Shown here: positions 1-64,000 of the stretch, in pieces
Position numbering within the stretch: the stretch's first letter is position 1
Layout: every line of letters starts with the position of its first letter
The notes under the pieces: model-generated
What the model saw: the letters and a program-made list of their open reading frames with translations, nothing else
What the model was told of the DNA's origin: nothing
The model's database searches: none
Assembly: GCA_022827625.1 (NCBI GenBank)
Contig: JAJEIE010000026.1
Span: 1-64,000, forward strand
Source of the DNA: Candidatus Poribacteria bacterium
GTDB taxonomy: Bacteria; Poribacteria; WGA-4E; WGA-3G
Direction of reading: 5' to 3'
Length of the DNA: 64,000 nucleotides
Translations under genes and position numbers: made by a program

Positions 1-1006
1 TTTAACACATTTTGTCAAGTTTAAGTTACAAAAAAATGCAAAAAAAACAGGAAAAAACCTAAAATTACGCCTTTTTTTCGCTTTTTTTCGCTTTTTTTTC
101 AATAATTGTGGTTTTTTTCACCAATTTTAAGAAATTTTAAGAAAAACGTGAAGTTGGCGCGTTTTCCGCGCGCCAGATTGCTCATACCGATATCCGGTCC
201 GTAGGGGCGGGGTTGCCCCGCCCGATTGACACGAACGGCACTGGCGAGGAGACCTTTCCCCTACAAGGTCGAGTGGCGTTTTCACCTGCAGAAGCCGTCT
301 TTGGCAAAATATTGACACATTCTTGTAAACGCGGTTTCCAACGCCGATGTCGGTCACAGTCGGGGTTTTTAACCCCTAATTCCCTCCTATTTTCCCTGAA
401 GGTTACGTTTTCGGCCAGAAGTCCTATTTTAACACCCGCTGTAGACCGATTTCCATCTCCCAATTTCCTTTCATAACATGCCCTGAAGGTAGGCACCGCC
501 TAACATCTCCGCAAATTATCCTACCGATTCATCCGTCATTGCGCCGCCTTTCAAATCCTCCAACGAAGGTAACGTTTTGTGTTAAATGTTATATACTTAA
601 TAGCATGAAGAGTTGAAGGTTCATTTTTCAGCGAATTTTGAGGTTTTATGACGTGCCAATCGGAACCCAAAACGCATTCTCAGCAGGTGCGACTCCTCTC
701 TCAACTGAAAATAAAAAGAAGGGGAGATCCGCAATAAGAAGTAACGCTGCTGTCTGAAGCATTTCCAACTGGCACAGACTCAAGTTTGAAAATGAACCCC
801 CGCTGCACAGAAAACGGCAGCGGAAATGAAAAACAACTCTTACCGCTGCAAACACTGCAGCACAAGGTTAGGTCAAAAAAGAAAAGAATGTATACAATCC
901 CTGGATACGTTCTTATATGTTTGTTTTTTGAAAATCGAAGTCGGATTGACAATGATAAGGCTTCGATAAATGTTTTATGTTTATTTTGTTAGGAGGAAAA
1001 TAAGTA
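1..1006. other. gene-free leader region with T-rich tract and hairpin
   Basis: I see no convincing gene here; the short reading frames lack ribosome sites and overlap on both strands. Positions 68-99 are a T-rich tract with three tandem copies of cgcttttttt-like units, which could be the tail of an upstream terminator. Positions 205-223 form a perfect 8-bp GC hairpin (gggcgggg, loop ttg, ccccgccc) of the type seen in dispersed intergenic repeats. A TTGACA hexamer lies at 946-951 upstream of the first gene, but no good -10 box sits at normal spacing. Confidence 0.6.
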
Positions 1007-3856
1007 ATGTTGTCAAATAAATTGACATTTTCCTTAGTTTTTGTTTTGGCGTTAGCACTGATTGCTGGTCCCGCCTTTGCACAGACACTGAGTTTCAGTG
1101 ATGAGCTCAATGTTAGTGGTAGTGAACTTGGATCGCAGGAGTTCGTCGTTTTTGAAAAGACTGGTGCTACTGTTGCCACCAACGGGATGCTTGATGCTAC
1201 TGCTGGTGGTCCCGCTCAGGTGACTTCTACTGCTGCTAACACCTTCCCTGATATAGACCAACTCCTCAGGTTCGGTGGGACGATTGAACTGCTTATCGCA
1301 CCTGCTGCTGCAAGCACTATGACCTATGGGACGCGTTCTCTTGTTATCTCCGAAATTATGTGGGGACTTGACAGAACGGGGAGTCCCGCTGTCACTACGG
1401 ATGCAGCGCAGTGGATTGAAGTTTATAACGAAACGGAGAATGCCTTAGAAGCGGGTACCCAGCTCCGTCTGTTGTTCACTGCGAACGTGCGACAACCAAA
1501 CGGCCGTCTCGGTACAACAGTGAGTCTGTCGGCTGCCGCCGATGGATCAACGGCTCCTGGAGTTGGTCCGGTTTTTGAGACTGCTGGTACGGGTGCTGTT
1601 GACTTTACAGTCGTTGACAGTGTTTGGATGACCGCTCCCGATGGGAAGGGGGGTCGGAGTGCGCTCGGGCCCAATGGCGAAGCGATAGATCCCCTCGTTT
1701 CTATGTATCGGAAACGTAGCCTGAACGATGATGGAACGGGATACCGGTACGATCCCCCGACGAGTCATCCGAGGAATGATGGGTTCGCTAACGGTCAAGA
1801 CGGTGGACAATGGTTCCCGTCTGACACAGCCGGCAACTCCCGTTTTAACATAGTGGGGACTGGTTTTATTGGCACGCCGGGTTATGTCCATCTTGAACGA
1901 GCAGGTAGAGGTAGACCCGATTTTGCTCCAGCGGCAGTTACGGCGGCTGCGAGCGGTGGGGGTATCATTATCAACGAAGTTCGTGATGACCCCTCTGATG
2001 ATAATGTAGATTGGGTTGAACTCTATAACAATAGTGATGCTGGCTCGGATCCGATTAGTATCAATAACTACCACCTGCGTCTTACGAGTGCCAATACTGC
2101 TGGTAATCGTGACCGCTTGCTTGCTGTGCTTCCGGATTACCGGATGCAGCCGGGTGAATATCTGCTGATCGTCAACCGTGATCCTGAACAGACGATTTTG
2201 GCGGGTGGCGTCAATCTCAATGATGAGACGAATCTTGATGTTGCCAATAGGCGTGATAGTCGTGATACGAATAGGGGTGCGCAGCATCCGTACTTCGTTG
2301 ATACGCGTCTGGATTTACCGAGTTCTGGGAACTATCTCCTGGTGTTGAGAAGTAATGCGAATAACGCGACCCAATCGGATAATGCGGGTGGTAACAATAA
2401 CTATCACGAGAACTTTGTAGATTTCGCTGGCACTGCGTTCATTACTTTCGCTGAGCAAGACACGGGTATGTACCCGCTCCGCGGTTGGGGTGCGCCGGGA
2501 GATCGGACCGATAACGATCTGAGATCCGGTGGTAACACCTTTAGCCATAGGAGCCGGTCCTATGGACGCGAGGCAAATTTCCAGGATAATGGAGCCGGCG
2601 TGATAGAGTATCGTCCGGATTCTCGTGCAAACCGTCTCCATCGTGATGATTGGCAGAATGGCGGTTTCGGTTACATGGGCGGCGTGGGTTATGACCGTGA
2701 CATAGATAGAGCGCTTGCGCCTGGGACGCCTGGGTATCAGAACGCTATCCCAGATGTAACAGGTAATGATCGCGCCAACAGTACTGGGGCTGATGACTAT
2801 AGGTTCAGCGGGACAGTCAGCATCAGTGAGGTTATGTATGATGCGGGTCGGGCATGGAACCTCGTTCAATGGATTGAGTTGTATAACAGCTCTATGACCG
2901 AAGCGATAAACCTTGACGGTTGGGAGTTAGAGATCCGGAATCTTGAGGATCCCATGGAACCTGGCGTAGTGGATTCATTCGTGGATTCAGTCGTTCGGTT
3001 CGATCCGAACACGTATATTCTTCCGAATCAGACGCTGCTGATCGTTTCCGGTAACGGTGCGAACGATCTTCCGCGCGATCGCGTTTATGACCTACACGAA
3101 AGACATCGCCGTGAGTTAGGCTTGGATAATCGGGGTAGTGTGCTTCTGAGCAACTACGGTTTCTATCTTGAGCTGCGGCCGAAGACTCGGACGCAACAAG
3201 ATGGTTGGGCGAACGCCGATGGTGATCCGGATGAGGTCGGTAACATAGACGTTGACGGTCCGCGTCGGACCCACATGTGGGATCTTCCCAAACCTGATGC
3301 TCTTAATGTGCGTCAGTCAATCGTTAGGGTATATGGGACGCGTGAAATTGACGGCACTCCAGACGGAGATACTCCCAACGATGGCACAGACATGATGTCT
3401 TGGAACCAATCCCTTCTTGAGGGTGCGAGTTTGACGTACTTCGGACATCGTTCTGACGTCGGGAGTCCCGGCTACCGCCTTGGTGGTCCGCTGCCTGTCT
3501 CGCTCTCAAGTTTCCGTCCGGTTCGCGACGATGCCACTGGCGACGTTGTTATCCGTTGGGTGACCGAGTCTGAGTTGAACAACGCTGGCTTCAATATCCT
3601 GCGGAGTGAGACCAAGAACGGTGAGTTCACGGTCGTTAACCTCAAAGGTATCATCCCTGGACATGGCACGACGAGTGAAAAACATGTCTACGAATGGAAA
3701 GACACGACTGCGAAACCCAACGTTGTCTACTACTACCAGATCGAAGATGTCTCCTTAGATGGTAATCGCACAACCTTAGCGACGACCCATCTGCGTGGCA
3801 ACGTCAACGCCGCTGGTAAAGTCACGACAACGTGGGGCGACTTGAAAACGCAATAA
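1007..3856 (+). CDS. secreted protein with three lamin-tail domains
   Basis: A 949-residue secreted protein of unknown role. A signal peptide is clear at residues 1-25 (basic N-terminus, hydrophobic core, AFA cleavage motif before QTLSF). Three lamin-tail (LTD) domains are recognisable by the pattern (I/V)(S/N)E(I/V) followed about 20-30 residues later by W(I/V)E(L/V)YN: near residues 112, 317 and 602. The last roughly 110 residues resemble a fibronectin-type-III-like domain (FNILRSE, then YYYQIEDVSLDG). An AGGAGG ribosome site at 991-996 supports this ATG. LTD domains in bacteria are extracellular modules, often beside nucleases or adhesins, but no catalytic domain is visible here. A strong terminator follows at 3978, so the gene is probably monocistronic. 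Confidence 0.85.
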   Translation: MLSNKLTFSLVFVLALALIAGPAFAQTLSFSDELNVSGSELGSQEFVVFEKTGATVATNGMLDATAGGPAQVTSTAANTFPDIDQLLRFGGTIELLIAPAAASTMTYGTRSLVISEIMWGLDRTGSPAVTTDAAQWIEVYNETENALEAGTQLRLLFTANVRQPNGRLGTTVSLSAAADGSTAPGVGPVFETAGTGAVDFTVVDSVWMTAPDGKGGRSALGPNGEAIDPLVSMYRKRSLNDDGTGYRYDPPTSHPRNDGFANGQDGGQWFPSDTAGNSRFNIVGTGFIGTPGYVHLERAGRGRPDFAPAAVTAAASGGGIIINEVRDDPSDDNVDWVELYNNSDAGSDPISINNYHLRLTSANTAGNRDRLLAVLPDYRMQPGEYLLIVNRDPEQTILAGGVNLNDETNLDVANRRDSRDTNRGAQHPYFVDTRLDLPSSGNYLLVLRSNANNATQSDNAGGNNNYHENFVDFAGTAFITFAEQDTGMYPLRGWGAPGDRTDNDLRSGGNTFSHRSRSYGREANFQDNGAGVIEYRPDSRANRLHRDDWQNGGFGYMGGVGYDRDIDRALAPGTPGYQNAIPDVTGNDRANSTGADDYRFSGTVSISEVMYDAGRAWNLVQWIELYNSSMTEAINLDGWELEIRNLEDPMEPGVVDSFVDSVVRFDPNTYILPNQTLLIVSGNGANDLPRDRVYDLHERHRRELGLDNRGSVLLSNYGFYLELRPKTRTQQDGWANADGDPDEVGNIDVDGPRRTHMWDLPKPDALNVRQSIVRVYGTREIDGTPDGDTPNDGTDMMSWNQSLLEGASLTYFGHRSDVGSPGYRLGGPLPVSLSSFRPVRDDATGDVVIRWVTESELNNAGFNILRSETKNGEFTVVNLKGIIPGHGTTSEKHVYEWKDTTAKPNVVYYYQIEDVSLDGNRTTLATTHLRGNVNAAGKVTTTWGDLKTQ

Positions 3857-3977
3857 TAATTTGTATCTACAAAACCCCAGGTCTTGCCCCCTTGAGAAGG
3901 CGGGTAAGGGGGGTTAGGAAAATCAACGTAGATACAGTAACAGGTTACTTCAGGGATAAGTCTATTTGAACTAACCT

Positions 3978-4014
3978 AAAAAAAGGCGGTGTATCCCTTA
4001 CACCGCCTTTTTTA
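3978..4014 (+). terminator. rho-independent terminator after the lamin-tail gene
   Basis: A perfect 9-bp stem (ggcggtgta 3985-3993 with tacaccgcc 3999-4007), 5-base loop, flanked by A7 on the left and a T-tract on the right. It can work in both directions. Between the gene end and this hairpin, gtatctac (3863-3870) and gtagatac (3928-3935) form a wider inverted repeat. Confidence 0.85.
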
Positions 4015-4163
4015 ATCCTTTCATAAAGACGCTTAACCTCATCGCACGCTATTAAGTATATACGGGCAATTTTAGAGAAAATATAAGAAACTGCTTGATA
4101 GGTTAGGGATTCAAAACCCAAAAAGCAGTGAATGTCAATTATAAATAGATGGAGACTTTTTTC

Positions 4164-7100
4164 ATGAAAAACTTAATGACACACAAATTCGCCTTCGGCG
4201 TGTTGATGGCACTCGTGCTGGCGTTTAGCGTGCAAGGGGTTGTAGAGGCACAAACTACCAGAGTCAGTGCCGACTCTGCCATTACCAGTTCAACGGCAGG
4301 GACTACGACCATACCTGTTTTCGATATATCAGGAACTAATCTGCTTACACGTTCCTTTACGCTTACCGTAACAGGGGCAGCAGACGGAGAAACCGTTGGC
4401 ATTACCGCTACCGGTGCGACAGTGACGGAGATAAGAACAACAAGCGCGCCAGGGGATCCGGCATCTGATCCAGACGATGGGACCGATCCGGAACCGAGTC
4501 CAGCCCTAAATGATGTGGTCAGCGGCACTACCATTACCTTTGGCGGTTTAGGAAACAGGAATGATGGTCAGGATACTACTACTGGTGATCCTAATACAGC
4601 AAACTGGACGTTCAGGGTAACCTACACGGTTGCTGCCTTAGGTGCCTATTCCATAGAAGTGGATAACAATGATCTCAGTCCAGATATAGCGGCTTACGTT
4701 GTGCAAAGCAAGGGCAAAGCCGCATCTTATCAACTTAATAAAGCCGCAGCCGCCGATATAACCCAAACGCCCCAAATAGCAAATACTGCCATGGAAGTGC
4801 AGGTAACTGATGGGACAACTGGGCAGACATGGGTTCAAGTTGATTTGAATATTACCAACGGCAGACTCTATCCGACAGGTCAGTTTGTGATCGGTAGTAG
4901 GCTCTATAATGCGAACGAGGCTAACAATAACGGCTACACGGCTCTCTCCGTGTTCACCAGTACAGGCGGGGACATAGATGGCGTGACAGTCGCCCCAAAC
5001 AGGGGCCAAACTGCCACAGTTACAGCAAAAATCTCCGGGGTTACCGGAGACCATGCATCGCATACCGTTACCTATTTCGATAGTGGGGTGGTTACCATAG
5101 ACAGGGTGTCGGGTAACTATCAACATGCGAAAGAGGGGGATAGACTCGCTCAGCCCCTCGTTGTGCGTGTGTTGGATGGCACCAGAAACGTTGCGAATCA
5201 ACGGGTCAGATTTACAGCATCCGGTGGTCAGTTGCGGTCTGTCACAGGTTCAACCTTCATTAACGAAACGGGTTCAGCGGAAGGTACTACTGCAATATCC
5301 ATAAAGACAGACGGCAGCGGTCAAGCAAAAGTCTATCTTACAGCTCCCACTACAGCGGCAGCGGTCACTGTTAATGCTGAGGTCGCACAAACACCACCTG
5401 CAGTCGCTGGGACTGCTGATGGCACTGGTAGTCCTCTTGCTCAATTAAGTGAGCAATTTACAGTTTTCGCAGTGGAAAGAAACTCCGCTACATTGAGTAA
5501 TTTGATAATTAACGTGGCACCCCCAACGCCTGTAGAAAACGCCGACCCGGATCGGAACGACATCTATGTGACAGTGACTGAATCGGACGGCACTACTGCT
5601 ATTACTGCCCCGGTTGAGGTCAATTTTACAGTCACGGGTGGGCAGCTCTATTTGAATCCTTCACTCTTGGATTTAGATGCCAATAGTCTACGGCAATCTA
5701 CGGATAGGCCGCGATATGTTACGCAACTCAATCTAAGCACTAATGCTTCTGGTCAAATAGGAACTTCGGGTGCCCCGATTCTGTTCGTCAAAGTAAATTC
5801 TGGAATCGCCGTAGTTAGGGCGGAAGTCGTTCGCAGTTCGCAAGATGCCGCGGTGCGTACTATTCAGTATATCGCAGGGAGTATCCGGTTAGAAACGGTC
5901 TCCAATAACCCGCGTATCAGAGGGGCTCTTGGCGGCTTGCGTAGCGACCCGTTCGTTGTTAGAGCAACAATCGGAGGCAGCCCTGCACCTGGGCAGATCG
6001 TCAAGTTCACACATACGCAGGTAAGCAACAGTGCCCTTGTCCCTGTCCCTGGGACAAAGGTATTTTTGACATCCCAGAATTCCTTTATAGTGGACCCCGG
6101 TGCTAATCCCACTGATCTCATACCTGCTGCTACCAGCGTCCCGGTGGAGATTCGTCGAGAAGAAACCTACACAGTTGCTAATGGGAGTCCAATATTCGTG
6201 GAAACCGATTCTGACGGTGAGGCACAAGTCTATCTACAGATGGGGACTGCGGACGGAGTTCATACAATTACAGCTACACTTCCAGTCGGATCAGAGACTG
6301 AAAGTTTTACGGTTGAACCGCAAGGGGGTACAATCGCCGGAGAGCTCAAGAAAATTGATGTCCCCGATTTGCGTCCTAACGATGATAATATTGACACTCT
6401 GGCGATTCGCGCGGTAAATCTGTATGGAGATCGGCTACCGGCGGTGAATATCAGATTCACCACAACCTATGGAACAATCATTTACGTGTCCAGTCATGGA
6501 ACGCTAACAGATAATGATAATACGGTCCCTGCTCCTGCTGAGACCGCTAACACGGGTCAAGAGATATTTGTCCAGACAGATGCCTATGGGGAAGTCTGGG
6601 TCCTTTACCGTAAGAACCAGAATATCAGCAGTGGTCAGACTGTTAGAGCAGAGATTGCTTCGGAGCAAGGTAGTCAGCAGTACGATTTCGAGATTAGGCA
6701 TCAGACGTTTAATATTGGGCAAGGCACCGGAGATCCAACGCCCCCTACAAGCAGACCCTCTCTCTCTCTTTCTACGAGTACGCTGAGAGGTAGCCCTGGT
6801 CAACAGCAGAGCTTCATAGTTTATGCCCGCAATGCAAGCGGTGCGTTGCAGCAGAACGTACTGATAAATCTCAGCAGCGGCATCAACATTTCCGGCTTAC
6901 CCTCTTCTGTAATATCCGGTCAGTCTGTCTCTATCACATTACCGAACAGCAATACTTTCATCACTGCCAGTACGGGTACCCATGGCTCACAAAGACTAAC
7001 TGTTACCGTTCAGGCTGTCCCTGCTGCGATTGTGAAAGTTTCCGGAGATAGTCCCGCACAGACGGGCGAGCCGAGTGCTGCACTCTCATCAGCATTCGTA

Positions 7101-9395
7101 GTGAGAGTGGATGATCGTAACAATAACCCGGTTTCTGGGCAAACCGTGACCTTCCGAGTAACCGGTGGAGGTGGTAATTTCAGCGGTTCCACCAGCACAA
7201 CCGCCACAACGGATTCAAGCGGACAAGCCCGCGCGACGCTGACGTTGGGAAGTGCTGCTGGCACGAACACCGTTGAGGCGAGCGTCGGAACGCTATCGGC
7301 GGTAACCTTTACGGCAACCGCCCGTGCCAGGATCACTCGGTTGCAGATTGACAACGGCAATAACCAAATTGGTGAAGTCAACAGGGCTCTTGACCAAGAC
7401 CTGAGTGTTCGCCTCGTCGATCAGGATCTCACCGGTATTCCTCGCCAACTCGTTACCTTCAGGACTGTAGAAGGTAGCGGTAGGTTTTCACCTTCCGACA
7501 ATGTCCGAACCGATAGTCGGGGCTATGCTACTGTTACTTTCACACCGAGTTCGGCAGGGTCGATTGAAATTGAGGCAGCTTCGGGGACTCTTTCACCTGT
7601 GACGTTCACAATCACGACGGGTGAACCGCCAGACGCGCTCGTCTACATCTCCGGGAATAACCAGACCGGTAGCCCCGGCGCACGTCTTGCGAATCCGTTT
7701 GTCGTTGAAGTGATTGATGAAAACGACGATCCGGTTGAGGGTGCTGCGGTGACGTTTGCGGTGACAGCGGGGGGCGGCTCCTTGTCTGTTACGAGTGTGA
7801 CGACCAATGGCACCGGACGTGCCCAGACCTATCTGAGACTCGGTGAAGAGACCGGTGATAACACCGTCGTCGCACGCGTCTTAGGGCTTACCGATAGAAT
7901 CACCTTTAAAGCCACATCAGGGGCGGAGGTACTCGTCGGCGCAGCGCAACGTCCACCGATGTACTGGATCAGCAGAGCAGACGGGAAACTCCACCGTCTC
8001 GTTGATGCGGAGGTCGAGAATCTCGCACCCAATATTGATAATATCTTGAGTCTCACCGTTGATACACAAAACCAGTTGCTCTATTGGACGCGGCAAACCG
8101 CTGAAAGCAGGAGTGCGATCCAACGCGCCGGTCTTAACGGCAAGGGTGTGATCACCCTCCAGACATCTCTGACGCTGATGACGAGTATTGCTGTGAACAA
8201 CACGGGGACGACGCTCTACTGGGCGGATATTCTCGGCAAGATCAAGAGCCGTCCGGTTCAGGGGAACAGGGTGACACTCTTGGCGCAGAATCTATCGTCT
8301 CCGACGGGTCTCGTCTGGTCAAACGAGTATCTGTATTGGGGTGAAGCGACGGGACAGATCCGTCGGATGAACCTGCGTAACAACCGCAGGACGATCGAGA
8401 CGATTACGACGAGTTCGGGTGAGCCGGTGAGTCTTGCGGTGCAGAGTGGTCGTGTCTACTGGACGGAGATTTCAGGGAATGCTGCCCAACTCAACCGTGT
8501 GAACACCAACGGCACGGGTGTTGAAGCGTTGAAGACGTTAGTAGGTAGCCGTCGGGTCTGGATTGATGTTGACGGTTCGGATTCGAAGATTTACCTGACG
8601 CGTGCGAGTAAGCTCGAGCGTCGGGGTCTGTCGGGACGATCGACGGTCAACTTGGTGACAGGTTTAGCGAGTCCTGGGAGTCTGGTCTTGGGTGGGGAGT
8701 TGGTCGCAACGCCCCCTGTCGTCAGTCAGCCGACACAACCTGCACAACCGGCGCAGCCGACAGTCGCCTCGAAGTATGACATCAACCAGGACGGTTCGGT
8801 GAACAACGCGGATACGCGTGCTGTCGCAGGTGCGGTTGGACAGAGCGGAGCCGCTATAACCAACCCACGCACGGATGTAGACGGTTCTGGCACAGTCGAT
8901 GTGACCGACCTGATCCTCGTGATTGCCAACCTTGACGCTGATGTCGCTGCACCGACGATTGATATTGATTTGAAAGCACTTGACCTTGACTTTGATCGTG
9001 TGCAGGAGCAGGTTGAGGTGTTGCTCGCATCGGGGGACAGGTCGATTGCGGCGCAGCGTGCGTTGTTGTATCTCCAACACCTGTTGGCATCGGCACGTCC
9101 CGATGAGACGGTCTTATTGGCGAACTATCCGAATCCTTTCAACCCGGAGACGTGGATCCCGTATCACTTGGCGGAAAGCACAGAGGTGCGTGTGAACATC
9201 TACGATGCGCAAGGCGTCTTGGTGCGTGTCTTGCCTCTCGGTCATCAGCCTGCGGGTTACTACACGTCTCGGAATCGTGCGGCGTATTGGGATGGTAAAA
9301 ATGCCCTGGGTGAACGGGTTGCGAGTGGAATCTATTTCTACCAGTTGCAGACCGACGAGACATCACCGATGCGGAAGATGGTTATTTTGAAATAG
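4164..9395 (+). CDS. giant secreted Ig-like / beta-propeller / dockerin-like protein with T9SS-type C-terminus
   Basis: A 1743-residue secreted protein, probably an adhesin or surface-anchored scaffold (inference). I chose ATG 4164 because GGAG at 4151-4154 sits 9 bases upstream; an in-frame ATG at 4149 overlaps that site. A signal peptide ends near EAQTT. Residues about 50-1260 are tandem beta-sandwich repeats of invasin/Big_1 type, each with a phrase such as PVSGQTVTF and TDSSGQA. Residues about 1264-1512 form YWTD-like propeller blades (LYWTR, LYWAD, LYWGE, VYWTE). A Pro/Gln linker leads to two dockerin-like calcium loops (DINQDGSVNNAD and DVDGSGTVDVTD, about 1535-1590). The last 97 residues carry NYPNPFNPETWI...WDGKNALGERVASG...KMVILK, the Por/T9SS-type sorting signature. 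Confidence 0.85.
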   Translation: MKNLMTHKFAFGVLMALVLAFSVQGVVEAQTTRVSADSAITSSTAGTTTIPVFDISGTNLLTRSFTLTVTGAADGETVGITATGATVTEIRTTSAPGDPASDPDDGTDPEPSPALNDVVSGTTITFGGLGNRNDGQDTTTGDPNTANWTFRVTYTVAALGAYSIEVDNNDLSPDIAAYVVQSKGKAASYQLNKAAAADITQTPQIANTAMEVQVTDGTTGQTWVQVDLNITNGRLYPTGQFVIGSRLYNANEANNNGYTALSVFTSTGGDIDGVTVAPNRGQTATVTAKISGVTGDHASHTVTYFDSGVVTIDRVSGNYQHAKEGDRLAQPLVVRVLDGTRNVANQRVRFTASGGQLRSVTGSTFINETGSAEGTTAISIKTDGSGQAKVYLTAPTTAAAVTVNAEVAQTPPAVAGTADGTGSPLAQLSEQFTVFAVERNSATLSNLIINVAPPTPVENADPDRNDIYVTVTESDGTTAITAPVEVNFTVTGGQLYLNPSLLDLDANSLRQSTDRPRYVTQLNLSTNASGQIGTSGAPILFVKVNSGIAVVRAEVVRSSQDAAVRTIQYIAGSIRLETVSNNPRIRGALGGLRSDPFVVRATIGGSPAPGQIVKFTHTQVSNSALVPVPGTKVFLTSQNSFIVDPGANPTDLIPAATSVPVEIRREETYTVANGSPIFVETDSDGEAQVYLQMGTADGVHTITATLPVGSETESFTVEPQGGTIAGELKKIDVPDLRPNDDNIDTLAIRAVNLYGDRLPAVNIRFTTTYGTIIYVSSHGTLTDNDNTVPAPAETANTGQEIFVQTDAYGEVWVLYRKNQNISSGQTVRAEIASEQGSQQYDFEIRHQTFNIGQGTGDPTPPTSRPSLSLSTSTLRGSPGQQQSFIVYARNASGALQQNVLINLSSGINISGLPSSVISGQSVSITLPNSNTFITASTGTHGSQRLTVTVQAVPAAIVKVSGDSPAQTGEPSAALSSAFVVRVDDRNNNPVSGQTVTFRVTGGGGNFSGSTSTTATTDSSGQARATLTLGSAAGTNTVEASVGTLSAVTFTATARARITRLQIDNGNNQIGEVNRALDQDLSVRLVDQDLTGIPRQLVTFRTVEGSGRFSPSDNVRTDSRGYATVTFTPSSAGSIEIEAASGTLSPVTFTITTGEPPDALVYISGNNQTGSPGARLANPFVVEVIDENDDPVEGAAVTFAVTAGGGSLSVTSVTTNGTGRAQTYLRLGEETGDNTVVARVLGLTDRITFKATSGAEVLVGAAQRPPMYWISRADGKLHRLVDAEVENLAPNIDNILSLTVDTQNQLLYWTRQTAESRSAIQRAGLNGKGVITLQTSLTLMTSIAVNNTGTTLYWADILGKIKSRPVQGNRVTLLAQNLSSPTGLVWSNEYLYWGEATGQIRRMNLRNNRRTIETITTSSGEPVSLAVQSGRVYWTEISGNAAQLNRVNTNGTGVEALKTLVGSRRVWIDVDGSDSKIYLTRASKLERRGLSGRSTVNLVTGLASPGSLVLGGELVATPPVVSQPTQPAQPAQPTVASKYDINQDGSVNNADTRAVAGAVGQSGAAITNPRTDVDGSGTVDVTDLILVIANLDADVAAPTIDIDLKALDLDFDRVQEQVEVLLASGDRSIAAQRALLYLQHLLASARPDETVLLANYPNPFNPETWIPYHLAESTEVRVNIYDAQGVLVRVLPLGHQPAGYYTSRNRAAYWDGKNALGERVASGIYFYQLQTDETSPMRKMVILK

Positions 9396-9402
9396 TAATT
9401 GG

Positions 9403-9470
9403 CTGACCGCGTACCGCTGATCGCGTACCGCAGTATTGCGATACGCGGTTCGCGGTTCGCGCTACGCGAT
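9403..9470. repeat. palindrome-rich GCGTACCGC repeat cluster
   Basis: A short tract built from variants of gcgtaccgc, cgatacgcgg and cgcggttcgcg. Its arms pair: ccgcgta at 9407-9413 with tacgcgg at 9442-9448. It lies directly between the giant gene and the small HTH gene, so it could be a processed hairpin, an operator or a repetitive extragenic palindrome. I see no following T-tract, so it is not a standard terminator. Confidence 0.5.
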
Positions 9471-9487
9471 TCACAAGGAGGGATACG

Positions 9488-9715
9488 ATGCGTAGTAACT
9501 CAAAAGGCACGATTCTCGCGGCGTGCGAAATGTCTTTCAACGGTAGAAGCAATTCTGAAATTGCGGCACACTTCAAGGTCACGGATTCGACGGTCTCTCG
9601 CTGGCGGAAACATCAAGTCTGGATTGACTTTGAAAATGAGTTGGTTGCTGCGTATAAGGATGCAGCCCTTCAGAAACACCAGTCTTCCGATGCTAAGAGC
9701 GACCCTTTGGTATAA
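9488..9715 (+). CDS. small helix-turn-helix protein, transposase/terminase-like
   Basis: A 75-residue protein with a strong ribosome site (AAGGAGG at 9475-9481, 6 bases before ATG). Residues about 10-40 form a helix-turn-helix with the pattern NSEIAAHFKVTDSTVSRWRKH, as found in the N-terminal DNA-binding part of insertion-element transposases and phage terminase small subunits. There is no catalytic domain, so it is either a stand-alone regulator or the remains of a mobile element. A palindrome cluster lies immediately upstream. Confidence 0.6.
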   Translation: MRSNSKGTILAACEMSFNGRSNSEIAAHFKVTDSTVSRWRKHQVWIDFENELVAAYKDAALQKHQSSDAKSDPLV

Positions 9716-10111
9716 CCTGAGTGGATTCTGAAAGTGAAGGTGGTGGCGCAAACTAAAAGCTTGTGCTACAGCACTTTGAAAGGTATTGCATTAGATAGGA
9801 CTTACGCACCCCACTGATTTGAGAAAATAATTCGGTAATAGACGGAAGAACCATGAATGGTTTCCCTACTACAAACGGTTCTGTTCGTACATAAATGAGA
9901 TTTTAGAAAATGATTCGGTAATAGACGGGCAATGAATTGCCCTACTACAAACGGTTCTGTTTGGAGTCGTGCATTTTTGCGGCGTACTCGCCTAAATGCG
10001 ACGTGCATTCCGAACCGCGCCGACCCGCCAATAAAAGCCGCGAAACTCAATAATTCCGCGGCAAACCCTCCCCAAAAATTCAGGCAGAATTGATGCTGAC
10101 CTCTTTCCTTT
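9716..10111. repeat. intergenic block of dispersed palindromic repeats
   Basis: No gene is visible. The region contains: a cgcaaact/agcttgtg palindrome at 9747-9774 related to repeats at 19671 and 19777; the 12-mer aggacttacgca at 9797-9808, also an end of the element at 47969-48082; two tandem units beginning (g/t)agaaaat(a/g)attcggtaatagacg at 9821 and 9904, each ending in ccctactacaaacggttctgt; and a block near 9973-10006 (gcggcgtactcgcctaaatg) that recurs inverted at about 17575-17607. Confidence 0.75.
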
Positions 10112-11005
10112 TTAGGCTAACTGTGCTTGTTCTCCGGCATGGTAGGAGCTTCGTACAAGGGGTCCAGATTCCACGTGCCGAAAGCCCATCTCTACACCCG
10201 CTTCTTTGAGTTCGTCAAATTCTTCAGGTGTGTAGTAGCGTTGGATCGGTAGGTGGCGTGTGGAGGGTGAAAGGTATTGCCCGATGGTGAGAATGTCGCA
10301 TCCGGTATCGCGGATGTCCTGCATTGTCTCTAAGAGTTCTGTCACTGTCTCGCCTAAGCCTACCATGAGTCCCGACTTTGTGAGCATCTGGGTGTCGAGC
10401 TGCTTGACTCTTTGGAGGAGCGTTAGGGTCTGCTGGTAGTTGGCGTAGGGACGGACCCGTCGGTAGAGACGGGGCACGGTTTCGGTGTTGTGATTGAGAA
10501 CTTCAGGACGGGCTTGCACAATGACCTGAAGTGCTTGCCAGTTCCCTTCAAGGTCAGGGATGAGGACTTCGACTGTACATCCAGGTTGGTTTTTCCGGGC
10601 TTCCGTGATACATTCGGCGAAGACGTTGGCACCTCCATCGGGGAGGTCATCGCGGTTAACGGAGGTGATAACGACGTGTTTGAGTTTCAAATGGGCGACA
10701 GCCTCGCCGATGCGTCTCGGTTCATCGGTATCAACAGTGCCGCCGGGCGCGCCTTTCTTGACGGCGCAGAACATACACCGCCGCGTGCAGACATCACCTA
10801 ATATCATGAAGGTTGCGGTGCGACTGTTCCAGCATTCGCCGATATTTGGACATCGTGCTTCTTCGCAGACGGTGTGGAGTTCCAAGTCGCGCATCAATTT
10901 TTTCAGTTCAGCGTAGTTTCCACCACTTGGAATCCGCGCTTTAATCCATGCTGGATGGCGGGGTTGCTGTCTATTTACATCAAGGATTGGAAGCGTTTTT
11001 AACAT
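10112..11005 (-). CDS. lipA: lipoyl synthase
   Basis: Radical SAM enzyme that inserts two sulfur atoms into octanoyl groups on lipoyl-carrier domains to make lipoate in the cytoplasm. At 297 residues it is close to the usual length. Both iron-sulfur motifs are intact: the auxiliary cluster ligands C47, C52 and C58 (CEEARCPNIGEC) and the radical SAM CxxxCxxC at C73, C77 and C80 (CTRRCMFC). The C-terminal RSSYHA supplies the conserved serine ligand. It is the last gene of a minus-strand series downstream of selB and tRNA-Sec. No lipB is in the window. The start has no clear ribosome site. Confidence 0.96.
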   Translation of the reverse strand: MLKTLPILDVNRQQPRHPAWIKARIPSGGNYAELKKLMRDLELHTVCEEARCPNIGECWNSRTATFMILGDVCTRRCMFCAVKKGAPGGTVDTDEPRRIGEAVAHLKLKHVVITSVNRDDLPDGGANVFAECITEARKNQPGCTVEVLIPDLEGNWQALQVIVQARPEVLNHNTETVPRLYRRVRPYANYQQTLTLLQRVKQLDTQMLTKSGLMVGLGETVTELLETMQDIRDTGCDILTIGQYLSPSTRHLPIQRYYTPEEFDELKEAGVEMGFRHVESGPLVRSSYHAGEQAQLA

Positions 11006-11044
11006 TTTTTAATTTTGCCCTAACGGGAGCTGTCAGAAAGAAAA

Positions 11045-11138
11045 TGGCGGGAGAGGGTGGGAGTCGAACCCACCTATCCACTTGCATGGACAAGCCGGTT
11101 TTGAAGACCGGTAGGGCCACCGGACCCTATCCTCCCCC
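11045..11138 (-). tRNA. selC: tRNA-Sec (anticodon UCA)
   Basis: Read on the minus strand, a 94-base tRNA including the encoded CCA. It has an 8-bp acceptor stem (gggggagg with cctctccc, one G-U), a long D stem with a small loop, anticodon stem ccggt/accgg around loop cttcaaa (anticodon UCA), a long variable arm (cttgtcca to tggatag), and T arm gtggg/cccac around ttcgact, then discriminator G and CCA. The UCA anticodon, long acceptor and long variable arm are the marks of selenocysteine tRNA. It lies 136 bases after selB, which encodes its dedicated elongation factor. Confidence 0.95.
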
Positions 11139-11274
11139 ATTTTTTTTAACTATTAAATCTGGTCACCGTTCACTACGTTCACGGTGGTTTTGGGTGAATT
11201 CTAACGGTTTTTGGAATCTGAACGGAATTAATTAAGAGTCTATTTTAATCCACGGCAGAAAGTAAGTAATGTAA

Positions 11275-13215
11275 TTATGTTGCTCTGTGCCGCGGGTGTA
11301 GTCTTCGGACGTTTCCGTCTCGGATTGTGAGGTTCTGACTATCGCAGTACTCTAAAAACGGCACGGCATATTTCCGAGATGTTTCTGCGATTTCTCGGAA
11401 TTCCGCGACGGTTATTATATCATTTTCGCGGAGATAAGTCATTAGCAATTCCTGCACCTCTTTGAGAGCAGTGCTATGAATGAAAAAATCATCGGCTATT
11501 CTAACGAATCGCCCCAAGCGGAGCAGGGCATAAAAGGTTGATTCAAGGACTTTGGGTGTATATTCGGGCAATCGCGTGCTAAGTTCATTGAGTGTGGGGG
11601 TATGGATACCTGCTTCAAAAAATAATTGCTCTAACGTCTCTTTGGCGGTCTCTTCCTCTTGGGTGAACTGAATTTCATGGGAGGCAAGACGCAGCAGGTT
11701 TCCGTCTTTGACGAGTTGACGTTCCGCAACGAGTTGATTCTCCAATTTTTCAAAGCCGGTTTCGTCCAAGCCAATCTCACTACGGAGTTGTGTGGCGTTT
11801 TGTCCGGGGAGCAGCGGTTGTGCTTCATGAAAATCTGCTAATGCGTTTAATAATTTTTCTTTCGTTTTTGCGGTGCGTGAGGCATCGGAGACTAAAGGGT
11901 TCCTGCCAGATTTGTCCCAACGCACAATTTTTTCATCGGCTGCTAAGCTACCTAAAATGGCTTTCACATGCTGCTGTGAATGTGGGAGGTAGTAGTGGAG
12001 AAAAGACTCCGGCACGCAAAACGCCTTGCTATTTTCCAGGACGGTGTTAACGATCTGAGCATTATCAGCCTCTTCCCATTGTGCTAAAGTCGCCGTGGTT
12101 TCCGGCGTAAACCGTTTGTGCTTAGGCGCAAAAGGATTGATCACCTCGCCCCCGCCGACGGTATACTGCGCGGAGAAGTCTCGCAAAATGAGTCGATCGC
12201 CCCTAAACGTTAAGATGGGTTGTTCTAAACGGAGTTGCGCTTGCACGGTATCTCCGGGTAGAATTGCTTCGTCAACCAATAGAATCAATCGACAAAATAT
12301 CTCACGGGTTCCGATATACGCACGGAGACGGCTCCAATGTTCCAATATTCTTGGAAACGAGGACAGCACTCGCAGGGACACATCGATGTTGTTAGTTACC
12401 TGAGAAAACTCGGTTGGACAGAGCACATCGCCGCGTTGAATATTTTGGACAGAGGGCCCTGACAGGTTGAGTGCTGTTCTTTGACCTGCTTGAGCGACGG
12501 ATGCTGGTTCGTTGTGCACCTGTATGCCGCGCACCCGCACGGGGTCTCCTTGCGGTAGAATTATCATGCGTTGATCGCGGTTAATGGAACCTCCAATAAG
12601 CGTGCCGGTGACAACGATGCCAAACCCTTGGACCGTAAAAACCCGGTCAACATACAGTCGTGGGATTCCATCACTTTCCTCGACTTTTGTTGCGAGTGTT
12701 ACCTGTTCAACGATCGTCTGCTTTAGGGTACCAATACCAGCACCGGTTATTGCGGAGACGCTAACGGTAGGGATGCCTTCGAGGGTTGTCCCGACAAGTA
12801 TTTCCTGCGTCATCTCCGTGGCTTCTGCCAATTCGTCCGCCGTTGCCAAATCCGATTTCGTCATGACGAGGATGCCATTTGAGATACCTAACAGATCCAG
12901 GATTGCTAAGTGTTCAAGCGTCTGTTCTTGGACCCCTTCCTTCGCGTCTACGACAAAGAGGACGATATCCATGCCATAAGCACCGGAGAGCATGCTTCGG
13001 ATGAATTTCTCGTGTCCGGGAACATCAACGATACCGGCGCGTGCGTTATCGGGCAAATCGAAGTAAGCGAAACCTAATTCGATGGAAAGCCCGCGTTCAC
13101 GTTCCTCCTTGAGCCGGTCAGTTTCCATGCCAGTGAGTGTGCCAATCAGGGCAGTTTTTCCGTGGTCTACGTGCCCGGCTGTTCCGATGATGAGGTGTCG
13201 ACTATCTTGATGCAT
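11275..13215 (-). CDS. selB: selenocysteine-specific translation elongation factor
   Basis: GTPase that delivers Sec-tRNA to UGA codons marked by a SECIS element. The G1 motif GHVDHGKT lies right after the N-terminus, followed by the SelB signature DRLKEERERGLSIELGFAYFD, DVPGHEKF (G3) and TKSD (G4). Three beta-barrel domains follow, then winged-helix repeats at the C-terminus that bind SECIS RNA. I start at ATG 13215 (MHQDSRHLIIGTAGH), giving 646 residues; an in-frame ATG at 13254 would overlap the end of lepB by 20 bases and gives a longer, atypical N-terminus. Neither start has a clear ribosome site. Confidence 0.95.
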   Translation of the reverse strand: MHQDSRHLIIGTAGHVDHGKTALIGTLTGMETDRLKEERERGLSIELGFAYFDLPDNARAGIVDVPGHEKFIRSMLSGAYGMDIVLFVVDAKEGVQEQTLEHLAILDLLGISNGILVMTKSDLATADELAEATEMTQEILVGTTLEGIPTVSVSAITGAGIGTLKQTIVEQVTLATKVEESDGIPRLYVDRVFTVQGFGIVVTGTLIGGSINRDQRMIILPQGDPVRVRGIQVHNEPASVAQAGQRTALNLSGPSVQNIQRGDVLCPTEFSQVTNNIDVSLRVLSSFPRILEHWSRLRAYIGTREIFCRLILLVDEAILPGDTVQAQLRLEQPILTFRGDRLILRDFSAQYTVGGGEVINPFAPKHKRFTPETTATLAQWEEADNAQIVNTVLENSKAFCVPESFLHYYLPHSQQHVKAILGSLAADEKIVRWDKSGRNPLVSDASRTAKTKEKLLNALADFHEAQPLLPGQNATQLRSEIGLDETGFEKLENQLVAERQLVKDGNLLRLASHEIQFTQEEETAKETLEQLFFEAGIHTPTLNELSTRLPEYTPKVLESTFYALLRLGRFVRIADDFFIHSTALKEVQELLMTYLRENDIITVAEFREIAETSRKYAVPFLEYCDSQNLTIRDGNVRRLHPRHRAT

Positions 13216-13234
13216 TTTTTTACTATAGCAATCA

Positions 13235-14011
13235 TTAAAAAGACGGGTAGGCATGGATGATTTTACCGATTCGGTTGAACCTGACGTTTCCTATCAATTT
13301 CCACACTTCCCAGAGTTTCGCTGGCTGGGCATCAAATGACCAATACACCATAAACGCTTGTCCCTTGATGTCGCTTACATCGACCGGTCCCCAAGAGCGG
13401 CTATCGCTACTTTGGTCTCGGTTATCGCCCATTGCGAAGACTGTACCTTTTGGGACAGTAAACGGTTTGCCTTCTGGGAACTTGCGACTAAATTGGCTTG
13501 CCGTCAGCGTGTAATCCGAAAATGCTTCGCTATCCGGCAGATATTCGGGCTGCCGAAACGGCGGAAAATTACCTTTCCTAAAGCGGCTGAACGACATGTG
13601 TTTCGTATAGTGGGTGTCGTCAACTGCTTCACCGTTGACATAAAGTGTATTGCTGCGAGTTTCGACGGTATCCCCTTCAACGGCTACGATGCGTTTGATA
13701 AAATTGCGTTCTCGATCGTGGGGCGGGATGAAAACGAAAACGTCGCCACGCCCAGGCTTATGGAAATCAAAAACCTTGATATCTGTGCCGGGAATTTTAA
13801 CCCCATAGATAAACTTGCAAACGAGAATCCGATCTCCAATCAGAAGCGTGTCTTCCATCGAACCTGAAGGGATTTTGAAGGCTTCGACAACAAAAGGACG
13901 TATGAATCCAAAAACAAGAATAAGCGCGACGACGATAACTTGCGTGTATTCCCATACGACGGTCTGCCGAAATTTTTGCCATTTAGATAGCTGCGTGTCG
14001 TTGTTATTCAT
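13235..14011 (-). CDS. lepB: signal peptidase I (first of two tandem copies)
   Basis: Membrane serine protease that removes signal peptides from exported proteins. At 258 residues it has one N-terminal membrane segment (about 22-42), then the catalytic IPSGSM motif (nucleophile S51), the general-base lysine in FIKRIVAVEGD, and GDNRDQSSDSRSWGPV of box E. A closely related copy lies just upstream (14046-14852); the two share long identical stretches but differ in their N-termini and linkers, indicating an old duplication. The stop codon lies just after the selB start region, suggesting co-transcription. Confidence 0.94.
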   Translation of the reverse strand: MNNNDTQLSKWQKFRQTVVWEYTQVIVVALILVFGFIRPFVVEAFKIPSGSMEDTLLIGDRILVCKFIYGVKIPGTDIKVFDFHKPGRGDVFVFIPPHDRERNFIKRIVAVEGDTVETRSNTLYVNGEAVDDTHYTKHMSFSRFRKGNFPPFRQPEYLPDSEAFSDYTLTASQFSRKFPEGKPFTVPKGTVFAMGDNRDQSSDSRSWGPVDVSDIKGQAFMVYWSFDAQPAKLWEVWKLIGNVRFNRIGKIIHAYPSF

Positions 14012-14045
14012 AATATGAATAGAAAAGCGTTCTCCTTTTCTCGAT

Positions 14046-14852
14046 TTAGTTTACCTTGAACGAATCGGCGTGCGATGGAATAAGTTTGCCGGTTCGGTTG
14101 AACCGGATATTGCCTATCATCTTCCAGACTTCCCACACCTTCACCGGACGATTGTCAATCGAAAATAGCACCATAAAAGCCTGCCCCTTAATGTCATCTA
14201 CAGCGACAGGTCCCCATGTGCGACTATCACTGCTCTGGTCCCGATTATCGCCCATGGCGAAGACCATACCTGTTGGCACAGTGAAGGGTTTACCTTCTGG
14301 GAATTTACGCCTAAACTGGCTTTCTGTCAAGGTATAATTGTCATAATTTTCGCCGCCGGGGAGGTGTTCAGGCTGCCGAAATGGTGGAAAATCTCTTCTA
14401 AAATGGTTAAACTTCAGATGCTTTGTATAGGTGCTGTCGTCAACTGCTTCGCCGTTGACATAAAGTCTATCACCATGGGTTTCAACGGTATCCCCTTCAA
14501 CGGCTACGATGCGTTTGATAAAATTGCGTTCGTCGTGTGATGGAATAAAAACGAAAACATCTCCGCGGGCAGGTTGATGAAAATTGAGAATCTTGATGTC
14601 TGTGCCGGGAATCTTGACCCCGTAGATAAACTTACATACCAGAATTTGATCACCAACAAGGAGTGTATCTTCCATGGACCCGGAAGGAATTCTGTAGGCT
14701 TGAACAATAAATGGATTTATGAAACCGAAAACAAAAATGAGTGAAACGATAATTTGTTTTATATGCCCATGGATCGCCAATTTGTAAAATCTTTTCTTTT
14801 TTGATAATTTTGGTTCTGACACTTGGGTGTGTTTCTGTGTATTTTTGTTCAT
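14046..14852 (-). CDS. lepB: signal peptidase I (second tandem copy)
   Basis: Paralogue of the neighbouring lepB, 268 residues. The N-terminus is Lys-rich and cytoplasmic, a membrane segment covers about 31-50, and the catalytic set is intact: IPSGSM with S59, FIKRIVAVEGD with the general-base Lys, and GDNRDQSSDSRTWGPV. The start is supported by TGGAG about 9 bases before ATG. The gap to the downstream copy is only 34 bases. Two copies may divide substrates, which would suit the heavy secreted-protein load seen at the left of this window (inference). Confidence 0.94.
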   Translation of the reverse strand: MNKNTQKHTQVSEPKLSKKKRFYKLAIHGHIKQIIVSLIFVFGFINPFIVQAYRIPSGSMEDTLLVGDQILVCKFIYGVKIPGTDIKILNFHQPARGDVFVFIPSHDERNFIKRIVAVEGDTVETHGDRLYVNGEAVDDSTYTKHLKFNHFRRDFPPFRQPEHLPGGENYDNYTLTESQFRRKFPEGKPFTVPTGMVFAMGDNRDQSSDSRTWGPVAVDDIKGQAFMVLFSIDNRPVKVWEVWKMIGNIRFNRTGKLIPSHADSFKVN

Positions 14853-14875
14853 TTTTAGTCTCCATTGTAGGTATT

Positions 14876-14954
14876 GAGTCGGGATTTGGAAATCCCTCCT
14901 ACAGCATGGGTATCGGTTGTCAATTAGGAGTCGGGATTTGGAAATCCCTCCTAC
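14876..14954. repeat. 27-bp perfect direct repeat with internal palindrome
   Basis: The 27-base unit beginning gagtcgggatttgg and ending ccctcctac occurs at 14876-14902 and again at 14928-14954, separated by 25 bases. Inside it, gggattt pairs with aaatccc. A related element with the same ends in opposite orientation lies at 22050-22076. It sits between lepA and the second lepB. Confidence 0.85.
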
Positions 14955-14981
14955 CGTTTTCCGAAGCGGGTCGCAATTGTT

Positions 14982-16787
14982 CTATTCATCGGTTGCGAGC
15001 ATTGCTGTGAACGCTTCTTGTGGGACATCAACGTTGCCAATCTGTTTAAGCCGTTTCTTGCCTTCTTTCTGTCTTTCCAGCAATTTCCGTTTTCGTGTCA
15101 CATCGCCACCGTAGCATTTCGCAGTGACGTTTTTGCGGAGTGCTCGGACTGTTTCGCGAGCGACAATCTTGTTCCCAATTGCCGCTTGAACCGGCACTTC
15201 AAACATCTGCCGTGGAATTAACTCTTTCAATTTGGTCACTAACGCTTTTCCACGTGTTTCTGCGGTATCGCGTGGTAAAATAGTAGAGAGCGCGTCTACG
15301 GGTTTACCGTTGAGTAGAATATCCAATTTCACGAGTTTTTCGGGTTTGTATTCTCCAATATCGTATTCTAACGACCCATATCCACGGGTGAGTGATTTAA
15401 GTTTCGGATAGAAATCCATCAACATTTCGCTGAGCGGGAGTTCATAAAGTAATTGGACACGTTTTGCGTCCAATTGGTTCATCCGTTTATATATACCCCG
15501 TCGCTTCTGACAAAGTTCCATTGCATTTCCGATGTACTCGCGCGGCACAATGAGGTCAATATTAACATAAGGTTCTTCAATCCGCTCAATATCGTTTGGT
15601 TCCGGGAGATGCGCTGGATTGTCGACCGAGACGTACCCACCGGTTTTTAGATGGACTCGGTACATAACGCTCGGTGCGGTTCGGACGAGCGCGAGACCGA
15701 ATTCCCGTTCAAGGCGTTCATGGATGATCTCCATGTGGAGCAATCCGAGAAAGCCGCACCGGAACCCAAAGCCGAGTGCGACAGAGGTTTCCGGCTCAAA
15801 ATTGAAAGAAGAGTCGTTAAGACGTAATTTATCGAGTGCCTCGCGCAAGGCATGAAATTGATTCGTATCTGCAGGATACAGCCCGCTGAATACAAGCGGT
15901 TTCATTTCGCGATAGCCCGGGAGTGGATCTACTGTCGGTTTCGTGTGGTGCGTGATAGTATCCCCGATTTTCGCTTTATCAATTTCTCGAATACCGGCGA
16001 TCAGGTATCCGACGGCGCCAGTGTCGAGTTCAGCAGTCGGTTGCATCTCCGGCGTAAAGATACCCACCTCCTCAACTTCGTAGGAGCGTCTGGTCTCCAT
16101 GAGTTGAATCTTCTCTCCTGGCTTGACGCTACCGTCGAAGATTCGCGTATACATGATGACACCGCGATAGTTGTCGTAGATAGAATCGAGGACGAGTGCC
16201 TTTAAGGGTGCTTCGGTTTCGCCTATGGGAGCAGGGATTCGGTTGACAATTGCTTCCAATATTGCGGGAATGCCTATTCCCATCTTGGCACTCACGAGGA
16301 GGGCATCATCTGCTGGAATACCGATGACTTCTTCTATCTGTCGTTTGGCTTCATCGGGTTGTGCCATAGGCAAATCAATTTTATTGATAACAGGAATAAT
16401 CTCAAGATCGTTGTCAATCGCGAGATACGCGTTTGCGAGGGTTTGCGCTTCGACCCCTTGTGCGGCATCGACAATTAAGATCGCACCTTCGCACGCCGCG
16501 AGGCTGCGTGAGACCTCATAGGTAAAATCGACATGCCCCGGGGTATCAATCAAGTTGAGTTCGTAGGGGTTTCCATCAGGGGCGGGATAGTGGAGTTTGA
16601 CAGCGGTCGCTTTAATTGTGATACCGCGTTCACGTTCCAGATCCATCAAATCAAGCACTTGTTCGCGCATCTCACGGTCAGCGAGTGTGTTAGTATGCTC
16701 AAGAAGCCGGTCGCTGAGCGTGCTTTTCCCGTGATCAATATGCCCTAAGATGCAGAAATTCCGTATGTTTTCAAGATTCGTTGGCAT
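14982..16787 (-). CDS. lepA: elongation factor 4 (LepA), back-translocating GTPase
   Basis: Ribosome-associated GTPase of 601 residues, the normal length. G1 GHIDHGKST, the [13 protein letters not shown] switch I region, DTPGHVDF and NKID are all present, followed by EF-G-like domains and the LepA-specific C-terminal domain ([36 protein letters not shown]). The gene precedes two lepB copies, an arrangement also known in other bacteria, where lepA-lepB form an operon. No strong ribosome site is seen before ATG. Confidence 0.97.
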
Positions 16788-16842
16788 AATATAGATAGTA
16801 TATCACAGCTTTTGTCGAATTGTCCATAGAATTCCACCTGTT

Positions 16843-17454
16843 CTATAGTGGCTTGACTTTGATGTTTCTGCACCAAATTTTCCCACCGTGATCCTGAATA
16901 CCGATATGTCCACTCCGCGGAAAATCTTTGAGGGCAATGCCGAATTTGTTCCGACTGCCATCCGGGTTTTGGTGGGGTGTGTCCCATTCTTCTAAGTCTG
17001 CCCGAACAATCTCTTCGCCGTTAAGCGTCACAGCGATAATACTACCATCGCATGTGATGATCATCTCATTCCACTCGCCAGCCGGTTTACAGGTGTTCCG
17101 AGTCGGTCCTAAGGCATCGTAGAGCGCGCCACAATCGTGGGTGTCAGTGGGTTCTTTACCGTGTGTATCCAAAATTTGGATTTCGAGTCCGCTCTGAACG
17201 GCGTCCTCAAGGTCTGCCCATCGGACGAAGATGCCGCTATTGACTTTCGGCTCGGTTTTGTACGCAAGTGACAATATGAAGTTATCATAGTGCTGTTCGG
17301 TGTAAAGGTATTTTCCGCCCTGAACGGTGCAGAGAATACTCCCATCATCAATCACCCAACCTTCAGCGCTTCCAGTGGCTCCCCAGCCGTTGAGCGTTTC
17401 GCCGTCGAAAAGGGATATCCAACCATCAGCTTTTTCTTTTTCTGTTAACATCAT
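16843..17454 (-). CDS. DUF1080 / 3-keto-disaccharide hydrolase-family protein
   Basis: A 203-residue protein with one concanavalin-like beta-sandwich domain of the DUF1080 (3-keto-disaccharide hydrolase) family. Typical phrases are visible: GWISLFDGETLNGWG, GSILCTVQGGKYLYT, NSGIFVRW, GLEIQILD and GHIGIQDHGGKIWCRNIKV. Members are thought to act on keto-glycosides or bind glycans. There is no signal peptide, so this one is probably cytoplasmic. AGGAG just upstream supports the first ATG of an ATGATG pair. Confidence 0.88.
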   Translation of the reverse strand: MMLTEKEKADGWISLFDGETLNGWGATGSAEGWVIDDGSILCTVQGGKYLYTEQHYDNFILSLAYKTEPKVNSGIFVRWADLEDAVQSGLEIQILDTHGKEPTDTHDCGALYDALGPTRNTCKPAGEWNEMIITCDGSIIAVTLNGEEIVRADLEEWDTPHQNPDGSRNKFGIALKDFPRSGHIGIQDHGGKIWCRNIKVKPL

Positions 17455-17543
17455 TTTCTCCTTTTGTTAGAACTTTTCAGTTTTCCATTTTGTAGCGCGA
17501 AGTGTGAGTTTGTGCAAGTATAGATCACAAACCAAATGAAATT

Positions 17544-17631
17544 TCAGAAAATAACTCGGTAATAGACGGGCAATAATGCACTTCGCATTTAGGCGAGTAC
17601 GCCGCAGAATTGCCCTACTACAAACGGGTTA
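17544..17631. repeat. mosaic palindromic repeat (split hairpin copy)
   Basis: The unit cagaaaataactcggtaatag...gccctactacaaacgg matches the repeats at 9821 and 9904. Here the hairpin arms gacgggcaat and aattgccc are separated by about 33 bases (aatgcacttcgcatttagg and onward) that match, in opposite orientation, the block near 9973-10006. A following gtagtagtgcgatttatcgcac is another palindrome. Confidence 0.8.
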
Positions 17632-17713
17632 GTTCGTAGTAGTGCGATTTATCGCACGTTCAGAAATTACCGAATTAATAAATTAATCTTCATACAGTTT
17701 GCGCTACGATTGC

Positions 17714-18823
17714 CTAATGTAGGCTTTCTAAAAACAGTCTTCCGACATCAAGATTGTATTTAAAATCTGTTGCTGACCAAGGGCTATTATACCCAATGAT
17801 CGGCACATAACTTTCGTGGCGCGAACCGTGTGAACGCACATCAGTCGGCTCTACTGCCGATTCCAACTCACCGAAGACAGTTGTCTCGTCCGCTAACACA
17901 AAGATGTCACCAATGCGTTCAGGGTGGAGTCGAAATGTCCGTGCAGCATCTTCCGCGCCATAAGCCTCTTCAACACCGGATGTATTGAGAAGCGTCTGAA
18001 TCGCTTTTGGCGTATCGAGACGGTTTTCGAGAAATACATAAGCGGCACCCCCCAAATTGCCGTGATGCGCGACGTAGCGATCCTTAATAATCGGGATGGC
18101 ACTTGCCGGGATGCCGTGTTCTGTTAGCACACGTCCTGGGTCAATAGCAGTGGTTTTCGCGAACATTCCGTGGTCGGCTGTGATATAAATCTCGCGTTCT
18201 GGTGCGTCATCAATAATATTACCGATGATCTTGTCCAATTCTGCGAGATGCTGCTGGGCCAACTCGGCATCAGGGGCATATTTGTGTTGGACCCAGTCCG
18301 TCGTTGAGCAGTAAAGAAGTTCTGGGTCGTGTATACGCAGTGCCTCCCGTACGGCGCGAAGGAGCCACCAGTTAATTTCGACCGAATAGATTGGCTCAGT
18401 GGGTCCAGCGGTCTGGATGTATTCGGGTGGCGGATCTTCGGCGGCAACGGTGATGTCAGCACCGGTTTCTAACATCCGTAGGAGTTTCTTCTTCGTCACA
18501 AACAAGGCAGTTTTATCAGCGAATTTAGAGGCTTTTGCCGTCTCAAAAAGCGTGGGTGCGAGCAGGAACCGGTTATCCTCAATAAATTCCCCAACACCGG
18601 TTGTTCTGTCCACGTGGTAATTCGTCGTGATGCCGTGCGTTTCTGGGAATGTTCCGGTTGCAATGCTCACGTTGTTGACATTTGTAACGGACGGAATAAC
18701 GGCGTTGACGTGTTCATAGAAACCGGCTTCCGCCAATTTTCGCATGTTCGGGATGTCGCTTGCAGCGAGGTAGTCGTGGCTGCCCGCGTCGATACAGAGA
18801 ATCAGAACCTTGCGTCTTTTCAC
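17714..18823 (-). CDS. alkaline phosphatase superfamily hydrolase, phosphonoacetate-hydrolase-like
   Basis: A 369-residue metal hydrolase of the nucleotide pyrophosphatase/phosphodiesterase group. Family marks: LILCIDAG (metal Asp12), the AVIPSVTNVNNVSIATG nucleophile region with Thr47, ELLYCSTTDWVQHKYAP and ITADHGM with metal ligands. These match what I recall of phosphonoacetate hydrolase (PhnA), which cleaves phosphonoacetate to acetate and phosphate. The specific function remains inference, since related phosphodiesterases share the fold. It is a stand-alone minus-strand gene with no phosphonate transporter nearby. Confidence 0.75.
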   Translation of the reverse strand: MKRRKVLILCIDAGSHDYLAASDIPNMRKLAEAGFYEHVNAVIPSVTNVNNVSIATGTFPETHGITTNYHVDRTTGVGEFIEDNRFLLAPTLFETAKASKFADKTALFVTKKKLLRMLETGADITVAAEDPPPEYIQTAGPTEPIYSVEINWWLLRAVREALRIHDPELLYCSTTDWVQHKYAPDAELAQQHLAELDKIIGNIIDDAPEREIYITADHGMFAKTTAIDPGRVLTEHGIPASAIPIIKDRYVAHHGNLGGAAYVFLENRLDTPKAIQTLLNTSGVEEAYGAEDAARTFRLHPERIGDIFVLADETTVFGELESAVEPTDVRSHGSRHESYVPIIGYNSPWSATDFKYNLDVGRLFLESLH

Positions 18824-18942
18824 GCCTTGTGTGTTGCTCCATTATTGGTGTTGGGTATTTCAAACCTGCGTATCCGTGAAGAAAATTGTAGCAGCAGTCC
18901 ACTCAAATTGCAAAACTTTTTCTTTCTCCTTTAGGATTTAGA

Positions 18943-18971
18943 TTGTTATTCTAACGGTAATCTGGTATAAT
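18943..18971 (+). promoter_or_regulatory. sigma70-type promoter for the HEAT/TPR gene
   Basis: TTGTTA at 18943-18948 and TATAAT at 18966-18971 are separated by 17 bases. The start codon of the downstream gene is about 33 bases after the -10 box. Confidence 0.65.
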
Positions 18972-19003
18972 AGGCTTAAATCCGGCAATAGCGAGGTCTG
19001 GTT

Positions 19004-19657
19004 ATGTATAGGCGAAACGGCTCTTCCGAATTAGCGAAACTGATGTTTAAGAATTCCGGAGACGATGAAAAACTGAGACAGCTTCTGACGGATACCTACT
19101 CGGAAGCCGATCTGACCACCTATCTTCATAGCGATGACCCGTTACTTGGACGTGCTGCTGGGTTTGCACTTCGGCTCATTGGCACGTCGGAAGTGATTCC
19201 GGCATTGGTAGACGCACTTAAAAACGATGATCGTGGTACACGCTACAATGCCGAATACGCGCTCTGGGAAATCTGGTCACACTCCGGTGATGCTGCTGTT
19301 GACGCGATGCTCGCTAATGGGAAAGATTTACTCAAGAATGAAGCGTATCAACAGGCAGTTGAACTTTTCACAACAATAATTGAGACGGCTCCGAGTTTCG
19401 CTGAAGGCTATAACCAACGCGCCATCGCGTATTTCATGCTTGAAGAGTGGAGCCAGGCGATCCGTGATTGCAAGCAGACGATTACCCTGAATCCGCATCA
19501 CTTCGGTGCGTTCGCTGGCATGGGGCACGTCTATGTTCGGCTTGGTAAGATTGAAGAGGCGATTGAGGCGTATAAGCAGGCGTTGATTATTAATCCGAAT
19601 CTGATTTCTATTGCTGAAGCGGTTTTACGGCTCCACCGTCAGCTTGAAAACAGGTAA
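19004..19657 (+). CDS. HEAT-repeat plus TPR protein
   Basis: A 217-residue all-helical scaffold protein with no catalytic motif. Residues about 45-100 are HEAT/PBS-lyase-like repeats (GRAAGFALRLIGTSEVIPALVDALKNDD, then TRYNAEYALWEIW). Residues about 110-210 are three tetratricopeptide repeats (NQRAIAYFMLEEWSQAI, GMGHVYVRLGKIEEAI). Such proteins mediate protein-protein contacts; the partner is unknown. Its promoter is at 18943-18971. A 32-bp direct repeat begins just after the stop codon. Confidence 0.8.
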   Translation: MYRRNGSSELAKLMFKNSGDDEKLRQLLTDTYSEADLTTYLHSDDPLLGRAAGFALRLIGTSEVIPALVDALKNDDRGTRYNAEYALWEIWSHSGDAAVDAMLANGKDLLKNEAYQQAVELFTTIIETAPSFAEGYNQRAIAYFMLEEWSQAIRDCKQTITLNPHHFGAFAGMGHVYVRLGKIEEAIEAYKQALIINPNLISIAEAVLRLHRQLENR

Positions 19658-19670
19658 AATCAATGCAGGC

Positions 19671-19808
19671 TACACAAACTAACAGTTTGTGGTACAACAC
19701 CTAAGAACATTTTTATGGTAAAATCACTAATTAAGCGTGCGCTAAATTGTTTGCACGATTGGAGAACCTCGCAAGTTACACAAACTAACAGTTTGTGGTA
19801 CAACACCT
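19671..19808. repeat. 32-bp direct repeat pair, second copy inside a gene
   Basis: The 32-base unit beginning tacacaaactaacag and ending tacaacacct occurs at 19671-19702 and 19777-19808. It contains the palindrome acaaact/agtttgt. The first copy lies just before the start codon of the membrane protein and the second lies within its first 32 codons. Looser relatives are at 9747-9774 and 31111-31131. Confidence 0.9.
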
Positions 19809-20545
19809 TAGTTTGCTTTGTGACGGCAAGTTTTTTGCTCTGGGCGATCTATCGGTTATTGGTGCAGGCGAAACTCGCGTTACCAGTGGATTGTTTCTTC
19901 ATGGCACAAGCATGTGTTGTGTTTTTAGTTGCGCCTTACCTTGCTGCGAGTCGTTTTCTGGGTGGGTATTTTGGATCGCTATCTACGCGTTCTACTGTAT
20001 CGCTACTCAGACTCAGCCGTATCTCTTTTGGAGGGCAGCTACTGCGGGTGCTTCTCATAAGTCAGGTGTCTCTGTTATGCTGGGTTCTTTTATCGACTGC
20101 TATTGCTTTCTTTTTGACGAGTATTCCTTTTCTGAAGATATTACAGATGTTCACGATATTGGTGGTTTATAGCCTATCGGCGGGTGCAGTCGGCTTGTGG
20201 GGGGCACGGGTTTTCAAGGACGCACTTTTTGGGACGGAATGCGCCTATCTGCTATGGTGTGTGTTAATAGGTGGCGTGTTTTTATTAGCACCGCTGGATC
20301 GGTACGTGGATAATATTCAACCTGTGATTTCACCCGTGCTTCATATCAATCCGCTTATTGCTGTCTGCTATATCTTTGAGATAGATCCTTTTAGATCGCC
20401 GTTCGTTTATAAGCTGACACCCGTCGGGTCGTATCATGTCCCATATACGCCTTGGTATCTTGTGGGTTTCTGGCAACTTCTGATAGGTATTTGCTGTTTT
20501 TTCGGGGTATGGCGAATATCGAATCCGTATAGGCACATTTTGTGA
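19715..20545 (+). CDS. multi-pass membrane protein, function unknown
   Basis: A 276-residue integral membrane protein with about six hydrophobic segments, starting near residues 33-55, 62-80, 108-135, 140-165, 175-195 and 245-265. The layout resembles the permease subunit of ABC-2 type exporters, but no diagnostic motif is present and no ATPase gene is adjacent. Residues about 21-32 (VTQTNSLWYNTL) are encoded by the second copy of the 32-bp repeat, so the native start may lie after it. The gene overlaps nothing and precedes the phosphosugar mutase by 24 bases. Confidence 0.65.
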   Translation: MVKSLIKRALNCLHDWRTSQVTQTNSLWYNTLVCFVTASFLLWAIYRLLVQAKLALPVDCFFMAQACVVFLVAPYLAASRFLGGYFGSLSTRSTVSLLRLSRISFGGQLLRVLLISQVSLLCWVLLSTAIAFFLTSIPFLKILQMFTILVVYSLSAGAVGLWGARVFKDALFGTECAYLLWCVLIGGVFLLAPLDRYVDNIQPVISPVLHINPLIAVCYIFEIDPFRSPFVYKLTPVGSYHVPYTPWYLVGFWQLLIGICCFFGVWRISNPYRHIL

Positions 20546-20569
20546 TGTGCTTCCTGCCGAGAGGATTTC

Positions 20570-21970
20570 ATGGCTATAACAGAAAAACCGATTATTAGTG
20601 TTTCAGGTGTCCGAGGTGAGATAGGGGTCTCGCTTGATGTCAGCGTCATTACGCGTTTCGCGATGGCTTTTGGCACCTTTGTTGGTGGTAGGACAGTGGT
20701 CGTTGGGCGAGATTCTCGCACCTCCAGTCCAACGGTCCGACACGCTGTCCTTGCTGGACTTTTTGCCACCGGATGTCACGTCATAGATGTCGGTCTCTGT
20801 CCGACACCGACGATCCTCTTAATCGCAAAGGCGTTGCATGCACAGGGGAGTATTACCGTCACGGCGAGCCACAATCCGGTCGCTTGGAATGGAATTGAAT
20901 TTGCCGCTGCATCCGGGAGTCTCTTGACACAAGCGGAACGGGATGAATTGATGCGAATTTATGAAACAGAGGATTTTGCACTCGCGCCTTGGAACGAACA
21001 AGGGACCCTTGAGACCTACGATGAGGCAATAGCGTATCATCTGGAGCGGGTTCGGCATGCTCGGTGGCTCGCACCAGATTCGATTCGGAAAGCCGGTCTA
21101 AAGGTTGTACTTGATTGCGGAAACGGTGCCGGAAGCGTCATCAGTCCGTCCTTATTAAGAAAACTGGGTTGTCGGATTGTTGAACTTAATTGTGTCGCCG
21201 ATGGGCACTTTCGTCGTTCTGCTGAACCTACACCTGAGGCGTTGGATGAACTTTGTGAAACAGTTCGGGCTTCTAAAGCAGATATTGGCTTCGCGCATGA
21301 CGGCGATGCGGATCGGCTTGTGCTTGTTACAGATCAGGGGATTCCGCTGAATGGTGAGTGGACACTTGCGCTTGTCGCCGATTTCATCCTCGGTAAAACC
21401 AAAGGCGATGTAGTGGCTACGGTATCTACGAGTCGAATGTTAGACGATATTGCCGCAAAGCACGGTGTCAGACTTCACCGTACGAAAGTTGGCGTGGGTT
21501 GGGTGGTTGAGAAGATGCGCGAGGTTAACGCAGCTATCGGTGGCGAAGGCACGGGTGGCGTTGTTTATCCGGATATCCACTGGACAACAGACGGTATCGC
21601 CTCTATTGCTGCCATCACTCAATACCTTGCTGAGTCTGGTAGCACCGTCACGCAGCTCGTCGAAAACATGCCGCAATATCAAATGTGTCGAAAAAAATTG
21701 GAGATTCCGTCCCAAGAACTTGCATCACGTCTTATCGAACGTGCCTTGAAAGTTTATGAAGAGGCGTCTGCTATAGGAAAAGAACCGCTTCTCGAGTTAA
21801 CGGACGGGGTCAAGCGCGTCTGGGACGATCGGTGGGTGAACATTCGTCCTTCTGGTACAGAACCTGTAATTCGGGTTTTCAGTGAGGCACCGACTTTGGC
21901 GGAAGCGGCGCGATTGTGTGACGAAACGCTTGAAACCTTGACTGTGTTAATGAAACAGATGTCGTGTTAA
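20570..21970 (+). CDS. glmM: phosphosugar mutase, GlmM-like
   Basis: Alpha-D-phosphohexomutase of 466 residues. GlmM converts glucosamine-6-phosphate to glucosamine-1-phosphate for peptidoglycan and lipopolysaccharide precursors; archaeal-type phosphoglucomutases look similar. The phosphoserine loop TASHNP has S100, the metal loop DGDADR has D244, D246 and D248, the sugar loop is GEGTGGV, and the phosphate loop is RPSGTEPVIRVFSEA. A GAGAGGA ribosome site precedes ATG. It may be co-transcribed with the membrane protein. A role in cell-wall synthesis would fit yvcK downstream. Confidence 0.85.
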   Translation: MAITEKPIISVSGVRGEIGVSLDVSVITRFAMAFGTFVGGRTVVVGRDSRTSSPTVRHAVLAGLFATGCHVIDVGLCPTPTILLIAKALHAQGSITVTASHNPVAWNGIEFAAASGSLLTQAERDELMRIYETEDFALAPWNEQGTLETYDEAIAYHLERVRHARWLAPDSIRKAGLKVVLDCGNGAGSVISPSLLRKLGCRIVELNCVADGHFRRSAEPTPEALDELCETVRASKADIGFAHDGDADRLVLVTDQGIPLNGEWTLALVADFILGKTKGDVVATVSTSRMLDDIAAKHGVRLHRTKVGVGWVVEKMREVNAAIGGEGTGGVVYPDIHWTTDGIASIAAITQYLAESGSTVTQLVENMPQYQMCRKKLEIPSQELASRLIERALKVYEEASAIGKEPLLELTDGVKRVWDDRWVNIRPSGTEPVIRVFSEAPTLAEAARLCDETLETLTVLMKQMSC

Positions 21971-22049
21971 CTGCGTTATTTATTGTACTGCATTGTGGAA
22001 CGATGACCAGATTTATAGTGGATTCTACAATTAGCTTTACATCTGAACT

Positions 22050-22076
22050 GTAGGAGGGAACTCCGATTCCCGACTC
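22050..22076. repeat. inverted relative of the 27-bp repeat at 14876
   Basis: Begins gtaggaggga and ends cccgactc, the reverse complement of the ends of the unit at 14876-14902 and 14928-14954, with a different middle. Confidence 0.6.
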
Positions 22077-22173
22077 ACAGCGGTTGGGTCGCGATTCGGA
22101 GAGTGCTTCTACAGAATATATGTAAACTTATTTACATCATTTACTATAATAGTTTAAAAATTTTGGAGAGATT

Positions 22174-23418
22174 ATGGCTTTGAAACTTGCCTGCATCGGT
22201 GGTGGAAGTGGTTTATCCGCCCTACTGAGTGGCATTAAACACTATGCTGATCTTGAGAAAGGTAAAGATAGTATTATTGATTTGGATAGTTTAGCGGCAA
22301 TCGTTACTGTCTCTGATGATGGCGGCAGTTCAGGGCGACTTGTTGAAGAGTTTGATATGCTACCGCCGGGCGATATTCGTAGACTGCTCTTCACCTTATC
22401 TGATGCTGATGAACTCGCAGGACTTTTTGAATATCGCTTTTCGAGCAATGGCGAACTCGGTGGACATACCGTTGGGAATCTTTTGCTAACGGCGTTAACA
22501 GAGAAATTTGAGGGTAATTTTCCGAAGGCGATTCAAGCCGCATCCAGACTCCTCTCCGTTCGCGGACAGATTATCCCTGTTACATTGGATTATACCGTTT
22601 TATGTGCAGAGCTCGCAGATGGAGCGGTTGTCCGCGGCGAATCCACGATACCCATCAGAGAAAATCGTGAACCTATTAAGCGCGTTTTTTTTGAACAGCG
22701 CGAAAATGGAAAAACGCATCATTCTCCCGATGAAATCTATGAGTGTCAGGCGCATGAAGGGGCTATAGAGGCACTGATTAACGCTGACGTGATTCTCATC
22801 GGTCCCGGGAGCCTTTATACCAGCATTATGCCGAATCTGGTTATTAAAGGAGTTGTCGAAACGATTCAACGCTCAGACGCTATTAAAATCTACGTCTGTA
22901 ACGTCATGACGCAGCCGGGTGAAACCGATGGCTACGCCGTTACGGATCATGTCAACGCTATCTGGGACCATGCGAAAATTCCGATAGACTATGTCGTGGT
23001 TAACGACCAACCCGCTCCAACGGAGATCATGCAAGAATATGTCCGCAAAGAATTGGTGTCGCAGTTGACTCGGATTCGATCGCTTGCTGAGGAAGGACTT
23101 TCGATGCTCTATGAAGATACCCAACATCTGATGGAGTCCCTGAACTTAGCAAAAGATATTTCATTGCTGTCGGTTGAAACAATGCAGTTGGCGGATGCTT
23201 CAAAAGTGCAGGTTTCTTACAATGCTGAGCAGGAGAATCTTGAGGAGGAGGGAATCTGTGTGATTGAAGCGGACCTCATTCGGGACATGGTGGTCACTGA
23301 GTTTGGGACATGGCTCGGTGGTGTTCAAATGAACGTTATCCGTCACGATCCCGAAAAACTGGTCCGCTCTCTTGTTAAGATCTTTAGGAGTCACCCAAAA
23401 CTCCAGGAGGCGGTCTGA
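22174..23418 (+). CDS. yvcK: YvcK/CofD-family gluconeogenesis factor
   Basis: A 414-residue protein of the YvcK group within the CofD (2-phospho-lactate transferase) superfamily. YvcK proteins bind UDP-sugars and are needed for growth on gluconeogenic carbon and for cell-wall shape. The signature is intact: CIGGGSGLSALLSG at the N-terminus, TVSDDGGSSGRL, PPGDIRRLL and GPGSLYTSI...NVMTQPGET. A GGAGAG ribosome site is 5-6 bases before ATG, and a TATAAT box lies at 22145-22150 with a weak -35. The protein is longer than the common form (about 320 residues), with an extra C-terminal helical part. Confidence 0.9.
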   Translation: MALKLACIGGGSGLSALLSGIKHYADLEKGKDSIIDLDSLAAIVTVSDDGGSSGRLVEEFDMLPPGDIRRLLFTLSDADELAGLFEYRFSSNGELGGHTVGNLLLTALTEKFEGNFPKAIQAASRLLSVRGQIIPVTLDYTVLCAELADGAVVRGESTIPIRENREPIKRVFFEQRENGKTHHSPDEIYECQAHEGAIEALINADVILIGPGSLYTSIMPNLVIKGVVETIQRSDAIKIYVCNVMTQPGETDGYAVTDHVNAIWDHAKIPIDYVVVNDQPAPTEIMQEYVRKELVSQLTRIRSLAEEGLSMLYEDTQHLMESLNLAKDISLLSVETMQLADASKVQVSYNAEQENLEEEGICVIEADLIRDMVVTEFGTWLGGVQMNVIRHDPEKLVRSLVKIFRSHPKLQEAV

Positions 23419-23438
23419 GACAATTCGTAACCTTCAAG

Positions 23439-23630
23439 TCAGCGTTGTTGCTGCTTAGAAGGGGTGGTGTCTTCAGCAATCTGTGAGGCGAATGTATCAC
23501 AAATCTGGGATAAATTGTCAATGAAAAGTTCCCAGCGTAATTCGTCTCGACGTGCTTTTGCTATTGCCAGACATAGTGCCGTTTCGTAGAAAGATAAATG
23601 ATTTTTCTTGCGAACATCAGTGGATTTCAT
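23439..23630 (-). CDS. possible small hypothetical protein
   Basis: A 63-residue reading frame with a mostly helical, charged sequence and a weak AAAGGGA ribosome site about 8 bases before ATG. I recognise no family. It lies in an otherwise gene-free stretch convergent with yvcK. Confidence 0.35.
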   Translation of the reverse strand: MKSTDVRKKNHLSFYETALCLAIAKARRDELRWELFIDNLSQICDTFASQIAEDTTPSKQQQR

Positions 23631-23779
23631 GGCTTTATCCCTTTCTAAAGAATGATAAATTATCTAAAATAGATATAGATTCCAACAAACGTAACGTTTA
23701 AACGAACATTTTCGGAAAAGGTTACATTTTTTTATAGGACAATTTTAACTTCGTAACCACGTGGGCAGCGCATCTTTCG

Positions 23780-23804
23780 GAACCTTATTATAAGGTTCTT
23801 TTTT
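23780..23804 (+). terminator. rho-independent terminator
   Basis: gaacctta (23780-23787), loop tta, taaggttc (23791-23798), then T6 and a further T-run. It is oriented to stop plus-strand transcripts, presumably read-through from yvcK about 360 bases upstream, before the glnS promoter. Confidence 0.7.
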
Positions 23805-23930
23805 ATTTTTTTTGCCGTGGGTTAAACGTAACTTTGATGAAAAAAGAAAACGCTTTCTACCTATTAGATACAATTAGAAGCCAAAAAGGTTGCATAATTT
23901 TTCAAAGAAGTGGAAATGGTCAATGGAATC

Positions 23931-23959
23931 TTGACTTTATTCTCTTTTGAAAGTATAAT
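23931..23959 (+). promoter_or_regulatory. sigma70-type promoter for glnS-gltX
   Basis: TTGACT at 23931-23936 and TATAAT at 23954-23959 with a 17-base spacer. The predicted leader is about 93 bases long and contains a small accgctttt/gagagcg-type hairpin. Confidence 0.75.
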
Positions 23960-24058
23960 ATATTTAACCGGATGTTCCACCCTCTATAAGACTACCGCTT
24001 TTGAGAGCGAAAGTTTCTCTAATACGCCCAAAATAGGATATGTTGCATGGTATAAAAT

Positions 24059-25774
24059 ATGAAACATTCAGATTCCCATTTAAAAGAAGACGCTCACAAA
24101 TCTTCTGACACAAATTTTATCCGCCAAGAGATTGACAAGGACCTCGAAACAAACAGATACGACGGTAGAGTCCATACCCGATTCCCACCAGAACCGAGCG
24201 GTTACCTCCATATCGGGCATGCCAAAGCTATCTGTATTAGTTTCGGTATCGCCGAAGATTACGGTGGACTTTACAATTTGCGGTTTGACGACAGCAATCC
24301 TATCACGGAAGAGAGTGAATACGTAGACGCGATTAAACGGGATGTACGCTGGCTTGGATTTGATTGGAAGGACCGAGAGTATCACGCTTCAGACTATTTT
24401 GAGACCCTCTGTGAGTATGCTGTCAAACTCATAGAGAAAGGAAAGGCTTACGTCTGCGATTTAACACCAGACGAGACGCGCGCCTATCGTGGTACCTTAG
24501 TCAAACCCGGCAAAGATAGTCCCTACCGAAACCGGTCGATTGAAGAGAACCTGGAGTTGTTCCGTAAGATGCGGGAGGGTGAGTTCCCTGACGGTTTCTG
24601 CACGCTTCGGGCAAAGATTGATATGACGAGTCCTAACCTGAATATGCGGGATCCGGTGATGTATCGTATCCTTCGTGCACATCACCACCGACGTGGTGAC
24701 AAGTGGTGTATCTATCCTACCTACGATTTCACGCATGGACAGTCTGATTCGATTGAAGGTATAACGCACTCGCTCTGTGACGTTCAGTTTGAGGATCATC
24801 GTCCGCTCTACGACTGGTTTTTAGAATCCTTGGAGATTTATCAGCCTCGACAGATTGAGTTCGCACGGCTGAACCTGACGTATACCGTGTTAGGCAAGCG
24901 GAATCTCAGGGTCCTCGTCGAGGAAGGGCACGTCAACGGTTGGGACGATCCGAGATTGCCGACACTTTCTGGGATGCGCCGTCGTGGGTATACGCCTGAA
25001 TCTATCCGAGATTTTTGCAGCCGCATCGGCGTTTCAAAAGCCGATAACCTTATTGAGATGGCGCAGCTGGAGTATTCTATTCGGAACGACTTGAATCAGC
25101 GCGCCCCGCGCGTCATGGCTGTTCTCAATCCGGTTAAGGTGGTTATTGATAACTACCCGGAGGGACAGGTCGAAATGCTTGAGGCTGAGAATAATCCCGA
25201 AGATGCGCGTGCGGGGACACGCGAAATCCCGTTCTCACGGGAGATTTACATTGAACGGGAAGATTTTATGGAGGATCCACCGCGGAAGTTCTTTAGGTTA
25301 GCACCGGGACGAGAAGTCCGGCTTAAACACGCGTATTATATCCAGTGTGAACGGATCGTCAAAGATGAAAACACGGGTGAAATCGTTGAGATTCACTGCA
25401 CTTATGATCCAGAAACACGTGGTGGCTGGTCCGAGGATGGACGCAGGGTCCGAGGGACATTGCATTGGGTTTCTGCCGAACATGCTGTGGATGCGGAGGT
25501 CCGTCTCTACGATTCACTCTTTACGGAGCGTGAACCTGAGAACGCTGCAGGAGATGCTGACTGGATACAGTTTCTCAATCCGAACTCCTTGGAGGTTCTG
25601 CCCAGCTGCAAGGTTGAACCGAGTCTCGTTGACGCACCACCCGAAAACCGGTATCAGTTTCTGCGGATGGGTTATTTTTGCGTGGATCCAGATACAACGT
25701 CAGAGAAATTGGTATTCAATCGCACAGTACCGCTAAGGGATAGCTGGGCGAAGATTCAGAGAGGGCAGAAATGA
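24059..25774 (+). CDS. glnS: glutaminyl-tRNA synthetase
   Basis: Class I synthetase charging tRNA-Gln with glutamine, 571 residues. The HIGH region reads [17 protein letters not shown], the typical GlnRS form. The KMSK loop is changed to TVLGKRNL (E. coli has TVMSKRKL), followed by the conserved [21 protein letters not shown]. The C-terminal beta-barrel anticodon domain is complete. The stop overlaps the start of gltX by four bases (ATGA), so the two are translationally coupled. Confidence 0.97.
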
Positions 25775-27249
25775 ACGACACACCAAGCGGGACAACGACT
25801 TCCGCTGTAAACGATCAGATCCGGGTTCGGATGGCACCATCACCCACCGGCTACTTACACATCGGCGGGGCACGAACGGCGCTATTCAATTGGTTATTTG
25901 CCAAACATCACAACGGCACGTTTATCCTCCGTATTGATGATACGGATATGGCGCGTTCAACTGATGAATCCATGCACGAGATTTACGAGGCGTTGAAGTG
26001 GTTGGGCATCGATTGGAACGAGCACTATGTTCAGTCGGAGCGGAGAAGTGTCTATGACGGATATGTTCAACGCTTGCTTGAGAGTGGCAATGCATATCAC
26101 TGTTATTGCACACCTGAAGAATTGGAGGCGATCCGTACGCAAGCACGTGCCGATAAGCAGCCCCGTTCCTACGATGGTAGGTGTCAACATCTGACATCGG
26201 AAGCTGTCCAACGTTTTGTCGCTGAAGGCAGGAAGCCGACCGTGCGTATAAAGATGCCTGACAGACCTATTCGTGTTGACGACATCGTTCTCGGTTCACG
26301 GAATATTGATCCCACTACCCTCGAAGATGAGGTGATTGTCCGTTCAAACGGGATGCCGAACTACAATCTCACCTCAATTATCGACGATGCCGAAATGCGG
26401 ATAACGCACGTCATTCGGGGAACGGAGCATCTCAACAACACACCGAAACAGATTGCGATTGCGAATGCTCTCGGTTTAAAGGTGCCGCAGTTTGCGCATA
26501 TTCCGCTGGTGCTTGATAGCAGTGGTAGGAAGATGAGCAAACGGCATCACGGCGACCTTGTCGCTGTTAACCGCTACCGCGAGCAAGGGTATCTGCCTGA
26601 AGCGATGTTGAACTTTGTTGTTCGACTCGGTTGGTCGTATGATGATAAACAGGAGATCTTCTCTGTTGATGAACTCATAGAGAAATTCGACCTTGCGCGA
26701 ATTGGCAAGAGTGGCAGTGTCTTTGATATTAAGAAACTGGAGTGGCTCAACTCCCACTATATTAATCAACGCAGTGTTCCAGCACGGACGGATGCGGTGA
26801 TTCCATTCTGGCAGAAAGAAGGGTTACTCAATTCGACAGAAGATCGCAATTGGCTGGAAGGTATTGTGGCAGCGGTGGGTGAACGTCTCACAACTCTGCA
26901 AGATATTGTCCCACAGACCCGTTATTTCTTTACCGATGAATTTGAATACGACCCGAAAGCCGTTAAGAAATGGTGGGGAAACTCTGAGGAGAAGCGGCAG
27001 AAAACGACTGAGATTCTGACGCATATTTCACAGATTTTGGAGAAGATTCCTCAATTTGACATAGAGACTATTGAGGCGGCTATTTGGAAGTACACGGATG
27101 AGAACAACATCAAACGCGTCGCGGCAATGCAAGCGTTGCGAATCGCACTGACTGGGGCATCGTTTGGACCGAGTCTCTTTGATATTGTTGTCCTGCTCGG
27201 TAAAGACGAAGTTTTAAAGCGGATTCCGAAGGCAATAGACCATCTCTAA
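25771..27249 (+). CDS. gltX: glutamyl-tRNA synthetase
   Basis: Class I synthetase charging tRNA-Glu, 492 residues, normal length. The N-terminal [21 protein letters not shown] is the HIGH motif and KMSKRHH is the second signature. A C-terminal helical anticodon-binding domain follows. It overlaps glnS by 4 bases. With a dedicated GlnRS next door, this enzyme is probably discriminating for tRNA-Glu (inference). The toxin gene follows after only 9 bases, so a shared transcript is likely. Confidence 0.97.
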
Positions 27250-27258
27250 AAATCTACG

Positions 27259-27546
27259 ATGGAAATTATTAGGCGAGACCATCTCGTTGAATTTGCACAG
27301 AAACATCCAAATACACGGCCATCGCTTAACCGTTGGTATGATTTGATGCGAGAAAGAAGTTTTCGCTCGTTTACAGAATTGCGTTCTACATTTCCCCATG
27401 TTTCCCGGGTGGGAAAACTCACAATCTTCAATATTGCTGGTAACAACGTACGCCTCATTGCTTCTATGAGGTATAATGAAGATAGAGTCTACATTCGAGA
27501 TATACTAACGCATGCAGAGTATGATAAAGGAAGGTGGAAGGAGTAA
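27259..27546 (+). CDS. HigB-family mRNA interferase toxin
   Basis: A 95-residue protein of the HigB (RelE superfamily) toxin family, which cleaves mRNA on the ribosome. Typical features are RPSLNRWYDLMRERSFRSFTELRSTFP, then VGKLTIFNIAGNNVRLIASMRYNEDRVYIRDILTHAEYDKGRWK, which is the family core with the C-terminal YDK(G)xWK ending. There is no ribosome site; translation probably depends on gltX 9 bases upstream. The order toxin then antitoxin is normal for hig loci. Confidence 0.88.
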   Translation: MEIIRRDHLVEFAQKHPNTRPSLNRWYDLMRERSFRSFTELRSTFPHVSRVGKLTIFNIAGNNVRLIASMRYNEDRVYIRDILTHAEYDKGRWKE

Positions 27547-27549
27547 ACT

Positions 27550-27864
27550 ATGGTTCCCAAAACAGAAAATGCCCTGAATGTATCTGCAATTGACGCACCT
27601 GTTTCCTTTCAACCGCGAGGCAAGTGCAAATTGCAACCATCTGTTGAGGCATTATGCAACCTAATTGATATTCTGAGCCAAAGCGAGATGTATATACCTG
27701 TTTTATTAACCGAAATCGAATATCGGGAGCTTGCAGCACGGTTAGATGATTTACTGGATATAGTAGGGGAGGAAAATCATACCTTGGCTCCCTTACTGCA
27801 TTTCGTTGGTACGCTAATTAAGAATTATGAAGATGAATACGTCCCGGAACTCACAGAAATTTAG
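27550..27864 (+). CDS. HigA-like antitoxin lacking the helix-turn-helix domain
   Basis: A 104-residue protein directly after the toxin (3-base gap) with an AAGGAG ribosome site. The C-terminal half (LLTEIEYRELAARLDDLLDIVG, then HFVGTLIKNYEDEYVPE) matches the N-terminal part of HigA antitoxins that normally precedes an HTH domain; here the protein ends where the HTH would begin. The N-terminal half is unfamiliar. It could be a neutralising but non-DNA-binding antitoxin, or one that lost its HTH. Confidence 0.6.
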   Translation: MVPKTENALNVSAIDAPVSFQPRGKCKLQPSVEALCNLIDILSQSEMYIPVLLTEIEYRELAARLDDLLDIVGEENHTLAPLLHFVGTLIKNYEDEYVPELTEI

Positions 27865-27933
27865 GGGTTTTTACGATAAATTCTTAATCTTCATCACATC
27901 CGCCAGTGGAAATCCACCGCAAGGAGGTTACCC

Positions 27934-29223
27934 ATGGCAGCAAAACTCGCTATATCTGGTGGCAAGAAAACTGTTCCCGATGGATTCATTCAACCGTGGC
28001 CACAGGTTACCCAATCCGACAGAGACGCGATTGCCGAAGTGATCGCCTCTGAAAAGATTACCGAGCAGCAGCGCGTTCAATCCGAAGGACTCGCCAACGA
28101 ATGGGCGGACTACATGGGGGTCGAGTATTGCATCCCCGTCAACAGCGGAACCGCTGCCTTACATCTCTGTGTCGCAGGGGTCGGCATCGAACCGGGGGAC
28201 GAGGTCATCATTCCCGCCTTCACTTTCTGGGCAACGGCAGCCGCTGTCCTCCATCACAATGCTATCCCTGTCTTTGTTGATATTGACCCGGTAACCTACT
28301 GTATTGATCCCAGCGCGATTGCAGCGAAAATTACTGAGAGAACGCGTGCGATTCTGCCGGTTCACATTCACGGTATGCCTGCCGATATGGACCCGATTCT
28401 GGAGATCGCAAAGAAACACAATCTGAAAGTCATTGAGGACGTTGCACAGGCGCATGGGGCACGCTATAAAGGCAAACTGTGTGGTGCTTTTGGTGATGCC
28501 GCGGGTTATAGCACACAAGCCTCGAAGACGTTGAGTAGCGGTTGCCAAGGCGGTTTGTTCACGACGAATGATGAACAAATTCACAAGCGTGCAGCGTTGT
28601 TGCAGTATTTTGGAGAAATCGTTGTGCCGGGTCAGGAGAGAGAAGAGCAGGAATACAATGCTTATGGACTCGGGTGGATGTATCGTGGGGATATGTTCAG
28701 CCAAGCACTCATTCGTAGCCAACTCAAGCGACTTGATGCAAACAACGGGTTGCGCGTCGAAAATTGTCAGTATCTCACAAAACACCTAAGTAAACTTGAC
28801 GGCATCGAAACGCCTGTTACGCCAGAAGGGTGTGAACCTGTTTATTACAACTACGTTGTCGGGTTTGATCCAGCGGCGTTGGGATTGGACATCTCCCCGC
28901 GCACAATGCGTGAGAAGGTGCAAGCAGCACTACGCGCCGAGGGTGTACCGACGGGACAGTGGCAACGCCTCCCTGTGCCATCTCAAGAGATTTTTCAGAA
29001 CCAAATCGGTTACGGCACTGGGTGTCCGTGGCGATGCAATAATTCGACGGTAGAATATAAGACTGAGGACTATCCGCAAGCCGTTGAATTTATCGATTCT
29101 CACTGTTATATCTTCGATGTCAACCCACCGAACGACTCTGAGTTGATGTCCTATTATGTTGAGGCGTTCCATAAGGTAATGGATCAATTGGGTGCTGTGC
29201 TTGAAGTGCCAGAGACCGCCTAA
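27934..29223 (+). CDS. DegT/DnrJ/EryC1/StrS-family aminotransferase
   Basis: PLP-dependent aminotransferase of 429 residues, in the family that makes amino sugars and aminated natural products. The N-terminal GGKKTVPDGFIQPWPQVTQSD, the NSGTAALHL phosphate-binding loop, the EDVAQAHGARYKGKLCGAFGDAAGYS stretch and the PLP lysine K198 in QASKTLSSG are all present. AAGGAGG at 27921-27927 gives an excellent ribosome site. No sugar-nucleotide genes are adjacent, so the substrate cannot be inferred. Confidence 0.92.
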   Translation: MAAKLAISGGKKTVPDGFIQPWPQVTQSDRDAIAEVIASEKITEQQRVQSEGLANEWADYMGVEYCIPVNSGTAALHLCVAGVGIEPGDEVIIPAFTFWATAAAVLHHNAIPVFVDIDPVTYCIDPSAIAAKITERTRAILPVHIHGMPADMDPILEIAKKHNLKVIEDVAQAHGARYKGKLCGAFGDAAGYSTQASKTLSSGCQGGLFTTNDEQIHKRAALLQYFGEIVVPGQEREEQEYNAYGLGWMYRGDMFSQALIRSQLKRLDANNGLRVENCQYLTKHLSKLDGIETPVTPEGCEPVYYNYVVGFDPAALGLDISPRTMREKVQAALRAEGVPTGQWQRLPVPSQEIFQNQIGYGTGCPWRCNNSTVEYKTEDYPQAVEFIDSHCYIFDVNPPNDSELMSYYVEAFHKVMDQLGAVLEVPETA

Positions 29224-29235
29224 TTAAAAACGGTA

Positions 29236-29257
29236 GGCGAGGTTTCCTAACCTCGCC
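29236..29257. repeat. GGCGAGGTT hairpin repeat
   Basis: A 9-bp perfect stem (ggcgaggtt 29236-29244, aacctcgcc 29249-29257). A closely similar hairpin (ggcgaggtt...aacctcgcc) is at about 36671-36692. The two copies flank the restriction-modification region on its two sides. There is no T-tract, so neither looks like a classical terminator. Confidence 0.75.
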
Positions 29258-29283
29258 GATTATCAGACTCACGTTATATCTAT

Positions 29284-30921
29284 ATGCCAACACTAAACTG
29301 GATCGGTAAAGAAGCCATTATCAATCACCACGATGAGGTGCCAATACACACGCTCACATACGACTGTGATCGCTCCTTCGGTGCTGAAAACGAGCCACTT
29401 GCCACTGGGAACTTACTCGTTGAAGGTGATAACCTCGTTGCACTTAAGGCTCTCCTACCTTATTATGCTGGTAGAGTCAAGTGTATCGTTATTGATCCGC
29501 CGTATAATACGGGCAACGAGAATTGGGTCTACAATGATAATGTCAACCACCCGACCATCCAGAAATGGCTTAGAAAAACGGTTGGAGCACTTGCAGCGGA
29601 TCTCTCACGGCACGATAAGTGGCTCTGTATGATGTACCCGCGTCTTTGTCTCCTTCATCAACTCCTCCGAGAAGATGGTGTTATTTTTATCATGCTTGAT
29701 GATAACGAACAACCCAACCTGCGTCTATTAATGAATGAGATTTTTGGTGAAACGAATTTTGTTGCAAATCTTATTTGGAGAAAAAAAGCAGGCGGTGGAC
29801 AAGATGCTGGGTACTATGCTAGGGAGCATGAGTATATTCTCTGTTACCGAAAAAGTGATGCCTACACTATGAAATTTAGGACCTCAGAAAGAAAGCAAAC
29901 TGAATTTCCTAAGATTAAAAATGGACGGAAATGTAAGTTTGTGAAGCTAGAAAAATGGGGATCCAACGCATATAGGGAGGACCGTCCAACAATGTTTTAT
30001 TCAATTGAGGATCCGGATGGGAATCCTTTCTTCCCACAAGCACCCGATGGAAATGAAGGAAATTGGAGAACGCGTCCTACTGCTTTGGATCAAGACCATA
30101 TTCATTGGATAAAAAGAAGTGAGCGTTGGATACCTTATGAAGTCATCTATTTTGACGAAGTAGAAGATACCGCCAAAATTGTTAAGGAACGTTCTATCTA
30201 TTACGATATCGCGACAACAACAGATGCCGCGAATGAGCAGAAAGCAATTTTTGGAAAAAAGGTTTTTGATAATAGTAAACCCCTCGATCTGATAAAGCGA
30301 TTGATCTTATTGTCTACTGAGCTTGACTCGATTGTCCTGGATTCTTTTGCGGGTAGTGGTACAACGGGGCACGCTGTTCTTGCCCAAAACAATGAGGATG
30401 GCGGAAACCGCCAATTTATTTTAGTTGAACTGGAGTCGAAAATAGCTCGCGAAATTGCATCTGTCCGTCTTAAACGCGTCAGTAAAGGATACACTTTTGA
30501 TAATAAAGACAAACAACAGTGTGAATCCGGTATCGGTGGTACTTTCGCCTATTATCACTTCGGTGAAACCTTCTTGGAAGAACCAGAGATTCCCTTTAAT
30601 GAGATGGCGCAATACCTCTTTTTCAAGGAGACGGGAACCCCAATAGCAATAGAAACCGCGCTGTCCCTTATGGAAGGGGATAGACCCTCGTATGAATCTT
30701 GTACTACTGACGAAAAACGCCAGCGCGCCTTTTTAGGTAGTGTGAGTGGGGTCGGGGTTTATCTGCTCAATAGCGACGATATTTTGACTGAAGAACTCAT
30801 AAGCCGCTTACCGAAACATGATGGCAGTAAGATTATTCATTGTGGCGGGACCCGACTCACGGGTGCCACCTTAAAGCAACTCGGCATAACCTTCCGTCAG
30901 ATGCCGTATAATCTTGTGTAG
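29284..30921 (+). CDS. type III restriction-modification DNA methyltransferase (Mod)
   Basis: A 545-residue N6-adenine methyltransferase that would methylate one strand of an asymmetric site and give the paired Res its specificity. Motif order is beta class: DPPY (D71-Y74 in VIDPPYNTG) precedes the SAM-binding motif FAGSGTTG (from F355). The region between (about 150-330) is the target-recognition part. The C-terminal tail is of type III Mod form. There is no ribosome site before ATG 29284. Its partner res lies 3.3 kb downstream, separated by three genes, whereas mod and res are normally adjacent. Confidence 0.9.
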   Translation: MPTLNWIGKEAIINHHDEVPIHTLTYDCDRSFGAENEPLATGNLLVEGDNLVALKALLPYYAGRVKCIVIDPPYNTGNENWVYNDNVNHPTIQKWLRKTVGALAADLSRHDKWLCMMYPRLCLLHQLLREDGVIFIMLDDNEQPNLRLLMNEIFGETNFVANLIWRKKAGGGQDAGYYAREHEYILCYRKSDAYTMKFRTSERKQTEFPKIKNGRKCKFVKLEKWGSNAYREDRPTMFYSIEDPDGNPFFPQAPDGNEGNWRTRPTALDQDHIHWIKRSERWIPYEVIYFDEVEDTAKIVKERSIYYDIATTTDAANEQKAIFGKKVFDNSKPLDLIKRLILLSTELDSIVLDSFAGSGTTGHAVLAQNNEDGGNRQFILVELESKIAREIASVRLKRVSKGYTFDNKDKQQCESGIGGTFAYYHFGETFLEEPEIPFNEMAQYLFFKETGTPIAIETALSLMEGDRPSYESCTTDEKRQRAFLGSVSGVGVYLLNSDDILTEELISRLPKHDGSKIIHCGGTRLTGATLKQLGITFRQMPYNLV

Positions 30922-31036
30922 GAGAAATTGTCTGAATCGCGGATTACACCGATTTCACGGATTTTTAGATGTTCGTCATCCGAACCAATTTGAGAGATGG
31001 AAGTTTTTCAGGGAACTGAATAACTCCAGATTCTTT

Positions 31037-31066
31037 TTGACAAAATTTGATTAGACATCGTATACT
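31037..31066 (+). promoter_or_regulatory. sigma70-type promoter for the inserted cassette
   Basis: TTGACA at 31037-31042 and TATACT at 31061-31066 with an 18-base spacer, 105 bases before the ATPase start codon. The same gap holds aatcgcggattacacc and a similar phrase ttcacggattttt, and a palindrome taaactattagttta at about 31114-31128. Confidence 0.7.
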
Positions 31067-31170
31067 ATTCTAAAATGTGTTCCTCTGATTACGGAGGCAG
31101 TGTCTTTGTAGTGTAAACTATTAGTTTGTACCTCTATACAAGACCAAGGTGTCCGATTAGGAGAAGTCTG

Positions 31171-32757
31171 ATGCTTCACGGAATAGAATTAGAAAATTTC
31201 AAAGCATTCGGGAAACGTGCGCGCATCCCCTTTGCACCGATAACACTCATTTTCGGCGAAAACAGTGCCGGAAAGAGTACAATCCTGCAGGCCCTCAATC
31301 TGCTCAAGCAAACGCGCGAAAGCCGCGAAATTGGAGCTCCGCTTTTACCTCGTGCTGAAAATGGGATTGTTAATCTCGGTAGTTTTTGGGAAATGATTTT
31401 CAATCACGACTTGGAACGAACCTTATCAATTCGTGTTGAAACTAAAGTCGATAAAACCAGTCAATTTCCTTTAGCATTCAGAAAGGATAAAATTGGGATT
31501 GAATTAAGTTTCAAGATATCATCTGAGGAAAAAGTGGTTTTTTTAGATCAAATCAAAATTTACTATGGAGAACCTTCTAACTTTATAGCCGAATTTCAAC
31601 TATCAGATGAAACTATCGAACCTGAGGAATTTTTAATGATGGGTTTCTTCCGTGATTCGAGTGAGTTTTCCCGTTCAAAATTATCTGCAGTGAAATGTAC
31701 TCGATTAACAAAGGACCCAAATTATTGGGAACCTGAGTTTAAATGGTATGAAAAGTATAAGGAACAGATACTTCAGCAGCTTGAGGAAAGACTAGAGGAT
31801 CTGGAGCATTCCAATGAACGGTTTAGTAGAAACAGGGATAGACGTGAAGAGCGGTTTATTTCCCTAAAAAACGGTATTGAATTACTTAGATCAGAGCCTA
31901 AGTTGGAGACTTACGTTTCTAAGCGGCATAGTGATGAGATGAATACAATTTTAGGGTTACAAGGCTTTCTTCCAATTAGGATTATGTCCGATAGAAGAAA
32001 TTCTTGGATATCAGAACTTCGGCCATCTGGTGTGCTTCGTACCTATAGATTTGATGCTGCTTTATTAGCGGAAGCAGCAGGTCGAGGATTAGAGCAAGCC
32101 TTGAAAATTCTTTTCTCCATGGGACCTTTTCGAAAAACACCCGAAAGATGGTACATTTTTCAAGGTACTAGCCCTCAGGATGTGGGATATCAAGGAGATT
32201 TGCTTCCAGATTTGCTTTTCCGTCGTCCTGAATTAGTTGGCGAAGCGAATGAATGGCTAAAAAAACTTGACATGGGTTATAAACTAAGGGTAGAACCAGT
32301 ACAGACCGATTCAGGAGATCTTTTTGAAGTTAGACTTATAGATACGCGTCGAAAAAAGTCAGTGAATGTAGCATTACCAGATGTTGGTTTTGGTATTAGT
32401 CAACTTTTGCCATTCGTTGTCCAGAGTTTGGTTCCTGGCAAACAGATTATCTCCATTGAACAGCCCGAGGTACACATTCATCCGAGGTTACAAGCCGATC
32501 TCGGCGATCTTTTGGCGGAAGCCATTAAAAGACACCAGAAACAATTCATCGTTGAGACGCATAGTGAGCACCTGATCTTACGCCTGCAGCGATTAGTTTA
32601 TAAAGGGGAGATTAAGCCAGAAGATGTTTCGGTTATCTATGTCAGTCGTGGGCCTGAGGGGGCAAAGGCAGAACGTTTACGTCTTGATGAGGAAGGCGAT
32701 TTTATTGATGAGTGGCCCAACGGATTCTTTTTGGAACGCCTTCGTGAACTTAGATAG
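31171..32757 (+). CDS. AAA-family ATPase with DUF3696-type C-terminus
   Basis: A 528-residue SMC/OLD-like ATPase. I chose ATG 31171 because TAGGAGA lies 7 bases upstream; an in-frame upstream start at 31126 has none. Walker A is GENSAGKST (29-37). Walker B is QIISIEQPE with E430, followed by VHIHPRLQADLGDLL, and ETHSEHL (from E462) is the switch/H-loop. The end, VSVIYVSRGPEGAKAERLRLDEEGDFIDEWPNGFF, is the DUF3696 signature. A coiled-coil-like charged insert covers about 190-250. Related ATPases drive phage-defence effectors. It is followed 17 bases later by its probable partner. Confidence 0.88.
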   Translation: MLHGIELENFKAFGKRARIPFAPITLIFGENSAGKSTILQALNLLKQTRESREIGAPLLPRAENGIVNLGSFWEMIFNHDLERTLSIRVETKVDKTSQFPLAFRKDKIGIELSFKISSEEKVVFLDQIKIYYGEPSNFIAEFQLSDETIEPEEFLMMGFFRDSSEFSRSKLSAVKCTRLTKDPNYWEPEFKWYEKYKEQILQQLEERLEDLEHSNERFSRNRDRREERFISLKNGIELLRSEPKLETYVSKRHSDEMNTILGLQGFLPIRIMSDRRNSWISELRPSGVLRTYRFDAALLAEAAGRGLEQALKILFSMGPFRKTPERWYIFQGTSPQDVGYQGDLLPDLLFRRPELVGEANEWLKKLDMGYKLRVEPVQTDSGDLFEVRLIDTRRKKSVNVALPDVGFGISQLLPFVVQSLVPGKQIISIEQPEVHIHPRLQADLGDLLAEAIKRHQKQFIVETHSEHLILRLQRLVYKGEIKPEDVSVIYVSRGPEGAKAERLRLDEEGDFIDEWPNGFFLERLRELR

Positions 32758-32774
32758 TGAAAGGAGCCAAATAA

Positions 32775-33941
32775 ATGCCAATCACTACAGTCGTTGATCC
32801 TTCTGCATTCAATGTAGATTATTTCAATCCGACTTATCAAAAGCATGCGGAAAATTTCTTAAAAGGTATTGAGGAAGACGGTCTATTAATTGTTGATTCA
32901 GAAAACAAATTGCAAAACGCTATATTTGAACAGATTGCCTCTCTTCCAACCAAGTACCAGCAGCAATTGCAAATTCGGTTTGAGGAACTGTTTAAAAATA
33001 AAAAAGACCGGGTTGTCGAATGTTGTATCTTGTCAAATTACACGTCGTCGGAGGATCTTTTAGATTTAGCATATCACTTGAGAATAGTTAGCGAAGCTGA
33101 TGCCTTAATCGTTGCGGACAAAGATTTTGAAATACTGAAGTCTGATCAAGAATATGATGAAAGCATTTTTCCGTTATCGGGATATAGTGGTGGCGATTTT
33201 GGGAAAAACCATCAAAAGTATTATGACGAATTGAAGTCGATAGATACACACTTGGAATCGGAAGTAGAGGATACTATTATCCATTCAGCACAATTCAACG
33301 ATTGGCTCACATCCATTTTGGAAGAAGATATATTTGTATCACGCGAACGACTCATCGCGCTGCTGGCAAAGGGTGCTCCTCACGAGGAACTTAAAGAAGA
33401 GTTCCGTGAATTTTTCAATGGTTACTACGTACTTACCTCTGAATTGGAGGAGTACGAGGAATCTATCCTTGAAATTATAAAGGGAGACGAGGCATTTATC
33501 TACCTGAAGCACCGTGTCTCAGCGGTTGAGGCACAGCGAAAGAGTTCACCACTTGGACGTGAGGCACGGCGGATGGGGCTTTCTGTACACGGTGATCCTG
33601 TACCAGAGATAAAAGTGACGGAATTACCTCCTGATGGATTCCGAGCGTTGATGGGGACACTCGGAAATTGGAAGCTTTTTGTAGCGCGGGAACGTCTTGT
33701 TAAGTTAATGGAAACAGAATATCCTATTGGGATAGCGGAGCGGCTGCGGGCTGAGTTCTACGGGTTTTTTGTTTGTTATTTAGAACTGGAATTGTTCCTT
33801 GAGAATTATGATTATGATCCAGATGAAGGGTTGGAATTGCGTCCAGAATTCATTGAGTCCTTAGAGCGTGAGGAGGAGTACATCAAGTCTGGTGGAAAAA
33901 TGCTTACGCTTGAGGAGGTTGCTAAACGGTTAGGAACCTAA
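32775..33941 (+). CDS. probable fusion of a PIN-like ATPase partner and tandem antitoxin-like domains
   Basis: A 388-residue protein I do not recognise as a whole. Residues 1-160 begin ITTVVDPSAFNVDY and contain EADALIVADKDFEIL (107-121), a spacing of acidic residues that suggests a PIN-like nuclease fold; such a gene is a plausible partner of DUF3696 ATPases. Residues 176-250 and about 296-370 are an internal repeat: DIFVSRERLIALLAKG...EEFREFFNGYYVL and KLFVARERLVKLMETE...RAEFYGFFVCYL. The C-terminus ends KMLTLEEVAKRLGT. The stop codon is followed at once by the ATG of a RelE-type toxin, so the C-terminal half is the natural candidate antitoxin. Codon use looks like that of the neighbours. 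Confidence 0.6.
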   Translation: MPITTVVDPSAFNVDYFNPTYQKHAENFLKGIEEDGLLIVDSENKLQNAIFEQIASLPTKYQQQLQIRFEELFKNKKDRVVECCILSNYTSSEDLLDLAYHLRIVSEADALIVADKDFEILKSDQEYDESIFPLSGYSGGDFGKNHQKYYDELKSIDTHLESEVEDTIIHSAQFNDWLTSILEEDIFVSRERLIALLAKGAPHEELKEEFREFFNGYYVLTSELEEYEESILEIIKGDEAFIYLKHRVSAVEAQRKSSPLGREARRMGLSVHGDPVPEIKVTELPPDGFRALMGTLGNWKLFVARERLVKLMETEYPIGIAERLRAEFYGFFVCYLELELFLENYDYDPDEGLELRPEFIESLEREEEYIKSGGKMLTLEEVAKRLGT

Positions 33942-34199
33942 ATGTATGAATTGATACTCACTCCAAGTGCTGAAGGAGATTTAAAGCGTTTGGATGGCAA
34001 AATTCAAGGGCAAATTCGCAATAAACTTGAATGGCTGCGAGAAAATTGCGATCAATGGTCTCATAGAGCACTGAAAGGCAACTACAAAGGAAAATTCAAA
34101 TTACCTTCTGGCGACTACCGAATTATCTATACTTATGATAGGCGTGCTCAAACGGTTGAGGTTTCCCGGATTGGACATCGTTCATCTGTTTATGAGTAA
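33942..34199 (+). CDS. RelE/ParE-family toxin
   Basis: An 85-residue protein of the RelE/ParE superfamily, with the order beta-strand (YELILTPSAEGDLKRLD), two helices (KIQGQIRNKLEWLREN), then the core HRALKGNYKGKFKLPSGDYRIIYTYDRRAQTVEVSRIGHRSSVY. RelE proteins cut mRNA in the ribosome; ParE proteins poison gyrase; the sequence does not decide which. Its ATG abuts the stop of the 388-residue gene (TAAATG), indicating strict translational coupling as expected for antitoxin-toxin pairs. res follows after 32 bases. Confidence 0.88.
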   Translation: MYELILTPSAEGDLKRLDGKIQGQIRNKLEWLRENCDQWSHRALKGNYKGKFKLPSGDYRIIYTYDRRAQTVEVSRIGHRSSVYE

Positions 34200-34231
34200 A
34201 TCTAATATGTCTCTAACACCGAAACAAAAAA

Positions 34232-36625
34232 ATGCACCTACCGCTCAAAGAATACCAAGAACGGACCCTTGAAACATTAACAGAATATTATCAAAACTGC
34301 TTGCGTTTACAAAATGCCAACACCGCATTCTACGATTTAACCCAACGACCGTACGCTCCTGTTAATGGTTTGTCCGGTATGCCTTATGTCTGCCTTCGGC
34401 TTCCTACAGGCGGTGGCAAAACTTTGGTTGCGTGTCACGCTGTTGACATCACTGCATCAGAACTCCTAAAGACTGAAAGCCCGCTTATCCTTTGGTTGAC
34501 TCCCTCAAACCCTATACGTGAGCAGACGCTCAGTGCTCTTAAAAATCCTAATCACCCCTACAGGAATGCTTTTAAATCCTCAGGACACAGCTTGGAAATC
34601 CGTACTATCAGTGAAGCACTCTATCTGCAACCGCATATTCTCAACACAAAAACCACGATTATCGTCTCCACGATGCAAGCCTTCCGCGTTGAAGACACGG
34701 ATGGACGTAAGGTTTATGAGCCCTCGGGTGCTTTGATGGGGCATTTTACACATCTTTCCGATGAAACCCTCTCCGAAGTTGAGCGCGACGAAAGCGGCAA
34801 ACCTGTCTATTCGCTCGCGAACCTCTTATGCATCAAACGTCCACTTGTTATCGTAGATGAAGCGCATAACGCTCGGACTGAACTCTCTTTTGAAACACTC
34901 GCTCGGTTCAATCCATCTGCAATCATTGAATTTACCGCTACCCCGGATACGACTACAAATCCGTCCAATGTCCTCTATACCGTCTCCGCTGCTGAGCTCC
35001 AAGCAGAGGACATGATTAAGATGCCGATTCAGTTGGAAACAACACCAAATTGGAAACCGCTCCTCGCCGCTGCTATTGCCCAGCGCGACGCATTGGAAAT
35101 GGACGCAAAGAAGGAAAGAGAAGCAACAGGTGAATATATCCGTCCAATCATGCTCATTCAGGCACAGGCCAGGAGCAAAACACGGGAGACTTTGACTATT
35201 GAAGTCGTTGAGAAATGCCTCCTTGAAGAACACCAAATTCCGAAAGAACATATCGCCCGTGCTACGGGTGAGGACAAAGAACTTGATGATGTTGACCTCA
35301 ACGATCCAGAATGTCAAATTCGTTACGTTATCACTGTACAGGCATTACGCGAAGGGTGGGATTGTCCGTTTGCCTATGTTCTCTGCTCTGTCGCTCAGAT
35401 AAGATCTTCTACTGCTGTTGAACAAATATTAGGTAGGATCATGAGACTCCCAAAAGCACAGCGCAAGAAACAAGAATCGCTCAATAGTGCTTATGCTTTC
35501 GTGGCTTCCCAAAACTTCTATGACGCTGCATTTGCATTAGCCGATGGACTCGTTCAGAACGGGTTTGAGAAGCAGGCAGCTGCTGAACTTATCCGCCCTA
35601 CAGATGAGAATCAACCGGATCTACCGCTTTTTGAAGGTCAGACTCTACCAGGCAGCGAACCTGCCCCTGCCCAGCGCGGCGAATTTTTTAAGGTGCCGAA
35701 GTTGATGGTCCAGGGATCTCAAAAACATCTTGACTTTGAAGCATCTCGGTTTTTAGAAACTCCGTGGCGGTTGTCCGAATGCAATGCTGAACTTTCTGAA
35801 GCGGAGTTCCCATCAGAATTTAAGACAGGAGAATTGGGCGAAATAGGACTTTCCCATGAGGGAAGATTAGAAATGCGATTCTTGGGTAAACTCCACCAGC
35901 AGATGTCTTTGCTCACACCGGATAAAAACTGGGATACTACGCGACTTGCTGACTGGCTTGACAGAACGGTTGAACATTGGGACATCTTACGTCGTGAGTC
36001 GCTCCCTTTCCTTCAGAGGTTAGTCGAACATCTTATTGAGGTACGCAAAATTCCAATAGAGGTTCTCATCCGCAACAAATACGCTCTCAAAAGTGCTGCT
36101 GCTGCCAAAATTGATAGCTACCGTCAAGACGTACATCGTGGAGCATATCAAAACCTTCTTCTGCCCGAATGCGAAACGCCTGTTGTTGTCTCACCGGACC
36201 ACTGTTTCTCGTTTGATCCACACCGTTACCCTTACAATACTCGGTACACAGGTGCCTATCGATTCCAGAAACATTATTATCAACATGTCGGTGATCTGAA
36301 GGCAGATGGTGAAGAATTTCGATGTGCACGATTTACCGACGCGCTTCCTGAAGTCAAATATTGGGTGCGGAATCTTGAACGCCAACCGCAGTTCTCCTTT
36401 TGGCTTCAAACTCCAACTGATAAGTTTTATCCCGATTTTGTTTGTCTTTTAACCGATGAACGTTATCTCGTTGTTGAGTATAAGGGTGTGCATCTTTGGT
36501 CTGCTGATGATGCAAAAGAGAAGCGCGAAATAGGTGAGTTATGGGAGAAGCGGAGCGGTGGGAATTGCTTGTTTATTATGCCTAAAGGGCCTGATTTTGA
36601 TGCCATCCGCGCTAAACTCTCCTAA
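34232..36625 (+). CDS. type III restriction enzyme subunit (Res), helicase-nuclease
   Basis: A 797-residue superfamily 2 helicase joined to a nuclease. Walker A is PTGGGKT (58-64) and motif II is DEAH (209-212); FTATPDT is motif III, and AVEQILGRIMRLP is motif VI. The C-terminal PD-(D/E)xK nuclease is visible as P734-D735 and E749-x-K751 in YPDF...VVEYKG. Together these give ATP-dependent DNA cleavage when bound to Mod. The product is complete, so the system may be active despite the cassette between mod and res. Confidence 0.9.
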   Translation: MHLPLKEYQERTLETLTEYYQNCLRLQNANTAFYDLTQRPYAPVNGLSGMPYVCLRLPTGGGKTLVACHAVDITASELLKTESPLILWLTPSNPIREQTLSALKNPNHPYRNAFKSSGHSLEIRTISEALYLQPHILNTKTTIIVSTMQAFRVEDTDGRKVYEPSGALMGHFTHLSDETLSEVERDESGKPVYSLANLLCIKRPLVIVDEAHNARTELSFETLARFNPSAIIEFTATPDTTTNPSNVLYTVSAAELQAEDMIKMPIQLETTPNWKPLLAAAIAQRDALEMDAKKEREATGEYIRPIMLIQAQARSKTRETLTIEVVEKCLLEEHQIPKEHIARATGEDKELDDVDLNDPECQIRYVITVQALREGWDCPFAYVLCSVAQIRSSTAVEQILGRIMRLPKAQRKKQESLNSAYAFVASQNFYDAAFALADGLVQNGFEKQAAAELIRPTDENQPDLPLFEGQTLPGSEPAPAQRGEFFKVPKLMVQGSQKHLDFEASRFLETPWRLSECNAELSEAEFPSEFKTGELGEIGLSHEGRLEMRFLGKLHQQMSLLTPDKNWDTTRLADWLDRTVEHWDILRRESLPFLQRLVEHLIEVRKIPIEVLIRNKYALKSAAAAKIDSYRQDVHRGAYQNLLLPECETPVVVSPDHCFSFDPHRYPYNTRYTGAYRFQKHYYQHVGDLKADGEEFRCARFTDALPEVKYWVRNLERQPQFSFWLQTPTDKFYPDFVCLLTDERYLVVEYKGVHLWSADDAKEKREIGELWEKRSGGNCLFIMPKGPDFDAIRAKLS

Positions 36626-36770
36626 AACCCAAGTATAATAAAGCTCATAATTACTTTTACACATTAAAGTTGGCGAGGTTGGGAAACCTCGCCAGCGGAG
36701 AGAGGTTTCCAAGTCTCTTATGTCCACATATTTTCGGGTTTTACTATAAACCAATTTTCGTACATAGACA

Positions 36771-36807
36771 GAGGCTTTAGGTTGTTGTAACCTAAAGCCT
36801 CTTTTTT
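36771..36807. terminator. bidirectional rho-independent terminator
   Basis: A 13-bp perfect stem (36771-36783 with 36789-36801, gaggctttaggtt and its complement), 5-base loop, then T6. It lies between the convergent res and sulfatase-fold genes. Confidence 0.9.
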
Positions 36808-36827
36808 ACTTTCGACCTTTAAATTTC

Positions 36828-38276
36828 CTATTCCTTAGACTCATCAGGATAATCAATCGACCATTTACCCCGACCCTCGCCAGAAGGTTCTTCTTTCCAG
36901 AGGTCAAGGAACTTCTCAGGGGCGTTATGCTCCGTGAGATGCGCCATAAACATCTCATGCAGCTCCTTGACGAGTTCCATATTATCCGCAGCGATGTTGT
37001 TCTCGGCTAACGGGTCTGCTGATAGGTCGAAGAGTTCCGGTCTCCCATATTCGCCGACGGGTGCGTATCCCCAGCGTTCCGTGACGAGGAACGGCGTCGT
37101 CGCTTGACGGGGTACACTCTCGTCCCGGGCAGCGATGTGACACCCCGTTACCGCATAGTCTCGATGCTGTTCATTGCCTTTAAGGAGGGCATCTGCGAAA
37201 GAACGTCCCTCGAAGGGTTTCGGTGGATCCAAGGAAACACCGGCTAACTCACAGAGTGTCGGCATAATATCCATCGGTTGCGCAATGAGATCGAGGCGTT
37301 GTCCAGATGGAACGTCTCCACCAGCAATCAAGAACATCTCGTGGTTAATCTCTGGATACGTCGGCCAGTAGCGTGAATCTTCTGGGTCGATGTTAGATTT
37401 ACCCGTCCTGCCATGTTCACCGATGGACATCCCGTGATCCGACAGTACTACGACCAGCGTATCATCCCATAATTCCAAATCCTCCACCTTCTGCAGAACC
37501 CGTCCGATATGCCTGTCGATGAGTTCCGCCTCACCGGCGTAATGTGCCCAGAGGTTGTGGAGCTCGGCATCCGTAAAGAGTGATGATAAACCGTAGTTTG
37601 GGTGTAGCATCGGCGGTCCCGTATAGTCCGGATCGTAGCGTTTAACGAGATATTCGGGCGGATCCCACGGTTCGTGTGGATCGAAGAAGTCTACCCAGAG
37701 GAAGAAGGGACCCGAACGGTGGTTCTCCTCCAACCACCGAATTGTAGTTTCGGAGGTCCTGCCCGAGAACGTCTCTGATTCGTACTGATAGTAACGGTTC
37801 GTCCAACGGTGCGTGTTCGGCAAGGTATGTCCGCGATACGAAGGATGCGGTCGCGTCTTCTCATTCGGCATAACGATTCTTATTTCGTCGTTGAGGTGGA
37901 GAAGCGGTTTATCACCTTCTTGTCCGCGGTGCTGGAAAGCGGCATGGAAGCAGTGCTGGAAACGGACGTTGAACAGGTGTGGGGTGTCACATATCAGCTG
38001 CGTGGCGTATCCCTGCTCGCTCAGGAGTTGCGCGATGATGCTCCGTCCGCTCAGATCAATTGGCTGCCACGGATAGTGGGGCCATCCGACCGTTGCAGTC
38101 ATAATATCTGTGCGGTGTGGCACTGTCGGGAAACTGCTCATATAGAACTTGTCAATAGCAGTTGCGCGTTCTGCTTCAAATCTATCGAGCATTGGTGTAC
38201 GAATCGGACGGCGCGCCCGTTCGCCTAAATTGTCATACCGAAAGGTATCGGTAATAAGTAGCACGATGTTTTTCAT
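36828..38276 (-). CDS. sulfatase-fold hydrolase with Thr in place of the formylglycine residue
   Basis: A 482-residue member of the sulfatase branch of the alkaline phosphatase superfamily. N-terminal metal site VLLITDTFRYDNLG (D10), then the active-site region FYMSSFPTVPHRTDIMT. The CxPxR motif of sulfatases needs Cys or Ser for conversion to formylglycine; here the aligned residues are T51-V-P-H-R55. LSDHGMSIGEHG and GRTGKS are the other metal and substrate motifs. With Thr as possible nucleophile the enzyme may be a phosphodiesterase or phosphonate hydrolase rather than a sulfatase. No signal peptide, so it is cytoplasmic. Confidence 0.8.
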   Translation of the reverse strand: MKNIVLLITDTFRYDNLGERARRPIRTPMLDRFEAERATAIDKFYMSSFPTVPHRTDIMTATVGWPHYPWQPIDLSGRSIIAQLLSEQGYATQLICDTPHLFNVRFQHCFHAAFQHRGQEGDKPLLHLNDEIRIVMPNEKTRPHPSYRGHTLPNTHRWTNRYYQYESETFSGRTSETTIRWLEENHRSGPFFLWVDFFDPHEPWDPPEYLVKRYDPDYTGPPMLHPNYGLSSLFTDAELHNLWAHYAGEAELIDRHIGRVLQKVEDLELWDDTLVVVLSDHGMSIGEHGRTGKSNIDPEDSRYWPTYPEINHEMFLIAGGDVPSGQRLDLIAQPMDIMPTLCELAGVSLDPPKPFEGRSFADALLKGNEQHRDYAVTGCHIAARDESVPRQATTPFLVTERWGYAPVGEYGRPELFDLSADPLAENNIAADNMELVKELHEMFMAHLTEHNAPEKFLDLWKEEPSGEGRGKWSIDYPDESKE

Positions 38277-38415
38277 TTTTTTAACTATTAACCTCGCTAT
38301 GATTGCCCCAGTGGGGGATCATCGGTTTCTGTTTAGGTTCTGACACAGGATGCACAGCCTGACAGGCTATGCTACAAAAAGCGATCATCGGGAACTTTTT
38401 GCATAAAATTGCGCT

Positions 38416-39339
38416 TTAGACCTCTTGGCGCGTTGTTTTTAATAAGAATAGCGTCACTAACAACAACGGCACAATAATTACAGCAGAGACAATGAGAGAC
38501 ACCTGAGCACCGATGAGACACGGAAAAAAGAAAATCGAGCCTACCATTGAGCCTTTCAACGCGAAATAACCGTTTTTCTCGTTTGGTTGCAGGTAAAGCG
38601 AAATCCGAGTCCCAACAGTCGCGATGATGCCCAACGTTACCCAAACAATATAAGGCTTCTGAATATCGGGTTCCAGCCAGTAGGGCAAGCAGGCGATAGT
38701 AAACGCCAGAACCGTGGCAACAGCAGAGAGAAAAAGTGCTGGACGAATGCCGATCTGGAGCGGTGTTGTTAGGATGCCGAGTTCTTGGTCCCGTGAAATG
38801 TCTTTGAAGGTTGTCGTGATATGTGTCCCCAAGTCGTAAAGTGTTGTAGCAGCGAAGGCGTACCATACCAACCGCGGCACAGTTCCACTCACCGCTAATG
38901 CCCCGAAAACGCTTAGTAGTCCGATGCCCAAAGGCAGTGTAAGACTGCCTAAAATACCTTTCGCTTTGAAAATGGCGTTGTAGAGGTGCGAAATTGCAAC
39001 CAAGCCCATTACCAACAAGCCGGCTTTGATATTCAAATAAAAACCGCCAATGACGCAGAGCCCGTAGATAGTGCTTGCCGGTACAATCGCCTGTTGCGGT
39101 GTCAGTCGCTGTGACGGCAGTGGACGCTCTGGGTTTGTGTGCTTGTCGGTTTCATGGTGAAAGTAATCATTCTTTATCATTCCAGCGAAGTAGCCACAGA
39201 GTGCAATCAAGAGTGTGGCTGCAACGCGCCAGGTCCAGCGTCCTTCGCTCGCAATGAGTGCCCCTGGAAGTGTGGCGACAATCGGAATCGCAAAAAGCGG
39301 ATAGCGAATGAGTTCCAAGTAGGCTTTGAGGCGAGTCAT
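38416..39339 (-). CDS. UbiA-family prenyltransferase
   Basis: An integral membrane aromatic prenyltransferase of 307 residues with about eight to nine hydrophobic segments. The first Asp-rich motif is KNDYFHHETDKH (N57, D58, D65) and the second is KDISRDQELG. UbiA-family enzymes attach polyprenyl chains to aromatic acids for quinones, or make heme O, chlorophyll or lipids; the substrate here is not fixed by the sequence. Start supported by AGGA 11 bases upstream. It follows the beta-helix gene by 15 bases on the same strand. Confidence 0.88.
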   Translation of the reverse strand: MTRLKAYLELIRYPLFAIPIVATLPGALIASEGRWTWRVAATLLIALCGYFAGMIKNDYFHHETDKHTNPERPLPSQRLTPQQAIVPASTIYGLCVIGGFYLNIKAGLLVMGLVAISHLYNAIFKAKGILGSLTLPLGIGLLSVFGALAVSGTVPRLVWYAFAATTLYDLGTHITTTFKDISRDQELGILTTPLQIGIRPALFLSAVATVLAFTIACLPYWLEPDIQKPYIVWVTLGIIATVGTRISLYLQPNEKNGYFALKGSMVGSIFFFPCLIGAQVSLIVSAVIIVPLLLVTLFLLKTTRQEV

Positions 39340-39354
39340 TGTGTCGATTTCCTA

Positions 39355-40473
39355 CTAAAAATTTTCTCGTGGTACACCGGCTTCTGTTACCGGAGCGTTT
39401 CTTGGATCAAATGCCTCGTCTACGCCGTAAAACTGATCGCTCTGTGTTCCGATACCGAGTTCTGTTATGTTGGGTCCGACCTGTTTGTTCCCCTGAATAA
39501 AGTTATCTCGGAGCCTACCACCATCGTAGACTGCCCAACCAACATTCATTGTAATATTGTTGGAGACTATCTCTGGTGAGGCGGTAGAATAACAGACAAT
39601 AGCGTTCTCGTAGTTCGCGCGGAGAATGTTATATTGGATACGGGGTCGGGAGTCGTCTTCGCATATAATTCCGTAATTGTTAGCAGTGAATTCGTTGTAT
39701 TCTACATCTGGTGACGCACTCCCGCGGAATTGTGAACCTGTGCCGTTTCTATTAAATTCGTTGCCCGTAATAGTGGGTCTGGTGTTTTCAGAGAGCACCC
39801 CTATTTTGTTCTCGCTAATGAGGCATCTCTCGATTTGCACGGCATCTGTTAGGCATGTAATACCGGTGGTTGCGTGTTGAATGCGGCAGTATGTTAGACG
39901 GCTGTTCGGACTTTCAGCTGCAATCTGAATGCCTGCCCAATCGCCTGCTTTCGGCGGATCGGCAGCGATAGTTTGTTGCCGCCTTTCTCTGCCACCGAAG
40001 CCCCCACCGCGCATTTGTTCTGTTCCCATTGTAGTAGGTGAGGTTGCTTCTGCCTCTGGCTCTTCTCGGGGTTCTTGCTGTTTTCCCAAAGATCCAAAAA
40101 CGACCATGCGTTCCGGGGAACCTTCGGCGTAGAGTTCGCCGTGTACGATCAACTCACTCGGAGTATCTGTCGGCTCAAAACCCACAATCGTACCCGCACG
40201 GATCGTCAGTGTAACACCTTCGGGAACGACAACGGTATCGGTAATATAGATGCGTCCATCCCAGATCTCGTTTTCTGTCAACTCACCTGACTTTTCTATG
40301 ATTTCTGAGCTGGTGCTACCTACATCGAAATTAAACGTCTCACCTTGGCATCCGCAGGACAATGCGGCTAAAATACAGATAAAGGGAATAAGGGGTTTGC
40401 AGGATACGGCTTGTAAATTCAGATTGTAAATTACAAGTTTCCAGTAGTGTTGTGTGATGATCGTTATTTTCAT
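39355..40473 (-). CDS. secreted or lipid-anchored right-handed beta-helix protein
   Basis: A 372-residue exported protein. Residues about 28-42 are hydrophobic and end ALSCGCQG, a weak lipobox. The N-terminal part has the phrase VVVPEGVTLTIRAGTIVGF, common to parallel beta-helix repeat proteins. From about residue 190 it carries tandem beta-helix rungs (NSRLTYCRIQHATTG, RCLISENKIGVLSENTRPTITGNEF, ASPDVEYNEFTANNYGI, RPRIQYNILRANYENAI, SPEIVSNNITMN). Such proteins often bind or cleave polysaccharide, but no catalytic residues can be assigned. The promoter is close enough that the mRNA could be leaderless. Confidence 0.8.
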   Translation of the reverse strand: MKITIITQHYWKLVIYNLNLQAVSCKPLIPFICILAALSCGCQGETFNFDVGSTSSEIIEKSGELTENEIWDGRIYITDTVVVPEGVTLTIRAGTIVGFEPTDTPSELIVHGELYAEGSPERMVVFGSLGKQQEPREEPEAEATSPTTMGTEQMRGGGFGGRERRQQTIAADPPKAGDWAGIQIAAESPNSRLTYCRIQHATTGITCLTDAVQIERCLISENKIGVLSENTRPTITGNEFNRNGTGSQFRGSASPDVEYNEFTANNYGIICEDDSRPRIQYNILRANYENAIVCYSTASPEIVSNNITMNVGWAVYDGGRLRDNFIQGNKQVGPNITELGIGTQSDQFYGVDEAFDPRNAPVTEAGVPRENF

Positions 40474-40479
40474 GATATA

Positions 40480-40508
40480 TTTTTATCATGCATACCGATT
40501 TCTGTCAA
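40480..40508 (-). promoter_or_regulatory. promoter for the beta-helix gene
   Basis: On the minus strand, TTGACA at 40508-40503 and TAAAAA at 40485-40480 (17-base spacer). The predicted start of transcription falls at or within a few bases of the ATG at 40473. Confidence 0.45.
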
Positions 40509-40522
40509 GGTGGAAAAAAAGT

Positions 40523-40551
40523 TTGACATCACGGGTTAAATTTGCTATAAT
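40523..40551 (+). promoter_or_regulatory. consensus sigma70 promoter for ffh
   Basis: TTGACA at 40523-40528 and TATAAT at 40546-40551, 17-base spacer: both hexamers perfect. It is divergent from the promoter of the beta-helix gene. The leader to ffh is about 140 bases. Confidence 0.88.
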
Positions 40552-40697
40552 TCTATAGTTAAGAAGTGAAGTTCGTGCGCTACTTTGAAATCAAGGATTA
40601 CGCACAGCGGGTAAACGCGCTTTGATGTCGTTCCAAAAAACAGGCTGAGAATTACATACTTGCACACAGGTTCTCCTAACAAAAAAAGGCATCGACA

Positions 40698-42110
40698 ATG
40701 TTTGAGAGTTTAGGAAATAGATTACAAGGCACCCTGAAAAAAATCAGGGGACAAGGAAAGCTCACAGAGAGCAATATCTCCGATACTTTGCGTGAGGTGC
40801 GCCGTGCTTTTTTGGAAGCAGATGTTAACTATAAAGTCACACGTGAATTTATAGAGCAGATTAAGGCGCGGACGCTCGGTCAGGAGGTCCTCGGTAGCCT
40901 TACGCCTGAACTTCAGATTGCCCGAATTATTGGTGAAGAACTGACTGCATTGATGGGCAGCAAGGCGGAGAAGATTAACATTGCGCCGAGTGGCCCTACA
41001 GTTCTGATGCTTGTTGGGCTGCAAGGTGCCGGTAAAACAACGGTCGCAGCGAAATTAGCCCTTAAGTTTCGTAAAGACGGACGTAAACCGTTGCTCGTTG
41101 CCGCGGATGTGTATCGTCCGGCTGCTATCAAGCAGCTGCAGGTCCTCGGTGAACAGACGGAAACCCCCGTATTTTCGATGGGAACAGAGCCTTCGCCGGT
41201 TGAGATCGCAGCGGCTTCGGTCAAGGAGGCTTTGGCACACGGGCATAACTGCGTTATTATTGATACTGCTGGACGTTTACACGTTAATGATGAATTAATG
41301 AGTGAACTTCGACAGATTAAGGAACGTGCGAATCCTTCTGAAGTCCTACTTATCGTTGATGCGATGACAGGGCAGGATGCTGTAAACGTTGCTGAAAACT
41401 TCAATAACGATTTGGACATTGATGGCGTGATCCTGACGAAAATGGATGGTGATGCCCGCGGGGGTGCTGCGCTTTCTATCCGTCATATTACGCACAAACC
41501 GATCAAATTCATTGGGGTGGGTGAAAAAATTGAGGCAGCCTCGTTAGAAGAATTCCACCCTGAACGGATGGCTTCACGCATCCTCGGACAAGGTGATTTC
41601 CAAACTTTGCTTGAGAAAGCCGAGGAAGTCTTCAGTGAAGACCAAGCGAAAGAACTTGAGCGTAAACTTGTAGCCAACAAAGGGTTAGACTTTACCGATT
41701 TTCTGACACAACTCGAGCAGCTTAAGAATATGGGACCCTTGGATCAACTCATGGATCTCATGCCCTTTAAAAACCAGTTGCCCGTTAAGAATCTGACACC
41801 CGATGAGAGCCATTTGCAGACGGCGAAAGCGATCATTCAGTCAATGACGGGTGAGGAACGGAGAAATCCGCGGTTGTTGGACAGAAGTCGGAAACTTCGC
41901 ATTTCCAAAGGGAGTGGAACAACAGTAAATCAGGTGAACATGCTGATTTCACAGTTACAGATGATGAATCGTATGCTGAACCAGCAAGCGGCGATGGCAA
42001 TGCCGCAAATGGGAGCCGGTTTAAATACAAAGATGGGGCGGAAAATGGGAGCACTTCCCGGTCAGAAACGTAAAGCGAGAAAGCCCCGAAAACGGAGACG
42101 CCGTAGATAA
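40698..42110 (+). CDS. ffh: signal recognition particle GTPase Ffh
   Basis: SRP54 protein of 470 residues that binds SRP RNA and signal sequences and targets ribosomes to the membrane. N domain, then the G domain with [38 protein letters not shown] and [13 protein letters not shown], then a Met-rich M domain with the SRP-RNA-binding stretch. The C-terminal tail is very basic ([14 protein letters not shown]). Two genes of the ffh-rpsP-KH-trmD-rplS cluster follow in the usual order. No clear ribosome site before ATG. Confidence 0.97.
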
Positions 42111-42178
42111 CGATAGATACGCCCTTAAATCTCTGTCTTTCTATGGACACGGCGCGAATGCCATCAGGAGGTATTTTT

Positions 42179-42598
42179 TTGGCAGTTAGAATTAGATTAC
42201 AACGACACGGTAGAAAGAAACGTCCTTTTTATCGACTCGTCGCAGCTGATGCGCGTGCACAAAGGGATGGCGCATTTTTGGAACGTCTTGGCTATTACAA
42301 TCCACTAACGGATCCGGCAGATATTTTCATTGATGAAGAGAAGGCTTTAAAGTGGTTAAGGCGCGGCGCACAACCCACTGACACAGCGAAACGTTTACTT
42401 TCTAAACGTGGGATTTTGATGAAATTTGAATATGAAAAATTAGGGAGACCGATGCCGGGGACTGATGTTGACGAAGCGGCTACTGAGACGGAAGACGTAC
42501 AACCCGATGCCGCACAATCCGCTGAAGATGAAACTGGCAGTCTGCTCACTGAAGCAGCACCCGATGAGGCGACCCCTGAATCCGACGAAGAAGCGTAA
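42179..42598 (+). CDS. rpsP: 30S ribosomal protein S16
   Basis: The start is TTG at 42179, with a perfect AGGAGG at 42166-42171 seven bases upstream; the product then begins [25 protein letters not shown] as in all S16 proteins. An upstream ATG at 42143 adds 12 untypical residues. The S16 core ends near residue 95; the remaining roughly 45 residues are an acidic tail rich in Asp, Glu and Ala ([12 protein letters not shown] onward) not needed for the ribosomal fold. Confidence 0.95.
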
Positions 42599-42664
42599 TA
42601 CCTCTTTCAAAAAATTCCGAAGAGACAGGCAACACATACATCTACTGAAATGCGAAAGTGAACT

Positions 42665-42919
42665 ATGTTCAAAGATTTGATTGAATACATCGTAAAATCT
42701 CTCGTTGATTACCCCGATCAGGTGGTGGTCCAGGAAGTAATTGGCGAAACGGTAGTTATTGTAGAGTTGACTGTCATGGAGGAAGATTTAGGGAAGATCA
42801 TTGGTAGATATGGACGTACCCTTAAAGCGATAAGAAGTGTTCTCTATACGGCAGGATTGCAAGCGAATAAAAAGGTTATTCTTGAGTTGATTGAACACCC
42901 AAGGTTAGAGGGGCAATAG
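42665..42919 (+). CDS. KH-domain RNA-binding protein (KhpA/YlqC family)
   Basis: An 84-residue single KH domain protein with the GxxG loop as IIGRYGRTLKAIR. The family sits between rpsP and rimM/trmD in many bacteria and binds RNA to influence division and wall synthesis. Here trmD follows with no rimM between. A 73-base gap with a partly AT-rich spacer precedes trmD. Confidence 0.92.
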   Translation: MFKDLIEYIVKSLVDYPDQVVVQEVIGETVVIVELTVMEEDLGKIIGRYGRTLKAIRSVLYTAGLQANKKVILELIEHPRLEGQ

Positions 42920-42992
42920 AAATTTCGTTTACGACGCGAGGTAGACGCATCAGTAAAGCATGTAGGGTGTCGCTTGCAAGCCTATATCAAAA

Positions 42993-43721
42993 ATGAAGAT
43001 TGATGTTCTCGCCTTGTTTCCAGAGATACTCGCGCCAGCGTTAAAAACGGGTATCCTCAGACGCGTTCAGGACGCCGATAAACTCACCGTCAACCTCCAT
43101 AATCTTCGCGATTGGGCGACCGACAAGCACAAGTCGGTTGATGACTATCCTTATGGCGGGGGCGCGGGCATGATTCTTAAGCCGGAGCCTATCTTCGCTG
43201 CGATTACGGCGTTGAACACGCAGGAAACGGCACATGTCGTATATCTGACACCACAAGGTGTACCGTTGACGCAGGCACTCGCAGAATCGCTTTCTTTGGA
43301 ATCGCATCTTATTCTTTTGTGCGGACGGTACAAAGGCGTAGATGAGCGGGTGCGACATCAGCTGGTTACAACGGAACTCTCGATCGGGGACTATGTTCTC
43401 AGTGGCGGGGAAATTGCTGCACTGGTTTTGATTGATGCCGTTGGTCGTGTACTGCCCGGCGCGCTTGGTGATTACGAGTCCGCACATGTTGATTCATTCA
43501 GCCATGACTTGCTTGACCATCCGCACTACACGCGACCCGCTGAGTTCGGAGGAATGCGTGTTCCCGAAGTCCTCTTGAGTGGGGACCATAAAAATATTGA
43601 AAAATGGCGGTATATAGAAGCACTCAAACGCACCGCGAAGCACCGTCCAGATCTGCTCCAGAAGTTGGAATTGAGTGAAGAGGACATCGCTATTCTCAGA
43701 ATGGAAGGGTTGGTAGAATAA
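42993..43721 (+). CDS. trmD: tRNA (guanine-N1-)-methyltransferase
   Basis: SPOUT-class enzyme that methylates G37 in tRNAs reading CNN codons and prevents frameshifting. 242 residues. The N-terminal [13 protein letters not shown], the [17 protein letters not shown] stretch, [15 protein letters not shown] and the trefoil-knot core [20 protein letters not shown] are all present. No ribosome site is evident, so it may depend on upstream translation. Confidence 0.97.
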
Positions 43722-43811
43722 ATAGAAGTAGGGGTTCTTTATTTTTTTATCCCATTTGCCAGCCTATCTTAAGACGTGACGAAACGTCCGCTACACACGG
43801 AGGAATTATAG

Positions 43812-44156
43812 ATGAATTTGATTGAATCGGTTGAAAGCCAATATATGAAGAGTGAGATTCCTGAGTTTGGTCCCGGGGATGTTGTCAAGGTAAACACCCG
43901 TATCCGCGAGGGGCAAAAGGAACGCATTCAGACGTACGAAGGTACTGTTATTCGTCGGGCACACGGTGGATTACGCGCAACGTTTACAGTGCGCCGCGTT
44001 GCTTTCGGTGCCGGAAGTGAAAGAACATTCCCGCTTCACTCACCGAATATTGAGAGTATTCAGGTCGTTCGCTACGGAGCCGTCCGCCGCGCGAAGTTGT
44101 ATTACTTGCGCGATCGCACGGGTAGAGCCGCGCGCGTCAGGGAACGCAGACAATAG
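43812..44156 (+). CDS. rplS: 50S ribosomal protein L19
   Basis: A 114-residue ribosomal protein at the 30S-50S interface. [29 protein letters not shown] and the C-terminal [21 protein letters not shown] are diagnostic. GGAGG lies 8-9 bases before ATG. It follows trmD, as in most bacteria. Confidence 0.97.
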
Positions 44157-44174
44157 CCTGATAGAAGTCAATAA

Positions 44175-44197
44175 CCCTCGAATAAATTCGGGGGTTT
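44175..44197 (+). terminator. weak hairpin after rplS
   Basis: ccctcgaa (44175-44182), loop taaa, ttcggggg (44187-44194) with one G-U pair, followed by only three T before a C-run. It could reduce read-through into rnhB. Confidence 0.4.
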
Positions 44198-44214
44198 CCC
44201 CCCAAAAAACTTTG

Positions 44215-44808
44215 ATGAACGTTTTTGAACTCGCTTGTCAGCAAAGCGGGTATAAACAGATTGCAGGCGTTGACGAGGCAGGCCGAGGCGCATTGGCGGG
44301 TCCCGTCATTGCCGCTGCTGTTATCCTACCAATTGATTGCTCACTTGACGGTCTAAATGATTCAAAACAGTTGTCTCCAAAGCAACGGGATCAACTCTCT
44401 GACGAAATCCACCGTGTCGCTGTAGCAGTCGGGGTTGGTGCTATAGATAATCAGGTTATTGACCGTTTAAATATCCTTAATGCCACCCTATTGGCGATGA
44501 AGGCAGCCGTTGAAAATCTCACACTACAGCCCGATTATCTACTCGTTGACGGTCTATATCTCCCGCAAATAGATATCCCCGGTAAGGCGATTCCAAAGGG
44601 CGATAGCCGAAGTTATTCTATCGCTGCAGCCTCCATTATCGCCAAAACCACGCGCGATAAACTCATGATTGCGTTGGATCGCACCTACCCGAACTACGGG
44701 TTCCTAAAACACAAAGGATACCCAACTGCACAACACCGACAAGCCATCGCAGCGTTTGGTGCGTCTGATATTCATCGACACACCTTTAAACTCCTTCCGA
44801 ATGACTAA
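44215..44808 (+). CDS. rnhB: ribonuclease HII
   Basis: Removes ribonucleotides and RNA primers from RNA-DNA hybrids. I start at ATG 44215, giving 197 residues beginning MNVFELACQ, because the frame upstream overlaps rplS and is untypical. The RNase HII signature GVDEAGRGALAGPVIAAAVIL with the first two catalytic acids is clear, followed by DGLNDSKQLSPKQR, LVDG and PKGDSRSYSIAAASIIAKTTRD. The gene order rplS-rnhB (then yraN) is common. Confidence 0.95.
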   Translation: MNVFELACQQSGYKQIAGVDEAGRGALAGPVIAAAVILPIDCSLDGLNDSKQLSPKQRDQLSDEIHRVAVAVGVGAIDNQVIDRLNILNATLLAMKAAVENLTLQPDYLLVDGLYLPQIDIPGKAIPKGDSRSYSIAAASIIAKTTRDKLMIALDRTYPNYGFLKHKGYPTAQHRQAIAAFGASDIHRHTFKLLPND

Positions 44809-45011
44809 GCCGGGTTAGAAAAATAAATAGACATTTCAATCAACTGCAAGCGCGAGGTTTCTCCTACTCTAATGGATGGGATTTCGTGATGTTCTCTGCT
44901 ATGTTGTCTTATCAGATACCAAACTTTCCTAAAAAATTAACACATACTGGCATTTTTCATTGACACCCGAGAAAAGATATGATTTACTAAATACTAAAAA
45001 AGGGTATCATC

Positions 45012-45338
45012 ATGAAAACTGTTTTACTTTTCTCAGTCCTATTCTGTGCAATCGCTCTACCAGCACTCGCCGATCTAACTTCCCAAGATCTCGACAAGAT
45101 CCGCTTGATTGTCAATGAGGCAAATACACCTATAAAAACGGATGTGGCATGGCTGCGTGGTAAGATGGATAATCTTGATAAACAGATATCCTGGCTAATG
45201 GTTTTAATTGTAGTAGCTGTGGGTATTCCACAAGTTATCGTCGCATGGCGTAATAGAAAGGATCGCGAAACTGAGAGAAAAATAGAAGAACTCACTCGCG
45301 AAATAGAGACCTTGAAGCAGCATATTGTAAATCCCTGA
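45012..45338 (+). CDS. small exported or anchored protein with a membrane segment and coiled coil
   Basis: A 108-residue protein of unknown function. Residues 1-20 are a signal peptide (LPALA before DLTSQD). A second hydrophobic segment lies at about 60-77 (WLMVLIVVAVGIPQVIV), followed by a charged helix (RKDRETERKIEELTREIETLKQHI) with coiled-coil spacing. TTGACA at 44960-44965 suggests a promoter but the -10 is poorly placed. Confidence 0.7.
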   Translation: MKTVLLFSVLFCAIALPALADLTSQDLDKIRLIVNEANTPIKTDVAWLRGKMDNLDKQISWLMVLIVVAVGIPQVIVAWRNRKDRETERKIEELTREIETLKQHIVNP

Positions 45339-45494
45339 CGATAACTGCATGCTCTTGTAGGAACAAACATGATTGCTGCATGTCTTCGTGTAGGGTATTT
45401 GTCCTATTTATTGAGATGTTTTGGTGAAAGTGCTGTTACTATATCAAATTATATCTCGGAAGACACGTACGCGCACTGCTAACAGAGGACGGAC

Positions 45495-45869
45495 ATGGCT
45501 CGTTCACGGTTGAGTATTGGAAAAATTGGTGAATCGTTGGCAGTTGCGCATCTCGAAGCACGTGGGTGTAAAATCCTTGCGCAGAACTACCGGGCAGGAC
45601 GCGGGGAAATCGATCTCATCGTCAAGGACGAGCAATTTATCGTCTTTGTGGAGGTTAAAACGCGGAGGAGTCTCAAATTTGGGGTACCACAAGCCGCCGT
45701 AACTAAGCAGAAACAGAGACAAATCTCCAAAATCGCCTTGACATATCTGCAATCAAAAAACCTTTGGGATACCCCTTGTCGTTTTGATGTTATCGGCATC
45801 CACCTATCATATCAATCTGAGCTGTTGCACCTTGAACACATCGAAAGCGCGTTTGAGTTTCAGCGATAA
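45495..45869 (+). CDS. YraN family (UPF0102) nuclease-fold protein
   Basis: A 124-residue protein of the UPF0102 family with a restriction-endonuclease-like fold. The core is complete: IGKIGESLAVAHLEARGCKILAQNYR, then GEIDLIVKDEQFIVFVEVKTRR, giving the E-x-D...E-V-K acidic residues, and RFDVIGIH near the end. The family is commonly next to rnhB, as here; its biological role is not settled. Confidence 0.93.
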   Translation: MARSRLSIGKIGESLAVAHLEARGCKILAQNYRAGRGEIDLIVKDEQFIVFVEVKTRRSLKFGVPQAAVTKQKQRQISKIALTYLQSKNLWDTPCRFDVIGIHLSYQSELLHLEHIESAFEFQR

Positions 45870-45911
45870 AGCAAGACACAGCAGCCGCGCTCTATTATCC
45901 CGCTATTGTTT

Positions 45912-46535
45912 TTATTTTCGCGAAGGTTCTGACTCATACGCTGGGTAGATTTCTATGTCGGCGCGGCTAATCATCGTACCGACATAAAAGGTGAGCCAAT
46001 CTCCGCACAACTCAATCGACATAAATTCATCGTCACCCGCGATATATTCGTGGATCTCAACCTCAAATTTCCCTTCCCCTTCAGCGTCAGTAACCGTGAG
46101 GGTTGCTGGCACAACGTCCTGACGACTGTATTCAACGGCAATATCCTCATGTTCATTATCCGGGTCTGGAAAATAGAGAGTCATCTCGTCCGGCAAGGGA
46201 TCGCCGATTTCACATTCGTCATCGACGATCCACCGGGAGATCTCGTAATCTTCCTTTGTTCCAGCCACATGGTCAACACCGACCACGACCTCTTCCTCGG
46301 CATCCCGGATATGGTACATATAGCGACGCAGTGCCTCGCCTTCATACTTTTTTCGGGTAACAAGTTTAAAAGCGTGCGAAGTATCTCCGGTCTCCTCATA
46401 AGTAGTGATGTCGGAGAGTTCAATCATGCTGTCAATCGGAATGTCGACGAGTTCATGCCGTTCCGGTTTTCTTGCGTCAGCGTCTTTCTGCTTGCCGAAC
46501 AGCGATCTTCCATTTTTTCTACCAAATAGTGCCAT
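45912..46535 (-). CDS. conserved-looking acidic protein, function unknown
   Basis: I do not recognise this 207-residue protein. It starts at ATG 46535 with AGGTGG upstream; a TTG immediately before (46538) is an alternative. The N-terminal 30 residues are basic (LFGRKNGRSLFGKQKD), the rest is acidic and predicted mostly beta (DITTYEETGDTSHAFKLVTRKKYEG, CGDWLTFYVGTMIS). It follows the Arg/Ser-rich protein by 8 bases on the same strand, so the two are probably co-expressed and may act together. No signal peptide. Confidence 0.7.
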   Translation of the reverse strand: MALFGRKNGRSLFGKQKDADARKPERHELVDIPIDSMIELSDITTYEETGDTSHAFKLVTRKKYEGEALRRYMYHIRDAEEEVVVGVDHVAGTKEDYEISRWIVDDECEIGDPLPDEMTLYFPDPDNEHEDIAVEYSRQDVVPATLTVTDAEGEGKFEVEIHEYIAGDDEFMSIELCGDWLTFYVGTMISRADIEIYPAYESEPSRK

Positions 46536-46543
46536 CAAACCAC

Positions 46544-47689
46544 CTAAAAATAGCCTTTGTTATACATCACTAACATAACCACACCGACAACAAGGATACT
46601 TCCGAAGATGAGGAGAAACCACGTTCCCCCTGAAGTCTTCTTTTCAATGACAACATTACGCGTCTCTGGCGGTGCGCGTGTTGAGGTGTTCGTAGAGGAT
46701 AATGCCGTCACTGTCGGTGTGTCTTCAGCAGCTGCAAGGAGTTCCGTTTTTAGTGCCTCTTCATCTGGAAGTTCATCAACCGTGAAAACTTCTGCGTCTT
46801 CCCCATAAAATTTATCTGGGTTTTCTTCTACATAACTGGCAATATAGTTTTCGTCGGCATTCGTACCAGGGTCTACGTAGTTCGGGTTAGGTTCAATCCC
46901 TTGATTCTCGTAGTATTCCTTATAGTATTCGTATTCCCGCTGCTTTTCGGCACTCCAATGTGATCGGTCATAATCTCGGTGGTGATAGTGCCACATGTAA
47001 CTATGGCGAATGGCGTGGTTGTAATAGTCATGGAAATAGATATTGAATAGGAGGTTGTTAAACGCCATGGATGCAGCCAGACTGTAGGTTGAATACCCCA
47101 TCATGGGATAATAACCACCGAAGTTATTGACAGTGATAACTTGCCGCTGCTGCCGGCGAGCGCGTGCCGTTTCTCGATTCGCTCTCCGATTTTGACGTTT
47201 CAAACTACGGTTTTCTGCCTTGAGTTGCCGTACTTGTTTCCGATTTTGTGCGGTCACTTGCCGTTGTTGACTGCGTGTTGCGCTCCGCGTCGCTGTCGTA
47301 CTGCGAGTTGACGTACTGTTCGGTGTAACCCTGGCACGGTTGGTGGCAGTTTGCCGCTGACGTGCAACAGTGCTTGCCCGCGTACTCGTGCTTCTTGATG
47401 TGCTGCTTCTGCTGTAACTGCTCCCCGTGCTGCGTGTTGTCCGAGATGTTGATGTCCGTGGACTCGTGTAGCTTCTACTTGTGGAAGAACGTGTAGAAGA
47501 ACGATTGTAAGATCTGGTAGAGGAGCGACTCGGCGTATAACTCCGTCGGCTGGTGCTGCGGCTAAAACTCCGACTGCGACTGAAGCTCCGTCCACCCCCA
47601 CGACGGCTCTCTACGATATCTGGCACAAAACTGAACAGAAAGACAACCAGCACAGCGAGGACTGAGAGTTTCTTAAATTTATGTTGCAC
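46544..47689 (-). CDS. Arg/Ser/Thr-rich membrane-anchored protein
   Basis: A 381-residue protein of unknown function, starting at GTG with GGAGG upstream. Residues 1-26 are a signal or anchor segment. Residues about 30-140 are almost wholly Ser, Arg and Thr with repeats such as SRSTS and STRS, interrupted by Tyr; 150-190 is a basic coiled stretch. A Tyr/His-rich part follows (YNHAIRHSYMWHYHHRDYD), then an acidic part, and residues about 358-376 are a membrane segment near the C-terminus (WFLLIFGSILVVGVVMLVMY). The Ser/Arg domain is intrinsically disordered and highly positive, so it may bind envelope polymers or nucleic acid. Confidence 0.75.
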   Translation of the reverse strand: MQHKFKKLSVLAVLVVFLFSFVPDIVESRRGGGRSFSRSRSFSRSTSRRSYTPSRSSTRSYNRSSTRSSTSRSYTSPRTSTSRTTRSTGSSYSRSSTSRSTSTRASTVARQRQTATNRARVTPNSTSTRSTTATRSATRSQQRQVTAQNRKQVRQLKAENRSLKRQNRRANRETARARRQQRQVITVNNFGGYYPMMGYSTYSLAASMAFNNLLFNIYFHDYYNHAIRHSYMWHYHHRDYDRSHWSAEKQREYEYYKEYYENQGIEPNPNYVDPGTNADENYIASYVEENPDKFYGEDAEVFTVDELPDEEALKTELLAAAEDTPTVTALSSTNTSTRAPPETRNVVIEKKTSGGTWFLLIFGSILVVGVVMLVMYNKGYF

Positions 47690-47726
47690 CCTAATTTTCC
47701 TCCTTGGATTTTTTTGTCGAAAAAAT

Positions 47727-47755
47727 TTGACAAAAGACGCTGAATTTGTTAAAAT
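47727..47755 (+). promoter_or_regulatory. promoter for tRNA-Arg
   Basis: TTGACA at 47727-47732 and TAAAAT at 47750-47755 with a 17-base spacer, about 70 bases before the tRNA. Confidence 0.75.
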
Positions 47756-47824
47756 ACTTCTAAAGATATATGTGGGTCCAAATTGATTTCATTTACGAAA
47801 CCTTTACCCTTTATTTAAGATTGT

Positions 47825-47898
47825 GTGCCTGTAGCTCAGTTGGATAGAGCGTTAGCCTCCGGAGCTAAAGGTCGGGCGTTCGAGTCGCCCCAGGCACG
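47825..47898 (+). tRNA. tRNA-Arg (anticodon CCG)
   Basis: A 74-base tRNA with acceptor gtgcctg/caggcac, D arm gctc/gagc, anticodon stem ttagc/gctaa around ctccgga (anticodon CCG, reading CGG), variable loop, T arm gggcg/cgccc around ttcgagt, discriminator G. CCA is not encoded, unlike the tRNA-Sec gene. Confidence 0.95.
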
Positions 47899-47968
47899 TT
47901 TAAGACTTCGGATATCCCTATCTTATTAGGATACCATAGGGTCAGGAAAAAGTCAAGCGAAATTACAT

Positions 47969-48082
47969 AGGACTTACGCACTAAAAGATTGGTAGGTGCA
48001 GTTTTTAATTGCACCGATCCCATGGGATAAGCGTCTTTGCTGCCCGAAGATATGTGTCTCAACTCAATTTTGCGTAAGTCCT
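47969..48082. mobile_element. 114-bp element with 12-bp terminal inverted repeats (MITE-like)
   Basis: aggacttacgca at 47969-47980 and its exact reverse complement at 48071-48082 bound a short non-coding segment with an internal tgca-rich palindrome (gtgcag...ctgcac-like at 47996-48013). A solitary copy of the 12-mer is at 9797-9808. It lies between tRNA-Arg and the lactonase gene. No transposase is in the window. Confidence 0.6.
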
Positions 48083-48113
48083 GTTTTTTTACCAATACCA
48101 ACAAAGGAAAAAT

Positions 48114-48998
48114 ATGGCACTTGACGTACGCAACGAACGGCTTTTAGGGTTGGTTGATCCCAAAGCGATTGTTGAACAACTGGCGACGGGATGCCAGTTC
48201 ACTGAGGGACCTCTCTGGCACGCGACAGAGCGGTTTCTGCTTTTTAGTGATATTCCCGCGAATAAGATGCGGCGATGGGATGCCGACGCCGGGATGACTG
48301 TTTTCCGCGATCCATCCGGAAAATCAAACGGCTTGACGTATGATAAAGGCGGACACCTCATTGCTTGTGAACACGCGAACCGGAGGGTCTCGCGGACAAC
48401 AGCGGATGGACAGGTCATCACAATCGCCTCCCATTATGAAGGGAAACGGTTGAATAGCCCGAATGATGTCGTTGTGAAATCGGATGGTAGCCTCTATTTC
48501 ACGGATCCGCCTTACGGGTTGAGCGCATCGTACGGTGTCGAATCAGAGAAAGAACTCGATTTTCAAGGGGTCTATCGTCTATCACCCAACGGAGGCACAT
48601 TGACGCTTCTCGTTGACGACTTTGATAGACCCAACGGTCTCTGCTTTTCGCCCGATGAGTCTATCCTGTATATCAACGACACTGAACGTATGCATATCCG
48701 CGCATTCGATGTGCAACCCGACGGCACAATTGCGAACGGTCGCGTCTTCGGTGAAGAAGAAGGGGACAACGGCAAACCCGACGGAATGAAAGTCGATACG
48801 CACGGAAATGTCTACCTAACCGGTCCCGATGGGATTTGGGTTTTCGCACCCGACGGAACGCACCTCGGCATTATTCTCGTCCCAGAACGCGCAGCCAACT
48901 TGGCATGGGGCGGTGATGACTGGACAAGCCTCTTCATCACTGCGAGCACCTCCCTTTATCGCGTGAAATGCAAGGTAGCAGGAGTCGCGGTGCCGTAA
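48114..48998 (+). CDS. SMP-30/gluconolactonase-family lactonase
   Basis: A 294-residue six-bladed beta-propeller lactonase. Family marks: CQFTEGPLWH with the metal-binding Glu, RVSRTTADGQV, KRLNSPNDVVVKSDGSLYFTDPPYG with the Asn and Asp ligands, FDRPNGLCFSPDESILYINDTE and PDGMKVDTHGNVYLTGPDGIWVF. These enzymes hydrolyse sugar lactones such as gluconolactone. The final stop overlaps the dut start by one base. Confidence 0.93.
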   Translation: MALDVRNERLLGLVDPKAIVEQLATGCQFTEGPLWHATERFLLFSDIPANKMRRWDADAGMTVFRDPSGKSNGLTYDKGGHLIACEHANRRVSRTTADGQVITIASHYEGKRLNSPNDVVVKSDGSLYFTDPPYGLSASYGVESEKELDFQGVYRLSPNGGTLTLLVDDFDRPNGLCFSPDESILYINDTERMHIRAFDVQPDGTIANGRVFGEEEGDNGKPDGMKVDTHGNVYLTGPDGIWVFAPDGTHLGIILVPERAANLAWGGDDWTSLFITASTSLYRVKCKVAGVAVP

Positions 48999-49435
48999 TG
49001 TCGATGAAAATTAATATTAAACGCATAGACAAAACCCTCCCGTTGCCGAAATATGAGACGGGCGGTTCCGTTGGGTTTGATTTAATCTGCAGAGAATCAG
49101 CGGAAATTCCGCCGCAAACCATCGTTCTCATCCCAGCAAACGTTATCGTTGAAACGCCTCCCGGTTATATGTTGATGGTCTGCGCGCGGAGCAGTACACC
49201 CCGAAGATTCGGCTTAATGGTGCCACAAGGTATTGGTGTTGTTGATAACGATTACTGCGGTGAGGAGGACGAACTGCAAATTCAAGTCTACAATTTTACG
49301 GACAAAGTCGTGAAGGTTGACAGAGGCAGTCGAATCGCACAAGCGATTTTTGTACGTGTGGATACGGCAGAATGGAATGAAGTGGAACAGATGCACGCAC
49401 CCTCTCGTGGAGGATTTGGCAGTACAGGTCAGTAG
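48998..49435 (+). CDS. dut: deoxyuridine 5'-triphosphate nucleotidohydrolase
   Basis: Trimeric dUTPase of 145 residues that hydrolyses dUTP to dUMP, the substrate of ThyA downstream. I chose ATG 48998 overlapping the preceding stop (TAATG); the longer frame from 48968 is untypical. The five motifs are present: GGSVGFDLI; ARSSTPRRFGLMVPQG; GVVDNDYCGE; RGSRIAQAIF; and RGGFGSTG at the end. thyA follows directly after two bases. Confidence 0.94.
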   Translation: MSMKINIKRIDKTLPLPKYETGGSVGFDLICRESAEIPPQTIVLIPANVIVETPPGYMLMVCARSSTPRRFGLMVPQGIGVVDNDYCGEEDELQIQVYNFTDKVVKVDRGSRIAQAIFVRVDTAEWNEVEQMHAPSRGGFGSTGQ

Positions 49436-49437
49436 AC

Positions 49438-50235
49438 ATGGAACAGTATATAGACGGGCTTCGGCAGGTATTCGCTACCGGTGTTGACCGAGAGGGTAGA
49501 AACGGCGTAACCCGTGCCCTCTTTGGCATGCAAATGCGCTACAATATGGAAGATGGGTTTCCTGCTGTAACCACCAAAAAACTTGCATTCCGGTCCGTAA
49601 AAGCGGAACTCTTAGGTTTTTTGCGCGGTTACGATCACGTCTTGCAGTTTCAAAAACTTGGCACACAAATTTGGAACGCAAACGCTGAAGCGTGGGGACG
49701 TGATGGTTACCTTGGACGCATATACGGCGTCCAATGGCGTAGGTGGAAAACGGAGAATGGCACGATTGATCAGTTAGCCAGAGTCATCGAACAAATTCAG
49801 ACAAATCCACATAGTCGCAAACATATTGTCACCGCATGGAACCCAGCTGAATTAGATGAAGTCGCATTGACACCCTGCCACATGTGTTTCCAATTCGTCG
49901 TAGCAAACGACAAGTTATCGCTACAAATGTATCAACCCAGTTGTGATATGTTTTTAGGTGTCCCGTTTAATATCGCTTCGTATGCGCTCCTGCTACACAT
50001 GGTAGCACAAGTAACTGGATTAATGCCCGGCGAATTCGTTCACACCTTAGGGGACGCGCACATCTATCATGAACACTTTGAAGCGGTCAAGACGCAATTG
50101 AAACGAGACCCTTATCCGCTCCCCCGACTCGTGCTGGACCCGAAAATTTCATCGATTGATGCCTTCAAGATGCAACACATTCAGTTAGAGAATTATCAAC
50201 ACCACGATGCGATTCATGCCCCTATGATTGTTTAG
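49438..50235 (+). CDS. thyA: thymidylate synthase
   Basis: Converts dUMP to dTMP using methylene-tetrahydrofolate, producing dihydrofolate that the nearby folA regenerates. At 265 residues it matches the E. coli type. The catalytic Cys147 is in LTPCHMCFQF, with the YQPSCDMFLGVPFNIASYALL phosphate/folate region and HIYHEHFE. The gene sits two bases after dut. Confidence 0.97.
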   Translation: MEQYIDGLRQVFATGVDREGRNGVTRALFGMQMRYNMEDGFPAVTTKKLAFRSVKAELLGFLRGYDHVLQFQKLGTQIWNANAEAWGRDGYLGRIYGVQWRRWKTENGTIDQLARVIEQIQTNPHSRKHIVTAWNPAELDEVALTPCHMCFQFVVANDKLSLQMYQPSCDMFLGVPFNIASYALLLHMVAQVTGLMPGEFVHTLGDAHIYHEHFEAVKTQLKRDPYPLPRLVLDPKISSIDAFKMQHIQLENYQHHDAIHAPMIV

Positions 50236-50268
50236 CACCGTCATCTATGCGATACCACCGGGAGCAAA

Positions 50269-50766
50269 ATGGCTCAAGAACCACGCATTAACATTGACAG
50301 TTCAGAACAGAACGGAAACCATTTGGACCTCGAAGAGTTAACACCTCCAGAAGAAGCCGCATTTCTCATTCGTTTTGCCTTTGAGGAATTTGAAGAGATT
50401 ATTATGAACTATCCGCATCACGCCGCTTACGCCTTCGCGGCAATCAGTCAACTCGCCGGTACAAATAAAGAGATCTCCGACTTCACGCGTCGGCTTGGTA
50501 TGTGGCTCTGGATGGAAGTACTCGCCTTTCAGATTGAGGAACCTTTAAGTCTCAAGGAACTTGCCGAACATCTTGAAACCGATGTAGAAACTGTTCTAAA
50601 CGGAATGGATGCACTCGTGGAGATAAGAGAATTTGATATCGAATGGAAACGCAAAGGACAGATAAAACTCATCCCGCGTATGTCGAAAGAGACGGTTGCC
50701 CGGTTTGCTGAACATGTGATCAGTGGGATAGAAGCCGGACAACGAGAAATGGGAATGGAACCGTAA
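50269..50766 (+). CDS. uncharacterised winged-helix-like protein between thyA and folA
   Basis: A 165-residue protein I cannot assign. The N-terminal half is helical and acidic; residues about 86-150 resemble a winged helix (LSLKELAEHLETDVETVLNGMDALVEI, then basic strands). GGGAG lies before ATG. The stop codon is followed at once by the folA start, so it is translationally coupled to folA and could regulate or assist folate and thymidylate synthesis (inference). Confidence 0.75.
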   Translation: MAQEPRINIDSSEQNGNHLDLEELTPPEEAAFLIRFAFEEFEEIIMNYPHHAAYAFAAISQLAGTNKEISDFTRRLGMWLWMEVLAFQIEEPLSLKELAEHLETDVETVLNGMDALVEIREFDIEWKRKGQIKLIPRMSKETVARFAEHVISGIEAGQREMGMEP

Positions 50767-51261
50767 ATGTTAGTTTCAATGATTGCAGCGATGGATAAAA
50801 ACCGACTGATCGGTAATGGACCGCATATCCCTTGGCAGATGCCCGTTGACCGACGACATTTTCGCGACATGACAGTCGGAAAGCCTGTCGTTATGGGACG
50901 TAAAACTTTTGAAACGCTCAAACGACCTTTGGGCAAACGACACAACATCATCCTCACGCGCAACACGGCTTACAAAGCACCCAAAGGCTGTAGCGTTGCA
51001 CATTCGGTAGCGGACGTTCTTGAACTTTGTAAAGAAGCCGAAGAACTCATGATCTGTGGTGGGGCACCTATCTATGAAGCCTTCTTGCCGCACGCAAACC
51101 GACTCTACCTTACACAGATTCATGCCACATTTGAAGGGGATGTCTATTTCCCAGAATTTGACATCACTGCGTGGGAAGAAGTCAAACGCATTGACGGCGA
51201 ACCTGATGAGAGAAATCCTTATCCTTACAGTTTTCTGTTTTTGGAACGAAGGCAAGGGTAG
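50767..51261 (+). CDS. folA: dihydrofolate reductase
   Basis: Reduces dihydrofolate to tetrahydrofolate with NADPH. 164 residues. The N-terminal SMIAAMDKNRLIGNGPHIPWQMPVDRRHFRDMTVGKPVVMGRKTFETL contains the catalytic Asp and the folate pocket; ICGGAPIYEAF is the NADPH-binding part. Start codon abuts the preceding stop. Confidence 0.97.
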   Translation: MLVSMIAAMDKNRLIGNGPHIPWQMPVDRRHFRDMTVGKPVVMGRKTFETLKRPLGKRHNIILTRNTAYKAPKGCSVAHSVADVLELCKEAEELMICGGAPIYEAFLPHANRLYLTQIHATFEGDVYFPEFDITAWEEVKRIDGEPDERNPYPYSFLFLERRQG

Positions 51262-51294
51262 GGTTATAACAAAAAATCGAAGCATTTTGAAAAT

Positions 51295-52554
51295 ATGGAA
51301 ACACTAACGATTGTAAATGGTGACATTTATACCCCAACACATTACGGACAGGGTAGTATTGTTATTCAAGGGAACACAATTTCAACCCTAACAAAGGACG
51401 CGCTTCAGCCCACAGGTGAGGTGATTGATGCTTCTGGTTATCTTGTCATTCCCGGGTTAATTGACGGACTGGTCCACGGCGGCGGCGGCTGTGATAGTAT
51501 GACTGGCGAGGTTGAGGATGTTGCCAGAATCGCTCGCGCGCATGCCCGAAATGGTGTTACCTCGTTGGTGTTAGGCATATCTTCGGGGAGTATGGCGCAG
51601 ATTAACGATGCTTTGACGGCTATCGCGCACGTCGCTGACGAGCCAGTGGTGGACGGTTCGCGGATTTTAGGTTCATACGTCGAAGGGAAGTTTGGGAGCC
51701 TCGCGAAAAATGGGGCGCAGAACGCAAAATATATTACGCCACCAAACTTTGAAGAATTCCACGCGATGTGGGCAGCTTCTGATGGCACCTTGAAAGTCAT
51801 CTCCGTAGCACCTGAAAACGATGAAAATCTACAATTTATCAAACACCTCGCAGCCTACGGGTCAGATGCCTATAATGACATCATCATCGCTATGGGACAC
51901 ACAAATGCGACTTATGAACAGGCAATGGCGGCGATTGATGCCGGTGTGACACGCGCCACGCATACCTACAACGGCATGAGTGGTATGCACCACCGTGCCC
52001 TTGGCGCAATTGAAGCCGTCCTCTCTCATCCGGATATTCATGCGGAACTCATTGTTGACGAACACCATGTCCATCCTTTTTGGGGCAGCCATTTGATTCA
52101 ACAGAAGGGAATTCACGCTGTCGGGTTAATTACAGATTGCACGGCACTTGCGGGTATGCCTTCTGAAGACTGGCAGACGTCGGCAACGTATGTTCCTGAG
52201 ATAGATGCGTATCGTCTCGGCGATGATATGATTTCTGAGACGGATACTGCCTTTGAAGCCGGTAGCACCGAGAAATACATCCGTAACGACGCAATGTGGC
52301 TGGATATTGGTAAACCGACTGAACGCCTTGCTGGTGCGACAATTACACTTATGGAAGGGGTCCGCAATGTTATTAACTGGGGCTGTTCCATCGAAGAAGC
52401 ATTGACGATGGCAACAGTGACACCCGCGCAGAATTTAGGGGTCGCTGCGTCGGTCGGTTCAATCGCGGCTGGGAAAGCGGCGGATGTTGTTATTGTTGAT
52501 GCCGATTTAAGCGTTCAAGACGTTATTCTACGTGGAAAATTGCTAAAAACTTAG
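51295..52554 (+). CDS. nagA: N-acetylglucosamine-6-phosphate deacetylase
   Basis: A 419-residue amidohydrolase that removes acetate from GlcNAc-6-P in amino-sugar breakdown and wall recycling. Marks: VIPGLIDGLVHGGGGCDSMTG near residue 60, SYVEGKF with the metal Glu, MGHTNATYEQ and THTYNGMSGMHHR with His ligands, VDEHHVHP, and LITDCTAL with the catalytic Asp. Complete. It is the last gene of the cluster and precedes the str operon promoter. Confidence 0.92.
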   Translation: METLTIVNGDIYTPTHYGQGSIVIQGNTISTLTKDALQPTGEVIDASGYLVIPGLIDGLVHGGGGCDSMTGEVEDVARIARAHARNGVTSLVLGISSGSMAQINDALTAIAHVADEPVVDGSRILGSYVEGKFGSLAKNGAQNAKYITPPNFEEFHAMWAASDGTLKVISVAPENDENLQFIKHLAAYGSDAYNDIIIAMGHTNATYEQAMAAIDAGVTRATHTYNGMSGMHHRALGAIEAVLSHPDIHAELIVDEHHVHPFWGSHLIQQKGIHAVGLITDCTALAGMPSEDWQTSATYVPEIDAYRLGDDMISETDTAFEAGSTEKYIRNDAMWLDIGKPTERLAGATITLMEGVRNVINWGCSIEEALTMATVTPAQNLGVAASVGSIAAGKAADVVIVDADLSVQDVILRGKLLKT

Positions 52555-52601
52555 TAATTTGCAGAATTTCTTATGTTTTTTGCTTTTTTTTTGAAAAAAA
52601 T

Positions 52602-52630
52602 TTGACAAATCGCTATTCACATTGTATAAT
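52602..52630 (+). promoter_or_regulatory. perfect consensus sigma70 promoter for the str operon
   Basis: TTGACA at 52602-52607 and TATAAT at 52625-52630, 17-base spacer, preceded by T- and A-tracts (52579-52601) that resemble an UP element. The predicted leader to rpsL is about 165 bases. Confidence 0.93.
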
Positions 52631-52743
52631 ATTTGTTTTGGGAACCCTAATTCACTCTTTTATAGAAACGGGGGCAATTATTCGGAAACATTCTAACGTT
52701 GTGTCTGACATTCCACGTTAATTTGTTCTACTGAAATTGTGAT

Positions 52744-52763
52744 GCCCCGCGTGGGGCTTTTTT
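52744..52763 (+). terminator. leader terminator/attenuator before rpsL
   Basis: gcccc (52744-52748), loop gcgt, ggggc (52753-52757), then T6. It lies between the promoter and the first gene, where it can only reduce operon transcription, as an attenuator does. Confidence 0.7.
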
Positions 52764-52803
52764 AATTCAGAAGCCCGTAGAGATGGCGTGGCGGAGGTGC
52801 AAA

Positions 52804-53175
52804 ATGCCAACAATTAATCAGTTAATCAAAAAACCGCGTAAGCGGTATCGCAAGAAAACGAAGTCGCCCGTGCTACAGCAGTGTCCTCAGCGCCGCGGTA
52901 TCTGTTTACAGGTCAAGACGGTAACACCGAACAAACCGAATTCGGCTTTGCGTAAAGTCGCTCGGGTGCGGTTTACTTCCGGCTATGAAGCGACCTGTTA
53001 CATTCCGGGGATCGATCACAATTTGCAGGAACACTCAGTCGTTTTAGTCCGCGGTGGACGTGTCAAAGACCTTTCTAATGTGCGCTATCACATCGTTCGT
53101 GGCAAGTTGGATACCGCAGGTGTTGACAACCGCCGCCAAGGACGTTCAAAGTACGGTGCACGCAAACCGGGCTAA
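52804..53175 (+). CDS. rpsL: 30S ribosomal protein S12
   Basis: Decoding-centre ribosomal protein of 123 residues. The start is ATG 52804 ([18 protein letters not shown]) with GGAGGT at 52793-52798. [24 protein letters not shown] and the C-terminal [11 protein letters not shown] are diagnostic. First gene of the str operon. Confidence 0.98.
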
Positions 53176-53193
53176 ACACGGGAGGAATACCTG

Positions 53194-53664
53194 ATGCCGA
53201 GGCGTGGAAACATTACCAAGCGCGACGTTAACCCCGACGCGACCTACAATAGCAAGCTGGTCTCAAAGTTTATTAATAGTCTCATGCTCGATGGAAAGAA
53301 GAGTACTGCTCAAGCCATCTTATACGAAAGTTTTCAGATCATCGAATCACGGACAAAGGAAGACGGGTTTACGGTTTTCAAGCAAGCGATTAACAACGTC
53401 AAACCTGTGTTAGAAATCCGACCAAGACGGGTCGGTAGCCAGACCTACCAAGTCCCCGTTGATGTAAAGGCGGAACGGAAACAACGACTGGCTTTCAGTT
53501 GGATCATCGAATCGGCGCGTTCTCGCGGCGAAAGACGGATGGCTGAACGCCTTGCAGGCGAAATCATGGAGGCTTCGCGGAACGAAGGCGGGGCAATCCG
53601 TAGAAAGATGGATCAGCATCGAATGGCTGATGCGAACCGGGCTTTTGCACATTATCGATGGTAA
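53194..53664 (+). CDS. rpsG: 30S ribosomal protein S7
   Basis: A 156-residue head-domain 16S rRNA-binding protein, the usual autoregulator of str operons. MPRRGNITKRDVNPD, KAQAILYES-type helix and the C-terminal MDQHRMADANRAFAHYRW are typical. GGGAGGAA precedes ATG. 18 bases after rpsL. Confidence 0.98.
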   Translation: MPRRGNITKRDVNPDATYNSKLVSKFINSLMLDGKKSTAQAILYESFQIIESRTKEDGFTVFKQAINNVKPVLEIRPRRVGSQTYQVPVDVKAERKQRLAFSWIIESARSRGERRMAERLAGEIMEASRNEGGAIRRKMDQHRMADANRAFAHYRW

Positions 53665-53726
53665 AAACGTAAGCGCGGTCCAAAGGACCGCAACTTACTA
53701 AAAACACAATAAGGAGTCACGCAATC

Positions 53727-55844
53727 GTGGCGGATAAAAAACAAAATACCTCACATCGCTTAGAATTGCCCCACATGCGAAATATCGGTGTCATGGCGCA
53801 TATTGATGCCGGTAAAACTACCGTGACCGAGCGGATTTTGTATTATACCGGTAGAGTTTATCGTATCGGTGATGTGGACGATGGCACCACCACTATGGAT
53901 TGGATGGTGCAAGAGCAGGAGCGCGGTATTACAATCACTGCTGCCGCAACAACCTGCCAATGGAAAAAACACCATATTAATATTATTGATACACCGGGGC
54001 ATATTGATTTTACTGTCGAAGTTGAGCGTTCTCTCCGTGTTCTTGACGGTGCAGTTGCCGTTTTCTGTGCGGTTGGTGGCGTTGAACCCCAATCTGAAAC
54101 CGTCTGGAGACAGGCTGATAAATACGATATACCGCGCATCGCTTTCGTGAATAAAATGGATCGAACGGGCGCGGATTTTTTTCGTACTGTCGAAATGATG
54201 GAGGAACGTCTCGGTGCGAACGCCATCCCTGTGCAACTGCCAATCGGTTCGGCTGAACAGTTTACGGGTATCGTTGACCTTATCTCAATGAAGGGGCAGA
54301 TCTGGAACGTAGCCGCTGCCTCTGGGCGCGATGGCACCCTCATCCAGGAAACGGATATTCCCGAAGAAATGAGAGAGATGGCACTCGAATATCGCGAGCG
54401 GATGTTGGAGGCTATCGCGGATTCTGATGAAGCAATCTTTCACAAGTATGTGGATGGTGTTGAGATCTCACCGGAAGAGATTAAAGCAGGACTCCGTAAT
54501 GGGGTCGTCACGGGCAAAATTGTCCCAGTTCTTTGCGGAACGGCTTTGAAAAATAAGGGAGTCCAGCCGCTCTTGGACGCTATTGTTTCTTACCTGCCAG
54601 CACCGACGGATGTCTTACCTGTAAAGGGCTTTCATCCGAAGACTGAAGAAGAGGAAGTGCGAGAAGCCAATGAGAATGAGCCTTTCTGTGCGCTGGTGTT
54701 CAAAATCACGACAGACCCGCACGTCGGCAAACTCACTTATCTCCGCGTCTATTCTGGTGTTCTCCACAAAGGTGATACCGTCTACAACAGTACAACGGGT
54801 AAATATGAGCGGATTGGACGCTTGATGCAGATGCATGCCAACAAACGTGAGGAACATGATGCCGTTTATGCCGGTGACATCGCAGCAGCAATCGGATTAA
54901 AAGACCTTTCAACTGGCGATACGCTCTGCGATCCGAAGGTGCATATTACGTTGGAGACGATGGTGTTCCCGCTTCCGGTAATGGCTATCGCTGTTGAGCC
55001 ACGCACACAATCCGATATTGATAAGTTGAATCTCGCGCTCTCGAAACTTGCCGAAGAGGATCCAACTTTTAAAGTCCATCAAGATCCCGAAACAGGACAG
55101 ACCTTACTTTCCGGGATGGGTGAGCTTCACCTCGAAATCATCGTTGATAGACTCGTACGTGAATTTAATGTCTCAGCGAATGTCGGGAATCCAGAAGTTG
55201 CCTATCGGGAAACAATTCTTAACTCGGTTAGATCTGTCGGACGTTTCGTGCGTCAATCTGGTGGTAGAGGGCAATTCGGACACGTTGTCATTGAAGTAGA
55301 ACCTCTTGAAAAAGGTACGGGCTTTGAGTTCATAGATGAAACCAAGGGCGGTGCTATTCCGCAAGAGTACATTCCAGCGGTACAAAAAGGGATTGAGAAT
55401 GCCATGAACACAGGTGTTCTGGCAGGCTATCCGGTGGTTGATGTATCGGTGAAACTTGTTGATGGATCGCATCACGCCGTCGATTCCTCGGAGATGGCGT
55501 TCTCTATAGCCGGATCTATGGCATTCAAAGATGCAATGAAACGTGCTACGCCAACACTTCTTGAACCGATTATGGATGTTGAGGTGATCGTCCCTGACGA
55601 ATATCTCGGCAAAGTGATAGGCGATCTAAACGCCCGGCGCGCGCAAATCCGTGAAACGGAAGCGCAAGGAAAATCTCGTATTCAGGTCATCCGATCTGAT
55701 GTACCGCTCTCAGAGATGTTCGGGTACGTCAAAATGCTTAGGTCGCTCACGCAAGGGCGAGCGAACTACTCTATGGAATTTTCACACTATAACGAAGTTC
55801 CTACCAGTGTAATGGAGGACTTAATTTCAGCAGCGAAACGTTAA
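53727..55844 (+). CDS. fusA: elongation factor G
   Basis: Translocation GTPase of 705 residues with a GTG start and AAGGAG upstream. [40 protein letters not shown] and NKMDRTGAD are the G motifs. Domains II-V are complete and the C-terminal [16 protein letters not shown] is normal. Confidence 0.98.
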
Positions 55845-56065
55845 GTATTTAGGATGTGCCCGAACTGTAGGAGTGTTAGTTCTTCCTATAAGCGGGCACA
55901 GTGTTTGAGTAAATGAAACGGTTTGCCATACGCTCAGACGTTTGGCTACCTTATAGAAAATGGGGTGCGCGGTTTTCAGATGTAAAGTGTACGTCTCTAA
56001 TGACAGCACTCGAAACGGCGTTTACAATACCCAAAACAACACATTTTATTGGAGCTCGGACAAAA

Positions 56066-57274
56066 ATGGCTAAGGAAACGTTTGAAAGGACTAAGCCACA
56101 CGTCAATATTGGAACAATTGGCCACGTTGATCACGGTAAGACAACGCTTACAGCGGCGATTACCATGGTACTCTCGAACCTTGCTGACGAAGATTACGTC
56201 ATGGAATATGACGAGATCGATAAGGCACCCGAAGAAAAAGAGCGTGGTATTACGATTAATACAGCCCATGTGGAGTATGAAACTGAGAATCGGCACTATG
56301 CCCACGTGGATTGCCCAGGACACGCCGACTATATCAAGAACATGATTACAGGCGCAGCACAGATGGATGGGGCTATCCTCGTTGTGTCTGCTGCTGATGG
56401 TCCTATGCCACAAACCCGTGAACACGTACTCCTCGCTCGACAGGTGAACGTGCCGTCCCTCGTCGTCTACCTTAACAAGGCAGACATGGTTGATGACGAA
56501 GAGCTTCTCGAACTCGTTGAACTCGAAGTCCGCGAATTGCTAAGTGACTATGAATTCCCGGGGGATGATATTCCTGTTGTTATAGGATCTGCCCTTCAAG
56601 CCTATGAAGAAATGGACGGCGGCGGCGATCCGAATAGCGAAGCATGCGCATCGATCCTCGAACTCATGCAGGAAGTGGATGCCTATATTCCTGAACCCGT
56701 ACGCGACACGGAAAAGCCGTTCTTAATGCCCATTGAAGATATCTTCACTATTAGCGGACGGGGTACGGTTGTTACAGGACGGGTCGAGCGCGGTATCGTT
56801 AGAACTGGGGATACCATTGAAATCGTTGGGTTGCGCGAAACACAAAGCACTGTTGTCACAGGTGTTGAAATGTTCCGTAAACTCCTTGACGAGGGACGTG
56901 CTGGCGACAATATTGGTGCCTTGGTCCGCGGTATTGACCGGAATGAGGTTGAGCGTGGGCAAGTCTTAGCAATCCCTGGGACTGTCAATCCGCACACCAA
57001 ATTTGAAGCCGAGGCTTACATTCTGACAAAAGATGAAGGTGGACGCCACAATCCGTTCTTTAGCGGATACCGCCCACAGTTCTATTTCCGGACAACTGAC
57101 GTGACCGGAGAGATGAACTTGCCTGAAGGCATCGAAATGATTATGCCTGGCGACAACGCACAAATTACCGTTGAACTGTCTAAACCGATCGCAATGGAGG
57201 AACAACTCCGATTTGCTATTCGAGAAGGTGGACAGACAATCGGCGCAGGTGTTGTCTCCAAGATTCTTGAGTAA
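56066..57274 (+). CDS. tuf: elongation factor Tu
   Basis: Delivers aminoacyl-tRNA to the ribosome. I use ATG 56066 ([31 protein letters not shown]) with GGAG 11 bases upstream; the frame extends 51 codons further but without a ribosome site. 402 residues, normal length; [12 protein letters not shown] and the conserved C-terminus are intact. Only one copy is in the window. Confidence 0.98.
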
Positions 57275-57280
57275 TAGAGT

Positions 57281-57307
57281 GGGCGGAACGATAAGTTCCG
57301 CCCTTTT
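57281..57307 (+). terminator. rho-independent terminator after tuf
   Basis: gggcggaac (57281-57289), loop gataa, gttccgccc (57295-57303), then T4. It separates the str operon from the S10 operon. Confidence 0.75.
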
Positions 57308-57477
57308 AAGGCATCAGCGAAATAGTCATCAGTCGTCGGCTGTCAGCAAAGAGGAACAATAGAAACTCATAGGCTTTTAGTGTTTCGATGACCTCTTAAC
57401 TGATTGCTGAAAGGTTTACGAAGTGAACCGACCTGATTGCTGACCGCTATTCTGCTTGATGAAGGCGATACGAAAAG

Positions 57478-57789
57478 ATGGACAATCAAAAAATTCGGAT
57501 CCGGCTCAGGGCATTTGACTATCGGTTGTTGGATCTGTGGTCAAAGCAGATAGCAGATACTGCTAAACGCACAGGCGCGGCTGTTTCTGGACCGATTCCC
57601 CTGCCGACGAAAAAGCATCTCTATACCGTTCAGCGTTCGACCTTTAAAGATAAGAAATCACGCGAACAGTTTGAGATGCGGATTCATAAACGGCTGCTGG
57701 ATATCTCGGAAACGACACCGAAAACCGTTGATGATTTGATGCGGTTGGACCTGCCCGCAGGTGTTGATGTCAAAATTACGCTTCTCTAA
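57478..57789 (+). CDS. rpsJ: 30S ribosomal protein S10
   Basis: A 103-residue protein and first gene of the S10 operon. [23 protein letters not shown] and the C-terminal [12 protein letters not shown] are typical. It is preceded by a spacer with gattgctgaaagg and gattgctgaccgc repeats rather than a strong ribosome site. Confidence 0.98.
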
Positions 57790-57959
57790 TTATTAGCTTA
57801 GGTACTTATATCTGCTATCTATGAAAAAGGGAGCCTATAGCACCCAGAGGCAGCTTGAACTTAACCAAAGACCATCGTGAAGCAGATCGCTTATGGGCGT
57901 GTACGCCGCAAAACGTAGTGGAACGATGCTCAGATTCAATTGTTAAAAATGTTAAAAAA

Positions 57960-58601
57960 ATGATTAATGGAATTATAGGCCGCAAAGTCGGCATGACGCA
58001 AGTCTTTGAGGAATCAGGAAAGGCGATACCTGTTACCGTTATTCAAGCAGGTCCCTGTCCGATTGTCCAACTTAAAACGCAAGAAAAAGATGGGTATCAG
58101 GCAGTTCAGTTGGGTTTCGGTGAACAGAAAGAGGGGCGTACGAATAGTCCGAAGCGGGGACACTTCGCGAAAGCCGGGGTAGACCCAGCATTCGTGCTTC
58201 GTGAATTTCGGGTACAGAGTCTTGAGGATGTGTCCGTAGGGAATGTTGTTGATGCCAGCCTCTTTTCAGTAGGTGAGTTCGTTGACGTAACAGGGACCTC
58301 AAAAGGACGTGGTTTCACAGGTGTGGTGAAACGCTGGGGTTTCGCTGGTGGCAAGAAGAGCCACGGCGGTGAACAAGACCTTCGCCGTCCGGGTTCTATC
58401 GGTGCAAGCGCGACACCCTCTCGCGTTTTTAAAGGAAAACGTATGGCTGGACGCCATGGTGCTAAGCGGCATACTATCCAAAATCTGCCTGTGATTCAAG
58501 CCGATGCCGAACGCAACCTGCTGGTTGTAAAAGGGGCTGTTCCCGGACCACCTAACGGACTTCTCCTGATTAAAAAGGCATCTAAAGCCCGCAAGGCATA
58601 G
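57960..58601 (+). CDS. rplC: 50S ribosomal protein L3
   Basis: Early-assembly 23S rRNA-binding protein of 213 residues. I start at ATG 57960 (MINGIIGRKVGMTQVF); the extension to 57855 is untypical. VDVTGTSKGRGFTGVVKRWGF and GKRMAGRHGAKRHTIQNL are diagnostic. No ribosome site is seen just upstream. Confidence 0.97.
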   Translation: MINGIIGRKVGMTQVFEESGKAIPVTVIQAGPCPIVQLKTQEKDGYQAVQLGFGEQKEGRTNSPKRGHFAKAGVDPAFVLREFRVQSLEDVSVGNVVDASLFSVGEFVDVTGTSKGRGFTGVVKRWGFAGGKKSHGGEQDLRRPGSIGASATPSRVFKGKRMAGRHGAKRHTIQNLPVIQADAERNLLVVKGAVPGPPNGLLLIKKASKARKA

Positions 58602-58649
58602 CCGGCAATGACTGTTTAACGGTTGCCGAGAGGAAGCAAACACACAAAG

Positions 58650-59297
58650 ATGTCAACTTTAGACGTACACAACAGCTCTGGCGAGGTCCTTCGCGAAAAG
58701 GAATTGGCTGCTGCGTTCACTGATACTGAGGTGAACGGTCCTGTCATTCACCAGTGTGTTGTTGCCTATCTTGCTAATCAGCGGCAAGGCAGTGCATCAA
58801 CAAAGACTCGGAGTGACGTGAGGGGGAGTGGAAGAAAACTCTATCGCCAAAAAGGAACCGGTAGAGCCCGTGTCGGGCATGCTAAATCCCCGATTCGAGT
58901 TCATGGCGGCGTAGCATTTGGACCGAAGCCTCGCAGCTACCGGCAGTATACGCCCAAACGCGTCCGTCGGCTTGGACTTCACAGCGCACTCGCAGATAGG
59001 TTCCAAAATCAGCAGTGTATTCTTGTTGAAGACTTCGCGCTTGAGCGTCCGCGTACGAAAGACATGGTTCGCATGTTGAAATCTGTGAACGCAGCAGGCA
59101 AAGTGTTGCTCATACTTGATGAACCTAATCAGAATATCCATTTGTCTGTGAGGAACATCCCTAAAGTGAATGTCTGTACATGGAATACGCTCAATGTTTA
59201 CCAAGTTATGTGGCATGACACGTTGATAATCACCGAGAATGCTGTCGAAAAATTAGAATCCAAGTTCGTCAATACCGGTTCTGAGGCAGAAGGATAA
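58650..59297 (+). CDS. rplD: 50S ribosomal protein L4
   Basis: A 215-residue protein lining the exit tunnel and, in some bacteria, the S10 operon autoregulator. I start at ATG 58650 (MSTLDVHNSSGEVLREKEL) because the 58623 TTG lacks support. KTRSDVRGSGRKLYRQKGTGRARVGHAKSPI is the L4 loop. Confidence 0.96.
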   Translation: MSTLDVHNSSGEVLREKELAAAFTDTEVNGPVIHQCVVAYLANQRQGSASTKTRSDVRGSGRKLYRQKGTGRARVGHAKSPIRVHGGVAFGPKPRSYRQYTPKRVRRLGLHSALADRFQNQQCILVEDFALERPRTKDMVRMLKSVNAAGKVLLILDEPNQNIHLSVRNIPKVNVCTWNTLNVYQVMWHDTLIITENAVEKLESKFVNTGSEAEG

Positions 59298-59302
59298 AAC
59301 TG

Positions 59303-59602
59303 ATGAAGGATGTATATCAGGTTATATTACAACCACTGATTACAGAGAAGAGCACAATTCTTCGCGACGCTAACAAGTATGTTTTCGTTGTGGATCGAAA
59401 CGCTACGAAACCTCAGATTCGTCAAGCTGCGGAAGAATTGTTTGATATTCATGGGGATATCCTCAAAATTCGCACAATGCGCGTTCGTGGTAAACCGAAG
59501 GGTAAAATGTTGCGCTACCAGCGTGGACGTAGACCACATTGGAAAAAAGCGATTATTACCCTCAGAGAAGGCGCGACGATCCAAGCGTTTGAGGCTATAT
59601 AG
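59303..59602 (+). CDS. rplW: 50S ribosomal protein L23
   Basis: A 99-residue protein at the tunnel exit that docks SRP and trigger factor. YQVILQPLITEKSTIL and VFVVDRNATKPQIRQAAEELF are typical. Five bases after rplD. Confidence 0.97.
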   Translation: MKDVYQVILQPLITEKSTILRDANKYVFVVDRNATKPQIRQAAEELFDIHGDILKIRTMRVRGKPKGKMLRYQRGRRPHWKKAIITLREGATIQAFEAI

Positions 59603-59625
59603 GATAAGGAGATAAGGAACTCAAA

Positions 59626-60441
59626 GTGCCTAAAACATATACACCTGTAACCCCAAGTCGCCGGTTTATGACCGGTTATACCTTTGAAGAGATTACTCGG
59701 CGCAAGCCGGAAAAGTCTCTTGTTAAAGGGAGCAAAAAGATGGCTGGGCGGAACGCTAACGGTCGCCTAACGGTCAGGCGTCGCGGTGGCGGACACAAAC
59801 GCCGATATCGGGTTATTGATTTCAAGCGGGACAAGTTTGGCGTGCCTGCCAAAGTCGCCTCGATTGAATATGATCCGAACCGCTCTGCACACATAGCCCT
59901 TCTCCATTATCGTGATGGAGAGAAACGATATATTCTCGCGCCAGTGGGTATACAGGTCGGTGATGTACTCACCTCAGGCGCGGATGCGGAAATTCGAGTT
60001 GGAAACGCCTTACCGCTTGCGAAAATTCCGCTCGGTTCTTCAATCCATAATATAGAGATGCGCCCCGGTAAAGGTGGACAATTGGTGCGGAGTGCCGGTG
60101 CTGCCGCCTCTTTGGTCGACAGAGAAGGAAAGTACGCACGTATTCAGTTGCCTTCTGGCGAAATTCGGCTCGTGCTGGTAAATGCTATGGCGACGCTCGG
60201 ACAGGTCGGGAACGTTAGCAAAATTGTTATCGGTAAAGCGGGACGTTCGAGATGGCTTGGAAAACGTCCGAAGGTGAGAGGCGTAGCGATGAATCCTATT
60301 GATCATCCGCATGGTGGTGGTGAAGGAAAAAGTTCGGGTGGTAGACATCCGGTCACCCCGTGGGGTTTTCCCACGAAGGGGTATAAGACGCGAAACCCGA
60401 AGAAGAAGTCAGGACGCTACATTTTCGGGAAGCGAAAATAG
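59626..60441 (+). CDS. rplB: 50S ribosomal protein L2
   Basis: A 271-residue 23S rRNA-binding protein near the peptidyl-transferase centre with a GTG start and AAGGAG upstream. [18 protein letters not shown] and [26 protein letters not shown] are diagnostic. Confidence 0.98.
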
Positions 60442-60504
60442 TCCGCTTCGGTGAGGATTTCGTGCCGGATAGGCATAGTGTCTACAAGGTAGAGGAGAAA
60501 CACA

Positions 60505-60774
60505 ATGGCGCGCTCTGTGAAAAAGGGACCCTATATAGACCCGAAACTTGTGAAGAAGATAAACGCTATGGAGCGTTCTGGTAGCAAACGGGTCATTCGC
60601 ACATGGTCTCGGCGGTCAATGATAACCCCTGAGTTGGTAGGACATACCTTGGCGATTTACAATGGGAAAAAGTTTTTTCCAGTGTATATTACAGAGAATA
60701 TGGTAGGACATAAACTCGGTGAATTCTCGCCGACGCGGACCTTCCGTTCTCACTCAGGTGGTGGTGGTAGATAG
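60505..60774 (+). CDS. rpsS: 30S ribosomal protein S19
   Basis: An 89-residue head protein. [34 protein letters not shown] and [15 protein letters not shown] are typical. The gap to rplV is 124 bases, longer than usual for this operon. Confidence 0.98.
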
Positions 60775-60898
60775 TTTGGTAATAGCCTTCATCGTGGATG
60801 GCAGGTGTTCGTGTACCGATGCTTCATTTGGAGATCGGGTTGCGAATTCTGTTGAGGAAGCGGTGAAATTAAAAAATTGCTTTTATTAGGAGATACTG

Positions 60899-61252
60899 AT
60901 GGAAGCCAGATCCAGGATTCGGAACGCGTCGGTTGCACCTCGAAAAGCACGCTTAGTAGCCGACCTCGTCCGTAATCAGTATGTTGAGGATGCATTAAGT
61001 CAATTGCGCTTTACGCATAAAGCCGCATCCCCGATAATTTACAAGCTGATTCAATCAGCTGCTGCCAACGCGCAGTATCAAGACCCGAGTGTGGATATAG
61101 CGGAGTTATACGTCAAGGAAATTCGGGTTGATGAGGGGATTACGCGGAAATGGATTCGGCCCCGGGCGCGAGGTATGGCGAATAGGATTCTAAAGCGCAG
61201 CAGCCATATCACCGTCGTCGTTGATGAGGAGAGTACTGAGAATGGTGAGTAA
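60899..61252 (+). CDS. rplV: 50S ribosomal protein L22
   Basis: A 117-residue tunnel protein. RIRNASVAPRKARLVADLVRN and the C-terminal RKWIRPRARGMANRILKRSSHITVVV with the beta-hairpin are typical. TAGGAG lies before ATG. Confidence 0.97.
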   Translation: MEARSRIRNASVAPRKARLVADLVRNQYVEDALSQLRFTHKAASPIIYKLIQSAAANAQYQDPSVDIAELYVKEIRVDEGITRKWIRPRARGMANRILKRSSHITVVVDEESTENGE

Positions 61253-61333
61253 CGGTGTGTACCTTTACACAGCATCACCCCAGACAGCTCAGCCTCCACG
61301 TCGCGAATGGGAAAGGTCTGACAGGAGGTTTGT

Positions 61334-62143
61334 GTGGGACAGAAAACTCACCCGCGTGGATTACGCTTAGGAATCATTGAGACGTGGGATTCAAAATGGT
61401 ACAGCGAACGAGATTACGCGAAGTGGCTCCATGAAGATTTTCAGATTCAGGAGTTCGTCAAAGAGCAACTGGCGCGCGCTGGGATTTCGCGTGTTGAAGT
61501 CGAGCGTGTAGCAGACCGTTGTAGTATTAATATCCATACGGCGCGCCCTGGAATCGTCATCGGGCGCCGTGGCGCAGAAGCTGAGAAATTACAGGCATTG
61601 CTTGAAAAGCACGTTGGATGTCCAGTCCGGATTAATGTCTCGGAAATTAAAACCCCCGAATTGGATGCTCAACTTGTATCCGAAGCTGTCGCGACACAAA
61701 TCGAACGTCGCGCAAGTTTTAAACAGGTGATGCGGCGGAATATCACAAGTTCAATTCAGGCTGGCGCATTGGGCGTTAAAATCATGGTGAGTGGTAGACT
61801 TGATGGCAAGGAGATCGCCCGATCTGAGTCGAGCCATGAGGGACGGGTACCCCTTCATACGCTCAGAGCTGATGTTGACTACGGATTTACCGAAGCAAAT
61901 ACAACGTACGGTAAAATAGGGGTCAAAACATGGATTTTCAAGGGCGAAATTATTGGTGTCCCTGATAAATTAAAAGGCGAGCCGTCCGCGCGTCGTCAAC
62001 CCGGACGTCGTGAAGATACGGGTTCACAACGTCCAGATCGTCGTCAAGGGGACAGACGCTCAGGACAATCTGGAGAGCAGGGCAGAGGAAGAGGACGGCG
62101 CCGGCAGCGTCGGAGTCGTAACAATCCCCCAAGCGGTTCATAA
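61334..62143 (+). CDS. rpsC: 30S ribosomal protein S3 with basic C-terminal extension
   Basis: A 269-residue mRNA-entry protein starting at GTG 61334 after [19 protein letters not shown], the KH-type [14 protein letters not shown] and [16 protein letters not shown] are typical. The last roughly 55 residues are an Arg/Gln/Gly-rich tail ([20 protein letters not shown] onward) beyond the common fold. Confidence 0.97.
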
Positions 62144-62175
62144 CGCCACTGACACATTTTAAGGAGGCATTTAAG

Positions 62176-62589
62176 GTGTTAATGCCCAAACGCGTGATGC
62201 ACCGCAATGTGCATCGCGGAAAACGCCGTGGAAAACCGGTCCGAGGTTCAAAAATTAACTTCGGCGAATACGGATTACAGGCAATGGAAGCTGGCTGGAT
62301 TACAAGTAATCAGATTGAGTCTGCTCGTATTGCTATTACACGTTACGTACGCCGTGGCGGTAAGCTTTGGATCAAAATTTTTCCGCATAAGCCAGTGAGT
62401 AAGAAACCTGCTGAAACGCGCATGGGGAGTGGTAAAAAAGGTCCCCCTGAATTTTGGGTCGCTGTCGTCAAGCCCGGCAGAGTCCTTTATGAATTAAGTG
62501 GCGTTTCGCTTGAAGATGCAAAAGGGGCGTTTGAACGAGCCGCCCACAAATTACCAGTCAAGACTAAGTTTGTTGCACGGAATGAGTAA
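62176..62589 (+). CDS. rplP: 50S ribosomal protein L16
   Basis: A 137-residue A-site protein. The start is GTG 62176 ([16 protein letters not shown]), following [41 protein letters not shown] and [15 protein letters not shown] are diagnostic. Confidence 0.97.
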
Positions 62590-62673
62590 TTTCGTCTGCG
62601 ACTCCCGTTGGAGAAAATACCCCTGAGGCGCACGGCGCGGTAGCTTTGACAACAGGCAAGGAGAATCGGAAAA

Positions 62674-62862
62674 ATGAAAGCGGATGAACTACGCGGTAAG
62701 ACAACTGAAGAATTGGAAGGTGAATTACAGTCTCTAAAGGAGACTTTGTTTAACCAGAGGTTCCGAAGTATCTTAGGACAACAAGAGGACACAACACGTA
62801 TCGGCAAAATTCGCAAAGACATCGCTCGTGTGAAAACTGTCCTGCGCGGACGTTCACAGTAG
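62674..62862 (+). CDS. rpmC: 50S ribosomal protein L29
   Basis: A 62-residue two-helix protein: KADELRGKTTEELEGELQSLKETLFNQRF and RIGKIRKDIARVKTVLRGR. CAAGGAGAAT precedes ATG. Confidence 0.96.
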   Translation: MKADELRGKTTEELEGELQSLKETLFNQRFRSILGQQEDTTRIGKIRKDIARVKTVLRGRSQ

Positions 62863-62912
62863 ATGGCGATTGGCTGATGGCTGTTGGCGATTGGCTAATT
62901 TGGAGGATAAAG

Positions 62913-63188
62913 TTGAACGAGGAAAGGCGAAGACATCGCAAATTTCGGACGGGGCTTGTTACCAGTAACAGTATGGACAAAACTGTTTCAGTCTCACTTG
63001 TGCGGCGATATCAACATCCGCTTTACAAGAAGGTCGTCCGGAAAACGAAGAAAATTCTGGCTCACGATGAACAGAATAGTTGTAATGTCGGTGACGTGGT
63101 ACAGGTTGTTGAAACCCGACCGCTAAGCCGTCATAAACGGTGGCGGGTCCAAGCGATAGTGAGCTCGGTGCAGCCCGCAGATGATTAA
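62913..63188 (+). CDS. rpsQ: 30S ribosomal protein S17
   Basis: A 91-residue protein. I start at TTG 62913 because GGAGG at 62902-62906 is correctly placed and the product then begins [17 protein letters not shown]; the upstream ATG 62877 lies in a repeat-like spacer (ggcgattggct twice). [23 protein letters not shown] and RPLSRHKRW are typical. Confidence 0.93.
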
Positions 63189-63340
63189 GTACCGATATAA
63201 CGGATGCCCGTCGTTTTTGCCGCGTACCTGAAGCGGATAACGCGTTAGCAGCGACTTGGTACTTAAGAAGGAAGGGTTTCATCCCGACTCTGACGTTTCC
63301 GAAACACACGGTTTTGAAAACGCTGGAGGAGGATACAAAG

Positions 63341-63709
63341 ATGGTTCAATCATATACTCGATTAACCTGTGCCGACAATACTGGCGCGAGGAAATTAATG
63401 TGCATTAGTGTGTTAGGCGGAACTCGTCGTCGTTATGCCCGCGTAGGTGATGTGATTGTTGCAAGCATCAAGGAAGCAGTGCCTAATACATCCGTGAAAG
63501 CTGGCGAAGTTGTTCGCGCGGTTGTTGTCCGTACTGCTAAAGAGTATCGGCGTACAGACGGTTCCTATATCAAATTTGACCAGAATGCAGCGGTGCTTAT
63601 TGATCCGCAGAACCAACCGCGCGGTACACGTATCTTCGGACCCGTCGCGCGCGAGCTCAGAGAAAAGGCGTTCACGCGAATCGTCTCACTCGCACCTGAG
63701 GTTATTTAG
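63341..63709 (+). CDS. rplN: 50S ribosomal protein L14
   Basis: A 122-residue protein and first gene of the spc part. The start is ATG 63341 ([22 protein letters not shown]) with GGAGGAGG upstream. [14 protein letters not shown] and the C-terminal [16 protein letters not shown] are typical. Confidence 0.97.
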
Positions 63710-63719
63710 GAGGACAATT

Positions 63720-63953
63720 GTGGCACGTCGGAAACTGCATATCAAGAAAGATGATAGGGTCGTAGTTCTCAGTGGGCAGGATCGCGGAAAGCAGGGGGTC
63801 GTTTTGGAGGTGTTTCCACAGAAACAACGCGCAATCGTTGAAGGCATTCATATTATTACGCGTCACCTGCGACCAAATCAGATGGGACAAGGTGGGGTCG
63901 TCGAACGCGAAGGCACGATTCACATTTCCAATCTCAAAAAGGTTGATGCCTAA
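63720..63953 (+). CDS. rplX: 50S ribosomal protein L24
   Basis: A KOW-domain assembly protein of 77 residues with a GTG start and GGAGG just upstream. LHIKKDDRVVVLSGQDRGKQGVVLEVFP is the KOW motif and GGVVEREGTIHISNL the downstream part. It is shorter than the common 100-residue form because the C-terminal extension is missing. Confidence 0.93.
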   Translation: MARRKLHIKKDDRVVVLSGQDRGKQGVVLEVFPQKQRAIVEGIHIITRHLRPNQMGQGGVVEREGTIHISNLKKVDA

Positions 63954-63974
63954 GGCGCAGCCCCTTCACGCACG

Positions 63975-64000
63975 ATGAACAAGACACGCTTCAAACGTGT
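63975..64000 (+). CDS. rplE: possible start of ribosomal protein L5 (cut by window edge)
   Basis: Only nine codons beginning MNKTRFKR are visible, 21 bases after rplX. L5 is the expected next gene of the spc operon; there is no clear ribosome site, so this is position-based. Confidence 0.35.

What the first reader, a model, noticed from the sequence alone, without database searches (positions are those of the whole stretch)
32775..34199. Antitoxin-like tandem domains fused to a PIN-like ATPase partner, directly coupled to RelE
The RelE start abuts the stop of the 388-residue gene (TAAATG), the usual arrangement of antitoxin and toxin. Yet the upstream protein is four times longer than a normal antitoxin, and its first 160 residues look like the partner of the preceding ATPase. 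If correct, loss of the ATPase partner would also free the toxin, linking the defence effector to an addiction switch in a single polypeptide. I know of no described example.
Basis: inference. Interest (0 to 1): 0.8.

Follow-up and report, generated by a model that had tools for sequence, protein, structure and literature searches.

The report
Defence protein fused to RelE antitoxin
In some sponge-associated Poribacteria, a defence-type ATPase's partner protein has lost its usual second half and carries the antitoxin of a RelE toxin in its place, with the toxin gene directly behind it, so a common growth-stopping toxin may have been put under the control of a virus-sensing machine; the gene architecture is well supported, the control mechanism is inferred.

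Summary
A 388-aa gene (32775-33941) is followed without a gap by RelE (33942-34199). Its residues 1-166 are a PIN-like domain; residues 167-388 are two copies of one antitoxin-like repeat. Comparison with about 60 related Poribacteria genomes explains it. (1) The normal partner of the upstream ATPase is a 321-345-aa protein: the same PIN-like domain plus a PLD/MIT_C-like half. (2) Residues 167-388 are normally a separate antitoxin of about 230 aa: 72 of 79 related RelE genes in the genus sit 3-29 bases behind one. (3) In five genomes the PLD-like half is gone and the PIN-like domain is joined to the antitoxin. The fused domains form one clade (99/100), but their ATPases do not: three are well-supported sisters of ATPases that use the PLD-type partner. 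RelE is intact behind all five fusions but in only 4 of 11 unfused operons. All parts show purifying selection.

Best reading: an effector swap, with RelE tethered to an OLD/NsnB-type ATPase through a degenerate PIN domain fused to its antitoxin. The architecture is shown; binding and triggering are inferred. Nearest precedents: PtuZ (PIN-like + RelE fold beside an ATPase), PARIS, CmdTAC. New variant of a known kind.

The parts
31037..31066 (+). Consensus-like sigma-70 promoter (TTGACA, 18 nt, TATACT) in front of the ATPase
   Evidence: 11 of 12 matches; the same motif with 16-18 nt spacing lies just upstream of the ATPase in many related loci, e.g. L067, L071, L072, L073, L080. Function inferred.
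31171..32757 (+). OLD/NsnB/AriA-type P-loop ATPase (528 aa from ATG 31171; listed as 543 aa from TTG 31126)
   Evidence: Pfam AAA_15 4.7e-27, AAA_21 1.5e-17, DUF3696 24.3 vs cut-off 22; PADLOC HEC-03B 201 bits, NsnB 187 bits, PDC-M55A 185 bits, AriA 104 bits. Walker A GENSAGKST and IEQPEVHIHP box read directly from the sequence.
31606..32085 (+). Hypervariable middle of the ATPase (31-49% mean pairwise identity against 81-87% at the ends); candidate sensor region
   Evidence: Sensor role inferred.
32775..33272 (+). Residues 1-166 of the fusion: degenerate PIN-like domain, the conserved N-terminal half of the ATPase partner
   Evidence: 31 genomes; AF2 pLDDT mostly 75-90 up to residue 140; Foldseek 2mdt PilT N-terminus protein prob 0.99 and 3ix7 prob 0.99, E 0.03; D8, D41, D109 invariant, acid at position 115 not conserved.
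33273..33605 (+). Antitoxin repeat 1 (about residues 167-277)
   Evidence: hhalign repeat 1 vs repeat 2 prob 99.5, E 1e-22; helical, pLDDT mostly 74-86 for residues 171-250, lower beyond.
33606..33941 (+). Antitoxin repeat 2 with the most conserved tail DYDPDEGLELRPEF...TLEEVAKRLG, and the TAA stop
   Evidence: Alignment of 28 antitoxins; lowest pN/pS of the fusion, 0.16-0.31.
33942..34199 (+). RelE toxin, 85 aa; start codon directly after the antitoxin stop
   Evidence: profile matches E. coli RelE 4fxe_D E 5.7e-5 with Lys/Lys/Arg/Arg/Tyr at the aligned active-site positions; Foldseek 4fxe_E prob 0.96.
29284..30921 (+). Type III restriction-modification Mod subunit (flanking, not required by the unit)
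   Evidence: PADLOC MTase_III 5e-144.
34232..36625 (+). Type III restriction-modification Res subunit (flanking)
   Evidence: PADLOC REase_III 4e-143.

Best explanation
This is an effector-swapped version of a two-gene ATPase defence module. In the common form an OLD/NsnB-type ATPase works with a partner made of a degenerate PIN-like domain and a PLD/MIT_C-like half. Here an in-frame deletion removed the PLD-like half and joined the PIN-like domain to the antitoxin of a neighbouring RelE toxin-antitoxin pair. The proposed working is as follows. The PIN-like domain docks on the ATPase; the tandem antitoxin holds RelE inactive in the same complex; a phage signal read by the ATPase (probably through its hypervariable middle) loosens or destabilises the antitoxin; RelE then cleaves mRNA in the ribosome and stops the infected cell. 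Shown: the architecture, its recurrence, the swap, the regular antitoxin-RelE pairing, and selective constraint on all parts. Inferred: docking, inhibition, triggering, and abortive infection as the outcome.
For: The PIN-like domain occurs in 31 of 146 genomes, mostly as the first half of a 321-360-aa frame. Residues 167-388 are a separate gene downstream of it in at least 11 genomes and are fused to it in five (G000, G032, G033, G052, G045). The lost half matches Pfam MIT_C (E 0.006) and the MITD1 PLD-like domain (4a5z prob 0.97). The separate antitoxin is the regular neighbour of RelE: 72 of 79 RelE genes lie 3-29 bases behind one. Fused PIN-like domains are one clade (99/100), but their ATPases need 5 changes on the tree; sister pairs L071-L081 (84% identical), L073-L065 (80%) and L074-L083 (74%) each join a fused to an unfused operon at 100/100 or 100/99 support. 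In L074 against L083, at one site outside any R-M system, DNA is collinear up to the start of the partner gene and again after RelE. RelE is intact behind 5 of 5 fusions and 4 of 11 unfused operons. pN/pS of the fused PIN-like domain is 0.43, against 0.44 in unfused ones, so it is not vestigial. RelE keeps aligned catalytic residues.
Against: No complex could be predicted: multimer runs were not available, and the RelE part of the read-through chain has pLDDT mostly below 50. Nothing shows that the PIN-like domain binds the ATPase. RelE in G032 shows relaxed constraint and has lost lysines, so the toxin is not kept equally everywhere. The 5/5 versus 4/11 contrast is not phylogenetically independent, because the fused clade has one origin. 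PIN and PLD fold matches are moderate (E 0.02-0.04).
Confidence: 0.5

Rival explanations
1. Ordinary toxin-antitoxin pair whose antitoxin picked up an extra N-terminal domain by deletion. RelE-antitoxin works only as an addiction or stabilising module for the R-M island, and ATPase control plays no part.
For: The same antitoxin-RelE pair exists as a stand-alone module throughout the genus (72 pairs) and next to the unfused partner (L066, L068, L080). A deletion between neighbouring genes is enough to make the fusion.
Against: The PIN-like domain of the fusion is as constrained as in the unfused form, it stays behind an intact ATPase in all five genomes, and RelE decays in 7 of 11 unfused operons but in none of the five fusions. 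In G045 the unit exists outside an R-M system.
Confidence: 0.27
2. The ATPase-PIN unit is the working defence and the PIN-like domain is its effector. The fused antitoxin and RelE are a guard that kills the cell when a phage disrupts or degrades the ATPase-PIN protein.
For: Fusion would tie antitoxin level to the integrity of the defence protein. A comparable logic is known in CmdTAC, where loss of the chaperone leads to antitoxin degradation (PMC11618068).
Against: The PIN-like domain keeps D8, D41 and D109 but not the acid after strand 4, so it is probably not a nuclease. Without the PLD-like half no other effector is apparent.
Confidence: 0.15
3. Degenerating locus: loss of the PLD-like half inactivated the defence module, and the remnants are drifting.
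For: Partner genes and RelE are broken in several relatives (L091 split partner, L137 RelE remnant, L081 RelE remnant). G032 RelE looks relaxed.
Against: Five genomes in two genera keep full-length ATPase, fusion and RelE frames at roughly 50-80% identity, with pN/pS well below 1 in every segment.
Confidence: 0.08

Closest known systems
ptuXYZ (Gerdes 2025, mBio, PMC11980606)
   Same: P-loop ATPase next to a protein with a PIN-like domain lacking catalytic residues, and a RelE/YoeB-fold toxin as the likely effector.
   Different: In PtuZ the toxin domain is covalently fused to the PIN-like domain and no antitoxin is part of the fusion. Here the antitoxin is fused and RelE is a separate protein. 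No DUF262 gene (PtuX) is seen here.
Menshen (NsnABC)
   Same: The ATPase matches PADLOC NsnB over 16-535 with 187 bits.
   Different: NsnC matches neither the PIN-like domain, the full partner nor RelE by profile comparison, and no NsnC-family gene is found in G000.
PARIS (AriA-AriB)
   Same: OLD-type ATPase that holds a translation-blocking toxin and releases it on a phage trigger (PMC11455837); the ATPase matches AriA models.
   Different: Effector is a TOPRIM nuclease held by the ATPase itself; there is no antitoxin or PIN-like domain.
OLD-ABC ATPase paired with PIN, HNH or REase partners in BREX and related systems (PMC12839542)
   Same: OLD-ABC ATPase with a PIN partner inside or beside a restriction-type system, read there as a backup effector layer.
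   Different: The section read describes no antitoxin or RelE fusion with these ATPases; the PIN domain is treated as the nuclease.
CmdTAC and other toxin-antitoxin-chaperone systems (PMC11618068)
   Same: An antitoxin physically linked to a sensing component so that infection frees the toxin.
   Different: The sensor is a SecB-like chaperone and the toxin an ADP-ribosyltransferase; the link is non-covalent.
RelBE / RelFG type II toxin-antitoxin modules
   Same: RelE fold, aligned active-site residues, antitoxin gene first with the toxin start at or within its end.
   Different: The antitoxin is a tandem helical repeat of about 110 aa per copy with no Pfam family, nearly restricted here to one Poribacteria family, and in the finding it is fused to a defence partner.

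Membership tests
RelE/ParE type II toxin-antitoxin | RelE-fold toxin above curated cut-off | tested here: met
   TIGR02385 30.1 vs 27.9 bits; ParE_toxin 44.6 vs 23
RelE/ParE type II toxin-antitoxin | Catalytic Lys/Lys/Arg/Arg/Tyr at RelE-aligned positions | tested here: met
   Profile alignment to 4v7k_Ay and 4fxe_D; family alignment. The list of catalytic residues is from general knowledge of E. coli RelE.
RelE/ParE type II toxin-antitoxin | Antitoxin gene adjacent and upstream | tested here: met
   Zero-base gap here; 72 of 79 in the genus
RelE/ParE type II toxin-antitoxin | Antitoxin binds and neutralises the toxin | not testable with these tools
   RelE part of the model low confidence; no multimer prediction
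PARIS | AriA-like OLD ATPase | tested here: met
   AriA models 104 and 63 bits
PARIS | AriB TOPRIM nuclease partner | tested here: not met
   Partner is PIN-like plus antitoxin; no TOPRIM match
Menshen NsnABC | NsnB ATPase | tested here: met
   187 bits over 16-535; PADLOC gives no cut-off here
Menshen NsnABC | NsnC partner | tested here: not met
   No PADLOC match of the partner, hhalign prob 0.1-0.2, no NsnC hit in G000
ptuXYZ | PIN-like domain covalently fused to a RelE/YoeB-fold toxin | tested here: not met
   PIN-like domain is fused to the antitoxin; RelE is a separate ORF
ptuXYZ | DUF262 protein (PtuX) in the operon | tested here: not met
   Neighbours are Mod and Res of a type III R-M system
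PIN domain | PIN fold | tested here: met
   Foldseek 2mdt and 3ix7, prob 0.99, but E about 0.03
PIN domain | Conserved acidic catalytic set | tested here: inconclusive
   D8, D41 and D109 invariant, acid at 115 not conserved; the assignment of canonical positions is by eye
Type III restriction-modification | mod and res genes | tested here: met
   Flanking genes 29284-30921 and 34232-36625; the unit itself also occurs without them in G045

The most novel reading that the evidence does not exclude
A natural effector swap in a defence ATPase module. The ATPase and its PIN-like adaptor form an interchangeable sensing platform; the antitoxin is used as a socket that plugs a diffusible RelE toxin into that platform, so an antitoxin serves as the adaptor of an immune sensor rather than as a plain inhibitor.
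Probability: 0.4. Interest if true: 0.8.

Novelty: new variant of a known kind. Interest (0 to 1): 0.62.

Why it matters
If true, it shows directly, by comparison of closely related operons, how a defence system can change weapons while keeping its sensor: the PLD-like half is exchanged for an antitoxin that brings its toxin along. It would give a simple evolutionary route from free-standing toxin-antitoxin pairs to sensor-controlled immune effectors, a question usually argued from end products only. It also offers matched pairs (L071/L081, L073/L065, L074/L083) for a clean experimental test of sensor-effector modularity.

Tried and rejected
Pfam, NCBIfam and PADLOC scans of the 388-aa protein: no meaningful match. 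PADLOC and Pfam scans of full partners: only weak BrxL and MIT_C matches; Pfam scan of 21 PIN-like domains: nothing consistent. PDB sequence search with the partner: none. Plasmid collection searched for partner and antitoxin: none. Menshen membership through NsnC: rejected by profile comparison. Read-through of the TAA to model antitoxin and RelE as one chain: PIN-like domain and antitoxin modelled well, RelE part below confidence, so contact could not be judged. Assembly artefact: rejected, since the fusion occurs in five genomes including the single-contig assembly G045. Several independent fusions: not supported, one clade at 99/100 for the PIN-like domain; the antitoxin tree is too poorly resolved to add to this. 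Literature: nothing found describing this fusion in the open-access library; most subscription papers are not held there.

Full report
What is there. The window comes from a Poribacteria genome: the closest loci in GTDB are all labelled Candidatus Poribacteria. Between the Mod (29284-30921) and Res (34232-36625) genes of a type III restriction-modification system lie three close-packed genes: an ATPase, the 388-aa protein of the finding, and RelE. The 388-aa frame ends in TAA at 33939-33941 and RelE starts at 33942, in frame. The ATPase has AAA_15/AAA_21 and DUF3696 matches and best resembles PADLOC HEC-03B, NsnB, PDC-M55A and, less, AriA. A near-consensus promoter at 31037-31066 lies in front of the ATPase and recurs upstream of it in many relatives, which suggests that the unit is transcribed apart from mod.

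The two halves. Residues 167-388 consist of two copies of one repeat of about 110 residues (hhalign probability 99.5, E 1e-22). In the same genome three stand-alone genes encode this part, and it was found in 51 of 146 genomes searched, nearly all of one family. In the genus, 72 of 79 RelE homologues sit 3-29 bases behind such a gene, and 72 of 96 such genes have RelE behind them. It is therefore the regular antitoxin of a lineage-specific RelE family, inferred from gene order. Residues 1-166 occur in 31 of 146 genomes, directly behind the ATPase in the loci examined. There they usually continue into a second half that resembles the PLD-like MIT_C domain (Pfam E 0.006; MITD1 4a5z prob 0.97, E 0.02). 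AF2 models the first domain with good confidence, and Foldseek pairs it with PIN-domain proteins (2mdt, 3ix7, prob 0.99, E 0.03). D8, D41 and D109 are invariant, but the acid expected after strand 4 is not kept, so the domain is probably a degenerate PIN; that last step is a judgement by eye.

How the fusion arose. In five genomes (G000, G032, G033, G052, G045) the PLD-like half is missing and the PIN-like domain runs into the antitoxin at the same place; unfused partner (IIRSxRFxKWL) and unfused antitoxin (ITSxQFxxWL) share a similar F..WL stretch there. In L071 against the unfused L081 the DNA is collinear on both sides of the missing half. The fused PIN-like domains form one clade (99/100). 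Their ATPases do not: three have sister ATPases, at 74-84% identity and 100/100 or 100/99 support, that go with PIN-PLD partners. In L074 against L083, at the same site and outside any R-M system, the DNA is collinear up to the start of the partner gene and again after RelE. So similar ATPases work beside either kind of partner. The ATPase itself has conserved ends (81-87% mean identity) and a hypervariable middle (31-49%), as one would expect of a changing sensor.

Is it kept by selection? RelE is intact behind all five fusions but in 4 of 11 unfused operons with the antitoxin at this place (G003, G016, G026, G040); the other seven (G001, G005, G011, G015, G029, G031, G036) have lost it or keep only remnants, and G035 ends at a contig edge. 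A simple count gives 126/4368 = 0.03, but the fused genomes are not independent. pN/pS is below 1 in every segment of the fusion and in RelE; synonymous sites are partly saturated, so the ratios are rough. The PIN-like domain is as constrained in fused (0.43) as in unfused (0.44) genes, so it is not a leftover. RelE carries the aligned catalytic residues of E. coli RelE. In G032 RelE is relaxed.

How it most likely works. I propose that the PIN-like domain binds the ATPase, that the antitoxin part holds RelE, and that a phage signal read by the ATPase releases RelE, which stops translation. None of the binding or triggering steps is shown. PARIS supplies the closest worked-out logic (ATPase holds a toxin and releases it on a trigger; PMC11455837), and CmdTAC shows an antitoxin used as the link to a sensor (PMC11618068). 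The closest architecture is ptuXYZ, in which an ATPase stands beside a protein with a catalytically dead PIN-like domain and a RelE/YoeB-fold toxin (PMC11980606). OLD-type ATPases with PIN partners have been described as backup effectors in BREX-like systems (PMC12839542). It is not PARIS (no TOPRIM), not Menshen (no NsnC) and not ptuXYZ (no DUF262 protein; toxin not covalently fused).

What is and is not settled. Open: whether residues 167-388 neutralise RelE (no complex could be modelled), whether the fusion binds the ATPase, and whether RelE is the defence effector or only an addiction partner.

Noticed in passing
window 27259-27864: A second toxin-antitoxin-like pair upstream: HigB_toxin (Pfam 2e-26) followed by a 104-aa gene without a Pfam match.
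   Followed up: no
L137 2436-3155 (G001): The antitoxin frame runs on into the last 16 residues of RelE: a deletion has removed most of the toxin and joined its tail to the antitoxin.
   Followed up: partly
L074 4238-7219 (G045): ATPase, fusion and RelE present outside any R-M system, at a site where L083 has the ATPase with the PIN-PLD partner.
   Followed up: yes
L078 4461-7253 (G125): A distant ATPase with a full PIN-PLD partner (36% identity in the PIN-like part) in a genome related only at domain level, so the two-gene module is not confined to Poribacteria.
   Followed up: partly
L075 489-8720 (G050): ATPase and PIN-PLD partner sit between a gene with an N6-methylase-like part (830 aa here; 1,100 aa in L087) and a 1,004-aa gene, apparently a different kind of restriction-like system.
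   Followed up: no
L144, L145: Menshen-type loci: the gene before the ATPase looks like the end of a DUF262 protein and NsnC ends in a WH.K...IHF...YIG motif; Menshen and ptuXYZ may be the same or sister systems.
   Followed up: partly
L066 220-3336 (G040): Two mod-like methylase genes in a row before the ATPase, and an extra 365-aa gene between partner and antitoxin.
   Followed up: no
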